From positions 1 to 45,901 of the forward strand of contig JANYKG010000175.1 of NCBI GenBank assembly GCA_025358205.1: a stretch of DNA of 45,901 nucleotides, in the 5' to 3' direction. The notes under the pieces were generated by a model, which saw only the letters and a program-made list of their open reading frames with translations, did not search any database and had not been told where the DNA came from. Shown here one piece after another: positions 1 to 45,901 of this stretch. Made by a program: the position numbers and the translations under genes. Each line of letters starts with the position of its first letter. The stretch's first letter is position 1. The stretch is from Armatimonadota bacterium (GTDB lineage: Bacteria; Armatimonadota; UBA5829; DTJY01).

Positions 1-75
1 TGATGAGTGATGAGTGATACGTGAACTACACACAGAGAGCGCGTGCGCCTTGGAGAGCAGTTCACGCGTCACTGG
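1..75. repeat. Intergenic word-repeat hairpin upstream of the URO-D-like gene
   Basis: Degenerate heptamer repeats (GATGAGT, GATGAGT, GATACGT) open the window. An inverted repeat pairs AGTGATACGTGAACT (13-27) with AGTTCACGCGTCACT (59-73), 13 of 15 positions complementary. A close relative lies at 36022-36079 between livG and livF. It probably forms a hairpin in RNA or DNA; the role is unknown. It may be the 3' end of an upstream operon, because the window starts inside it. Confidence 0.5.
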
Positions 76-128
76 GCACGGGCCAAGATCCGGAAAGAGA
101 GTACGAGAAAGAGTAGGAGTACGAGGGG

Positions 129-1169
129 ATGAGTTACACCATCGGGATGGATGCTATTTGCCTTCGGGCGCCTGAGCGCCTGGCGCACACGGAGTACTGC
201 AGCAACTACGCACTGGTTCGGGCGGTGACGGGTCTCGATCCGCGCACCGACCCGTCCGCGTGGCGGGCGTTCAACGACGCCTGGCAGCAGGACTTCATCT
301 GGACGGTGAACGACGGCCCGGTGGATTGGAGCAAGGCCGGGCGCGCAACCGACATGGGCCATGCAGAGTTCCTGGAGGATGGAATAGACCTTCGGGAGAA
401 CGTGCCTTGCCCGTTCAAAGACGTAGAGGAAGTCTACGCATTCGACGCCGTCGAGGAGTACGGACTGCCGGACATGGACGATCTGGTCGTCCACTACGAG
501 AACTGGTATCAGGCCGGTCGGAAAGCGAACCCGAACCAGGTCCACCCCGGCGGATACTACAAGACCATCGTCTCGGGGGCGATCCAGGCGTTCGGGTGGG
601 ACATGCTGCTGGAGGCCGCGGCAGACCCGGTGCGGTTCGACAGAGTTTTGGAGAGCATCTTCCAGAGGTCACTCTACCACTTCAAGGCTCAGGCGAAAAC
701 GTCTATCGAGGTCTTCCTCTGCCACGACGACATGGTCTGGACGCAGGGCGCGTTCATGCACCCGGAGTTCTACCGCACGGCGATCTTCCCCAGGTACAAG
801 AAGCTGTGGGACGTGATTCACGAGGCGGGCAAACTGGTGCTGTTCTGCTCGGACGGCGACTTCACGGAGTTTGTGGACGACATCTCCGATGCGGGCGCGG
901 ACGGCTTCATCTTCGAGCCGATGACGAGCCTGGACCCCATCGTGGAGAAGTACGGCAAGACGCACGTGATAATGGGCAGCAAGGTTGACTGCCGCACGCT
1001 GACCTTCGGCACGAAGCATCAGATCAAAAACGAGATTGACGAGACGCTGAAGATCGCCAAGGACTGCCCGGGGTTCATCTTCGCGGTCGGCAACCACATC
1101 CCGAGCAACGTGCCGGTGGACAATGCGCTCTACTTCTTCGACTACCTGAGCGCGAACTGGCGGCGGTGA
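129..1169 (+). CDS. Uroporphyrinogen decarboxylase (URO-D)-like family protein
   Basis: The 346-residue protein has the fold-length and sequence style of the URO-D/MtaA/CmuA superfamily: a TIM-barrel in which a long first half is followed by a motif of the type LVLFCSDGDFTEFVDDI (about residues 237-253), then a stretch ending in a conserved Gly-Asn-His near the C terminus (FAVGNHIPSNVP). Members that are not true haem enzymes often act as corrinoid or methyl-transfer proteins or are found in glycan/aromatic loci of environmental bacteria. No haem genes and no corrinoid protein are adjacent, so true HemE activity is unlikely and the substrate is unknown. The start ATG is supported by an AGGAG about 9 bases upstream (115-119). 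It is convergent with the PepSY gene, with a terminator between them. Confidence 0.75.
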   Translation: MSYTIGMDAICLRAPERLAHTEYCSNYALVRAVTGLDPRTDPSAWRAFNDAWQQDFIWTVNDGPVDWSKAGRATDMGHAEFLEDGIDLRENVPCPFKDVEEVYAFDAVEEYGLPDMDDLVVHYENWYQAGRKANPNQVHPGGYYKTIVSGAIQAFGWDMLLEAAADPVRFDRVLESIFQRSLYHFKAQAKTSIEVFLCHDDMVWTQGAFMHPEFYRTAIFPRYKKLWDVIHEAGKLVLFCSDGDFTEFVDDISDAGADGFIFEPMTSLDPIVEKYGKTHVIMGSKVDCRTLTFGTKHQIKNEIDETLKIAKDCPGFIFAVGNHIPSNVPVDNALYFFDYLSANWRR

Positions 1170-1217
1170 AGAATGAACCACGGAGGCACAGAGGACACGG
1201 AGAGAACTAAGAAGAAA

Positions 1218-1239
1218 GGGCCGGAGTTGCCCCCGGCCC
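1218..1239 (-). terminator. Rho-independent terminator of the PepSY gene
   Basis: On the minus strand GGGCCGG and CCGGCCC arms close a short loop and are followed by TTTCTTCTTAGTT. It lies 34 bases past the PepSY stop. The same stem and loop recurs almost exactly at 4008-4027, and variants occur at 1802-1823 and 5666-5687. Confidence 0.75.
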
Positions 1240-1272
1240 CCTGATTGCTGTTGACTGATAGTTCCCCAGAGC

Positions 1273-1674
1273 CTAGTGTTTCCCGGCTTTTTCGCCCTTT
1301 CCACCGGCTGCTCCCTTTGACTTGCTGGCTTCAGCTTTTTCCTCAAGGCCTTCCTTACCGGCCGTGGTTATCTCCTCGCTGTCTATCTTGCCGGTCGTGG
1401 CATTGATCATGACCTCGTGGAGTACCTTTTTAGAAACAACGAATACGCCGTAGTCCCACTTGCCTTCCTCGTTCTCAAGCTTGGTCTTGCCCTGAATCTT
1501 GCCAGGATATTTCTTCAGAACGATTGCATTTGCCTGGCGCGCCGTGATCTTCGGCACGAACTTCGCGGTTTTCCCGGATTTGCTCTTGGTCGTGGCTGCC
1601 ATACCGGTCGCGCAGATCATGAGCGAGAGGACGAGAATCGAAAAGATACCGAACAGGATTCGTCGAGCGTTCAT
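1273..1674 (-). CDS. Secreted PepSY-domain protein
   Basis: A 133-residue exported protein. It begins with a signal peptide (MNARRILFGIFSILVLSL then ...TGMAA, about residues 1-27), followed by one PepSY-like module (about 37-95): an ITARQANAIVLKKYPGKI helix and a beta-hairpin containing WDYGVFV and VMINATTGKI, the typical PepSY ending. The tail is rich in Lys, Glu, Gly and Ala and low complexity. PepSY domains are often inhibitors or chaperone-like modules of secreted peptidases. Two S41 peptidase genes lie just upstream on the same strand, but a terminator separates them, so a functional link is only suggestive. The start was placed at the ATG at 1674 because AGGAGG sits 10 bases upstream; the reading frame is open further. 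Confidence 0.8.
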   Translation of the reverse strand: MNARRILFGIFSILVLSLMICATGMAATTKSKSGKTAKFVPKITARQANAIVLKKYPGKIQGKTKLENEEGKWDYGVFVVSKKVLHEVMINATTGKIDSEEITTAGKEGLEEKAEASKSKGAAGGKGEKAGKH

Positions 1675-1721
1675 CGTCAGAATACCTCCTTGAAATGAGC
1701 CCCGCACGGAGCGTTGCTGAT

Positions 1722-1767
1722 ATTATGTCACAGCCATCTGTGTAGTCTCTGAGTGCAGTCTGAGACT
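1722..1767 (-). promoter_or_regulatory. Candidate promoter and 24-base dyad upstream of the PepSY gene
   Basis: Reading on the minus strand, CATAAT (1722-1727) could be a -10 box; no convincing -35 is seen. About 20 bases further upstream is an imperfect dyad, AGTCTCAGACT and ACTCAGAGACT around a GC centre (1744-1767, 9 of 11 positions paired). This placement fits an operator or activator site but is unproven. Confidence 0.3.
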
Positions 1768-1801
1768 TCTCTAAGGGCGTCGTTCGGCCACGCATGATAA
1801 A

Positions 1802-1823
1802 GGGCCGGAATCGCTCCCGGCCC
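1802..1823 (-). terminator. Terminator of the first S41 peptidase gene
   Basis: GGGCCGG and CCGGCCC arms (7 bp) with a short loop; on the minus strand it is followed by TTTATCAT. It lies 27 bases past the stop codon and is preceded by word repeats of the CACTGATCACTGTTCACTGA kind. Confidence 0.65.
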
Positions 1824-1850
1824 CACTGATCACTGTTCACTGATGACGGT

Positions 1851-3872
1851 TCACTTCCCCGATCGGGTCTTCTTGATGTGATCGAGCGTGAAGGCAAGCA
1901 CGGGATCATCAGCCTTCTGGTAGGCTCGGAGCAGCTTGTCGGTCATGGGGATATCCGGGAGGATTCCGTGCTCGTCATCCCCCGGTCGGGGCTTGGGGCA
2001 AACAAACTGCTTCCAAGACACGTTGCATCGAATCCCGCTGCTCTTCAGTTCAAATGGGTACAGATCGCCAAAGCTGTTGGGAACCCCACCCGTCTCGTAA
2101 CCCAGAATCCTCCCGACACGATAGTCACGGAACATCACCGCGAAGTCCGTCGCCGATGAGAACGTTGCATTATCCACAAGCAAGAAGACCCGCCCGTGGT
2201 AGAAGGCCCTCGGTCTGGTCACCGACTTCTCTTCAATGTCTCTATCCACGATCATTCCCTCAAGATCGGCAAGCTTCTGATAGTGCGCGCCGTACTTCGA
2301 GGCGTCGCGTATGCCCATGTACTTCTCCAAGGCTCTGGGATAGGCCGTGGATACGATCTCCCGACTCAACTTCTCGCGTATTCTTGAGAATGAGGCAAAC
2401 TTCGCGTCGTACAGATAGCTGAGGATGAGTTCTCCCATATCGGAATCTCCACCACCATTGCCGCGGATGTCTATGATCAGGTCTTGCGCTCCTTTGGCCT
2501 TGATCTGCTCGAAAACATCTTTCACTCTCTTCATCTCATCCCTACTGTTGTTGAAAGCCGGATAGACGAAGTACGCGACCTTGTCTGAATCCAGGAAACG
2601 GACCTGAGCGCCCTGCGTGGCTTGCCGCCGAATCCGCTCCATCCCGCCGTCCTTGAGCTTCTCGAAATCAGAAAGGCCGACCGTTGCAACCCTCTGTGTA
2701 CTTTGTTTCCCTTGCGCGTCTCGGAGTTCGAGGCTGAGGGACTCGGCTGAACCATAGAGGTTGGAGAAGCTGTACCAGAAGGTTTGTCTGGCTGTAAAAC
2801 GCACGGATCTGAATGCAAGCGTTTCCCCTGAGCAGCGGTCCAGAATGGGGCTGAGGAATTCCCGAACAGGCTTCCCATTCACGGACAGCGCCTCCAGCCC
2901 TTCCATGCTCTTGACGCTCGATTCCACGATGACAAAGCGGCCATTATCGTAGCCAAGCAGGAAAGGAGGGAACCGCATCTCCGATTCAGTCGGCTGAAAC
3001 TGCCACTCGACTGACGTGTGGCCGTCGTGGAAGAACGCGGCGGCGTAGTAGAGTGAATAGGCCAAATCGCCAATACTGATTTTGCCTTTGTTATCGAGAT
3101 GCTTGGAGACATCGCCCAGAGTCTGGCGCTTGAGTTTGACGTAGTCCTGAACACTCACCTTCGCCAGTAGATCGGGGTGAACCCGCTGCAGAGTCGAGAA
3201 GAATTGCTGAACATCTTCGACGGCTTCGGCCTGCGTGATTCGGTCCGGCACGGTGACGAAGTCATCACTGTAATCACCTTCCTTGAGCAGCTTGTCACCC
3301 TGGAAGATGTGGTATGAATGCAGTCCGTGGAAGAGGTTGTTTATGTCCACCAACGACCGATTGGAGCCGGCAGCGTACACGACGCAGTTACCTTTCCCAT
3401 AGGGGTTCTTGCCTACCAGGATGATTCGAGTCGCGCTAACCGGAGCTTTCACGCCGTTCCAGTGAAGAGCGCCTCCATCAACAGGTATGTGCAGAGGCTG
3501 AGTTGCGGCGATGAACAACCTGGACCCGATGGTTGTATAGAGGAGGAAGTCCCCCTTGAGCGCACCGAACTTGTTCTTAAGCGCGGAGTCATCAAGATTC
3601 GTGGCATCTATTACTTCGAGCTTGACATGGAGCTTGCTGCGATACAGGCCTTGTACCTTCTCAACATAGCGGACTGCGTTAGCGCGGCCCTCGTCGTTGG
3701 GAAATTCGTAGACTAGGGTTCGGGAATCCATGCACGAGTTGTTGATCATCAAGTCGTTTTGGCCGGACGGAAACTGAGAACTTGGAGTCTTCCACACGTT
3801 ATCGTGTAGAAACTGCGCGACAAACGCGAGCAGCAGAACGGAAACAGAAACGATAAGCCCCTTCTTTGCCAT
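1851..3872 (-). CDS. S41-family peptidase (tail-specific protease-like), copy 1
   Basis: A 673-residue membrane-anchored or secreted protein. Residues 5-22 are an N-terminal hydrophobic segment. Residues about 40-210 form a domain I do not recognise, with LMINNSCMDSRTLVYEFPND near its start. An S41-like part follows: FFSTLQRVHPDLL (about 224-236), FFHDGHTSVEW (His285), DLIIDIRGNGGGDSDMGE, and a serine motif LLVDNATFSSATDFAVMF (Ser572/573). The Lys of Ctp-type enzymes, expected about 25 residues later, is replaced by a GYETGGVPNSFGD loop, as in the tricorn/IRBP-like S41 branch that uses His rather than Lys. The ATG at 3872 is chosen because GGGGAGGA lies just upstream; an in-frame GTG seven codons earlier has no SD. 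A close paralogue lies at 5702-7729. Confidence 0.85.
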   Translation of the reverse strand: MAKKGLIVSVSVLLLAFVAQFLHDNVWKTPSSQFPSGQNDLMINNSCMDSRTLVYEFPNDEGRANAVRYVEKVQGLYRSKLHVKLEVIDATNLDDSALKNKFGALKGDFLLYTTIGSRLFIAATQPLHIPVDGGALHWNGVKAPVSATRIILVGKNPYGKGNCVVYAAGSNRSLVDINNLFHGLHSYHIFQGDKLLKEGDYSDDFVTVPDRITQAEAVEDVQQFFSTLQRVHPDLLAKVSVQDYVKLKRQTLGDVSKHLDNKGKISIGDLAYSLYYAAAFFHDGHTSVEWQFQPTESEMRFPPFLLGYDNGRFVIVESSVKSMEGLEALSVNGKPVREFLSPILDRCSGETLAFRSVRFTARQTFWYSFSNLYGSAESLSLELRDAQGKQSTQRVATVGLSDFEKLKDGGMERIRRQATQGAQVRFLDSDKVAYFVYPAFNNSRDEMKRVKDVFEQIKAKGAQDLIIDIRGNGGGDSDMGELILSYLYDAKFASFSRIREKLSREIVSTAYPRALEKYMGIRDASKYGAHYQKLADLEGMIVDRDIEEKSVTRPRAFYHGRVFLLVDNATFSSATDFAVMFRDYRVGRILGYETGGVPNSFGDLYPFELKSSGIRCNVSWKQFVCPKPRPGDDEHGILPDIPMTDKLLRAYQKADDPVLAFTLDHIKKTRSGK

Positions 3873-4007
3873 CGGGTCCTCCCCTGTCGTCACCTCAGAT
3901 TGCTCTCACATGAAGGCAGACGCTATGAGAGGTGTAAAGGTTGAACAGAATCCCAGGCGGCTACGCCGGTTCAGCCAGATGACTGATACTGGAGCTCGAC
4001 AAAGAAA

Positions 4008-4027
4008 GGCCGGAGTTGCCCCCGGCC
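4008..4027 (-). terminator. Terminator of the YgiT-type gene
   Basis: GGCCGG and CCGGCC arms with the same loop as the terminator at 1218-1239; on the minus strand TTTCTTTGTC follows. The stretch between it and the stop at 4079 holds word repeats (CAGGATGGACAGGATATATA). Confidence 0.65.
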
Positions 4028-4078
4028 CGTGCATCCTATATATCCTGTCCATCCTGCAGTATGGCTTTCAGATCACGA

Positions 4079-4306
4079 TCAAGCGGCTCTGTACTCGCGG
4101 ATGTCAACCTGCGTACCGTCGGCTGCGACCTCCTCTGCGGTCTCAAGGAGTCGCTCCGTCACCGATTCATCAACGTACTCCTCGCCGCAGTTCTCGCAGA
4201 TCTGCGCGGGTACGCCTTTGATCACCAGCGTCAGACCACCTCGCTCAAGAGTGACAGTGGCGGTACCTTGCTTCGTCTCACCTTGTCTGCAGATATGGCA
4301 GATCAT
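4079..4306 (-). CDS. YgiT-type zinc-finger protein (orphan type II antitoxin-like)
   Basis: A 75-residue protein with two CxxC pairs, MICHIC at the N terminus (Cys3, Cys6) and ICENCGEEY in the middle (about Cys37 and Cys40), separated by a TVTLERGGLTLVIKGVPA beta-hairpin. This is the N-terminal zinc domain of MqsA/YgiT antitoxins, found alone in many environmental genomes next to a small DUF4258 or MqsR-type toxin. The C-terminal helix (VTERLLETAEEVAADG) lacks a DNA-binding HTH. No toxin-sized frame lies on either side: upstream is decayed sequence and downstream a terminator. It may therefore be an orphan antitoxin or a relic. GGGGAG lies 5 bases before the ATG. Confidence 0.75.
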   Translation of the reverse strand: MICHICRQGETKQGTATVTLERGGLTLVIKGVPAQICENCGEEYVDESVTERLLETAEEVAADGTQVDIREYRAA

Positions 4307-4400
4307 CCCTGCTCCCCGGCCATAGCACGGACCGGCGCGGAGACGGTCCCTGAGTTATTCCCTGTCGGCGTTCATCCGCGTTGATCGGCGGCTCTCGTTT

Positions 4401-4472
4401 CGTTCCGCAATCCAATATCCGAAATCCGAAATGGGATTACCCGTTCTTCGCTTCGAATGCCTTCACGAACGA
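4401..4472 (-). pseudogene. Remnant of a second serC 3' end
   Basis: On the minus strand, 4437-4472 reads S-F-V-K-A-F-E-A-K-N-G-stop, matching the last residues of the intact SerC at 9600 (F-M-K-A-F-E-A-K-N-G-stop). The similarity continues about 35 bases past the stop codon into the 3' flank (4401-4436 against 9565-9599). Upstream of the remnant the match to serC ends abruptly. This is a displaced copy of a gene tail, not a functional gene. Confidence 0.65.
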
Positions 4473-4477
4473 TAGGG

Positions 4478-4682
4478 CTACTGAATGACGGTCACTTCCC
4501 GGTCCCGCACCTGCCGCTCGGGCGACTTAGCGGTCAGGTCGGTTGTGTAGTGCAGGGATGCTTTTCACTATTGGTCTTGGCGACGTGAATGCTCCGCTTA
4601 CGTCGGAGTCGTGGTGTTTGCCGACCCGTATCGCGGCCAGCGGCTCGCCGCTCTTGAGGTGCTGGTCAACGAACAGGCGGAT
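4478..4682 (-). pseudogene. Decayed coding tail, possibly pyrimidine-nucleoside phosphorylase
   Basis: Directly after the methyltransferase stop, the same frame stays open and reads I-R-L-F-V-D-Q-H-L-K-S-G-E-P-L-A-A-I and on to a stop near 4527; another frame carries coding-like sequence to a TAG at 4478-4480 (...R-D-R-E-V-T-V-I-Q). The G-E-P-L-A pattern resembles the C-terminal lobe of pyrimidine-nucleoside phosphorylases. The identification is weak; a frameshifted gene tail is the safest description. The whole 376-base gap 4307-4682 holds only this, the serC tail and word repeats. Confidence 0.3.
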
Positions 4683-5465
4683 TCACTCTCCACGCCTGCC
4701 AATCGCGATCAGTCTTGGGGAATCGTCGTCGTAAGGAGATCTGTCGTGATCACCCATTACACATATGTCCGCAAAGCCAACCATCCGGAGAAGATCTACA
4801 CACTCGTTTCTCTCAAGCCATCGATAGCTCTGCTCGAATACGAAGTGCCTTTCAGTGTCACCGATGCACTCTACGTATGTATGCAAGACCTTAACGGTCT
4901 GGATCGCTTGGTCTATGTTCAATTTCTTGTTGAATTCACGAGTGATAAGCCCTGTACGCGGATTGACGCATTCCTTTGTCATTCGCTCTACACCAACCTC
5001 CTGACCGGACATGAGGGTCGGCGATACAACATCGATAACCACCATGCCGCCAGGTAAGGTGTGCCGATAGAGACACGAGAAGCATTCTGATAGCGACTCT
5101 TGATCCGGGAGATGAAATACGGATGCGTTGGGAATGAATACCCCCGAGAAGGCCTCATCCAGATCAAACGAGCGCATGTCTGCCTTGGCGAGGGTGATGC
5201 GATCTCGAACATGATCAGGCTCGCTGCCTAGACTAATATACGCGTACTCCAACATATGCTCCGACAGATCGATTCCCACCATGCGGAAGCCGCGTCTTGC
5301 GAGAGGAATCGTGATCCGTCCGGTGCCACAAGCCACCTCAAGTATCGGAGAACCGCACTGCTCTGCAAGAGCGGCGTAAAACGGCACATCGGCCTTATTC
5401 CCAGCATATTGCCAATCGTAGAATCGAGCAAAATCATACTCTTCAAACGCATCCCGACTGACCAT
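4683..5465 (-). CDS. Class I SAM-dependent methyltransferase
   Basis: A 260-residue cytoplasmic protein with the Rossmann methyltransferase motifs: motif I ILEVACGTGRITIPLARRGF (about residues 41-60), GIDLSEHMLEYA (acidic Asp after beta 2), KADMRSFD (motif II region) and FSGVFIPNASVFHL. The substrate is unknown; this type includes many small-molecule methyltransferases. The ATG at 5465 has AGGAAGGA about 8 bases upstream; a GTG seven codons earlier lacks an SD. The gene is visibly richer in A+T than its neighbours and holds three of the six RTCGAY sites of the window, including two ATC-GAT codon pairs that host-like genes avoid. Both point to recent acquisition. It lies between two copies of a duplicated peptidase gene. 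Confidence 0.85.
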   Translation of the reverse strand: MVSRDAFEEYDFARFYDWQYAGNKADVPFYAALAEQCGSPILEVACGTGRITIPLARRGFRMVGIDLSEHMLEYAYISLGSEPDHVRDRITLAKADMRSFDLDEAFSGVFIPNASVFHLPDQESLSECFSCLYRHTLPGGMVVIDVVSPTLMSGQEVGVERMTKECVNPRTGLITREFNKKLNIDQAIQTVKVLHTYVECIGDTERHFVFEQSYRWLERNECVDLLRMVGFADICVMGDHDRSPYDDDSPRLIAIGRRGE

Positions 5466-5616
5466 ATATGTTGTCCTTCCTGACACGACTTATCGTCGAG
5501 ATCATCTGTCCTTCAGTAGGCCGAATGGAAATGATCACCAAGCACACTATCTAGCGTCTTTATAGCACCAAAGACCTGCAAGAGGCAAACATACTTGATC
5601 ACCGGGAGGCCGCTAG

Positions 5617-5641
5617 GTTTCGGGAACAAGCTTCCCGAAAC
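5617..5641. terminator. Perfect 10-bp hairpin
   Basis: GTTTCGGGAA and TTCCCGAAAC close a five-base loop (CAAGC). It lies downstream of the second peptidase gene and 150 bases upstream of the methyltransferase start. It has no U-run, so it could be a backup terminator or an mRNA-end stabiliser. Confidence 0.5.
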
Positions 5642-5665
5642 GCCCCACTCGCCATACTGCATAAT

Positions 5666-5687
5666 GGGTCGGGATCGCTCCCGACCC
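5666..5687 (-). terminator. Terminator-like hairpin of the second S41 peptidase gene
   Basis: GGGTCGGG and CCCGACCC arms (8 bp) with a six-base loop, 14 bases past the stop at 5702. Relative to the copies at 1218 and 1802 one C:G pair has changed to T:A on both arms, a compensatory change. The tail on the minus strand (ATTATGC) is only weakly U-rich. Confidence 0.55.
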
Positions 5688-5701
5688 GTACTGGTAACTG
5701 A

Positions 5702-7729
5702 TTACTTCTCGGAAGGCTTCTGGCGTGTTTTCTTCATGTGATCGAGCGTGAAGGCAAGCACCGGGTCGGCTTCCTTCTGGTAGGCCCGAAGCAACTCGAC
5801 GCTCATGGGTACGTCCGGGAGGACGCCGTGCATGTCATCACCAGGCCTGGGTTTTGGGCAGATGAACTGCTTCCAAGACACGTTGCATCGAATCCCGCTG
5901 TTCTTCAGTTCAAATGGGTACAGATCGCCAAAGCTGTTGGGAACCCCACCCGTCTCGTAACCCAGAATCCTCCCGACACGATAGTCACGGAACATCACAG
6001 CGAAGTCTGTCGCCGATGAGAATGTGGCATTATCCACAAGCAAGAAGACCCGCCCGTGGTAGAAGGCCCTCGGTTTGGTCGCCGACTTCTCCACCATGTC
6101 TCTATCCACGATCACTCCCTCGAGATCCGCAAGCTTCTGATAATACACGAAGTACTTCGAGGCGTCGCGTACGCCCATGTACTTCTCCAAGGCTTTGGGG
6201 TAGGCCGTGGATACGATCTCCCGACTCAGCTTCTCGCGTATTCTTGAGAATGGGGCAAACTTCTCGCCGTACAAATAGCTGAGGATGAGTTCTCCCATGC
6301 TGGAGTCTCCGCCTCCATTGCCGCGGATGTCTATGATAAGGTCTTGCGATCCCTTGGCCTTGACCTGCTCGAAAACATCTTTCACTCTCTTCATCTCATC
6401 CCTGCTGTTGTTGAAAGCCGGATAGACGAAGTACGCGATCTTGTCTGAATCCAGGAAACGGACCTGAGCGCCCTGTGTGGCTTGCCGCCGAATCCGCTCC
6501 ATCCTGCTGTCCTTAAGCTTTTGGAAATCCGAAAGACTCACCGTTTCAATCTTCCGCGCGCTTTGTTTCCCTTGAGCGTCTCGAAGTTCGAGGCTGAGGG
6601 ACTCGGCTGAACCACAGAGGTTGGAGAAGCTGTACCAGAAAGTTTGTTTGCTGGTAAAGCGCACGGTCTTGAATGCAAGCGTCTCGCCGGAGCAGCGGTC
6701 CAGAATGGGGCTGAGGAATTCCCGAACAGGCTTTCCATTCACGGACAGCACTTCCAGCCCTTCCAGGTTCTTGACGCTCGATGTCACAATGACAATGCGG
6801 CCATTATCGTAGCCAAGCAGGAATGGAGGAAACCGCATCTTCGATTCAGTCGGCTGAAACTGCCACTCAACTGACGTGTGGCCGTCGTGGAAGAACGCGG
6901 CGGCGTAGTAGAGTGAATAGGCCAAATCGCCAACACTGATTTTGCCTTTGCTATCGAGATGCTTGGAGATATCGCCCAGAGTCTGGCGCTTAAGCTTGAT
7001 GTAGTCCTCGACCTTCACTTTGGACAGGAGATCGGGGTGAACTCTCTGCAGAGTCGAGAAGAACTGGTTCACGTCCGCCACCGCCTCCGCCTTCGAGATG
7101 CTGTCTGTGCCGACAACGAAGTCCTTGTTGTAGTCGCCCGCCTTCAGCAGTTTGTCGCCCTGAGAGATGCGATATGAGCACCGCCCGTCACCTTTCATTA
7201 TGCCGGCTAGCAGGCGATTGGAACCTGCGGCATGCACAACGCAGTGTCCATCGCCATAGGGATTCTTGCCGACCAGGACAAGTCGAAGATCACTGACCGG
7301 AGCCTTCACGCCATTCCAGTGAAGCGCGCCTCCATCAATGGGTATGTGCAGAGGCTGCGTTGTGGCGTTGAACAACCTGGATCCGATGGTTGTGTAAAGG
7401 GCGAAGTCACCCCTGAGCGCACTCAGTTTGTTTTTCAGCGTGGAGTCATCCAGCTTCGTTGCATCTATTACTTCGACCTTGATATGAAGCTTGCTGAGAA
7501 AATTGTCGCGCGCTTTTTCGATGCGGCGAACCTCCTCGGCACGTCCCTCGTCGTTGGGTAGCTCATAGATAAGTGTTCGGGTATCCATGTACGACTTGCT
7601 GATCATCAAGTCGTTTTGGCCGGACGGAAACTGAGAACCAAGAATGTTCCCCAGGTTATCGTGAAGAAACAGCGCGACCAAGGCGAGAAACAGAACGGAT
7701 ACAGAAACGATAATCACTTTCTTTGCCAT
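5702..7729 (-). CDS. S41-family peptidase (tail-specific protease-like), copy 2
   Basis: A 675-residue paralogue of the protein at 1851-3872, alike in every domain: N-terminal anchor (MAKKVIIVSVSVLFLALVAL), the unassigned 40-210 domain, the FFHDGHTSVEW His, IIDIRGNGGGDSSMGE, and a LLVDNATFSSATDFA serine motif (about Ser571/572). The peptidase half is nearly identical to copy 1, with DNA blocks of about 100 bases unchanged (for example 2041-2140 against 5901-6000), whereas the N-terminal half has diverged more. That suggests gene conversion or selection on the catalytic part. The ATG at 7729 follows GGGAGGG. An upstream open frame adds 39 codons but belongs to the leader. The first 60-70 leader bases are shared with copy 1, so regulation may be shared. 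Confidence 0.85.
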   Translation of the reverse strand: MAKKVIIVSVSVLFLALVALFLHDNLGNILGSQFPSGQNDLMISKSYMDTRTLIYELPNDEGRAEEVRRIEKARDNFLSKLHIKVEVIDATKLDDSTLKNKLSALRGDFALYTTIGSRLFNATTQPLHIPIDGGALHWNGVKAPVSDLRLVLVGKNPYGDGHCVVHAAGSNRLLAGIMKGDGRCSYRISQGDKLLKAGDYNKDFVVGTDSISKAEAVADVNQFFSTLQRVHPDLLSKVKVEDYIKLKRQTLGDISKHLDSKGKISVGDLAYSLYYAAAFFHDGHTSVEWQFQPTESKMRFPPFLLGYDNGRIVIVTSSVKNLEGLEVLSVNGKPVREFLSPILDRCSGETLAFKTVRFTSKQTFWYSFSNLCGSAESLSLELRDAQGKQSARKIETVSLSDFQKLKDSRMERIRRQATQGAQVRFLDSDKIAYFVYPAFNNSRDEMKRVKDVFEQVKAKGSQDLIIDIRGNGGGDSSMGELILSYLYGEKFAPFSRIREKLSREIVSTAYPKALEKYMGVRDASKYFVYYQKLADLEGVIVDRDMVEKSATKPRAFYHGRVFLLVDNATFSSATDFAVMFRDYRVGRILGYETGGVPNSFGDLYPFELKNSGIRCNVSWKQFICPKPRPGDDMHGVLPDVPMSVELLRAYQKEADPVLAFTLDHMKKTRQKPSEK

Positions 7730-8050
7730 TAGGCCCTCCCATGTCATCATCTGAGATTGCTTCCACATGAAGGTTGACACTTTGAGAAGCATAAAGGTTG
7801 AATAGAATCCCGAATGGCTGCGAAGGTTGGATAGAATCCCAGACATCTATAGTCCGCTGAAAACAACAGAGCTGCTTCTTCGATATGGTGCTCTGTAAAT
7901 GGCTCTACGCTGATCACACCGGTCTCCTGTGTTCCCAATACATTGATCATCCCGTGCAATATCTGCTGTATTGAACAGGCGATACATTCTCATCCAACAC
8001 TCACGTCATTTTCCGTATCGTCTGGAACACGTTGCCTGCTAAAGAAACGG
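7730..8050. other. Gap without an intact gene: duplicated leader, GNAT relic, spacer
   Basis: From 7740 to about 7815 the sequence matches the leader upstream of peptidase copy 1 (3893-3955), marking the extent of the duplication. At 7805-7842 a short direct repeat (GGGATTCTATCCAACCTT and GGGATTCTATTCAACCTT on the minus strand) marks the breakpoint. A truncated acetyltransferase start follows (7849-7917). From 7918 to 8050 I see no gene. Confidence 0.5.
7849..7917 (-). pseudogene. Truncated GNAT acetyltransferase start
   Basis: A GTG at 7917 with AGGAG six bases upstream opens a frame reading M-I-S-V-E-P-F-T-E-H-H-I-E-E-A-A-L-L-F-S-A-D-Y-R. This is the usual first beta-strand and helix of GNAT-family N-acetyltransferases. 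After about 24 codons the frame runs into the duplicated peptidase leader and is no longer GNAT-like. The rest of the gene appears to have been lost when the peptidase duplicate was inserted. Family assignment rests on a short stretch. Confidence 0.4.
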
Positions 8051-8085
8051 CAAGAGCCCCGGCTTTGATATCGCCGAGGCTCTTG
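8051..8085 (-). terminator. Terminator of the metallophosphoesterase gene
   Basis: CAAGAGCC plus CGGC pair with GCCG plus GGCTCTTG around one mismatch and a nine-base loop. On the minus strand GCCGTTTCTTTAG follows. It lies 45 bases past the stop at 8130. Confidence 0.65.
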
Positions 8086-8129
8086 GCAGAGAGACTCTTT
8101 GTCTTTAGTTGTATGGTGGAGGCGCGTGT

Positions 8130-9551
8130 TCAGCCGCTTGCTTCATTGTTGTGATGGGACAGACGCAGATGCTGTGCATGGCAAGCAATGTCAAAGTCGT
8201 TACCGCGAAACGGTCGGTCAGTGACTCCTCGCTGATCGTGACCGACGCTCCATGAGCTTGGCCAGGTGATGCACTCAGGTCCCCAAGATGATGCGCTCGC
8301 CAATGAAGACCATGCTTCCCTATCGTTCCACCGCCAGAGCATGCCGCCCGGCCCCATACCCGTATGCATCGCAATCTGGATCTCGAAGGACTCGTCTGGT
8401 TGCAGCATGGGACCATGCCAGTAGACCGGGCTGCGACCCGGTGCTGGACTGATCAGGATGCACAGACGGCGCTCACGACCGATCAGCCCGATCCAGAATG
8501 GTGCTGGCTTCGACAAATTATCCCACCCGCATAGCAGTGTCTGGGCATCGCCGTCGCCCGCCGTCGCGCTCGTCCCAGAGAAGCGCCAGACGACGAGATT
8601 CGCCGTCGCATCGCCGCCATCGATTCCAGCGAAAACTAGTGAACTGCCGCTAGAGGAGAACGGTTTCCATGTATCAGACGATGGGATGGATAGCGGCCAC
8701 TCGAGCCAATTCCTGATCCGGCCATCAGTATCCAACGCCTGGTAGCGTAAGCCGTGTGTGTCGAGTGTGGCCTGGAGGCAATGCAGCGAGCGCGGCGCTC
8801 TACCGGCCCCGGCTGTCAGTATCTGCAATATGCCTTCATGGACCTGTACGTCGAACGTGAGGAGGTGACTGCAGACGTACGCCATCACCTTGTGCTTGAG
8901 CAGCACCCGCCAGAACTCCCTGCCGTTCTCTGGCTCGATTTCAAGAGCGTATGGCGAAGAGCATCCGTTGACCGGATGAACAGGATGATGTCCAATCACC
9001 AGTTTGAATCGTGCGTCGGCATGGCTACTGAGTGTCTGATCTAACCATTTGGTCTCCACATGCCCTTCCCCTCCAAGCCCGGACCACATGGTGTTGACAA
9101 ATACGAGCAGCAAGTCGTCGCGACGGACAAAATATGTTAACCCCTCTTGACCTGGAGGCCCATTCCGGGGCAAATGCGCTAGAACTTCCCCGAATACCTT
9201 CTCGCTGACAACATCATATGCCGTATGGTTGCCGGTGGTGTGGTAGAGAGGTGTTGACTTATCCAGCCACGCGAGTTCCTTCTCATGCCAGTATTGCCAT
9301 TGTGACCGTAATACTTCTTCATCGTTCGTAAGACCGATGATCTGGTCGCCGGGAAAGCAGATGAATTGCGGCTGCGGTCGGAGACGCTCGATGACAGCAT
9401 TGACGTTTGCAAAAGCGAGTTCCTCCGGCGCGCCGGGCACCCCGGAACAACTATCTGCGTAGCAGACGAACTGATGGCCTTCATTATTTCGCGGAAGGAT
9501 TGCCGGAATGTCAGATAGTCCCGGCACGGGTGTAATTGTCAGATCTTCCAT
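8130..9551 (-). CDS. Calcineurin-like metallophosphoesterase
   Basis: A 473-residue protein with a binuclear metallophosphoesterase core in the first 250 residues: FVCYADSCSG (Asp, but Ser where the usual D-x-H His stands), ICFPGDQI (GD), HTTGNHTAYD (GNH), LVIGHHPVHPVNG (GHHP) and a divergent last motif, AYVCSHLLTFD. The missing first His and the altered last motif suggest changed metal binding. The C-terminal part (about 255-473) is beta-rich with many Trp and resembles no domain I can name. No signal peptide is visible. It starts 48 bases after serC on the same strand, with a GGAG 9 bases before the ATG, and may be co-transcribed with it. An ATC-GAT codon pair (8617) sets it apart slightly from the host-like genes. 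Confidence 0.75.
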   Translation of the reverse strand: MEDLTITPVPGLSDIPAILPRNNEGHQFVCYADSCSGVPGAPEELAFANVNAVIERLRPQPQFICFPGDQIIGLTNDEEVLRSQWQYWHEKELAWLDKSTPLYHTTGNHTAYDVVSEKVFGEVLAHLPRNGPPGQEGLTYFVRRDDLLLVFVNTMWSGLGGEGHVETKWLDQTLSSHADARFKLVIGHHPVHPVNGCSSPYALEIEPENGREFWRVLLKHKVMAYVCSHLLTFDVQVHEGILQILTAGAGRAPRSLHCLQATLDTHGLRYQALDTDGRIRNWLEWPLSIPSSDTWKPFSSSGSSLVFAGIDGGDATANLVVWRFSGTSATAGDGDAQTLLCGWDNLSKPAPFWIGLIGRERRLCILISPAPGRSPVYWHGPMLQPDESFEIQIAMHTGMGPGGMLWRWNDREAWSSLASASSWGPECITWPSSWSVGHDQRGVTDRPFRGNDFDIACHAQHLRLSHHNNEASG

Positions 9552-9599
9552 TATGAGCCGCTCCGTTCCGCATTCCGAAATTCGAGATCCGCAATGGAA

Positions 9600-10676
9600 T
9601 CAGCCGTTCTTCGCTTCGAAGGCCTTCATGAACGCCACCAGCGCGTCAATCGCATCCTGGCCGACCGCGTTGTAGATGCTCGCGCGGCAGCCGCCGACTG
9701 AGCGATGACCCTTCAGCCCGATCATCCCGGCTTTCTTCGACTCGTTCACGAACTGCTCTTCAAGCTCCTCGCTCGGCAGCCTCCACACCACATTCATGAT
9801 CGAGCGGTCTTCCTTCGCCACCGGGCAGCGCCAGAAATCGCTTCCGTCAATCACGCCGTAAAGGGTGTCTGCCTTCTTCTCATTGATCTTCTGAATGCCC
9901 GCGATGCCGCCGAGGGAATCCACCCAGTCCGTGACCAGCTTGAGGATGTAGATGCCCCAGGTGTTCGGCGTGTTGTACAGGCTGCCCTCGTCCGCGTGGG
10001 TCTTGTAGCGGAAGAAGATCGGGGTGGTCTCAGGCGTCCGCTCGATGAGATCCCTGCGGATGATGACCAGCGCCAGACCGGACGGTCCGAGGTTTTTCTG
10101 CGCGCCTGCATAGACCATCGCGAACTGGTTCATGTCCACCACTCGCGACATGATCTCGCTGGACATATCGGCGATCAGTGTCTCGTTTTCCGGGAAGCTC
10201 GGCCAGCGGATGCCGCCGATGGTTTCGTTGGAGCAGATGTGCAGGTACTCAGCATCAGGCGTGAGCTTCAGCTCGCTCGCCTTGGGCATACGGATGTAGT
10301 TCTCTTCCTTGCCTGACCACGCAACGTTGGTCGCGCCGGACAGCTTGGCCTCTTTGATCGCCTTGGACGCCCAACTCCCTGAGTCCACGTAGTCGGCGGT
10401 CTTACCCTCGCGTCGGAAGTTCATCGGGATGGTGGCGAACTGCAGACTCGCACCGCCCTGAAGGAACAGAACCGCGTAGTCGTCCGATACGCCCATCAGC
10501 TTGCGGACGTTCGCTTCCGCGCCGTCAATGATGCCCTGGAAATCTTTGGAGCGGTGAGAGAGTTCCATAACCGACATGCCGCTACCGGCAAACTCGGTCA
10601 TCTCCGCCTGCGCCTTCTCCAGTACCGGGAGCGGCAGTGCGGCGGGCCCTGCGTTGAAGTTGTATACTCTAGCCAT
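9600..10676 (-). CDS. serC: Phosphoserine aminotransferase
   Basis: A 358-residue PLP enzyme that converts 3-phosphohydroxypyruvate and glutamate to phosphoserine (serine pathway; also 4-phosphohydroxythreonine for pyridoxal phosphate). Full length for the family. Visible features are YNFNAGPAALP at the N terminus, HRSKDFQGII (about 41-50), FLQGGASLQFATIPMN (phosphate-binding loop, about 71-86), the PLP lysine in YAGAQKNLGPSG (Lys194), and GLKGHRSVGGCRASIYNAVG near the C terminus, which binds substrate phosphate. GGGGGG lies 5 bases before the ATG, and an extended -10 promoter is about 90 bases upstream. A second copy of its 3' end survives as a relic at 4401-4472. Confidence 0.95.
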   Translation of the reverse strand: MARVYNFNAGPAALPLPVLEKAQAEMTEFAGSGMSVMELSHRSKDFQGIIDGAEANVRKLMGVSDDYAVLFLQGGASLQFATIPMNFRREGKTADYVDSGSWASKAIKEAKLSGATNVAWSGKEENYIRMPKASELKLTPDAEYLHICSNETIGGIRWPSFPENETLIADMSSEIMSRVVDMNQFAMVYAGAQKNLGPSGLALVIIRRDLIERTPETTPIFFRYKTHADEGSLYNTPNTWGIYILKLVTDWVDSLGGIAGIQKINEKKADTLYGVIDGSDFWRCPVAKEDRSIMNVVWRLPSEELEEQFVNESKKAGMIGLKGHRSVGGCRASIYNAVGQDAIDALVAFMKAFEAKNG

Positions 10677-10763
10677 GAAGTCCCCCCTTTGATCTAATAT
10701 CCGGCCGCACTATGCAGTGCATGCACAATGCAGGCCAAGCGTCAGCATCCTCATATTGCACAT

Positions 10764-10772
10764 ATTATATCA
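10764..10772 (-). promoter_or_regulatory. Extended -10 promoter of serC
   Basis: On the minus strand TGATATAAT is a perfect TGn extended -10 element, about 88 bases upstream of the serC ATG. No good -35 is needed for this class. Just upstream, an imperfect hairpin (about 10793-10815, arms around ACATTT/AAATGT) may overlap the polymerase site or end the hemerythrin transcript. Confidence 0.55.
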
Positions 10773-10845
10773 CAAGTCGGCGAATCCTCTGTTGGCAAAT
10801 GTGCAACATTTTCGCAAGCAAGGGATTTGGGGGAACCGGTATCGG

Positions 10846-11244
10846 CTACAGTCGGCTCTTCAGATAGCTTCCGAGGGCTTTGTCCGTCTTGCAGATGTGG
10901 TTCACAAGCCAGTCGCAGACGTGATGCTGCACCTGAATCGCCGTGAGTGAATTGGCCTCGCCATTGTTGATTCCCTTGGTCAACTGCCTGAAATCGCTGA
11001 CGAACGCTTTGTGGGCTGCCTTGTGTCCGTCTATCTCGGGATAGCAGAACGAGGACATGTACTTCTCTTCCTCGCCAAAATGGCTGACTACGTAGTCGCC
11101 AAGGAAACTCATGGTCTGGCCTACTTCAGCCCTGCCTCTGCCCTGTTTCATGGCATCAAGCAGAGTGTTTATTCTAGCGATCAGTTCCTTGTGCTGGCTG
11201 TCTATCTGTTCCACACCCGCTGAAAGATCATTTGTCCACTGCAT
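10846..11244 (-). CDS. Bacteriohemerythrin
   Basis: A 132-residue non-haem di-iron oxygen-binding protein. All seven expected ligands are in place: His18 (DSQHKEL), His55 and Glu59 (SHFGEEEKYM), His74 and His78 (GHKAAHK), His116 and Asp121 (WLVNHICKTDKAL). Its length matches stand-alone bacterial hemerythrins, used for oxygen sensing, storage or detoxification. The ATG at 11244 has GGGGGTG 8 bases upstream. It is transcribed toward serC and divergently from the GH43-like gene. The 174-base divergent region holds a clear promoter only for the GH43 side. Confidence 0.92.
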   Translation of the reverse strand: MQWTNDLSAGVEQIDSQHKELIARINTLLDAMKQGRGRAEVGQTMSFLGDYVVSHFGEEEKYMSSFCYPEIDGHKAAHKAFVSDFRQLTKGINNGEANSLTAIQVQHHVCDWLVNHICKTDKALGSYLKSRL

Positions 11245-11349
11245 TTGTCAAACACCCCCGTAATGATGTGCATTCGCGCACTGGTATTATTGTCGGCGAG
11301 TTCAGCGAGATGCTGGAGTAATCCGTTACTTGATTCGCACGGCGAAAGC

Positions 11350-11380
11350 TTGACGGAATGAGAGGCGAGACTTGTATAAT
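11350..11380 (+). promoter_or_regulatory. Sigma-70-type promoter of the GH43-sialidase operon
   Basis: TTGACG (11350-11355) and TATAAT (11375-11380) are separated by 19 bases. The -10 is a perfect consensus, the spacer slightly long. The transcript would start about 30 bases before the GH43 ATG. Confidence 0.55.
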
Positions 11381-11418
11381 GGAGACAAGCCACACGATAC
11401 ACCGGAGATACAAGACAT

Positions 11419-12888
11419 ATGGGCAAACGTATCCTGCTGACCGCAATGCTTGTTCTGTCGCTGTGTTCAACACTTAGCGCATACCAGAACCCAATTTCTC
11501 TGCCAAAGGAAGCAGAGGGTCCTGGGGTCGCGGACCCGGGATTGCTGCGGTGGATGGGGAAGTACTACCTCTATGCCACTAAGACGGGCGAGCAGGGGAT
11601 ACGGTGCTGGGAGTCCGCGGACCTGGTACACTGGAAGTTCAAGGCTTACGTCACCGGTGACGAGCCGGAGTTTGCGGATCACATGGCATGGAGTCCCGGG
11701 CCGTTCTACTACAACGGCAGGTTCTACCTCTATATCTGCGGCGTTGACCAGAAGCACAAGGTGTTTGAAGCCGACAAACCCTGGGGACCGTTCAAGTGCG
11801 TCAACCGCGATCTGATTGACGTGAACACGCTGGACGCCGTGCCGTTCCTTGATGATGACGGGCAGCTCTACTTCTTCTATGCGGGCTGGGGCGGCAATGC
11901 CATCCAATGGCGCAAGGCTTCTTCGCCGGTCAAGGCGGACGGCCCGAACCAGAAGCTCCCGGCATGTCAGTTCAGCGTGAATCCGGACAACTGGTGGACG
12001 GAAGGCCCCGCGCTCTTCAAGCGTGACGGGATGTACTACCTTACCTACTGCGGAAACAACTGGGTGGAAGACAACTACCAGATTCGAGCGGCGAAGGGCC
12101 GGAGCATAGAGCAGTTGAAACCTCAGAGCGAAGAGCCGTTCATCGCGCAACTGACCGGAACCTGGCGCGCGACGGGATGCAACTGGATGATTATCGGCCC
12201 GGACCTGAAGTCGCTCTGGAACGTCTACCACTGTAGAAAGGGCGGAAGCTGGGAACGCAGACTGTGCCTCGACCGCCTGTACATTGATCCCAAGACCAAA
12301 GACCTGTGGGCGGACGGTCCGACCTGGGACTGGAGAGCCAATCCCGCACTGCCTACCTGGTACGAGAACTTCTCCGAAAAGGGGATCAGCGCGAACTGGC
12401 AACCTGTATCGGGCAGGTGGGAGATCGGTGACGGCGAGGTGACCGGCTCAGGTGAGTTGCTGTGCAAGGTCGCGACGAAGGAGTCGTTTGCCGCTGAGTT
12501 CAATGTGCGGTTGGCAGGTGGATCAGGCTCATACGGAGTGGTGTTGTGCGACAAAGATGGAAACAGGCTTCTGCTTACCATAGAGGCTAAGTCGAAGAAT
12601 CTCGTCCTAAGTCGTGTGGACGGGAAGAGGATCGCTAAGGTCGCGTCTGCCCTGCTGCCGAAGGATTTCGACCTCAAGGTCTGGCACACCATCCGAGTGG
12701 AAAAGCAGTCCGGCAGACTACGCATCTACTTCGATGAGATGCTCAAAATGGACAAACAGGTCAACACCGGCGGCGGCAGGTTCGGGTTCACAGCGACCGG
12801 ATGTAAGGCATCGTTCGGGTGGTGCGGATTCTCGAACATCGGCGAGGACGACGGCATAGAGCGGGCACAGGCGAAAAAGGCGGGTTGA
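11419..12888 (+). CDS. Secreted GH43-like glycoside hydrolase
   Basis: A 489-residue exported enzyme. A signal peptide covers residues 1-21 (MGKRILLTAMLVLSLCSTLS). A five-bladed propeller of clan GH-F follows, with the three expected acidic positions: Asp39 in GVADPGLL (base), Asp139 in TLDAVPF (pKa modulator) and Glu195 in TEGPALF (acid). Such enzymes remove arabinose, xylose or galactose from plant or microbial glycans; the exact substrate cannot be read. Residues about 310-480 form a beta-sandwich of the concanavalin/DUF1080 kind, probably carbohydrate-binding. GGAG lies upstream of the ATG. The sialidase-like gene follows after 4 bases, so the two form an operon. Confidence 0.85.
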   Translation: MGKRILLTAMLVLSLCSTLSAYQNPISLPKEAEGPGVADPGLLRWMGKYYLYATKTGEQGIRCWESADLVHWKFKAYVTGDEPEFADHMAWSPGPFYYNGRFYLYICGVDQKHKVFEADKPWGPFKCVNRDLIDVNTLDAVPFLDDDGQLYFFYAGWGGNAIQWRKASSPVKADGPNQKLPACQFSVNPDNWWTEGPALFKRDGMYYLTYCGNNWVEDNYQIRAAKGRSIEQLKPQSEEPFIAQLTGTWRATGCNWMIIGPDLKSLWNVYHCRKGGSWERRLCLDRLYIDPKTKDLWADGPTWDWRANPALPTWYENFSEKGISANWQPVSGRWEIGDGEVTGSGELLCKVATKESFAAEFNVRLAGGSGSYGVVLCDKDGNRLLLTIEAKSKNLVLSRVDGKRIAKVASALLPKDFDLKVWHTIRVEKQSGRLRIYFDEMLKMDKQVNTGGGRFGFTATGCKASFGWCGFSNIGEDDGIERAQAKKAG

Positions 12889-12892
12889 GATC

Positions 12893-14020
12893 ATGTCAAA
12901 CACAACCATGATGTTGCTTATATGCACGTCTCTACTGGCGATGACAGCGCGTGCGGAAGACAAACCACCGATTGTTTGGGATAAGGATGCCCACGTAGGC
13001 GGCGGATTCAAGGGGTTGCTTGAACTGAATAACGGCGACATTCTGGCTGCGGAGACAGTGGGCGTCAAACCTAGCGGCCAGCGAATCATCTGCCGGAAGT
13101 GCGCGGACTACGGCCTGACCTGGAGCTTCTACGGCGAGATCGTCCGTGAAGAGACCCCCGCCGACATGGGCGACGGGCACATGATCCAACTCCACAACGG
13201 TGACCTTCTCTACTCCTACCGGCACAACTACGGCTGGGGGCCGGCGGAGAAGCGGGACTACCGCTTGAGAGTGGCCATCAGCAAGGACGGCGGGCGGCAT
13301 TGGCAGCCTCATTCCGAGGTGGCGAACAGCGTAGGGCGCGAATACGGATTGTGGTCGTCGTTCCTTTTGGAGAAGATGGACGGCACCCTTCAGTGCTACT
13401 ATGACGATGAGTACACACCCGCCGACAACGGGTTCCTGCACCACCAGTGGCTGACCGTGAAGACCTGGGACCCCGCGGTGAAGCAGTGGACGAAGCCCGT
13501 AACGGTGAGCCGCGCGCACGACCCCAAAGATTTATCTCGCGACGGTATGCCCACCGTGGTCGAGCTATCCAAGAACCATCTGCTGTGCGCATTCGAGACT
13601 GTGCAGGTCAATCCGCCGAACAGAGGCGTGCTGATGACTGTGACATCGGATGACGGCGGAAAGACCTGGAGTTGGCAGAAGGCCGAACGACACCTGCTGT
13701 ACCAACCGAAGGACATCAACTTCAACGCCCTCGCACCATGGATGATCGAGCTTTCAGACGGACGGCTGCTGTGCGTCTTTACAACGGACGAGGACCGCAA
13801 GGAACCCGGCGTGGCGGCAACCGGCGTTCTCAGCCAGGACCTAAAGTATGTGATTAGTCGGAACAAGGGTTGCACTTGGTCCGCGCCGCTGCTGATTGAC
13901 GGCAACTACCCCTGCTACTTCCCCGGCGTCTGCGAGCTGAAGCAAGGCAAGCGGAAAGGCTCCCTACTCGTGCAGTACTGGGGCAACCTGGGCAACACCA
14001 TGAAGTCCGGGCGATTCTAG
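12893..14020 (+). CDS. Secreted sialidase/BNR-repeat exo-glycosidase-like protein
   Basis: A 375-residue protein with a signal peptide (MSNTTMMLLICTSLLAMTARA) and a six-bladed propeller. Asp-box motifs appear at CADYGLTWSF, SKDGGRHW, SDDGGKTW and SRNKGCTW. Bacterial homologues are usually annotated as exo-alpha-sialidases, but many act on other sugars or are non-enzymatic. The ATG at 12893 comes four bases after the GH43 stop. It ends 19 bases before the stop of the convergent PHP gene, with no terminator hairpin in the gap. Confidence 0.8.
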   Translation: MSNTTMMLLICTSLLAMTARAEDKPPIVWDKDAHVGGGFKGLLELNNGDILAAETVGVKPSGQRIICRKCADYGLTWSFYGEIVREETPADMGDGHMIQLHNGDLLYSYRHNYGWGPAEKRDYRLRVAISKDGGRHWQPHSEVANSVGREYGLWSSFLLEKMDGTLQCYYDDEYTPADNGFLHHQWLTVKTWDPAVKQWTKPVTVSRAHDPKDLSRDGMPTVVELSKNHLLCAFETVQVNPPNRGVLMTVTSDDGGKTWSWQKAERHLLYQPKDINFNALAPWMIELSDGRLLCVFTTDEDRKEPGVAATGVLSQDLKYVISRNKGCTWSAPLLIDGNYPCYFPGVCELKQGKRKGSLLVQYWGNLGNTMKSGRF

Positions 14021-14039
14021 CGCCGTGACCATGACCGAA

Positions 14040-15512
14040 TCATTTGACGTAGATCGGATTCGTGAGCGCCGCCATCCTGCCGTCTGGTTTGATCAGTTCT
14101 GCACGGATGTAGTTCGCGTTTCGCGAGGCGTCAAGGGCAATGTCGCGGCTGATGGTGACTATGTGCTTGTCCACTGGCAGCTTTGCCTCGCCACCGGGCC
14201 AGACCAGCCGTAGCGTCATGCCGTCGCCGCCGATGACTCGCACCTGAACCGGCAGCGGATTTCCGGCGGACCACTGAAGGGTATCACCGGGCAGTGCGCT
14301 CTTGCCCCTGACCGACAGGTAGATCTGCGCGCCCTTGGTATTCTCCGAGAGGAACACATGCCCTTTGCGCAGTCCATCCATGATCGCGTCACGGGAAAGG
14401 TTCTGAGCATAGACGTGGACCGCCGGGGAACCGCCAACACCCCCGCCGTGAGTGTCACTCCCGGAGAGCGCGACCAGATGCCTTCCCTTCTGTAGCAGCG
14501 CATCCCAATGATCGAGCGCAGCTTGATTGGCCGCCGACCAACCGACATTCCAAACCTCGACTCCGTCGCCATCTTTCCATTCGTCTGGCGATATTCTCCA
14601 GTCCGTGGCGCCCCAATAGAACGGATGGTTTACGCTGAAGATCGCTCCATCTCGATGCGCCTGTGCAATGACCTTCGACAGATGGTTCTCAGTGACAACA
14701 TCAGGGGCGATCCGCATATCAAACAACGACCCGGGGCGGCATCCGATGACATTTGCGTGCATCATCGGGTGCGTGACTTCCTCTCCGTAGAGAATAAGCT
14801 CCTTCGGATGCTCCCGCACGGCCGTAGCGAACTCAAAATGCGCGCGATTGGTGTTGTGGTCTGTGGAAACGAAGAAGTCAAAACCGGCATCCACATGCTG
14901 CTGTGTTAGTTGCGAGAGGGTTTTGTTTCCATCCGAATGGAGCGTATGGGCATGAAGGTCCCCTAAGTACCAGTCGGCTTTCGGATTGAGCGTTCCCTGG
15001 TCGAATTTCGGCGCCTGGGGCATTTCGCTGGGTGGCGCGGGGCCGTCGAAAGAGAGCCGAACTGTGTACCGGTATTTCAAACCAGTGGGCGGGAGACTGA
15101 CTGTCCACTGCAGGAGAGTCCAGCGTCCGGGCTGAATCGGCCCGGCGAGGTAGTACTGAGAGGTCGTGGCCGGGTCGCCGGTCAGCGTAAAATCCGCTTT
15201 GCTTCCGCCCATCCATCCGCGGAACCCCGGCATCCCGAAGCCTGCCCCACGAGGGTCGGCCAGGCCGTGATCCACGGTGCCCGATCCATTTGGGCCGAAA
15301 TCGAGCTGTTTTTTGATCTCAATCCGAGTAACGCCTTTGGGAACGTCGAAAGTCAGAAGATGCATCCGCTGTCCGCCGGTGCGCGCGTCCTTTACGTCGC
15401 ATTGTCCTTCAATCACGATTATCTGATCTGGTTTCGCCTCAGCAGCCACCATCGGCGCACAAAGCCAAGCCGCGCTTATCAACGCCAGCGCCCAGAACCT
15501 TAAGACTCTCAT
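14040..15512 (-). CDS. Secreted PHP-domain hydrolase, CehA/McbA type
   Basis: A 490-residue exported metal-dependent hydrolase. The signal peptide (MRVLRFWALALISAAWLCAP, about 1-26) is followed by a beta-rich N-terminal domain (30-175) and a PHP domain with the full metal set: YLGDLHAHTLHSDG (His187, His189), FVSTDHNTNR (Asp218, His219), LYGEEVTH (Glu244), VNHPFYWG (His296) and SGSDTHGGG. CehA/McbA members cleave carbamates, but most relatives are phosphoesterases of unknown substrate. The ATG at 15512 has AGGA 7 bases upstream and opens on the signal peptide; 55 upstream codons in frame lack an SD and are rejected. Confidence 0.85.
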   Translation of the reverse strand: MRVLRFWALALISAAWLCAPMVAAEAKPDQIIVIEGQCDVKDARTGGQRMHLLTFDVPKGVTRIEIKKQLDFGPNGSGTVDHGLADPRGAGFGMPGFRGWMGGSKADFTLTGDPATTSQYYLAGPIQPGRWTLLQWTVSLPPTGLKYRYTVRLSFDGPAPPSEMPQAPKFDQGTLNPKADWYLGDLHAHTLHSDGNKTLSQLTQQHVDAGFDFFVSTDHNTNRAHFEFATAVREHPKELILYGEEVTHPMMHANVIGCRPGSLFDMRIAPDVVTENHLSKVIAQAHRDGAIFSVNHPFYWGATDWRISPDEWKDGDGVEVWNVGWSAANQAALDHWDALLQKGRHLVALSGSDTHGGGVGGSPAVHVYAQNLSRDAIMDGLRKGHVFLSENTKGAQIYLSVRGKSALPGDTLQWSAGNPLPVQVRVIGGDGMTLRLVWPGGEAKLPVDKHIVTISRDIALDASRNANYIRAELIKPDGRMAALTNPIYVK

Positions 15513-15707
15513 TTCTGCTTCCTTTCGAATCGCGCCGTCCACCAATTGGCGTCTGGTGAGTGTGCCGAGGGCCTCCTCGCTGCACCAATATAGCATCCAG
15601 TGCGCTGTTTCTGCAAGAAAACCCCGTATCAGCGGAAGAGAGGGACAACGGGCGCATTGTCGCCCGCGAAGACGCATTCGTATCCATAGCTATTCCGTGT
15701 ACTTTGT

Positions 15708-15738
15708 GATGCAGCATTGCGGTGTAATACTGCATCAG
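15708..15738. other. 8-bp inverted repeat
   Basis: TGATGCAG (15708-15715) and CTGCATCA (15731-15738) surround 15 bases that themselves contain an imperfect GCATTG/TAATAC pairing. It sits between the terminator below and the PHP gene. It may be a second stem of the terminator or an operator. Confidence 0.35.
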
Positions 15739-15747
15739 ACCGTCGGA

Positions 15748-15785
15748 GAAAAGCCAACAACCGAAAGAGCTTTCGGTTGTTGGCG
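15748..15785 (-). terminator. Strong terminator of the DUF4261 gene
   Basis: A perfect 15-bp stem with a two-base loop: GCCAACAACCGAAAG (15754-15768) and CTTTCGGTTGTTGGC (15771-15785). On the minus strand TTTTC follows. It is the strongest terminator in the window, 22 bases past the stop at 15808. Confidence 0.85.
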
Positions 15786-15807
15786 CTCATAATCAGTTGA
15801 CTAGGCC

Positions 15808-16731
15808 TTAGCCGAAGATGCCGAAGAGCTTCTTCTTGGGAATTGACTCCGGACTCAGCAGGAGCAGATCGAAAGTCTCGAACGGCGGATTGAATGTGTC
15901 CGGCGGTTCGACGAGCCGGTAGACCACCTTAGTGGCTGAGTTCTCTATCGTGTGCCCCAGCGCCCATGCCGGTCTGCCCGCGAACAGGCACTCGTATCCC
16001 ACCTTGAATAGGTCTCTCAGCCCGCTCGCTTCTTTCTCGGACTTGGCAAGAACCATCAGGTCCGGGAACCCCAGATGGGAGAATCCCCTCGTCATCACCA
16101 ACCCGTACCCGTCGGCATCAGGTGCGAGGAAGGGCGGTGGCAGAAGTTGGATGTCCATGAGCAGGTACTCGGGTATAGCGTCCTCACGGATCATCCGCCA
16201 GAGCGTCGCCTGTTTCCCGTCCTCGGACTTGAGCGTCTTTGTGTTCTCGATCAATTCCAGAAGGAATGGCCCGGGAATGCAGACACCCGAGTGCGGCAAC
16301 CCCAGTCCCAACGCACCCTGGCTGCACAGACCGGCGCCGACCTTATACAGGAAGATGAGCTTCTCCCGAGGATCGGCTTCCTCACTTCCCAAGACGGTAA
16401 GCAGAGCGAAAGAACGATGAGCCATCAGCCGCTGCTTCGGTTCGTCATTCAGATGGCTTGCCCCAATGACGTCCACACCGGGCGATGGCACACTGTGTAC
16501 CAGTCCCATCACGCCCATGCCGCCCTGTGTTGCCATGAATCCAGTGATCGTGATGCCTTCCGACGGCGTTATGCCTTCCAGTTCTGCAGCATCGACGGCC
16601 GTGACACTGCACTCCTCCTGATCGGATTCCAAAGCGTTGACGAAGTTCTCCAACTGCTTCGCATCTACCTCCGGCATAGACTCGAAGTAGACATCCATCT
16701 GGTAACGCGGTTCGTTCCGTGTTTGGTTCAC
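15808..16731 (-). CDS. DUF4261 domain-containing protein
   Basis: A 307-residue cytoplasmic protein. The central part, from MATQGGMGVMGLVHSVPSPG through LMAHRSFALLTVLG to GLGLPHSGVCIPGPFLLELI, has the DUF4261 pattern, a family also found in polymorphic-toxin immunity and phage-related contexts. The C-terminal portion contains LGHTIENSATKVVYRL. The start is a GTG at 16731 with AGGAGG five bases upstream. No toxin gene lies beside it; upstream on the same strand is the heparinase-like gene, ending 72 bases earlier. Function unknown. Confidence 0.75.
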   Translation of the reverse strand: MNQTRNEPRYQMDVYFESMPEVDAKQLENFVNALESDQEECSVTAVDAAELEGITPSEGITITGFMATQGGMGVMGLVHSVPSPGVDVIGASHLNDEPKQRLMAHRSFALLTVLGSEEADPREKLIFLYKVGAGLCSQGALGLGLPHSGVCIPGPFLLELIENTKTLKSEDGKQATLWRMIREDAIPEYLLMDIQLLPPPFLAPDADGYGLVMTRGFSHLGFPDLMVLAKSEKEASGLRDLFKVGYECLFAGRPAWALGHTIENSATKVVYRLVEPPDTFNPPFETFDLLLLSPESIPKKKLFGIFG

Positions 16732-16803
16732 AAAACCCTCCTGATGTACTTTATATGTCTAGCGCCGACTTTGCAGCCAAGTATGCGCTATGTAGTATGA
16801 CTG

Positions 16804-19800
16804 CTATTTCCCAATCCGAAGTTCCACCCTGCTGCCAAAGCGGGCCAGCGGAATCGTGGCATACACTGTGCCGTTGCTAGACCGTCCGACCTCGGTCCAG
16901 TCGCTTCCGCCTGCCCGTCGCATGGACAGCGTGTCTCCGGTGCGACATGGCAAGCGCAGGGTAACATCGTCGGTGGCTTCCAGAGTGTAGGCGCCGTCCC
17001 CCGTCGCGTTCAGGGAGGCCAGACCCGGCAGGACTATACGATCCCCGATGCCGTACTCGTAGAGACGGAAGGTAGCGCGTCCATCGCCATCTGCATCTGT
17101 GAAGAGCGGCTTCAGTTCGTCGGCAGATCGCTTGTTTGTCGGGTCAAGAACCACGTTGAAACGAACGCCTTCAGGCTCCCGTCCATTGTATGCGCCGAGC
17201 ACGCGAAGTGACGCGGTACCCGCTTCGTTCTCGACTACCGCGCCCCTATAGAGCGAGTAGGTTGAGATCCACTTGCCGTCTTTCATGCTCAGCGCTGCAA
17301 AGTCCAGCATGGTCTTGTTCTTGATCACACCATCCTCGAAGCCTGTCGCAACGCCCTCGCCGAGAAAACTTGTCGTTCCGAGGGTCAGGCGGACCTTGTC
17401 TGAACCTGCGGATTCGGCAGCGGTGATCTGGTAGGCATCCCCGCGCCCTGCACTCTCGATGCGAATCCGCCGACCGACAAGCGCCTTGGGATCGCCGGTT
17501 TTCATCGCCACGGTGATTTGATTCGCCTTACGATCAAGAGACACTATCTCGCCGGTGGTTTCTGCCCGCGCGAGTTCGAGGGACGCATCGCCTGCGAAGA
17601 GGAGTGTTCCGCTTGAGAGGAACAGCCGCTCCACACGCCCACCTCTGCGGCGGACCAGACCGACATCGCCGCGAAGGGCCATCCCTTCGCCGAGCTTCGC
17701 CGCGCCGTCCACCATGCCCGTTGACAGAATGGTGTCCTCGGTGTCCTTGGTGGTCACTCGAATTCCCGCCGGACGGTAGCCGGAGATCGCCTTTCCCTCC
17801 GGTTCAAATTTCTCAATGCGATCAAGCACTCGTTTGTCGGAATAAGGCTCGATTACCGTCAGATACTGACTGGTAAGCGGAGCATCACTCTTTCGGCAGG
17901 TGAAGGAATAGGTGGCGGTATAGTCGTTCGGCTCAGAAGGCGCGCGTCCATCTGCCAGCACCAGTTCCGTATCGGCGTCGGGTAGGCCGGTGATACGCAC
18001 GTGAACCTTCCGCGCACCGGCACAATCATAGTCAAGCGAGTATGGCTCTGTGAGTGCGGCTCGGCGGACGTTGGTGAACATCGCCTGGTAGTCGAGAAGC
18101 GGCTGACCATCCGGGCCTGGTCGCTTTGTGTTGTACTCCACGTCTTCGCCGGCAAGTGTACCCTTCGCCTGCTGGACGAGCGCCGGGCCTTCGTATGCCG
18201 GTGGAACCCCAGGCCCGTGCCAACTGAGCCAGTGCTCCTTGCCGCCCCTAACGCGGAAGATGTCGGCCATGTAGCAGTCCTGAGGCGAGAGATCAACCAT
18301 CAGGCACGTGCGCCGGTAGAGTCGGTCGCCGCCCTCACCGAACGCGAGATCAGCGGTGCGGTACGGGTCCTCCTGCGAGTCTATCATCTGTATCCCATCG
18401 GTGGATTGCAGAGAGACAAGGTGGCCGAAGTCATGGATACTCGGATTTTTCCCGTCAACCATCACGGTGTTGTGAGTGGCGATGTGGGTCTCCCAGGTGG
18501 CGGCGAAATCCCAGGACTTAGGGTAGCCCAGGTCCGGGAGCAACGCCTTTCCGAACGCCTGGAAACCGAGGTTCATCGGGTCATGGTGAATGTGCGCCGG
18601 GTGTGCGCCGTAGAACACCCACAACGCGCGCTGGTCTTCCTCGCTGCCGGAACGCGCGATGGCCACTCGGTAGCCGTCGAATAACTGAGTCTCTCGGGGC
18701 AGGAATGTGCCAAGCTTCTTCACAGCCGCGTGGACCTTATCATCAATCGGCTTGTCGAAGATGTCTGAATGGGTGATTCTGCCGACCGAGTCCATCATCG
18801 TTGTCGCCACTCGCTGGTCACCGTACTGGCGGTACACGGCATCGCTGTAGCCGCTGAGGAGAGTCCGCAGCCCTCTTGCTTTATCGTCGGGGTGCATCGG
18901 TTCGGGGGTGCCGTCTCCGATGCCGGGGTAATAGCGGTCCAGCGTGATAAGGTCCATGAAGTAGCTGCTCACCATGGCTTTGAGCTTCGGTTCGTCCCAC
19001 ATCACCGGATAGCGGACTTTGTCCATCTCCATAGGATGCAGGTTTCGCAGGCGCTCCACCTTGTCCATGGTTGGAAGCATGCCGAGTTTGCTGGTGTTAT
19101 AGCCGATGCTCTCCGCGCCTCCGCCGTCCTTGAAGAGCGAGTTGCTTGCGAACGTGCGCAGCGGGCCGTCGGCTTTGTAGTAGAGCCAGTCAATCAGGTC
19201 GCTGGAATCCGGCTTGTTCGTCCCCGTCACGTCGTCCATGACCAGGGCGAGGGTGGCGCCTGTGTTCTGGTGCATGCCGAAGTTGCCGATGATTGCTGTA
19301 TCCTGAAGCGCCTTTGCCCCGACCCGGAGGATGTTCTCTTCCACGTAACCGCGCATGTCCGCGCCGGTTTTGATGCCGGGAATCTTGGTCGAGACGAACG
19401 CGACGGTTTCTGGGTCGTCGAGCGCATCCCAAATCTTGTCGTAGTCGGCGGCAATGCCGGACATGTCGCCGCACGACCAGATGTAGTCGGTGACCAGGCC
19501 GGAGTGAGCAGCATACGCGGTCTTGTAGCAGCGGTCTTTCTTGTCGGTGGAATTTGGAAACTGCTCGGCGAGGCGCATCAGAATCACGGCTGTCTTGTGC
19601 GCATAGCGTTTGTCGCCGGTGAGCAGGTAGAGCTGCGAGAGCCTGTCCATAGCAGGGCGGACAGCGTTCAGGTAGGTGGCGTGGATGTACTCGCCGATGA
19701 AGAAGTAGGTATCGCCGTCCTTCTTGAACCCCGTGCCGTCATCGGGGAAATCGCCTGAGGTGAGGTCGCCTTTCGCAAAGTCGTTCGAAGGATACCACTC

Positions 19801-20223
19801 GCCGCCGATCGGGCATTGGATTTTGAACGGATGCGTGAAGGGGTCAATCTTCCAGGGATGGAAGACGTTGAACTTCTTGATGGCGATGCCGTGGACCGGG
19901 CAGCCTTTGTGCTGGTTGACGTAATATTCGCGGTGGATGCTGGTATCCGGCATCAGGTTCCAGATCTGCTCGTCAGGAACGTCGAGGAGCTGATCGGCGG
20001 TCTTGCCGACGCCGCACCATGATGAGCGTATCTCGTCGTTCTTCAGGCCGTTCAGGGTATCTTTCGCCCACTGGTACTTGGCGATGTTCGCACGGGCGGT
20101 GGCGATCTCTTTGTCCGTGACTGAGGTGCGGTGGGTCTTGGCCGATCCGGCGGTATTGGCCCCCGGCGTGAGCATGAGACCTAGCGACAAGCAAGCCAGC
20201 ACTGTGATAAGCGAATTCGGCAT
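16804..20223 (-). CDS. Secreted heparinase II/III-family polysaccharide lyase
   Basis: A 1139-residue exported protein. The signal peptide is at 1-25 (MPNSLITVLACLSLGLML). An alpha/alpha toroid of several hundred residues follows (for example RPAMDRLSQLYLLTGDKRYA and FGMHQNTGATLAL), with His in the NFGMHQN loop as a likely catalytic group. A heparinase II/III C-terminal beta-sandwich comes next: AHPAHIHHDPMNLGFQAFGK and THNTVMVDGKNP. The last 350 residues are further beta domains ending with RLPCRTGDTLSMRR. Such lyases or hydrolases act on uronic-acid-rich glycans (heparin, alginate, ulvan and others); the substrate is not readable. GGAGGAG is 6 bases before the ATG, and a hairpin abuts it. 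Confidence 0.85.
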   Translation of the reverse strand: MPNSLITVLACLSLGLMLTPGANTAGSAKTHRTSVTDKEIATARANIAKYQWAKDTLNGLKNDEIRSSWCGVGKTADQLLDVPDEQIWNLMPDTSIHREYYVNQHKGCPVHGIAIKKFNVFHPWKIDPFTHPFKIQCPIGGEWYPSNDFAKGDLTSGDFPDDGTGFKKDGDTYFFIGEYIHATYLNAVRPAMDRLSQLYLLTGDKRYAHKTAVILMRLAEQFPNSTDKKDRCYKTAYAAHSGLVTDYIWSCGDMSGIAADYDKIWDALDDPETVAFVSTKIPGIKTGADMRGYVEENILRVGAKALQDTAIIGNFGMHQNTGATLALVMDDVTGTNKPDSSDLIDWLYYKADGPLRTFASNSLFKDGGGAESIGYNTSKLGMLPTMDKVERLRNLHPMEMDKVRYPVMWDEPKLKAMVSSYFMDLITLDRYYPGIGDGTPEPMHPDDKARGLRTLLSGYSDAVYRQYGDQRVATTMMDSVGRITHSDIFDKPIDDKVHAAVKKLGTFLPRETQLFDGYRVAIARSGSEEDQRALWVFYGAHPAHIHHDPMNLGFQAFGKALLPDLGYPKSWDFAATWETHIATHNTVMVDGKNPSIHDFGHLVSLQSTDGIQMIDSQEDPYRTADLAFGEGGDRLYRRTCLMVDLSPQDCYMADIFRVRGGKEHWLSWHGPGVPPAYEGPALVQQAKGTLAGEDVEYNTKRPGPDGQPLLDYQAMFTNVRRAALTEPYSLDYDCAGARKVHVRITGLPDADTELVLADGRAPSEPNDYTATYSFTCRKSDAPLTSQYLTVIEPYSDKRVLDRIEKFEPEGKAISGYRPAGIRVTTKDTEDTILSTGMVDGAAKLGEGMALRGDVGLVRRRGGRVERLFLSSGTLLFAGDASLELARAETTGEIVSLDRKANQITVAMKTGDPKALVGRRIRIESAGRGDAYQITAAESAGSDKVRLTLGTTSFLGEGVATGFEDGVIKNKTMLDFAALSMKDGKWISTYSLYRGAVVENEAGTASLRVLGAYNGREPEGVRFNVVLDPTNKRSADELKPLFTDADGDGRATFRLYEYGIGDRIVLPGLASLNATGDGAYTLEATDDVTLRLPCRTGDTLSMRRAGGSDWTEVGRSSNGTVYATIPLARFGSRVELRIGK

Positions 20224-20235
20224 CGGTTACTCCTC

Positions 20236-20256
20236 CGAAAATGCAGAGCATTTTCG
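20236..20256 (-). promoter_or_regulatory. Perfect 9-bp hairpin abutting the heparinase SD
   Basis: CGAAAATGC and GCATTTTCG close a three-base loop; the last arm base is the first base before GGAGGAG. Such a stem could hold the SD in place, block upstream degradation or bind a regulator. Confidence 0.4.
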
Positions 20257-20341
20257 TTTCCGTCGCAGTGAGACTGGCAGCGCTGTTACACGCGGTGCGA
20301 GAAGTCTCATCAGCGATCCTCTGTAAGCGAAAGACATTCAT

Positions 20342-20376
20342 AGGAAACCCCGACTCGCATGCAAGCCGGGGTTTTC
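20342..20376. terminator. Terminator between HicB and the heparinase gene
   Basis: AAACCCCG and CGGGGTTT pair, with further pairing around a central GCATGC. A T-run follows on both strands (TTTT on the plus strand, TTT on the minus). It ends the minus-strand hicB transcript 38 bases past its stop. Confidence 0.75.
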
Positions 20377-20413
20377 CTTGGTATTCAAGATCGGTATGCA
20401 CCTTGTGTGGTAT

Positions 20414-20629
20414 TCATACTGCCACAGACACACTGCCTACCTTAGTCACGGGGTCTGGTATCGGCTCACCATCAGCCTTCAACTGCTCGATATACAGCTC
20501 AATCGCCTCCCGAATCAGCTGTTCTACCTCCTGGAATGTGTCGCCGACCGCAGCGCAGATCGGGAGATCCGGGACATGCGCGCCCCAACTCGTAGGTCCC
20601 TTTTCGTATATCACGACGTACTCTCGCAT
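20414..20629 (-). CDS. HicB-like antitoxin, orphan
   Basis: A 71-residue protein with the HicB/UPF0150 pattern: MREYVVIYEKGPTSWGAHVPDLPICAAVGDTF, then a helix EVEQLIREAIELYIEQLKADG and PIPDP. The partial RNase-H-like fold binds the HicA mRNase in type II toxin-antitoxin pairs. There is no C-terminal DNA-binding domain. No HicA-sized frame lies within the 42 bases up to the acyl-CoA dehydrogenase or the 38 bases down to the terminator, so it is a stand-alone copy. Such single HicB proteins are common in environmental genomes. Confidence 0.8.
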   Translation of the reverse strand: MREYVVIYEKGPTSWGAHVPDLPICAAVGDTFQEVEQLIREAIELYIEQLKADGEPIPDPVTKVGSVSVAV

Positions 20630-20671
20630 AGATAACCCATCCGGTCTGTCGTCTACGGTCTGGCGTCTGAC

Positions 20672-21838
20672 TTACTCTCCACCCGCTGCTGCCGCGATCA
20701 GGCCCTTGGATATCTCCTCGCGCTGAATCTGGTTCGTGCCCTCGTAGATCTGGGTGATCTTCGCATCGCGCATGTACTTCTCGATCGGGTACTCCTTCAT
20801 GTAACCGTACCCGCCGAAGACCTGCAGCGCGTTCGTCGTCACTTCCATCGCCACGTCGGACGCATAGCACTTCGCCATCGCCGAGTACACCGCGGACTTC
20901 TTCGGCTTGCAGGTATCAACCCACTTGGCGGTTGCGTAGATCAACGCTCTGGACGCCTCGACCTTCATCGCCATGTCTGCCAGCATCCAGCGGAGGCCCT
21001 GGAAGGACGAGATCGGCTGGCCGAACTGCCTGCGCTCACGGGAGTACTTCACCGCCAGGTCCAGCGCGCCTGCCGCGATTCCCAACGCCTGAGCAGCGAC
21101 TCCCGGTCGGGACATGTCGAACGTCTTCATCGCGTTGAAGAAGCCCGATCCCGGCTTACCGAGGATGTTCTCCTTGGGCACACGGCAGTCCTGGAAGATC
21201 AGCTCGCGGGTGACCGATGCGCGGATGCCAAGCTTGTTCTCTTTCTTGCCGAACGTGAAGCCGGGGGTGCCTTTCTCGACCACGATGGTGGAGACTCCGC
21301 GCGCGCCCTTGGCCGGGTCGGTCACACAGAAGACGGTGTAGATTTCCGCCTCGCCCGCGTTGGTGATCCACTGCTTGGTGCCGTTGATTACCAACTCATC
21401 ACCGTCGAGCACGGCCTTGGTCTGCACGCCGCCCGCGTCGGAACCCGCGTTGGCCTCGGTCAGGCCGAATGCCGCAAGCGTGCCGTCCGCGATTCTCGGG
21501 AGCCACTTCGCCTTCTGCTCATCACTGCCGGCGACTAGGATGGGCATGGTGCCCAGGCCGGTCGCCGCGAAGCCGAGAGCAATTCCGCCGCACGCCTTGG
21601 ATAGCTCTTCGGTGACGATGCACATATTCATAATCGGCGTGTCCATATCCATGCCGCCGAACTGCTCCGGGATGAACGTGCGGAAGAGGTCTGCCTCTGC
21701 GATGGCCTTCGTGACCTCCCACGGGAACTCGCCGGACTCGTCGAACTCGGCGGAAACCGGTCTGATTCTCTTGTCGGCGATCTCACGGGCTACGTCGCGA
21801 ATCATCATCTGCTCTTCGGTGAAGAAATAATCTATCAA
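20672..21838 (-). CDS. Acyl-CoA dehydrogenase
   Basis: A 388-residue FAD flavoenzyme that introduces the alpha,beta double bond into an acyl-CoA. Family landmarks: FTEEQMMIRDVAREIADKRI at the N terminus, FGLTEANAGSDAGG and WITNAGEAE (FAD and substrate loops), RRQFGQPISSFQGLRWMLAD, QVFGGYGYMKEYPIEKYMRD and IYEGTNQIQR, where the Glu is the catalytic base. The start is a TTG at 21838: GAGAGGGG lies 7 bases upstream and the length then matches the family. The open frame extends 16 codons further without an SD. No electron-transfer flavoprotein gene is adjacent. It may serve branched-chain or fatty-acid oxidation; the chain length cannot be read. Confidence 0.93.
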   Translation of the reverse strand: MIDYFFTEEQMMIRDVAREIADKRIRPVSAEFDESGEFPWEVTKAIAEADLFRTFIPEQFGGMDMDTPIMNMCIVTEELSKACGGIALGFAATGLGTMPILVAGSDEQKAKWLPRIADGTLAAFGLTEANAGSDAGGVQTKAVLDGDELVINGTKQWITNAGEAEIYTVFCVTDPAKGARGVSTIVVEKGTPGFTFGKKENKLGIRASVTRELIFQDCRVPKENILGKPGSGFFNAMKTFDMSRPGVAAQALGIAAGALDLAVKYSRERRQFGQPISSFQGLRWMLADMAMKVEASRALIYATAKWVDTCKPKKSAVYSAMAKCYASDVAMEVTTNALQVFGGYGYMKEYPIEKYMRDAKITQIYEGTNQIQREEISKGLIAAAAGGE

Positions 21839-22026
21839 TGCAATTCCCCTCTCTACTAAACGAGCCCCCGCGCGAGGGCGTAACATTACTCTTTATGCGC
21901 GGCCCAACCCTGAACCACGGCTGTTAGGGAGTATTAACCGTGCGGACATCGGTTTCCTCTGTTTTTGCGATAATCGGAGAAGAAAATGCAGGTCAGACCG
22001 TGACGAATGCACAAACAGTATGGTGG

Positions 22027-22039
22027 TTGTTACTAACAA
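22027..22039 (+). promoter_or_regulatory. 13-base perfect palindrome before the beta-propeller glycosidase
   Basis: TTGTTA-C-TAACAA lies 15 bases before the ATG, between an unclear promoter and the SD. It could be an operator or a small RNA stem. Only one copy was seen. Confidence 0.3.
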
Positions 22040-22054
22040 TCGGGAGACGATTAT

Positions 22055-23449
22055 ATGACTACCTGGAGTTCGCTGTGCTTGATGATTGCGCTGTGCTGTG
22101 CGGCTGCAACGGCTGCCCGTGCTGATGTGATAGGCATCGGCTCGCGGCTGGAGCCGTTTGTGGATGACTACCTCATCGAGAAGATGGACGGACTGGAACT
22201 CCAACTCCAGCATCCCATCGTCCGCGAGGAGGCCATCCGCTTCGATGCGCCGTGGGAGGGCAAGACCAGCGCCTACGTGACGATCTTCAAGGACGGCGGC
22301 AAGTACCGCATGTACTACCGTGGCTCGGACGGGGACAACGGCCTTGCGGAGGTCACCTGCACCGCCGAGAGCACGGACGGCATCCACTGGACCAGGCCGA
22401 AGCTCGGGCTGTTCGAGATCGCGGGGACGAAGGAGAACAACGTCATCTGGATGGTCAAGGGCGGTCATGCCTTCGTGCCGTTCAAGGACGCCAACCCCGC
22501 CGCCAAGCCGGGCGAGCTGTACAAGGCGGTCGCGCCGACCAGCGGCGATGCGAAGGGCGCGGCGCTTCTGCCTTACGTCTCGAGAGACGGCTACCGATGG
22601 AAGCAGCTCGGCACGGACCCGATCATCACCGACGGCAAGTTCGACTCGCAGAACGTCGCGTTCTGGGACACCGAGCGTGGGGAATACGTCTGCTACTACC
22701 GCGATTACCGAAACAGCACACGCGAGATCAAACGCGCGACTTCCAAGGACTTCATCCACTGGACGCCGGGCGAATGGGTCACCTACAACGCCGCGCCTGA
22801 GGAGTTCTACACCAACGCCATCACCCCATATTTCCGCGCGCCGCACATCTACCTCGGGTTCCCGAAGCGGTTCATGATAAAGCGGAAAGTCGTGGAATCG
22901 CATCCCTATCCCGGCGTCTCGGACGGAGTGTTCATGAGCAGCCGCGACGGCCTGGTGTTCGACAAATGGCTTGAGGCGTTCCACCGCGCGGGTCTGGATC
23001 AGGAGAACTGGACCGACCGAAACAACATGGCTGCGTGGGGCATTCTGGAGACGAAGCCTGGCGAGATATCCATCTACTATTCCCAGCGCTACCGCCACGC
23101 CACTAACGGCATGGTGCGGACGACGATACGCACGGACGGGTTTGTCTCGGTTCACGCGGGCGGCACGACGGGCGAGATGACCACCAAGCCTATCACGTTC
23201 GAGGGCAAGGAGTTGGTCATCAACTACTCAACGTCGGCGATCGGTGGGGTTCAGGTGGGGATTCAGAATTCGGATGGCACGCCGATCCCAGGGTTCGCGC
23301 TGGACGATTGCCCGGTGATCTACGGTGATCAGATCGAGCATGTGGTGAAGTGGCAGTCAAGCGATCTTTCGTCCTTGGCGGGCAAAGCGGTCCGCCTGAG
23401 GTTCAAGCTGCTGGACGCGGATTTGTACTCAATCCGATTCAGAAAGTGA
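22055..23449 (+). CDS. Secreted five-bladed beta-propeller glycosidase-like protein
   Basis: A 464-residue exported protein. The signal peptide is at about 1-24 (MTTWSSLCLMIALCCAAATAARA). The propeller resembles clan GH-J/GH-F enzymes and the sugar-hydrolase-like proteins abundant in Planctomycetota and Armatimonadota. Visible landmarks are FVDDYLIEKMDGLELQLQHP, MYYRGSDG, AESTDGIHWTRPKLGLFE, the sequence NVIWM, and DTERGEYVCYYRDYRN. The last 100 residues are a jelly-roll-like beta-sandwich (GKAVRLRFKLLDADLYSIRF). GGGAG lies 8 bases before the ATG. It is divergent from the acyl-CoA dehydrogenase and followed after 41 bases by the WG-repeat gene on the same strand. Confidence 0.75.
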   Translation: MTTWSSLCLMIALCCAAATAARADVIGIGSRLEPFVDDYLIEKMDGLELQLQHPIVREEAIRFDAPWEGKTSAYVTIFKDGGKYRMYYRGSDGDNGLAEVTCTAESTDGIHWTRPKLGLFEIAGTKENNVIWMVKGGHAFVPFKDANPAAKPGELYKAVAPTSGDAKGAALLPYVSRDGYRWKQLGTDPIITDGKFDSQNVAFWDTERGEYVCYYRDYRNSTREIKRATSKDFIHWTPGEWVTYNAAPEEFYTNAITPYFRAPHIYLGFPKRFMIKRKVVESHPYPGVSDGVFMSSRDGLVFDKWLEAFHRAGLDQENWTDRNNMAAWGILETKPGEISIYYSQRYRHATNGMVRTTIRTDGFVSVHAGGTTGEMTTKPITFEGKELVINYSTSAIGGVQVGIQNSDGTPIPGFALDDCPVIYGDQIEHVVKWQSSDLSSLAGKAVRLRFKLLDADLYSIRFRK

Positions 23450-23490
23450 GTTGTAGTTTATCTGCCGACCTACACGGAGGAAACAATCTC

Positions 23491-26400
23491 ATGAAAATGA
23501 TGAAAACACTTGGAGTGATAACGGCGCTGCTCATGTCGCTCGGCGGTGCATACGGGGCCGTCAAACCTGTAAAACCGGTTGGGAAGCCTGCGCCCAAACC
23601 GGTCAAACCGTCCGTGGTCGCGCCTCAGAAACCCTCCGCGCTGTTTCCTGCGTCCGAAGACCTGAGATCGGGGTTCATAGACAAGACCGGCAAGGTGATC
23701 CTCTCCGGCTTTGAAGAGGTCGGCGATTTCAACGAGGGACTCGCACCGGTCGGCTCGAACTACCTGTACGGATTCATAGACGTGACAGGTAAGCTGGTCA
23801 TACCGATGCAGCACCACGGCGTCGTCAAGTTCTCGGAAGGACTAGCGGCTGTGTATGATGGGCACGGGCTTTGGGGCTACGTGGACAAGACCGACACTAT
23901 GGTACTCAAGCCGCAGTACCACTGGGCGAATCCGTTCAGCGAAGGACTTGCCGCAGTGCAGATTGACGGCAAGTTCGGCCTGATAGACAAGAAGGGAACC
24001 GTCGTAGTTCCACCGAGCTATGACAGCATGGGCGTGATGTCTGAGGGACTCGCGGCGGTCAAGCAGGGCGATAAGTGCGGGTTCATAGATAAGACCGGCG
24101 CAGTTGTCATCACACCTCAGTTCGACAAAGTCGGCCCATTCTCCAGCGGACTTGCACCAGCCTTGTCAGAGGGCCAGTGGGGCTTCATAGACAAGACCGG
24201 CAAGTGGGTCATCCAGCCCAAGTACGCTACCGCTGAGTCATTCAGCGAGGGACTGGCGGTGGTCGGAACTCCCACGCGGGAGATGCTCAAGAACGAGCAG
24301 GGCCGGGTCTTCAAGATCGAGAACTACAACATCCTCGGCTACATAGATACCACCGGCAAGGAGGTCATCCCGCTTATCTACCGGAGTGCCGGCTCGTTCA
24401 CCGAGGGGCTGGCTCCTGTCCGCAACAAGGATGGTTTCGCGTTCATAGACAAGACCGGCAAGGTCGCGCTCTCATCACCTTTCGGGCAGAGCACCGGTAG
24501 TTTTCACAACGGTTTGGCGCGCACCGAGTTCGGCCAAAGGTACGGCTACATAAATGAAACCGGCAAGATGGTTATTCCCGAGCAGTTCACGGAAGCGCAG
24601 GCGTTCAGCGAGGGCCTGGCCGCGGTGGAGTATAGCAAGTACGGCCCCTACGGCTACATTGATGCGTCTGGCCGTACAGTCGTCAAGCCGCAGTTCACCA
24701 TGGCTCTCGATTTCTACAAGGGGCTGGCGCGCGTCCGTGGCGAGCTGAATTGGGGGATTATAGACAAGACCGGTAAGGTCGTGCTTGACCAGCGGTTCGG
24801 CGAGATCGGCTGGATTACGGACAAGGTCATCGCGGTGCAGCCTCCATTCGCAACGGCCAAACCCCTCTGGGGATTCTATGATCGGTCGGGCCAGCCGATT
24901 CTGGACTGCCAGTTCCAGAGCGCAGTCTTCCTGGGCGACTCTCAGGCGGTCGTCAAGAAGGACGGCAAGTGGGGCGTGGTGGACGCCGCCGGAAAGCTGA
25001 TCGTGCCTAACGAGTATGACGATGCGGGCTGGTTGTTCTCCGAGGGACTTCTGCCGGTGAAGAAGGACGGCAAATTCGGGTTCATAGATGCAACCGGCAA
25101 GCCGGCAATCGAGCCGCAGTACGATGCGGTTGGCGGCTTCATGCCGGAGAAGCTGTGCCCCGTGAAGGTTGCAGGCAAATGGGGTTTCATAGATCCCGCG
25201 AACAAGATGGTGATCACCCCTCAGTTCGACGAGACGGTCTGCTTCTCAGAGGGACTGGCAGCAGTTCAGGTAGGAGAGCGATGGGGGTTCATAGACAAGA
25301 CCGGCAGCTACGTCGTCAAGCCGCAGTATGACCTTGCGAGCAACTTCAACTGCGGGCTGGCTGCTGTGCAGGTCGGCGAGAAGTGGGGCTACGTGGACAA
25401 GACCGGCAAGCTCGCCATCCCTGCCAAGTTCGACAGGGCGCCCGACTTCAACAACAACCTTGCGCAGGTGAGAATCGGTAACCAGAACAGCTACATCAAC
25501 ACCACCGGCAAGGCGGTCTGGTCGGAGCGGCAGTATCCGACTGAGGTGAAGAAAGGGCCTGCGCCCTCAACAGCTACAGTGCAGATTGACAGCGACGGCG
25601 TGAGGGTGGTGAGAGTGAAGGTTGCCGCAGATCAGTTGATGCAGAAGCGAACTGACTGGCAAGAAATGCTAAAGACTCGCATGCAGGCCGTCTCGGACCT
25701 TATGGAGAAGACTTTCAAGGTTAAGCTGGTGGTCACGGCGGTCGTGCCCTGGACCACACCGGAGTTCAAGGAGAAGGACGATCCCGATGTGTACGGTGAT
25801 GTCATCTACAACAAACTGGTTGCCGACGTGCCGATGGACGACTCCGAGATAGTCATCGGCTTCACCGGCCAGACGTCGCGCTCGACCACACTTGCCTTCA
25901 CCCATACCTACTTCGAGCACGTGATCGTCTACGATCCTGACAACGGCGCGGCGGAAGTGGAGCCGCGGATCGTGCGCACAATCGCTCACGAGATATGTCA
26001 CGACTTCGGGGCGTTCCACGTCAAGCCTGAGTCCTCCATCATGAACGCCATTCTCCTCAATGGGGATGAGCAGACGACTTTCGACGAGGATACCATTCAT
26101 CAGGTGGACCTGATGCATGACTACGATTTTGCGAAGGGCATGGACTCGCTGACTGAGGATAAGATCAAACAGGCTGAGGCGATCTATGCAGTTGGTCATG
26201 CACCAGATGTACCGTTCCCGGTCGCCAAGTCGCACATGTACAGAGGTATCACCAGGGTGGAAAACGGGGACATTGCGGGAGGCATTCAGGACTACCGTGA
26301 AGCCATCAGACTTGATGGGGTGTGGCTGGACTTTGCCCATGTGTACTACCTTGGAAAGATACTCCTCGGTGACGGTCAGACGGTGTTGGGCATCGAGACT

Positions 26401-26793
26401 CTGCGCATGTGTCCGCCCCTGAAGACCGATCCCGAAGAGGCGGGCATGTACCACAATTATCTGGCGACCGACCTGGCCGATCAGATGGGCAAGGATGCGG
26501 ACTTTTTGACGTGCCGCGAGCAGGCCAGGCCGAAGCTCGGGGATATCTACCAGCGGTACATGCTGACCCGGATCAGCCCCGATGAGGTGATCTCGGAATA
26601 CCGGGCGGCGATCCAGGCGCGGCCCAAGGAAGCGTCGTACCAATCCAAGCTCGGCGCGGTCCTGCTTGATTGTGGTCGGCTGGACGAGGCGCTGGCGGCG
26701 TTCCAGGAGGCGGCCAAGCTTGAGCCGGAGAACACGTACTATCAGTCCCAAGTGGAGACGGTCAAGACGCAGATGGGAGAGCAGGGGAAGTAG
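23491..26793 (+). CDS. Secreted WG-repeat / metzincin-motif / TPR protein
   Basis: A 1100-residue exported protein with an unusual architecture. Residues 1-24 are a signal peptide (MKMMKTLGVITALLMSLGG), followed by a Lys-Pro-rich linker (PVKPVGKPAPKPVKP). Residues about 55-690 hold roughly 18 WG/KWG-type repeats of about 35 residues with the core GFIDKTGKVVI.PQFD...FSEGLAAV. Residues about 730-880 carry a zincin: IAHEICHDFGAFH gives HExxHxxGxxH (His833, Glu834, His837, Gly840, His843), followed by SSIMNAIL as a Met-turn. Together these are the metzincin signature. Residues about 905-1090 are TPR-like (RVENGDIAGGIQDYREAI and LDCGRLDEALAAFQEAAKLE). GGAGG lies 10 bases before the ATG at 23491; 47 upstream codons in frame have no SD. 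It is probably a cell-surface or periplasmic protease with a repeat platform; the target is unknown. Confidence 0.88.
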   Translation: MKMMKTLGVITALLMSLGGAYGAVKPVKPVGKPAPKPVKPSVVAPQKPSALFPASEDLRSGFIDKTGKVILSGFEEVGDFNEGLAPVGSNYLYGFIDVTGKLVIPMQHHGVVKFSEGLAAVYDGHGLWGYVDKTDTMVLKPQYHWANPFSEGLAAVQIDGKFGLIDKKGTVVVPPSYDSMGVMSEGLAAVKQGDKCGFIDKTGAVVITPQFDKVGPFSSGLAPALSEGQWGFIDKTGKWVIQPKYATAESFSEGLAVVGTPTREMLKNEQGRVFKIENYNILGYIDTTGKEVIPLIYRSAGSFTEGLAPVRNKDGFAFIDKTGKVALSSPFGQSTGSFHNGLARTEFGQRYGYINETGKMVIPEQFTEAQAFSEGLAAVEYSKYGPYGYIDASGRTVVKPQFTMALDFYKGLARVRGELNWGIIDKTGKVVLDQRFGEIGWITDKVIAVQPPFATAKPLWGFYDRSGQPILDCQFQSAVFLGDSQAVVKKDGKWGVVDAAGKLIVPNEYDDAGWLFSEGLLPVKKDGKFGFIDATGKPAIEPQYDAVGGFMPEKLCPVKVAGKWGFIDPANKMVITPQFDETVCFSEGLAAVQVGERWGFIDKTGSYVVKPQYDLASNFNCGLAAVQVGEKWGYVDKTGKLAIPAKFDRAPDFNNNLAQVRIGNQNSYINTTGKAVWSERQYPTEVKKGPAPSTATVQIDSDGVRVVRVKVAADQLMQKRTDWQEMLKTRMQAVSDLMEKTFKVKLVVTAVVPWTTPEFKEKDDPDVYGDVIYNKLVADVPMDDSEIVIGFTGQTSRSTTLAFTHTYFEHVIVYDPDNGAAEVEPRIVRTIAHEICHDFGAFHVKPESSIMNAILLNGDEQTTFDEDTIHQVDLMHDYDFAKGMDSLTEDKIKQAEAIYAVGHAPDVPFPVAKSHMYRGITRVENGDIAGGIQDYREAIRLDGVWLDFAHVYYLGKILLGDGQTVLGIETLRMCPPLKTDPEEAGMYHNYLATDLADQMGKDADFLTCREQARPKLGDIYQRYMLTRISPDEVISEYRAAIQARPKEASYQSKLGAVLLDCGRLDEALAAFQEAAKLEPENTYYQSQVETVKTQMGEQGK

Positions 26794-26804
26794 ATCAAGC
26801 TGCT

Positions 26805-26840
26805 CCCTCTCCATTTATAGGGAGAGGGTTGGGGTGAGGG
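26805..26840. repeat. Left palindromic flank of the DUF559 unit
   Basis: CCCTCTCC (26805-26812) and GGAGAGGG (26821-26828) form a hairpin with an eight-base loop, followed by GGGGTGAGGG (26831-26840). The same arrangement in inverted orientation is at 27270-27308 beyond the gene. Confidence 0.7.
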
Positions 26841-26845
26841 TTTCC

Positions 26846-27226
26846 TTACTTCCGGATACGTGCCGCATCCAGAATCCGTGCCAGCACTAGCTCCGGGTGG
26901 CCCACTACCTCCTCGTTCGTGAACCGAATCACCTGGTAGCCATATCGCTCCATGTGAATTGTCCTGTCAGCATCATATTCGGTTAGCGCATTGTGGATGC
27001 CGCCGTCCACTTCTACTCCCAGCTTGGCTGCAGCGCAGTAGAAATCGAGAACGTACGGGCCGACCGCGTGTTGCCGCCGAAACTTCAGTCCACCCAGTTG
27101 CCGGTCGCGGAGTTCGTTCCACAGGAGACGTTCAGCGGGCGTGAGAGTGGCGCGTAGTTCGCGGGCATTTCCCTTGCTCACCAAGGGGATGCCTCTGGGG
27201 TTTGGTGTATCTTTCTCAGGAGCCAT
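26846..27226 (-). CDS. DUF559 / very-short-patch-repair-like endonuclease domain protein
   Basis: A 126-residue protein of the restriction-endonuclease-like superfamily. Visible pattern: ARELRATLTPAERLLWNELR, LGGLKFRRQHAVGPYVLDFY (with the Asp of the PD-(D/E)xK core), CAAAKLGVEVDGGIH (the E-x-D part), DADRTIHMERYGYQVIRFTN and LVLARI. DUF559 proteins are related to Vsr mismatch nucleases, but most have no known role. AAGGA is 7 bases before the ATG. The gene is enclosed by inverted G-rich palindromes and lies in reverse orientation between two genes of unrelated function, which suggests an inserted unit. Confidence 0.88.
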   Translation of the reverse strand: MAPEKDTPNPRGIPLVSKGNARELRATLTPAERLLWNELRDRQLGGLKFRRQHAVGPYVLDFYCAAAKLGVEVDGGIHNALTEYDADRTIHMERYGYQVIRFTNEEVVGHPELVLARILDAARIRK

Positions 27227-27269
27227 TCAGTCATCCTTATCCGCTGAGTTCCGGACTCCGGAACCCGGA

Positions 27270-27308
27270 CCCTCACCCCTGGCCCCTCTCCCGATAACAG
27301 GAGAGGGG
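27270..27308. repeat. Right palindromic flank of the DUF559 unit
   Basis: CCCTCACCCC (27270-27279), then CCCCTCTCC (27283-27291) and GGAGAGGGG (27300-27308) as a hairpin. Reverse-complemented, the block aligns with 26805-26840 in stem, spacing and the GGGGTGAGGG box. An additional 7-bp hairpin (GTTCCGG and CCGGAAC, 27248-27264) lies between it and the gene start. Confidence 0.7.
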
Positions 27309-27330
27309 AATATACGGCGCTACCACGGAG

Positions 27331-28749
27331 CTAAGGCGTGCAGTCTACCGGGAACTCGGATGCACCGTAGAACGCTTCGGGGGCGTTGGCGCGGACGGCC
27401 CAGCCGCTGTCGCCGTAGGAGTAGTGCCACCACTCGTTGGAGAAGTTGCTGAACCCCGCGGCCAGCATCACGTCCACCAGCATCTGGCGGTTCTTTGCCG
27501 CGCGCGGGGTAATCAGCTTGGAGTACGTGCCAAAGGTGCGGAAATGATTGTCCAACGGCTTGACCGTGGAATTCATGTCCAACTCGCCGCCGTGCGGGCC
27601 AATGATGGTCAGGTCCACCGCACCGCCGGTGGTGTGTCCGGGCGGATGCTTGGCGTCAGGGGGCGCCAGGTACTTGTTGATCTCGCGCCGGAGCTGGCTT
27701 CGTTGCCAGTCCGGGTATTTCTCCGCAAGCTCGCCGTAGTACTTCTTGTACATCCGCTCTTGAAACTCCAGCGACCGGCAGCCCGTCCTGATGAAGAAAT
27801 GGTGCCCTTCCGGCAGCATGGCGGCGGCCTTCGCGAGCATTTCACCCACGGTCTTGCGCACAAACGTCGGCGGTTGCTTCACCTTCACGCCGGGGACGAT
27901 GTCTTCTACATTCACCAGATCTTCGCCGTTATCGTGAATCGGCACGCGGTCAAGCGCCGAGATAGGTTCGAGGATCGGCCTGCTGATCGAGTCGTCAGGT
28001 TTGCGCGCGAGCACGATCAGGTTGTCGGATTCCAGCGGATCGAACGCCTCGCCGGAGAAGCTGCCGTAGACCTCGGGGGCCTCGAAACCAACCGCTCGCA
28101 ACCGGCTGACCAGCAGATCGCGGGTGATAGCGCGGTGGGTGGAGGAGTCCGGGAACATGCTCCACGCGCCTGATTCGTTGGTTAGCGAGACCACGTTGAA
28201 GGTCAGGATGTCGCCCTGGAAATCGAAGAACCGCATGAAGAGGTGGTCTTTCCCGTTCTTGCGAGTGTGGGCCAGCGGCATGAACCGCTCTTTCCTGCCC
28301 AGCACGCGGTCATAGTTGTTGCTGTGGATGACGAGAATGCCGCCTGCGAGGAGTTGGTCGAGGAAGGCAAGCAGTGACGCATCCAGCGCCTCGTCGGTGA
28401 GCACGTGCGGCAGCGAGTTGCCTAGACACGTAACCGCGTCGAACATCCCGCCGATCTTCTCGGTGTCATCGAAACCTGCTTGAACGAAGTGTATCTTCCT
28501 GCCGTCCGCGTTCGCGCGCGATTGCTTGACCATCGCCTTGCTGAGGTCCGCGCCGGTGACGTGGTAGCCCCAGTCGTGGAAGGCCAGCGCGTGTGCGCCC
28601 GTCCCGCAGGCGGTGTCCAGAATTCGGCGAACCTTGTGCCGTTTGAACAGCGCGTTCAGGAACGGTTTCTCGCGCCGAAGCCGCCGCTTCCACGAGATGA
28701 GCAGATCATACGAACCGGCTAGATTGTCGTACAGCTCGACCTTTGACAA
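27331..28749 (-). CDS. Fusion: SAM methyltransferase plus VanX-type D-Ala-D-Ala dipeptidase
   Basis: A 472-residue protein in two parts. Residues about 1-265 are a class I methyltransferase (RILDTACGTGAHALAFHDWG at 43-62, TGADLSKAM, VTCLGNSLPHVL). Residues about 290-472 are an M15D peptidase with both zinc motifs: PGHTTGGAVDL (His372, Asp379, the SxHxxGxAxD box) and NEWWHYSYGD (Glu439, His442). VanX-type enzymes cleave D-Ala-D-Ala in peptidoglycan turnover or glycopeptide resistance. A methyltransferase half is unexpected. No vanA/vanH genes are nearby. The start is a TTG at 28749, seven bases after GGAGGA; the ATG upstream lacks an SD. Both halves look complete. Confidence 0.85.
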   Translation of the reverse strand: MSKVELYDNLAGSYDLLISWKRRLRREKPFLNALFKRHKVRRILDTACGTGAHALAFHDWGYHVTGADLSKAMVKQSRANADGRKIHFVQAGFDDTEKIGGMFDAVTCLGNSLPHVLTDEALDASLLAFLDQLLAGGILVIHSNNYDRVLGRKERFMPLAHTRKNGKDHLFMRFFDFQGDILTFNVVSLTNESGAWSMFPDSSTHRAITRDLLVSRLRAVGFEAPEVYGSFSGEAFDPLESDNLIVLARKPDDSISRPILEPISALDRVPIHDNGEDLVNVEDIVPGVKVKQPPTFVRKTVGEMLAKAAAMLPEGHHFFIRTGCRSLEFQERMYKKYYGELAEKYPDWQRSQLRREINKYLAPPDAKHPPGHTTGGAVDLTIIGPHGGELDMNSTVKPLDNHFRTFGTYSKLITPRAAKNRQMLVDVMLAAGFSNFSNEWWHYSYGDSGWAVRANAPEAFYGASEFPVDCTP

Positions 28750-28789
28750 GGCTTGCTCCTCCAAGTGCGTGGGGCGGGCGGCTGCGAAC

Positions 28790-28909
28790 ATCCAACATTC
28801 AACGCCCAACGCTCAACTTCCAACGCAGAATCCGGACAAACAACTGGCGAACCAGGAACCCCCGCCAGCCCGTCGCCCGAAACCAGGCACCCGAAACCTG
28901 GCACCTTCC
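28790..28909. other. Intergenic word-repeat spacer
   Basis: Imperfect short repeats (ACATTCAACG, CCCAACGCTCAAC, TTCCAACGC, then CCAGGCACCCGAAACCTGGCA) between the fusion gene and dapF. No start signal or gene; the last block forms a short hairpin (CCAGG, CCTGG). Confidence 0.4.
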
Positions 28910-28910
28910 C

Positions 28911-29762
28911 TCAGCCCCTCCATTCCCCTTCGTACACGTGGTGTGCCTCGCCGGTCATGAACACGTCCCCGCGCGCGGGCCACTCGATCTCCAAGGTTCC
29001 GCCGGGCGAGATCACATCAGCGCTCTCGGATGCCAGGCCGCTGACGACTGCCGCGACCAGCGCCGCACACGCCCCTGTGCCGCAGCCCAGCGTTGGCCCT
29101 GCGCCGCGCTCCCAGGTTCGCACTCGCAAAACGCCGGGCGATTCCACAAAGCACCAGGTCGCGTTCACACGGTCGGGGAACAGCGGATGATGCTCAATCA
29201 GCGGGCTGACAGGCGGACACGCGTCGTGGAAATACTCGTATGGTTTGAAGATCACCGCATGCGGGCTGCCGACTTGGACCACCGTGGTTTCAAATACCTC
29301 GCCGCCGACCTCAAGCGGATATCCTATCACTTGCTCAATCTGAACGTTCATGGGAATATCCGCCGGGACCAGCGAAGGTCGGTTCATGTTCACACGGACC
29401 GCGCCCGAACCGTCCGGCCTATCCAGAATCTCACACTGGCGGATGCCGTCCCAAGTCTGGATGCTCATGCTTCGCTTGTCGGTCAGCCTCTGCGCATGGA
29501 TATGGTAGGCCAGGCACCGAAGGCCGTTGCCGCACATGTCCTCGCAGCCGTCAGGGTTGTACATGCGCATGCGGAAGTCGGCGGTGTCTGACCCCATGAG
29601 CGCCAGCAAGCCGTCCGACCCGACGCCGAAATGCCGATCGCATATCTGCCGCGTGATATCCGGCCAGTCCATCTCCGGCAGGGCCAGCGCGTCTATCAGA
29701 ACAAAGTCGTTCCCGATAGCCTCATATTTAACAAACGGCAGCGTGCGTTTTCCATCAACCAT
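28911..29762 (-). CDS. dapF: Diaminopimelate epimerase
   Basis: A 283-residue PLP-independent epimerase that converts LL- to meso-diaminopimelate for lysine and peptidoglycan synthesis. The two catalytic cysteines are visible: Cys77 in EDMCGNGLRC and Cys227 in LGCGTGACA, with KYEAIGNDFVLID at the N terminus (residues 12-24) in place of the common MHGLGNDF. The length is typical. The ATG at 29762 has GAGGGG nine bases upstream. An in-frame ATG seven codons earlier (29783) overlaps the stop of the upstream gene and is a possible alternative start. Translation is probably coupled to that gene. Confidence 0.93.
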   Translation of the reverse strand: MVDGKRTLPFVKYEAIGNDFVLIDALALPEMDWPDITRQICDRHFGVGSDGLLALMGSDTADFRMRMYNPDGCEDMCGNGLRCLAYHIHAQRLTDKRSMSIQTWDGIRQCEILDRPDGSGAVRVNMNRPSLVPADIPMNVQIEQVIGYPLEVGGEVFETTVVQVGSPHAVIFKPYEYFHDACPPVSPLIEHHPLFPDRVNATWCFVESPGVLRVRTWERGAGPTLGCGTGACAALVAAVVSGLASESADVISPGGTLEIEWPARGDVFMTGEAHHVYEGEWRG

Positions 29763-29775
29763 TCCCCACGTCCCC

Positions 29776-31809
29776 TCAGCCATTCCCTTCGATCTCTTCC
29801 CAGCGATATTCGGCGGTTTCGGCTACTCGGTTGAACCACTTCAGCTCCGGATCAACCAGCAGGAACCACCAGGCAGACGGGCGGTGATCCGTGTACTCAA
29901 GCCCCTTTGTCACCAGTACAGCATCGCGAACCAGCCACAGTCGGGCCAGCTCGGCTTCGTACTCAATAGTGTTGATCACCCCGCGCGCCGCCATCATCTC
30001 GTCGCCCTTTTCTATGCTCTGGACGACTCGCTTCAGGTCCTGGCTTCTGTTCTGCGCTGCGTGGGCTTCCTCGCGTTTGTGCCTTATCTGATCCTCTAAC
30101 TCCGCTCGAACCTTCTCTTGCTCTGTCAATTTCGCCGCGAGATCGGCATCGGTCTTACCGTCCAACGACAGGCTCTCCAGTTCGTCCTTCAGCGGCTTAA
30201 CGAGGGTTCGGAAGTGGACGCCCTTCTCTGCCTCCAACGCCTGAACCTGCGCCTTGATCTCATGGCTGAGGTCGCGCAGCCGGACAGATTCCGCCTTCAG
30301 AGGTTCGGCCTTCAGGGATAGTTCGCGCACGGTGGCAGAGGCGGCGATATATGAAATAATGCGTTCAGGCCATGGATTGCCGTGCTGGGCCGCAAGGAAG
30401 GTGAGCAGCGAGTCTATGTCCGCTATCCGCGCAATATGCTCCAGCAACCGCGTCTGATCGGCGACAACCACCTGCCAGGAGTCCGCCAGCTCTTTCGACG
30501 TGATCTCGCCCTGACGAAATGCGGTGGCCATGTGACCCGGCAGGTTGAACGTGGACTCGCATGCCGACAGTGAATCCCAAGTGTGATACTTGATGCGCAG
30601 TATGGGATAGAACGGCAGGGTCACGCCCCGCTCTTTCATGACGGACGCCATCTTTTCGCAGCGCGGGACGTATACCGAAGCCTGCTCATGAAGCACGAAC
30701 ACGAACTCGCTGGCCATCATAAGAACCAGCGGGATTGCCTTGCCGACAAGCGCGACACCCACTCCCAGCTTCGCCTCAACCAGTGCGGCCAACTCAGCGG
30801 CGCTTGTGGGGAACTCGTTCGTTGATAGTACGATCGGCTCATCCGCGTCCACGATTACCGAACCCGCCCTCAGACAGATCGTGCCGCGTCCCACGCCCGG
30901 CATAACCAGGTCAAACGGAATCGCGCCGTCGCAGAATTTGTCGAGTGTGTAGATATCCGAGTTCTCCACCGCAAGATCATAGGCATCCTGGCACGCCTGT
31001 CTCGTCGCAGGGTTGAGGAAGGCATCCAGCAGCCTGAACCTCGGCAGTGCGGCGGTGGATTTGTTGAAGGTGAACAGCCCGGTCATGGACGCCAGCGTGA
31101 GATTGTTTGGCTCTCGATCCAGCAGGCGCACGTAAGACTTGTGCAGGAAGTCCCTGAACATATCAGTAATAGACGCATCCGGGTTCGCTGCCGCATATTC
31201 CGCGACCTCGTCCAGCAGTTCATCGGCGGCGACTTGGCCCCTTGCTGAGTCCGCCTCGGACAGAGAATCCAGCGTATGCCTGAAACCCCACTCAAGCAAT
31301 TCGAGGAAGCGGGGGAGTGCGTCCTTCAATGAGATGCAGCAAGCTATCTCGTTCTCAGCATTCACGTGTACCAATCCGCGCCACCCCCAGGCCTCGGTGG
31401 CTGACTCCACCAGCGCATCGCGGCCGCCGGGAAAGTCCCTGGATATGCGGTCGAACTGCACGCCGTGGGATGTGAACACATCACGCCCAGGCACGGTTTC
31501 GCTCCCGAACAGGCTGGATATTTCGCCGGTCGCAACCCACAGATCCCTGGTTGCGCCGTCCGAGTGAGGCACAACCACCCAGCCGTCGGGCAGGTTGCGG
31601 GATGCGGATACCTTGGAGAAGTAGTCGGCATCGTGTATGCCCACCACCATCTCGGCCTCGGGGTAGACCCCATCGAGCGCCATGCGAAGAACAGCCTTCA
31701 CCGGCTCATCCCAGTAGACAGTCTGTCCGAGCGCAAGGAGCTTCACGCCGGGAAAATCGCTTCGCAGACGAGATACGATTGAGTCAAAGGAAACATGATG
31801 ATCGGACAT
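29776..31809 (-). CDS. Protein of unknown function with C-terminal coiled coil
   Basis: A 677-residue protein I do not recognise. No signal peptide or membrane segment. Near the N terminus are LLALGQTVYWDEPVKAVLRMAL and VVGIHDADYFSKV, an alpha/beta region ending about residue 165. The middle (about 165-500) is mostly helical with a beta stretch (GTICLRAGSVIVDADEPIVL). Residues about 515-625 look like a coiled coil (charged heptads such as KAESVRLRDLSHEIKAQVQ and EQEKVRAELEDQIRHKREEA). It ends in a Trp-rich segment (SAWWFLLVDPELKWFNRVAE). The gene overlaps or abuts dapF, so it is probably co-transcribed; the link to dapF may be only positional. Confidence 0.8.
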   Translation of the reverse strand: MSDHHVSFDSIVSRLRSDFPGVKLLALGQTVYWDEPVKAVLRMALDGVYPEAEMVVGIHDADYFSKVSASRNLPDGWVVVPHSDGATRDLWVATGEISSLFGSETVPGRDVFTSHGVQFDRISRDFPGGRDALVESATEAWGWRGLVHVNAENEIACCISLKDALPRFLELLEWGFRHTLDSLSEADSARGQVAADELLDEVAEYAAANPDASITDMFRDFLHKSYVRLLDREPNNLTLASMTGLFTFNKSTAALPRFRLLDAFLNPATRQACQDAYDLAVENSDIYTLDKFCDGAIPFDLVMPGVGRGTICLRAGSVIVDADEPIVLSTNEFPTSAAELAALVEAKLGVGVALVGKAIPLVLMMASEFVFVLHEQASVYVPRCEKMASVMKERGVTLPFYPILRIKYHTWDSLSACESTFNLPGHMATAFRQGEITSKELADSWQVVVADQTRLLEHIARIADIDSLLTFLAAQHGNPWPERIISYIAASATVRELSLKAEPLKAESVRLRDLSHEIKAQVQALEAEKGVHFRTLVKPLKDELESLSLDGKTDADLAAKLTEQEKVRAELEDQIRHKREEAHAAQNRSQDLKRVVQSIEKGDEMMAARGVINTIEYEAELARLWLVRDAVLVTKGLEYTDHRPSAWWFLLVDPELKWFNRVAETAEYRWEEIEGNG

Positions 31810-31928
31810 TTATACCACTATCCTGAAGCCGCGTATGTGCGGAGTTACTTATCGTGTTAGGCGAACAGTCAAATGATAGCACAGGAGGCGGGCCGAAACC
31901 AAGCTGCTCACCCTTGTGCGCAGATCAG

Positions 31929-32651
31929 CTACGGGACTATGATCTGCGGGCTGAAGTTTACCATGTCGGCGGAAACAAGTCGGTGCCGAACTCCACCCAG
32001 GTCGCCGTCGAACCAATTGCCTAACCCCAAGTGTATATGCCCGTAAAGCACGATGTCTACCGCATGTTCGGCCAGCATTTTGCCAAACTCGTTCGGTTGC
32101 AGTCGTTCGTCGAACGGCGGGTAGTGCAGCAAGGCGATCTTAAGTCGCACATCTTCGGGTATGGAGGACAATCCGCGCTGAAGATATTCCAGTTCACGCT
32201 GAAGGATCTTCTCCGACTGCCCCTGCGGCATTTGGGGCGTCTTGTTGATGTCCAGTCCGGCATACTCCGTCTCTACACGCCATCCGCGCGTACCGGTGAC
32301 GCCAATATCGCCCAGCATGACGGACATTCCCTGCAGAAAGACCATGCCTGGCCCGTATTCCCTGTTCAGCCGACTCGTGGCCTGCCGCTGCCACCAGTAA
32401 TCGTGATTGCCGCGAATCAGCGCCTTGCGCCCAGGGAGTCCCGCGACGAAATCCAGGTCGGGTACCGCGTCGGAGAGCCGAATGGCCCATGACGTGTCGC
32501 CGGGCATAAGGACGACATCATCCTCGGTGACAGCCGAGCGCCAGTTTTGCTCCAGCTTTTCGGCGTGGTTTTCCCATACCGGGCCGAATATGTCCATCGG
32601 CTTCGGTGTGTGTAGAGAAAGATGCAGATCGGATATCGCGAACACGGCCAT
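31929..32651 (-). CDS. Metallophosphoesterase (calcineurin-like)
   Basis: A 240-residue protein with all binuclear motifs: FAISDLHLS (Asp and His), LMPGDTSWA (Asp), LIRGNHDYWW (Asn, His), LLHYPPFDE (His) and VLYGHIHLG (two His). It resembles YfcE/YkuE-type small phosphoesterases, often acting on phosphodiesters. No signal peptide is present at the selected start. The ATG at 32651 follows GGAG (8-base spacing); the frame continues 34 codons upstream through the two-stem palindromic element, which is very unlikely to be translated. That element would lie in the 5' untranslated leader. Confidence 0.9.
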   Translation of the reverse strand: MAVFAISDLHLSLHTPKPMDIFGPVWENHAEKLEQNWRSAVTEDDVVLMPGDTSWAIRLSDAVPDLDFVAGLPGRKALIRGNHDYWWQRQATSRLNREYGPGMVFLQGMSVMLGDIGVTGTRGWRVETEYAGLDINKTPQMPQGQSEKILQRELEYLQRGLSSIPEDVRLKIALLHYPPFDERLQPNEFGKMLAEHAVDIVLYGHIHLGLGNWFDGDLGGVRHRLVSADMVNFSPQIIVP

Positions 32652-32670
32652 CAAGAATACTCCGCGGAAA

Positions 32671-32746
32671 AGGGCCGCATTATTCACGAACAACGTGAAT
32701 AATGCTCTGAAGGCCCTGGATTGTTCACTACGCGAATAATCCAGGC
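32671..32746. repeat. Two-stem palindromic repeat, copy A
   Basis: Stem 1: GCATTATTCACG and CGTGAATAATGC (12 bp, loop AACAA). Linker TCTGAAGGC. Stem 2: CCTGGATTGTTC and GAATAATCCAGG (12 bp with one G:T pair). Related copies lie at 33601, 33740 and 40249. It lies directly upstream of the metallophosphoesterase SD. Confidence 0.85.
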
Positions 32747-32816
32747 TAGTCAACTCATGGTTTGACGCGGGGAAGGGGATTACCTTGTGAGGAAATGAAT
32801 AAAGGATGAAATGGAT

Positions 32817-32843
32817 GCCCGGCCCTCATGTGGAGAGCCGGGC
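32817..32843 (-). terminator. Terminator-like hairpin of the secreted protein gene
   Basis: GCCCGGC and GCCGGGC pair, with an inner CTC/GAG pair. The minus-strand tail (ATCCATTTC) is weak in U. It lies 12 bases past the stop at 32855. Confidence 0.5.
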
Positions 32844-32854
32844 GAAGAAAGGCT

Positions 32855-33547
32855 CTACTTGGTGAGCCACTTATTCGTGTATACCAGACCGTAGGCGTTG
32901 TCGCCATCGATGTTGGCGTACTTTACCCGCCAGTTCGGGGTGATGTTATAACCCAACGCCCAAGTGAAGCCACTATCACTGCCGGGAGTCCGAATTGATT
33001 TGTTGCCTGCTTTGCCTTCCGGTATCCACTCGGCGGCAGCGCTGAACTTCTTGTTGAACGGAATGATGACGCCGCCGGACAAGCCTTCAAGCTGCTCTGT
33101 ACCGTAGTTGACAACTACCTTGATCGGCAGCTTCATTCCAACGTTGATGCTCTTGTAGATACCCGCAAAGTACGACACCTTCGGGTTGTCCGAGCTGGAC
33201 GAGTTGTACAGATTCCACACACCCACACCGAAACCAGGCATGCTCGCGGTTTCCTTGGTGGCCTGATAAGTCAGGTTGAGCAATGTGTTGTTTGCGCGCC
33301 ATCGGTCCGGAGGGCATCCGCCCTTGAGTGCAATCTCCAGCCCCTTGCAGATTGTACCGTCGAATCTGTACGAGGGAAGCCACTTGTCGAGCGCATTCTC
33401 GTTGAAGGGCGCCGACACTTCGAGTTTGTATACTCCCTGCGGAAGCACTTCCGGTGAAGGAATAGCGATGACTCTGTAAGCGAAAGCAGCGCTCGCGGCC
33501 ATGATAAGGACGAGAGCCAACAGGATAACTGATACTAATCGTAGCAT
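32855..33547 (-). CDS. Secreted beta-rich protein, possible outer-membrane or surface protein
   Basis: A 230-residue exported protein that I cannot assign. Signal peptide 1-23 (MLRLVSVILLALVLIMAASA). The mature part alternates beta strands: PQGVYKLEVSAPFNE, TICKGLEIALKGG, GFGVGVWNLYN, IYKSINVGMKLPIKVVVNYG, GGVIIPFNKKFSAAAEWIPE, FTWALGYNITPNWRVKYANI. The pattern of short amphipathic strands with aromatic ends, and glycine turns, is like a small beta-barrel, but the family is unknown. AAGGGGGT lies 7 bases before the ATG. It contains one ATC-GAT codon pair. The 238-base stretch upstream holds two palindromic repeats rather than a clear promoter. Confidence 0.75.
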   Translation of the reverse strand: MLRLVSVILLALVLIMAASAAFAYRVIAIPSPEVLPQGVYKLEVSAPFNENALDKWLPSYRFDGTICKGLEIALKGGCPPDRWRANNTLLNLTYQATKETASMPGFGVGVWNLYNSSSSDNPKVSYFAGIYKSINVGMKLPIKVVVNYGTEQLEGLSGGVIIPFNKKFSAAAEWIPEGKAGNKSIRTPGSDSGFTWALGYNITPNWRVKYANIDGDNAYGLVYTNKWLTK

Positions 33548-33600
33548 TCCAAATACCCCCTTAGTCTATCTTAACAATGCATTGATACTGAAACCACTAG

Positions 33601-33674
33601 CGCAGATTATGCATGTCCCACATAATCGCGACCTTCTGAGCATTATTCATGTTTTTCATGAATAATGCGGACCA
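33601..33674 (-). repeat. Two-stem palindromic repeat, copy C (reverse orientation)
   Basis: Reading on the minus strand: GGTCC, stem 1 GCATTATTCATG / CATGAATAATGC (12 bp, loop AAAAA), linker TCAGAAGG, then stem 2 GATTATG / CATAATC (7 bp) with a larger loop. The match to copy B covers GGTCC and nearly all of stem 1 and the linker. Confidence 0.8.
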
Positions 33675-33739
33675 ACCAGTTATTTTCCGTAGATCACCTC
33701 CATCGGTAGCACTAATCTGGTAAGAGCGCGCATGAACCG

Positions 33740-33769
33740 CATTATGTAGGAAAACATAATGTAGACCAG
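33740..33769 (-). repeat. Half copy D of the palindromic repeat
   Basis: CATTATGT and ACATAATG (8 bp, loop of six bases) next to GACCAGC, the same flank box (GCTGGTC reversed) seen beside copy B. Only the stem-1 half is present. Confidence 0.65.
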
Positions 33770-33785
33770 CGGCAGCTTGATCGCG

Positions 33786-35087
33786 CTATTCTCTATTATC
33801 TATGATTGAGCGGCGGCCCTTGCCGGTCAGATTTTCCAGCGTTCTCGGCTCGACCCACTTCACGCGCGGCAGGATGCCCAGGGATGAGCGGACACGATTG
33901 ACCACTCTGTCTTTCATCTGATCCAGCTTAGTTGCAGTATCAGTGAAAACTCTCTCAGATACCTCTATTTGAATCTCCAACTCATCGGATGCTCCGTGTC
34001 TTTCTATCACCAGCCGATACTGCGGCGTGGAGCCGTCCATCTCCGTGAGGATGGCTTCTATCTGAGCAGGGAATATGCTGATCCCCTGGACGATGAACAT
34101 GTCATCGGTGCGGGAGTTCACGCGCGACATTCGTGCGAGTGTCCGCCCGCACAAGCACTGCGCGGAATCCAGCGATGTAAGATCGCCCGTGCGATACCTA
34201 AGCAGCGGAAGCGCCTCTTTCATCAGCGAGGTCAGCACCAGTTCACCCTGTGCGCCCTCGTCCACGGCCTGGCCGGTCTTCGGGTCAATTACCTCGGCTA
34301 TGAAGTAGTCCTCCGCTATGTGCAGGCCGCACTTGTGATCGCACTCCCACGACACACCTGGGGAAGACATCTCGCTCAGGCCGTAGTAATCCACCGCTCG
34401 GATTTTGAGCCGCTCTTCTATGCGCTCTCGTAGCTTTTCGGACCAAGGCTCGCCGCCAAATAGACCCACGCGCAACGGAAGGGTACCCGCGTCCAGCCCG
34501 GCTTCCTCAATCTGGTCCGCCACGGAAAGCGCGTAGGCGGGTGTGCCTACCAGCGCCGTGATCTTGAAGTCCCGCATGACGGTGATGCGACTTTCAGGGT
34601 CGTCCGCCGATGCCGGTATCACCGATGCGCCTATTCGTTCGGCGCCCTGTTGAAAACCGAACCCGGCTGAGAACATGCCGTAGCCGAAGAAGACCTGTAC
34701 CACGTCCTCTTTGCCGACTCCACCCGCGCTAAGCACACGCGCCGCAAGTTCGCTCCAGTTGTGTATGTCGTTCACTGTGTAGCCGCAGACGGTCGGCGCG
34801 CCGGTGGTTCCAGCGGACGGGTGTATCCTCACCACGTCTCGCAGCGGTACGGCAAACGCGTCGTATGGGTATCCGTCGCGAAGGTTCTCCCTGGTCGTGA
34901 ACGGCAGCCTGGCGAGATCGTCAAGCGACCGGATGTCCTCCGGCGATATCCCTGCCTGATCGAACACGCGCTTATAGAAGGCGACGTTCTCATACGCTCG
35001 GTTCACAATTGCCTGAAGTCGCTCCAACTGAACCTGCTGGAGTTCCTCTCTCGGCATGGTTTCGTATCTCTGATTCCAGATTCCCAT
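33786..35087 (-). CDS. paaK: Phenylacetate-CoA ligase-like adenylate-forming enzyme
   Basis: A 433-residue ANL-superfamily enzyme of the PaaK type, which activates aryl or related acids with ATP and CoA. Family landmarks: the start MGIWNQRYETMPREELQQVQ, SLDDLARLPFTTRENLRDGYP, the ATP loop SAGTTGAPTV, YGLSEMSSPGV, LRYRTGDLTSLD and FPAQIEAIL, with the C-terminal domain complete (GILPRVKWVEPRTL). It is the last gene of the livKHMGF operon. This order is common in bacteria and suggests the transporter imports a compound the ligase activates, or shared branched-chain/aromatic amino acid catabolism. GGAGG is five bases before the ATG. The substrate is not fixed by sequence. Confidence 0.92.
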   Translation of the reverse strand: MGIWNQRYETMPREELQQVQLERLQAIVNRAYENVAFYKRVFDQAGISPEDIRSLDDLARLPFTTRENLRDGYPYDAFAVPLRDVVRIHPSAGTTGAPTVCGYTVNDIHNWSELAARVLSAGGVGKEDVVQVFFGYGMFSAGFGFQQGAERIGASVIPASADDPESRITVMRDFKITALVGTPAYALSVADQIEEAGLDAGTLPLRVGLFGGEPWSEKLRERIEERLKIRAVDYYGLSEMSSPGVSWECDHKCGLHIAEDYFIAEVIDPKTGQAVDEGAQGELVLTSLMKEALPLLRYRTGDLTSLDSAQCLCGRTLARMSRVNSRTDDMFIVQGISIFPAQIEAILTEMDGSTPQYRLVIERHGASDELEIQIEVSERVFTDTATKLDQMKDRVVNRVRSSLGILPRVKWVEPRTLENLTGKGRRSIIDNRE

Positions 35088-35100
35088 AGAAACCTCCAGA

Positions 35101-35270
35101 GGGAATGGGGAGAATGGTTAATGGTTCATGGTTGTGGAGACTCGTGCATCTTACTCATACTCCTGGATCGTACTTCCCGATCAGCCGAGTACGAGTAGGA
35201 TCATCGAGTACGACTCACGAATGCTTCCACCTCATCAACCATCATCCATAAACCATTTTCCCTCACTCCC
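35101..35270. repeat. Long imperfect inverted repeat between livF and paaK
   Basis: The left arm (35101-35140, built of ATGGTTA, ATGGTTC, ATGGTTG words) pairs loosely with the right arm (35225-35270, CAACCATCATCC... CCATTTTCCCTC), and an inner pair lies at 35151-35172 and 35187-35214 (ACTCATACTCCTGGATCGTAC with GTACGAGTAGGATCATCGAGT). The right arm overlaps the end of livF. It could weaken expression of paaK relative to livF. Confidence 0.5.
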
Positions 35271-35997
35271 ATACATGTCGGTAGCCTTTACCCAGGTACG
35301 CGCGCTGAACTTCCTTGTTAATCAGCAGCTCAGATGCAGCGTCCTCAAGCAGTATCTTGCCGGTTTCCAGCACGTAGCCTCTATCCGCTATGCCCAGCGA
35401 CGCTCGGGCGTTCTGCTCCACAAGCAGCACCGTGGTTCCCAGATCGCGGAAGCGGCTGATAACTCTGAATATTTCCTTTACCACCAGCGGCGCCAACCCC
35501 ACCGAAGGCTCGTCAAGCAGCAGCATCTTCGGCTTGCTCATCAGCGCGCGGCCAATCGCCAGCATTTGCTGCTCGCCGCCGCTGAGTGTCCCTGCGTGCT
35601 GTTTTGACCGTTCCTTCAGAATAGGGAAGGTTTCGTATATGAACTCCAGGTCGGACTTCATCTCTCTCTTCTTTTCGGCACGTGGGCGCGCGTAGGCTCC
35701 CAGTTTCAGGTTGTCCAGCACCGTCATTGGCGCGAAGACTTGCCTGCCCTCCGGCACCTGGCTCAGACCCATCCGCACCAGCCGATCGGGCGCTGCGTTA
35801 GTCACCGGCTTGCCGTCAAACAGCACCTCGCCGGACGACGCCGGAACCATCCCGCAGATGGTGTTCAGGATGGTCGTTTTGCCCGCCCCGTTCGCGCCCA
35901 CAAGAGCGACGATCTCGCCCGTGTCAACGTGAAGCGAGACTCCCTTCAACGCCTGTATTCCACCATAATGAGTTGTCAGACTTCTCACTCTCAGCAT
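35263..35997 (-). CDS. livF: Branched-chain amino acid-type ABC transporter ATPase
   Basis: A 244-residue ABC ATPase, cytoplasmic. Walker A GANGAGKTT, Q-loop region around RQVFAPMTVLDNL, signature LSGGEQQML, Walker B MLLLDEPS, H-loop-equivalent region TTVLLVEQNARASL. Sequences YGGIQALKGVSLHV and RLVRMGLSQVPEGRQVF are typical LivF. It works with LivG as the energising pair under LivH and LivM. The ATG at 35997 follows AAGGGG; an in-frame GTG five codons earlier is less likely. The hairpin repeat before it could set its level relative to livG. Confidence 0.95.
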   Translation of the reverse strand: MLRVRSLTTHYGGIQALKGVSLHVDTGEIVALVGANGAGKTTILNTICGMVPASSGEVLFDGKPVTNAAPDRLVRMGLSQVPEGRQVFAPMTVLDNLKLGAYARPRAEKKREMKSDLEFIYETFPILKERSKQHAGTLSGGEQQMLAIGRALMSKPKMLLLDEPSVGLAPLVVKEIFRVISRFRDLGTTVLLVEQNARASLGIADRGYVLETGKILLEDAASELLINKEVQRAYLGKGYRHVWE

Positions 35998-36021
35998 GAA
36001 TGCCCCTTGCACGTGATGAGT

Positions 36022-36079
36022 GATGAGTGATACGTGACCCAGATCAGAAATTCAGTTCACTCGTCACTTATCACTCATC
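36022..36079. repeat. Inverted repeat between livG and livF
   Basis: GATGAGTGATACGTGAC (36022-36038) and GTCACTTATCACTCATC (36063-36079) are complementary at 16 of 17 positions; the second arm overlaps the livG stop codon. It is of the same word family as 1-75. Confidence 0.6.
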
Positions 36080-36853
36080 TCCGGCCTCTTCGCCCAGGTA
36101 AGCGGTAATCACAGACGGGTTCGTCTGCACCTCGCGCGGTGTACCCTCGGCGATCTTCTTGCCGTGGTCCAGCACTACCACCTCGTCGGATATATCCATA
36201 ATCAGCCGCATGTCATGATCAACGACGAGGACTCCGATGCCTGAGTCGCGTATCTCCTGCACAAACAACGCAAGATGCTCGGTCTCCTTCATAGAAAGCC
36301 CGGCGGCCGGTTCGTCCAGCATCAGCATCTCCGGTGAAGAAGCCATCGCCCGCGCGATCTCAAGCATCCTCTGCTGACCATAAGGCAGATTCACGGCTAA
36401 CTCAGACGCCCTGTCCGCCAGCCCGACTCGTTCCAGGTGCTCCATCGCACTGGCAAACACCATGCGTTCCTCGCGGAGTACGGACGGCAGCCTCAGAGCG
36501 CTCTGTATGATGCCGGTCTTGCACTTCGTATGCAGCCCCATCACCACGTTTTCAATGACCGTCATGTTGCCAAACAACTGCACTGTCTGGAATGTGCGGG
36601 CTATTCCGAGTCCTACGAACTTGTGCGCTTGTTGCCCGGTGACATCCACCGTCCTCACGCTTATGCGACCGGAAGTCGGCAGATACACCCCGGAAAGCAT
36701 GTTCAGCATGGTGCTCTTGCCAGCGCCGTTCGGGCCTATCAACGCCTTAATCGTGCCTAGCTTCATGGTGAAACTGACGCTGTCCACAGCGGTCAGTCCG
36801 CCGAAGCGTTTGGTTACGTCATGCGCCTCAAGAAAAACTGCTCCGGTGGTCAC
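36071..36853 (-). CDS. livG: Branched-chain amino acid-type ABC transporter ATPase
   Basis: A 260-residue ABC ATPase with Walker A GPNGAGKST, GIARTFQTVQLFGNMTVIENV (the LivG landmark), signature LPYGQQRMLEIARA (variant of LSGGQ), Walker B MLMLDEPAAGLS, DHDMRLIMDISDEVVVLDHG and the C-terminal GEE. The LPYGQQ variant is usual for LivG. The start is a GTG at 36853 overlapping the livM stop by four bases (GTGA), with GGAGG seven bases upstream. Confidence 0.95.
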   Translation of the reverse strand: MTTGAVFLEAHDVTKRFGGLTAVDSVSFTMKLGTIKALIGPNGAGKSTMLNMLSGVYLPTSGRISVRTVDVTGQQAHKFVGLGIARTFQTVQLFGNMTVIENVVMGLHTKCKTGIIQSALRLPSVLREERMVFASAMEHLERVGLADRASELAVNLPYGQQRMLEIARAMASSPEMLMLDEPAAGLSMKETEHLALFVQEIRDSGIGVLVVDHDMRLIMDISDEVVVLDHGKKIAEGTPREVQTNPSVITAYLGEEAGDE

Positions 36854-37836
36854 GGCAGAACCTCCGGTTTGCTCGGCTTGGCAGAACGCCTGCGCGCTGT
36901 CAGATCAACAATGCTCTTGGTGAGGCCCTGCGGCATATAAATCATGACGAGCACCAGAATAGCGCCGAAGACGATCACCTCGTAGTCCTCAAATCGTTGT
37001 AACACCTGACTCAGCAGTGTGATCGCGCTCGCTCCTGCGATGGCGCCCCAAATGCTGGCCATGCCGCCGACCACCACCATGACTACCAACTGAATTGAGA
37101 ACATGAACCCGAATGGATCAGGATTTACAAAGCGAATGTAGTGCGCGTACAGTGCGCCGGCCAATCCGCTGTAGACCCCGCTTAGCACGAAGACCTGAAT
37201 CTTGTATTTCGCGATGTCCACGCCCACGGATGCCGCCGCGATTTCGCTGGTATGCACCGCCCTCAGCGCGCGCCCGACTCTGGACTCTACGATGTTGTAG
37301 CTGACCCATATCAGCATAAGCGCGAAAAACCAGACGACATAGTAGAACTGCCGGTCGTCCACCAACTGCAGTTTGCCCAGTGACAACGGCGGAATGCCGG
37401 TCATACCGGATGTGCCGCCGGTCAGCGGGTAGTATTCCACAAAAAGTATTTTGACGATCATGCCGAATCCCAGTGTAGCCATCGCCAAATAGTGGCCTTT
37501 GAGTTTCAGCGTGGGCATGCCGATGAGATACGCGGCTAGCCCGGCAACCATCGGCGCGCAGGCCAGCCCGACCCACGGCGGCCACTTTAGCATTGTGGTC
37601 AGAATCGCCGTGGTGTATGCGCCTATTCCGTAGAAAGCCGCATGTCCCAGCGACACCTGACCCGCATAGCCCATCAACAAATTCAGCCCCAGCGCGAGAA
37701 TCGTGTGGATGCCGATGAAGACCATCACGCCGATGTAGTAGTTGTTGTGCAGCGCGAAGGGTAGGGCGGCAAGCAGCGCGCCTACGATGGGAAAAGCCAG
37801 AAAATGGTATCGTGGTGACTGCGATCTAGCGTCCAT
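36850..37836 (-). CDS. livM: Branched-chain amino acid-type ABC transporter permease
   Basis: A 328-residue inner-membrane permease with eight to nine hydrophobic segments, including YHFLAFPIVGALLAALPFAL, YIGVMVFIGIHTILALGLNL, GYAGQVSLGHAAFYGIGAY (LivM-type motif), TLGFGMIVKILFVEYYPLTGG and GGMASIWGAIAGASAITLL (EAA-like loop). The ATG at 37836 has AGGAAGG seven bases upstream and overlaps the livH stop by 11 bases. Confidence 0.95.
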   Translation of the reverse strand: MDARSQSPRYHFLAFPIVGALLAALPFALHNNYYIGVMVFIGIHTILALGLNLLMGYAGQVSLGHAAFYGIGAYTTAILTTMLKWPPWVGLACAPMVAGLAAYLIGMPTLKLKGHYLAMATLGFGMIVKILFVEYYPLTGGTSGMTGIPPLSLGKLQLVDDRQFYYVVWFFALMLIWVSYNIVESRVGRALRAVHTSEIAAASVGVDIAKYKIQVFVLSGVYSGLAGALYAHYIRFVNPDPFGFMFSIQLVVMVVVGGMASIWGAIAGASAITLLSQVLQRFEDYEVIVFGAILVLVMIYMPQGLTKSIVDLTARRRSAKPSKPEVLP

Positions 37837-38710
37837 CTGCCGACCTTCCTCCAAACAATCCCGAAGGCCGCACGAAGAGTATCAGCAGCATCACCACAAA
37901 CGCTATTGCATCTTTGTATGCGGATGAGATCAGCCCCGCGCCCAGGTTTTCGAGTATGCCAAGTATCAACCCGCCCGCTATGGCCCCGCCGCCGCTGCCC
38001 AGTCCGCCGAGTATCGCGGCGCAGAATCCCTTCAGCCCCAGCATGGTGCCCATGTCATAGGATGCCAGTGTGACCGGCGCGACTATGATGCCGCCAACAG
38101 CGCCCAACGCCGCGCTGATCGCGAACGCCCACACCACCATGCGGTTTACGTTTATGCCGACCAGGCGCGCACCGTGCTTGTTTACCGCCACGGCCCTCAT
38201 AGCCTTGCCGAACGAAGTGCGTTCGTAAAAAATGTAGACGCCCAGCAGCATGAGCGCGGTAATGCCGAATATCCACAGGCTTTGCGGCACCAACACCGCC
38301 CCATGCACCTCAATCGCATCGCCTGATGAGAATGCGGGCAGCGGCAGCGCGTCCTTGCCCCAAAGGTGCATCGCCACTCCTTTGAAGAATATGCTTGCGC
38401 CGATGGTGATGATGATGAGCGAAAGGGGCGAGGATTTCTTCAGTCGGTGAATTGCGGCCAAGCCGAGCAGCGCGCCTACTCCGCCGACAACCACAATGGC
38501 TATCAGGACTGCGGCGAAGAGCGGAACCCCTGCTGCCTGTAGTACGTAGACGGCGAGCATAGCGCCCAGCATGACGAATTCACCCTGAGCCAGGTTCACT
38601 ATCTCAACCGCATTGTAGATGAGCGAGAAACCAAGCGCTATGATCGCGTAAATTGCTCCTACAGTGATGCCCGAGAGGACGTACTGCAGTATCTGACTGG
38701 TCAAATCCAA
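37826..38710 (-). CDS. livH: Branched-chain amino acid-type ABC transporter permease
   Basis: A 294-residue inner-membrane permease with the LivH landmarks GITVGAIYAIIALGFSLIYN, VNLAQGEFVMLGAML, HLWGKDALPLP and KGFCAAILGGLGSGGGAIAGG (the EAA-like loop), with about eight hydrophobic segments. The start is a TTG at 38710; its SD is weak. A terminator-like hairpin and a 14-bp hairpin lie between it and the binding protein gene. Confidence 0.92.
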   Translation of the reverse strand: MDLTSQILQYVLSGITVGAIYAIIALGFSLIYNAVEIVNLAQGEFVMLGAMLAVYVLQAAGVPLFAAVLIAIVVVGGVGALLGLAAIHRLKKSSPLSLIIITIGASIFFKGVAMHLWGKDALPLPAFSSGDAIEVHGAVLVPQSLWIFGITALMLLGVYIFYERTSFGKAMRAVAVNKHGARLVGINVNRMVVWAFAISAALGAVGGIIVAPVTLASYDMGTMLGLKGFCAAILGGLGSGGGAIAGGLILGILENLGAGLISSAYKDAIAFVVMLLILFVRPSGLFGGRSADGR

Positions 38711-38729
38711 AGTGTTCTATACCTGCCGC

Positions 38730-38760
38730 AAAACCATCCCAGCTTTTCGCTAAGGGATGG
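38730..38760 (-). terminator. Terminator or attenuator before livH
   Basis: CCATCCC and GGGATGG stem; on the minus strand TTTT follows immediately. It is about 20 bases before the livH start, so full termination would silence the permeases. Partial read-through, giving an excess of binding protein, is more likely. Confidence 0.55.
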
Positions 38761-38804
38761 TGGATTAACGCGGTTTCCCAACAATTAGTGAAACCCGATA
38801 TGTG

Positions 38805-38844
38805 CGTCGTGGAGCGCGATGTGTTGCTGACGCGCTCCACGACG
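38805..38844. terminator. Perfect 14-bp hairpin after the binding protein gene
   Basis: CGTCGTGGAGCGCG and CGCGCTCCACGACG close a 12-base loop, 32 bases past the livK stop. Such stems usually protect the 3' end of the abundant binding-protein mRNA. Confidence 0.6.
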
Positions 38845-38876
38845 AGTGCAATCTCGAAGCAGAATCACCAGCGGCG

Positions 38877-40040
38877 CTACTTAGTCAGACGCCACTTGCC
38901 GTTTTGTATGGTTACGAGTACAAAGGCATTCTTGCCCAGACCGTTGTGGTCCTGCGGCGTGAAGTTGAATATCCCGCCGATGCCTACGTAGTTCTTCTTG
39001 TTTTCGATGAAGCTACGGATCTTCGCCTTGTCCGGGCCTACCTTTGCCAGCGCTTCCTTTACCAACTGGATGGCATCCCAAGCATGTCCGCCGAAGGTAT
39101 CCGGATCACGCTTGTACTGTTTTTTGAATGCGTTGGCATAAGCGAGCAGAGCCTTTTTCTGCGGGTCGGATGCCGGAATGTCATTGACCACTATCAGCCG
39201 ACCTGCGGGGAAGATCACTCCGTTTGCGGAGTCACCGGCCAACTCGATGAACTTGTGGTTAGCGATACCGTGGCTCATTAGCAGCGGAATCTTCAGACCA
39301 AGCTGCTTCATGTTTCTTGCTACGATGGCGGGACCGGGATTCGTGCCCCAGCATACCACGGCCTGAGGTCTCTTGCCTCTGATCCTGGTGATCTGCGATG
39401 TCGTGTCCGTGTCTTTGTCGCCAAACGTCTCTTCGGACAGTATCTTGATCTTCGCGGCGCCGCACTGAATCCTGAGCTGCTGCTTACCGCTGTCGCCGAA
39501 AGCGTTCGACACGCTGAGGATGGAGATCTTGTTGATCCCCTTCTTCTTCATGTAGTCCACCAATCGGGCTACAGCATGAACGTCGCTCTGGGCTGTCTTG
39601 AATACCCACTTGTTCACCGGCTGCACGATCTTGACGCCGGCTGCGCATGAGATGACGGGTACACCTGCTCTTGATGCCGTGTCCAGCAGAGCAAGGCTTT
39701 CACCTGTCTGGCTCGGACCCACGATGGCTACCACACCCTGGCTAATCAGGTTCTTTGCGGCCAGCACCGTGTCGGTCTCTGTGCTCTTGGTATCGTAGAT
39801 GATGAGCTTTACCGGGTGACCGTTGATACCGCCCGTAGCGTTGATCTGCTTCTCCATGAGGAGAGCGGTGTCTCTCTCAGGCGTACCGAGCGGCGATGCC
39901 GGACCGGTGATGGCAAACAAACCGCCGATCTTGTAGGGCGCGAGTGCGCCGACTGCGGGACAGATGATGCCGGCGACTAAAGCCACCAACACAACCATGA
40001 ATCCCAATCGAATGCAACTACTGCTAAACCTTTTTGTCAA
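38877..40040 (-). CDS. livK: Branched-chain amino acid-type ABC transporter substrate-binding protein
   Basis: A 387-residue periplasmic binding protein of type I fold. Signal peptide to about residue 32, then YKIGGLFAITGPASPLGTPE, INGHPVKLIIYDTKSTETD, LISQGVVAIVGPSQTGES (ligand-binding Ser/Thr region), ISILSVSNAFGDSGK, AVVCWGTNPGPAIVARNMKQ and PDTFGGHAWDAIQLVKEAL. The start is a TTG at 40040 with GGGGGG six bases upstream. It is the first gene of the liv operon. Ligands of this family include Leu/Ile/Val, aromatic acids and amides; the PaaK neighbour favours an acid or amino acid. The symbol denotes the family, not the ligand. Confidence 0.93.
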   Translation of the reverse strand: MTKRFSSSCIRLGFMVVLVALVAGIICPAVGALAPYKIGGLFAITGPASPLGTPERDTALLMEKQINATGGINGHPVKLIIYDTKSTETDTVLAAKNLISQGVVAIVGPSQTGESLALLDTASRAGVPVISCAAGVKIVQPVNKWVFKTAQSDVHAVARLVDYMKKKGINKISILSVSNAFGDSGKQQLRIQCGAAKIKILSEETFGDKDTDTTSQITRIRGKRPQAVVCWGTNPGPAIVARNMKQLGLKIPLLMSHGIANHKFIELAGDSANGVIFPAGRLIVVNDIPASDPQKKALLAYANAFKKQYKRDPDTFGGHAWDAIQLVKEALAKVGPDKAKIRSFIENKKNYVGIGGIFNFTPQDHNGLGKNAFVLVTIQNGKWRLTK

Positions 40041-40248
40041 CTGTGACCCCCCATTCGAATTGCGTCAGGTTTCCCTGCGCGTACATAACTATTGCCACCC
40101 GCCAATGATTTGTGAAATCCGTAACTGATAGATTTCGCGATTCATAAGATGGGTGTTCTACTTGGCAAGTACGGCAGAGCTTCCGAAAACTCCTCCTTGG
40201 TCGTAGAATCTTTTTTTGCAGCGTCCGCGGAGTTGGCACACAAGCGCT
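40041..40248. other. Upstream region of the liv operon without a gene
   Basis: Part of a 320-base gap (40041-40360) between livK and the GDPD gene. It holds the candidate liv promoter and an imperfect stem (GAAATC, GATTTC near 40112-40135) in the presumed leader. No coding frame of convincing length or start was seen; the rest of the gap is repeat B and the GDPD promoter. Confidence 0.45.
40141..40168 (-). promoter_or_regulatory. Candidate promoter of the liv operon
   Basis: On the minus strand TTGCCA (40163-40168) and TATGAA (40141-40146) are separated by 16 bases. The leader would be about 95 bases long. Confidence 0.4.
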
Positions 40249-40323
40249 GGTCCGCATTATTCATGAACAGAATGAATAATGCTAAGAAGGCCCTGGATTA
40301 TGCGTCAGATGCATAATCCAGGC
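40249..40323 (+). repeat. Two-stem palindromic repeat, copy B
   Basis: GGTCC, stem 1 GCATTATTCAT / ATGAATAATGC (11 bp), linker TAAGAAGGC, stem 2 CCTGGATTATGC / GCATAATCCAGG (12 bp, loop GTCAGAT). In stem 2 the base pairs that differ from copy A changed on both arms. Confidence 0.85.
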
Positions 40324-40331
40324 AGAGGCGG

Positions 40332-40337
40332 TATAAT
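40332..40337 (+). promoter_or_regulatory. Candidate -10 box of the GDPD gene
   Basis: TATAAT lies 24 bases before the ATG. The expected -35 position falls inside stem 2 of repeat B and shows no consensus, so the repeat may have replaced or overlaid the -35 region. Confidence 0.45.
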
Positions 40338-40360
40338 GAACACATCAGGAGGAATCAATC

Positions 40361-41110
40361 ATGCATAAAGTACTCAGCATCGCCCACCGGGGTTACTCGA
40401 AAGTCGCGCCGGAGAACACGCTCGCCGCATTCAAACGGGCAGTCGAGCAGAACCCGGACTACATCGAGTGCGACATCCACCGCACAAAGGATGGAAAGAT
40501 CGTCGTCAGCCATGATCCCAAGGTGGACCGATGCACGAACGGCACCGGCGCAATAGCCGAGATGACATATGATGAGCTGCGCGCCTTGGACGCGGGTTCG
40601 TGGTTCGGCGCTGAGTTCGCCGGTGAGAAGCTTCCATCGTTCGACGAGTATCTGGACCTGTTTGCGCCGGGTGACGGACCCCGCCCGCAGATCGAACTCA
40701 AAGTCGAAGGGCTTGAGGCGGATGTGTCGGCTGCAATTCTGGCACACGGTCTTGAGAAAGAGGCTATGGTTATCTCGTTCCACTACTCGGCGGGACTTCG
40801 AATGCACGAGGTGAACCCCAACCTGATGTTCGGGGCATTAAAGAGTTCCAGAGCGGAGATAAGCGATGCAGAGGCGGCGACCCTGGTGGAAGAGGCGTTA
40901 TCTGTGAAGGCGGACCTTTTTGCGTTCAACTATCAGAACGTCACACCGGCCATGATCAGCGCCACTCAAGCGGCAGGCATGAAGATGGCGGTCTGGACAA
41001 TAGACGCCGAGGACGACATGCGCAAGTGGGCCGCGATGGGCGTGGACTGCATCACCAGCAACGACATTGTGTTGCTGAACAACGTGCTTACGGACATGGG
41101 ACTTAGGTAG
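40361..41110 (+). CDS. Glycerophosphodiester phosphodiesterase
   Basis: A 249-residue GDPD-family enzyme that splits glycerophosphodiesters to glycerol-3-phosphate and an alcohol. Visible motifs: IAHRGYSKVAPENTLAAFKR (catalytic His and Arg, Glu), YIECDIHRTKDGKIVVSHDP (metal Glu/Asp and the second His), MVISFHYSAGL and MKMAVWTIDAEDDM. No signal peptide, so cytoplasmic. AGGAGG sits eight bases before the ATG. Downstream it converges on the aldolase gene across a terminator hairpin. Confidence 0.93.
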   Translation: MHKVLSIAHRGYSKVAPENTLAAFKRAVEQNPDYIECDIHRTKDGKIVVSHDPKVDRCTNGTGAIAEMTYDELRALDAGSWFGAEFAGEKLPSFDEYLDLFAPGDGPRPQIELKVEGLEADVSAAILAHGLEKEAMVISFHYSAGLRMHEVNPNLMFGALKSSRAEISDAEAATLVEEALSVKADLFAFNYQNVTPAMISATQAAGMKMAVWTIDAEDDMRKWAAMGVDCITSNDIVLLNNVLTDMGLR

Positions 41111-41126
41111 GGATGGGGGCATAGTC

Positions 41127-41214
41127 AGAAATGGTCAGATGGTCAAATGGTCGGGATGGCTGATGAACGCTAAAGCTCGTTGACCATCAGCCATTCCCTC
41201 ATCCGACCATTTCT
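41127..41214. terminator. Bidirectional word-repeat hairpin between convergent genes
   Basis: AGAAATGGTC / GACCATTTCT at the base, ATGGCTGATG / CATCAGCCAT higher up, and AACG / CGTT near the tip form a stacked stem. The words GGTCAGAT, GGTCAAAT, GGTCGGGAT belong to the same style as other spacers. Located between the stops of the GDPD and aldolase genes, it probably terminates both. Confidence 0.55.
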
Positions 41215-41218
41215 CCTG

Positions 41219-42226
41219 CTATTCTTCCTCGATCATCTGGTCATAGAATCCGACGTAATCGTCCGGGTTCTCGCCGGCGCGCATCTTGATCGCCGTGCGG
41301 GGATGCTGGTTCATCTGGCCGGTGATCATATAGGGAATCTTGTAGCCCCACTCCATCTCGCCCTTCTGCTCAAGCGGCAGGAATTCTTCCTGGATGCACT
41401 TCAGCACTGGGCGAAGCTGGAACTTCGGGTTCTTCAGGAAACCTAGCAGCAACTCCAGCGGGCAGTTGCCTGCGCCTCGGCCCATTCCATTGATCGTCGC
41501 GTCCAGCCGGTTCGCGCCGACGATGAGCGCCTCCAGCGTATTCGCGTAGGCGAGCATCTGGTTGTTGTGCGCATGGATGCCTATCTCGATGCCCTTGCCC
41601 TCGACCGCCGCCAGGAACTGAACCGTGAGGTCTCTGATCTGCTCCGAGTAGTATGACCCGAAGCTGTCTACGATGAAGATGGCGCATACCGGGGTTTCGG
41701 CCAGGATTTCCAAAGCCTCGCCCAGTTCCCGTTCCTGGATGGTTGAGATGGCCATAAGGTTGACGGTAGTGCGATAGCCCTTGTCAGCCGCATCTTTGAT
41801 CATGTTCAGCGCTGTCGGAATCTGGTGGATGTACGTCGCCACTCTGACGATATCAATCACGCTCTCGGATTTCGGGAGGATGTCATGGTGGTAGTCCGTC
41901 CGCTCTGCGTCGGCCATGACGGCGATCTGCAGATCGGTCGGGTTATCATCCACGATGCGTCGGAGGGTGTCCTCGTCGCAGAATTTCCAGTCGCCGTTGT
42001 CTGAAGGGGAGAATATCTTCTTGTCGGCCTTGTAGCCGAATTCCATGGCGTCAATGCCGGCCGCGACGCACGTCTCGTAGACCGCCTTCACAAAGCCGTC
42101 CTCAAATCCGTGGTCGTTGATAAGCCCGCCGTCACGAATCGTGCAGTCGAGTATTTTGATTTCGGGCCTGTAAGTGAGCCAGGACCCCTTCGCCATAGCG
42201 TCTTTGATATGTTCCACTTTCTTCAT
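41219..42226 (-). CDS. HMGL-like aldolase/acyltransferase superfamily protein
   Basis: A 335-residue TIM-barrel enzyme of the DRE-metallolyase superfamily. The N-terminal metal motif is ILDCTIRDGGL (Asp27, Arg31, Asp32), the barrel continues with VAAGIDAMEFGYKAD and IFIVDSFGSYYSEQI, and the metal-binding GIHAHNNQ (two His) and GMGRGAGNCPLELLL follow. It resembles 4-hydroxy-2-oxovalerate aldolase (DmpG) and related stand-alone aldolases more than full-length isopropylmalate or homocitrate synthases, since the regulatory domain is absent. Substrate unknown. The ATG at 42226 is preferred over the overlapping ATG at 42229 because GGAGGG is too close to the latter. Confidence 0.85.
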   Translation of the reverse strand: MKKVEHIKDAMAKGSWLTYRPEIKILDCTIRDGGLINDHGFEDGFVKAVYETCVAAGIDAMEFGYKADKKIFSPSDNGDWKFCDEDTLRRIVDDNPTDLQIAVMADAERTDYHHDILPKSESVIDIVRVATYIHQIPTALNMIKDAADKGYRTTVNLMAISTIQERELGEALEILAETPVCAIFIVDSFGSYYSEQIRDLTVQFLAAVEGKGIEIGIHAHNNQMLAYANTLEALIVGANRLDATINGMGRGAGNCPLELLLGFLKNPKFQLRPVLKCIQEEFLPLEQKGEMEWGYKIPYMITGQMNQHPRTAIKMRAGENPDDYVGFYDQMIEEE

Positions 42227-42333
42227 CATCCCTCCGCACATTGCTTACTGCTAAAACTATTGTCCATTTTCTCACAAAGTGTCCGATATGTCAACCCGAA
42301 TTTTCCGGATTCCTTCCCATTAGCCGATTCGTG

Positions 42334-42408
42334 TGGTATAATCTTGATGAGGTGATACCATGACAGTTACTCGCCATCTGACCATCTGACCATTTGACCA
42401 TTCGATTC
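42334..42408 (+). other. Promoter, SD and nine-codon frame: relic gene start
   Basis: An extended -10 (TGGTATAAT, 42334-42342) is followed by GAGGTG and an ATG at 42360, reading M-T-V-T-R-H-L-T-I-stop (to 42389). The end of the frame is made of octamer words (CCATCTGA repeated, 42374-42408). It could be a leader peptide, but it has only one His codon and no attenuator stem, so a gene start cut off by word repeats is more likely. Confidence 0.35.
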
Positions 42409-42438
42409 CGTCTGCCATTCCCCTTACTCCCCTTCGTA

Positions 42439-42447
42439 TGATATAAT
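42439..42447 (+). promoter_or_regulatory. Extended -10 promoter of hisF
   Basis: TGATATAAT is a perfect extended -10, 30 bases before the ATG. The same extended type is seen before serC and at 42334. Confidence 0.55.
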
Positions 42448-42477
42448 CTCCTCGGTCTACCGTTCCAGGAGTTGTCA

Positions 42478-43248
42478 ATGCTTGCCAAACGTATCGTCCC
42501 ATGTTTTGACGTAAAAGAAGGCCGGGTTGTGAAGGGCACGAAGTTCGTGAACCTGCGCGACGCCGGTGACCCAGTCGAGCTTGCCGCCCTCTACGACAAG
42601 GAAGGTGCAGACGAACTCGTGCTGCTGGACATCACCGCAAGCCACGAGAAGCGCGACATCATTATAGACATCGTTCGGCGCACTGCCGAGCAGGTGTTCA
42701 TCCCGTTCACGGTCGGCGGTGGGATCAGGGGCGTGGACGACTTCCGCAAGATTCTGAAGGCTGGAGCGGACAAGTGCGGCATGAATACCTTCGCGGTGGA
42801 GCATCCACAGACGATCACCGAGGCGGCGGACAAGTTCGGCGCGCAGTGCGTGGTCGTCGCCATTGATGCCAAGCGGATAGAAGATAAGCCCGGCAACTGG
42901 GAGGTCTACATCCACGGCGGGCGAACTCCCACCGGCATTGATGCACTGAAGTGGGCCGAGGAAGCCGAGCGGCTGGGCGCGGGTGAGATTCTGCTGACGA
43001 GCATGGACGCGGACGGCACGAAAGATGGGTATGATATACCGTTGACCAGGGCGATTGCGGATCTGGTGAAGATTCCTGTCATCGCATCCGGCGGCGCGGG
43101 TACGCCCGAGCATATGTATGACGCACTGACCGAAGGCAGGGCCGAGGCGTCGCTCATCGCTTCGATGGTTCACTACAAGATGTACAGCATACGCGAGATC
43201 AAGGAATATCTTGCCGGACGCGGAGTGGTCGTGCGCCCGGTGTTTTGA
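42478..43248 (+). CDS. hisF: Imidazole glycerol phosphate synthase cyclase subunit
   Basis: A 256-residue TIM barrel that, with HisH, makes imidazole glycerol phosphate and AICAR. Catalytic Asp11 ([14 protein letters not shown]) and Asp130 (VVVAIDAKR) stand at the canonical positions; phosphate loops FTVGGGIR and [10 protein letters not shown] are intact. AGGAG lies six bases before the ATG. It is the first gene of an operon with two hisI genes; hisH and the other his genes are not in the window. Confidence 0.97.
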
Positions 43249-43250
43249 CT

Positions 43251-43308
43251 TGGGAACGCGGACGTCCTTGTCCGCATCCGGATGCACGTGCGGACACGTG
43301 CGCTCCCA
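43251..43308. other. Large imperfect palindrome between hisF and hisI
   Basis: TGGGAACGC pairs loosely with GTGCGCTCCCA, TGTCCGCATCC with GGATGC...GCGGACA, and the centre GCATCCGGATGC is a perfect 12-base palindrome. It may act as an mRNA stabiliser or processing site. Confidence 0.45.
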
Positions 43309-43324
43309 GCGATTGGAGACGCTG

Positions 43325-43708
43325 ATGAACTTCATTGATGGGCTGACGTTCGGCGAAGACGGGTTGATCCCGGCGGTAGTGCAGGACTCGGAGAACGGCG
43401 AGGTCCTGATGATGGGATTCATGGACAAGACCGCCGTGGAGCGTACGTTCAAGGAGCGGATGGTCTGCTTCTGGAGCAGATCGCGCCACAAATACTGGGT
43501 CAAGGGTGAGACTTCCGGGCATTTTCAGCTTGTCACCGAGATGTTCGTGGACTGCGATCGCGACTGCCTGCTGATAAAGGTCAACCAGATCGGCGCCACC
43601 TGCCACGAGGGCTACCGAAGCTGCTTCTTCAGTAAGGTGGAACCGGCCGGAAACCTGGAAATAATAGCCGAGCGACTTATGGACCCGAAAGACGTTTACG
43701 GGAAATGA
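43325..43708 (+). CDS. hisI: Phosphoribosyl-AMP cyclohydrolase, copy 1
   Basis: A 127-residue enzyme that opens the ring of phosphoribosyl-AMP in histidine synthesis. All key motifs are present: CFWSRSRHKYWVKGETSGHF, the Mg-binding VDCDRDCLL (Asp76, Asp78, Asp80), and zinc ligands Cys77, Cys93 (TCHEG) and Cys100 (RSCFF). GGAG is six bases before the ATG at 43325; a frame extending upstream passes through the palindromic spacer and is rejected. A small hairpin (GGCTCG / CGAGCC) at 43715-43730 separates it from copy 2. Confidence 0.95.
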   Translation: MNFIDGLTFGEDGLIPAVVQDSENGEVLMMGFMDKTAVERTFKERMVCFWSRSRHKYWVKGETSGHFQLVTEMFVDCDRDCLLIKVNQIGATCHEGYRSCFFSKVEPAGNLEIIAERLMDPKDVYGK

Positions 43709-43753
43709 GATGTCGGCTCGTCGTCGAGCCATCGCACTCCAAGAGGAGCTAGA

Positions 43754-44137
43754 ATGCAGATTCCCGACAAGGTAAAGTTCGACGCCGATGGACTCGTCCC
43801 GGCGGTCATACAGGATGCCAACAACGGGCAGGTTCTGATGCTAGGGTTCATGAACCGCGAATCACTCCAGCGGACCCTGGATGAAGGCAAGGTCTGCTTC
43901 TGGAGCCGCTCGCGAAACAAGTTCTGGCTCAAGGGCGAGGAGTCCGGCAACTTCCTCATCGTGAAGGGAGTCTACGCCAACTGCTATGCCGACTCGCTGC
44001 TCATCAAGGCCGAGCCGGTCGGGCCGACGTGCCACAACGGCTACGAAAGCTGCTACTACCGGCAGTGTACCGAGGACGGCGAGCTTGAAGTGATTGCGGA
44101 GCAGCTCTTCGATCCGAAAGAGGTATACAAGAAATGA
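43754..44137 (+). CDS. HisI paralogue with altered metal site, copy 2
   Basis: A 127-residue paralogue aligning without gaps to copy 1. It keeps CFWSRSRNKFWLKGEESGNF and the zinc ligands (Cys77, Cys93 in TCHNG, Cys100 in ESCYY), but the DCDxD motif has become NCYAD: Asp76 to Asn and Asp78 to Tyr, with only Asp80 left. The conserved Gln after SGHF is Leu here. The Mg-dependent cyclohydrolase reaction is therefore doubtful. It may be a subunit partner or bind another nucleotide. AGAGGAG lies five bases before the ATG; its stop overlaps the ATG of the nucleotidase gene by four bases. Confidence 0.9.
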   Translation: MQIPDKVKFDADGLVPAVIQDANNGQVLMLGFMNRESLQRTLDEGKVCFWSRSRNKFWLKGEESGNFLIVKGVYANCYADSLLIKAEPVGPTCHNGYESCYYRQCTEDGELEVIAEQLFDPKEVYKK

Positions 44138-45639
44138 ACTCAGTGCCTAAGCGTCGGATTACTTGTACGCTGATTATGGCCTGTCTGCTTGCGTTATGTC
44201 TGCCCGGCTACTCGTCGCCTGAGTACCGGGCAGTTTCCGTTTTGTACACGAACGATACGCACGACCACCTGATTCCGTTCAGCTATCCCGAGCCTGAGAA
44301 CCCGAAGCTGGGGTATGCGCAGATGCCGTTCCGCAAGAATATCGGCGGGATAGCGCGCCGGGCCACCCTGGTACGCAGGATCAGGGCCGAGACCCACGGG
44401 AACGCGCTGCTCATGGACGCGGGCGATGTGGTGGAAGGTACGCCTTTCGGCCTGGAGTACGACGGCAAGCCGGACTACGAGGCGATGGCCGCCGTTGGGT
44501 ACGACGCGGCGGTACCCGGCAACCACGACTTTCGGTTTTCGCTGGCGGTGTTTCGCGCGCACATGGCGATGATTCCGCATGTTTGCGCGAACCTGGTGGA
44601 CCGCAAGACCGGCAAGCCGGAGCTGCCGGAGTACAGGATATTCACCATCGGCGGCGCGAAGATAGCGGTGTTCGGGGTGACTGTTCCGTCGCCCGAGTTC
44701 CCTGCCTCCAAAGAAGGCCTGGATTTCCTGGAACCATACGTGACCGCGGCTAAGCTCGTTCCCGAACTCCGAAAGCAGGCCGATGTGGTGATTGCGCTTT
44801 CACACCTCGGCGCGGGCGAGGACGAGACGCTGGCGAAGCGGGCGCCGGGCATAGACGTGATAGTCGGCGGCCACTCGCACACCCGGTACGCGACCCCAAA
44901 GTTCGTGCCAAACGGGGGCAGTGAAGCGTCCTCGGTCAACGGCACGCTCATCGTTCAGGCATACGAACATGGCGTGGAGCTAGGCAGGCTGGACCTGCGA
45001 TTGCGTAAGGACGGCGGGCGCTTCACGGTCATGAGCTATACAGGCAAGCTGATTCCCATTACCTCGGACATCCCGGACGACCCGAAGACCGCGAAGATCG
45101 TGGCGAAATACTACAAGCCGCTCGCGAAGACCTACGGCCAGGTGATCGGCGAGGCGACAGACACATTCTTCACCATGCCGGCTGTGCTCAACCTGGTCTG
45201 TGATTCCATGCGCGAGGCGTCCGGCGCGGATGTGGCAATCTACGGCGTCGGGGCGGTTCGCGGCGACCTGGTGAAAGGCACTCTTCGCGCTTGGGATGTT
45301 GCGACGGCGATTCCCTACTCAAACAAGATTCAGGTGTTGGACATGACCGGTGAGCAGGTCAAGCAGATACTGATTCGCTTCCCGGTGAAGCCGGGTGTCT
45401 CCGGCATGAAGTACCGCATGGTCGGCGCTGACAAGGTCGAGTGTACCATCGCGGGCAAACCGATTGACGACAAGGCGGTCTACAAGGTCGCGACCATAGA
45501 CTGGCTGGTTGGGCTGTATTTCAAGGGCTACCCGGTCACCAAGACCCTGGACATCACCGCGCGTGACTCGATTGTGAACTACATTAGGGCGCGCAAGACC
45601 GTCACCCCGGACAAGGAAGACAGAAAGAACGGATCATGA
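44134..45639 (+). CDS. Secreted 5'-nucleotidase / UDP-sugar hydrolase family protein
   Basis: A 501-residue exported enzyme, UshA-like. Signal peptide about 1-27 (RRITCTLIMACLLALCLPGY). Metallophosphoesterase domain: LYTNDTHDHL, LLMDAGDVVEGTP, AVPGNHDFRF, ALSHLGAGEDE and VIVGGHSHTRY, the full set of metal ligands. C-terminal 5'-nucleotidase domain: MPAVLNLVCDSMREASGADV, WDVATAIPYSNKIQVLDMTG and YKVATIDWLVG. It releases phosphate from nucleotides or splits UDP-sugars outside the cytoplasm. It is translationally coupled to the HisI paralogue (ATGA) and to the next gene (ATGA). Confidence 0.93.
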   Translation: MNSVPKRRITCTLIMACLLALCLPGYSSPEYRAVSVLYTNDTHDHLIPFSYPEPENPKLGYAQMPFRKNIGGIARRATLVRRIRAETHGNALLMDAGDVVEGTPFGLEYDGKPDYEAMAAVGYDAAVPGNHDFRFSLAVFRAHMAMIPHVCANLVDRKTGKPELPEYRIFTIGGAKIAVFGVTVPSPEFPASKEGLDFLEPYVTAAKLVPELRKQADVVIALSHLGAGEDETLAKRAPGIDVIVGGHSHTRYATPKFVPNGGSEASSVNGTLIVQAYEHGVELGRLDLRLRKDGGRFTVMSYTGKLIPITSDIPDDPKTAKIVAKYYKPLAKTYGQVIGEATDTFFTMPAVLNLVCDSMREASGADVAIYGVGAVRGDLVKGTLRAWDVATAIPYSNKIQVLDMTGEQVKQILIRFPVKPGVSGMKYRMVGADKVECTIAGKPIDDKAVYKVATIDWLVGLYFKGYPVTKTLDITARDSIVNYIRARKTVTPDKEDRKNGS

Positions 45640-45901
45640 ACCACGCAGATCTCATCCTCACGAACGGCAAGGTTTTCACGCTTTGGGACGAGCGGCCGTG
45701 GGTTTCGGCACTGGCTGTTGGGGACGGGCGCGTGCTGGCGGCGGGCGATGATGCTGAGATTAACGCTTATCGCGGGCCGCAGACAGAGGTTGTTGACCTC
45801 AAGGGCAAGACGGTCGTCCCCGGGTTCACGGATTCGCACAACCATCTGCTTTACTACGGCCAAACCGCGCTCCTCTGGGCGGACCTGGGCGGCTGCCGTT
45901 C
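45636..45901 (+). CDS. Amidohydrolase family protein, 5' part
   Basis: The window ends after 88 codons. The start reads MNHADLILTNGKVFTLWDER, with SALAVGDGRVLAAGDDAEI, then VVDLKGKTVVPGFTDSHNHL, the beta-sandwich and first metal motif (His-x-His) of amidohydrolases, most like the YtcJ group of imidazolone-propionase or N-acyl hydrolase relatives. Its ATG overlaps the nucleotidase stop by four bases, so it belongs to the same operon. Function not readable from the fragment. Confidence 0.85.
   Translation, partial: MNHADLILTNGKVFTLWDERPWVSALAVGDGRVLAAGDDAEINAYRGPQTEVVDLKGKTVVPGFTDSHNHLLYYGQTALLWADLGGCR

Follow-up and report, generated by a model that had tools for sequence, protein, structure and literature searches.

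A single gene in a draft assembly of an Armatimonadota bacterium (GCA_025358205.1) encodes a chain in which a signal-peptide-like N-terminus, an array of 18 WG repeats, a metzincin-type catalytic domain, and a C-terminal TPR region follow one another. We analyzed this gene within contig JANYKG010000175.1, positions 1 to 45,901 (a stretch of 45,901 nucleotides, hereafter the window). Our preferred reading, to which we give a probability of about 0.62, is that the protein is an exported zinc endopeptidase with a TPR docking tail and with a WG binding arm carried on a flexible hinge.

One open reading frame joins WG repeats, a metzincin-type domain, and TPRs

The open reading frame at window positions 23491-26793 (plus strand) translates into 1,100 amino acids with zero internal stops. 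The coordinates, frame, and motifs in the initial annotation proved exact, including HEICHDFGAFH at residues 833-843 and SSIMN at residues 848-852. The features are as follows.

23476..23480, plus strand: Shine-Dalgarno-like GGAGG, 10 nt 5' of the ATG at 23491; identified by sequence, with a putative functional role
23491..26793, plus strand: whole open reading frame (signal peptide, WG array, metzincin, TPR; 1,100 aa)
23491..23556, plus strand: signal-peptide-like N-terminus, residues 1-22, MKMMKTLGVITALLMSLGGAYG/A
23557..23661, plus strand: Lys/Pro-rich linker, residues 23-57, predicted disordered
23662..25530, plus strand: WG repeats, 18 of about 34 aa, residues 58-680 (PF14903, repeat list, conservation, model)
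25531..25590, plus strand: hinge between WG array and protease, residues 681-700 (pLDDT <50 at 678-688)
25591..26205, plus strand: metzincin catalytic domain, residues 701-905 (PF13688, AlphaFold, Foldseek, profile homologues)
25987..26019, plus strand: zinc motif HEICHDFGAFH, residues 833-843, with Glu834 as putative catalytic base
26032..26046, plus strand: Met-turn SSIMN, residues 848-852, with Met851
26206..26790, plus strand: C-terminal helical/TPR region, residues 906-1100, clearest TPRs at 1036-1081 (PF07719, PF00515, helices in both models)

A longer version of the open reading frame would begin at a GTG at 23350 and overlap the upstream gene. We prefer the ATG at 23491 as the true start because GGAGG lies at 23476-23480 and because the ATG opens a signal-peptide-like N-terminus. 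Judged from their sequence, residues 1-22 agree with the signal peptide proposed in the initial annotation: they combine a charged start, a hydrophobic core, and small residues at -1/-3, a plan that recurs in the full homologue described below. Residues 1-49 have pLDDT <50 in the full-length model. At the other end of the protein, the C-terminal helices, earlier described as TPR-like, match TPR_2 at 36.9 bits (cut-off, 27) and appear as helices in the structural models.

The gene context is ordinary. The upstream gene (22055-23449, plus strand) ends 41 bp 5' of the open reading frame, and co-transcription of the two is possible because they share a strand and are separated by so short a gap; promoter and terminator signals in this region did not exceed shuffled expectation. 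The neighbors comprise an S41 peptidase pair, a GH43 gene, an acyl-CoA dehydrogenase, a methyltransferase/M15 open reading frame, a DAP epimerase, and a branched-chain amino-acid transporter. Two of these deserve separate mention. The open reading frame at 27331-28809 (minus strand) holds methyltransferase and peptidase M15 (D-Ala-D-Ala dipeptidase) domains together, an unusual pairing, and the neighboring S41 peptidases at 1851-3893 and 5702-7846 (both minus strand) are possibly tandem paralogues.

The catalytic domain has a predicted metzincin-type fold

Residues 833-843 conform to the metzincin motif HExxHxxGxx(H/D), and shuffling the protein 20,000 times did not produce HExxHxxGxxH once. 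The motif is followed by a conserved Met-turn methionine, Met851, which lies 8 residues after His843, the same step as in matrixins. Pfam assigns residues 705-843 to Reprolysin_5 (PF13688, M12), though marginally (28.2 bits versus a cut-off of 27), and the corresponding score in the full homologue, 22.9 bits, falls below the cut-off. An AlphaFold model of residues 686-1100, built from a domain alignment of 64 sequences, has a mean pLDDT of 84.5, with most of the catalytic part above 90. The modeled domain shows the metzincin strand-helix order, with a mainly parallel sheet, a backing helix, an active-site helix that bears the first two His residues, and a small C-terminal subdomain. When this model was compared with the PDB by Foldseek, ADAM-8 was the best match (E 2.1e-6, TM 0.68 on target), followed by snake-venom metalloproteinases/adamalysins and ADAMTS4, so that the fold prediction and search suggested in the initial annotation returned a confident domain resembling ADAM/adamalysin metzincins. 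The motif, Met-turn spacing, Pfam match, predicted fold, and ligand conservation (below) agree, and together they support the earlier call of a genuine metzincin-type domain. From the conserved residues and the predicted fold, we infer that His833, His837, and His843 would hold a zinc ion, with Glu834 as the base and Met851 beneath the metal, and that the domain would be proteolytic.

The domain resembles several known metzincin families without carrying the signature residues of any. Reprolysin_5 (M12-like) is the sole curated peptidase family above cut-off, but the window protein lacks an Asp after the third His and lacks the ADAM disulfide pattern. ADAM/adamalysin proteases (M12B) are marked by that Asp and by a disulfide-bonded C-terminal subdomain; here His843 is followed by Val844, and the domain contains one Cys (836). 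Matrixins (M10) share the spacing from third His to Met-turn and an Asp close to where the last helix begins, but the window protein has Val after the third His rather than Ser/Thr, Peptidase_M10 scores 14.6 bits (cut-off, 24), and the cysteine switch PRCG[VN] is absent. Among PDB entries, the family profile matches archaemetzincins (M54) best (2x7m, 3zvs; E 2.2e-6), and it also matches fragilysin and MMPs; in archaemetzincins, too, the Met lies 8 residues after the third His. Archaemetzincins are defined by four Cys in HEXXHXXGXXHCX4CXMX17CXXC (PMC3427221); the window protein has Val844 where the first Cys is expected, no Cys between 836 and 974, and CxxC nowhere. Because the archaemetzincin, matrixin, and ADAM residues are absent and the PF13688 match is marginal, we place the protein in an unnamed PF13688-related family, with the WG array as an extension.

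A metzincin-TPR family occurs in several phyla and mostly keeps its active site

Profile searches recovered the domain in 15 of 291 Armatimonadota genomes (three weak matches), 9 of 392 Planctomycetota genomes (two weak), and 23 of 237 Omnitrophota genomes. Its frequency across these three sampled phyla is thus about 2-10% of genomes, and it is mostly single-copy where present. A scan of our collection with the pattern HE[ILM][CGA]HxFGA[FLV] found 73 loci, extending the range to Aminicenantes, Acidobacteriota, KSB1, and Binatia (one locus, L144, was left out because it is clipped at a contig end). The usual architecture is signal peptide, metzincin, and TPR; WG repeats are not part of it, most members lack a prodomain, and at most loci little or nothing separates the signal peptide from the catalytic domain. 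TPRs are fused in about 45 of 66 members and WG repeats in 2 of 66, namely, the window protein and its full homologue. At E <= 0.001, 54 of the 66 match PF13688. Other N-terminal parts in Armatimonadota members include TPR segments and segments that we read from the sequence as STN-like, a name that Pfam did not give. Those members checked against NCBIfam models match weakly, and the window protein falls far below every cut-off among the matches listed. From these sequence comparisons, we describe metzincin-TPR proteins as a widespread, uncharacterized, unnamed bacterial family related to PF13688.

The WG-less members have neighbors of their own. In Aminicenantes and Acidobacteriota, the metzincin-TPR gene adjoins an AcrB-type RND pump (L062, L069, L070, L073, L076, L078, L080, L084, L086, L093, L102, L112, and L116), a conserved link of the family with tripartite efflux. 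At L062:2-7932, three same-strand open reading frames, including an HlyD-type adaptor and ending with the RND pump, precede the metzincin gene, with a gap of about 40 bp between pump and metzincin. A gene for a ZIP-family zinc transporter lies directly downstream of the metzincin gene, on the opposite strand, at L078:7998-8834 (minus strand) and at eight more loci in this group.

Because the scan pattern imposes the His and Glu residues by construction, their presence in the 73 loci was excluded as evidence, and conservation was judged instead from the profile-based searches. Positions outside the pattern are informative in the 73 loci: His serves as the third ligand in 63 of them and Asp in the other 10, and the Met-turn Met occurs at the same place in 64. 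The initial annotation had held that homologues lacking the Glu or His residues would count against a protease. Of the 33 members from the profile search, 31 retain the zinc ligands and Glu (14/15 in Armatimonadota, 6/7 among new Planctomycetota with two weak matches left out, and 11/11 of the aligned Omnitrophota), a result that favors the protease apart from two minority exceptions. Loss takes two forms in the family: in G248, every zinc ligand is gone (RAIGQLFGAAC), and in L133/L138, Ser replaces Glu (HSFGH). The G248 protein (L040:4164-6350), which has a long TPR tail, and L138:2512-5313 (genome G465) are likely inactive relatives. Since two relatives have lost catalytic residues, the family appears to tolerate inactive members.

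These exceptions bear on whether the window protein could be a nonproteolytic scaffold, in which a metzincin fold persists because it binds metal or protein and is combined with two platforms of repeats. The two family members without catalytic residues lend this idea some weight, and so do the archaemetzincins, which match the family profile closely: they were inactive toward many substrates on which they were tried, and in the bacterial homologue CarG the position of the catalytic Glu is changed (PMC3427221). However, the window protein itself keeps the ligands, Glu, and Met, and because ligands and Glu persist in so large a share of the profile-found members, we regard scaffold-only use as unlikely. 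The reading as an active zinc endopeptidase remains the one that we prefer.

The WG fusion occurs in two Armatimonadota lineages

The full homologue, 1,098 aa with the same WG-metzincin-TPR layout (L012:7306-10602, the same as L044:3904-7197), lies on contig JAUSGG010000050.1 of Armatimonadota bacterium isolate E14_metabat.bin.108 (genome G017), from another family of the same class. Overall identity between the two proteins is about 60% (WG, 61%; protease, 55%; TPR, 60%), and each of the three parts has a dN/dS of about 0.2 to 0.27, with dS close to saturation. We considered whether faulty assembly or binning could have joined the WG array to the protease, or whether the HExxH motif could have arisen by chance. 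The window does come from a draft assembly of 200 contigs, but GC3 is equal across the join, that is, in the protease and WG parts alike, the shuffles described above speak against chance, and the independent assembly carries the same join in the same place. Because of this second occurrence, an assembly artefact is effectively refuted, and we give the explanation as a whole next to no credence.

The protease is absent from four genomes of the window's own family, so its distribution is patchy. In the tree, the two fusion proteins group together (100/99) and adjoin a WG-less Armatimonadota pair (94/88, below the star threshold); the grouping is consistent with one gain of the WG array. Within the genomes sampled, one fusion lineage is shown, a small one in which the array joined an existing metzincin-TPR core. 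The two fusion loci share no neighbors except the gene itself, and a tblastn search of 72,556 plasmid records for plasmid spread gave no match.

The WG array was complete before the two lineages diverged

WG_beta_rep (PF14903) matches the array in 16 stretches at 537.5 bits (E 1.1e-165; cut-off, 25.6). We delimited 18 repeats by hand in the window protein, in line with the number first estimated, and an HMM built from its own repeats finds 18 in the homologue. The initial annotation had also described a near-invariant FIDKTG core and attributed it to recent internal duplication. Within one protein, however, repeats are on average only 30% identical (maximum, 56%), whereas repeats at the same position in the two proteins average 59% (including one indel-misregistered repeat at 6%), and for 15 of the 18 repeats the best match in the homologue is the repeat of the same number. 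Because same-position repeats are far more alike than repeats within a protein, the array was complete before the two lineages split; recent duplication is ruled out by this comparison. The FIDKTG core recurs because it is constrained, and not because the repeats were copied recently.

The full-length model (whole pTM 0.42) shows an all-beta array to which each unit contributes three strands, with pLDDT of about 60 to 94. Most of the best Foldseek matches of this model are propeller-containing proteins, and because their TM scores are about 0.2 or below, we left the fold of the array unassigned. Sequence search found no solved PDB relative of WG repeats, and literature searches found WG repeats in passing mentions only. 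The same genome encodes a second exported-looking protein (G000:C92, L002:334-2382), of 682 aa, which consists of WG repeats alone. Its repeats are of the same kind and 42-49% identical to those of the window array; like other free WG proteins (PF14903), it differs in having neither protease nor TPRs.

A model for the WG-linked protease

We propose that the protein is exported by Sec, as its signal peptide suggests; this signal peptide is the one feature seen that bears on the surface location first suggested. The ancestral core would be the protease with its C-terminal TPR tail, a probable docking site for substrates or partner proteins. In the ancestor of the two Armatimonadota lineages, the 18-repeat array would then have been placed between signal peptide and protease, where its most likely role is that of an extended arm for binding, one that would position the protease at a target in the envelope or outside the cell.

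The position of the array could also suggest an inhibitory prosegment, with the full-length protein latent until the array is cleaved or binds a ligand. The array lies N-terminal to the catalytic domain, the usual place of a metzincin prodomain, and the hinge looks cleavable. Mep72 of Pseudomonas aeruginosa, a secreted metzincin with binding modules whose processing frees the protease (PMC4334185), offers a precedent; compared by description, it resembles the window protein in its appended modules but has carbohydrate-binding modules where the window protein has WG and TPR. However, in most relatives the signal peptide leads straight into the catalytic domain, the cysteine-switch motif is missing, and at pTM 0.42 the full-length model gives no confident WG-protease contact, with linker residues 678-688 at pLDDT <50. 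The auto-regulation by the array that was first suggested thus finds no support here, and a prosegment strikes us as improbable. From the predicted disorder of the hinge and the absence of a prodomain in most relatives, we infer that the array is a placing arm rather than a blocking segment, and the other option put forward at the outset, a protease presented by the WG array, is plausible.

WG repeats are widely annotated and have no known ligand. It is possible, though we hold this only tentatively, that WG arrays in general are targeting or docking arms, wired in this case to the exported protease of an undescribed metzincin-TPR family that spans several little-studied phyla. An enzyme fused to WG repeats offers an assayable handle on the WG ligand; if the docking-arm reading is true, WG repeats would gain a catalytic partner through which that ligand could be found.
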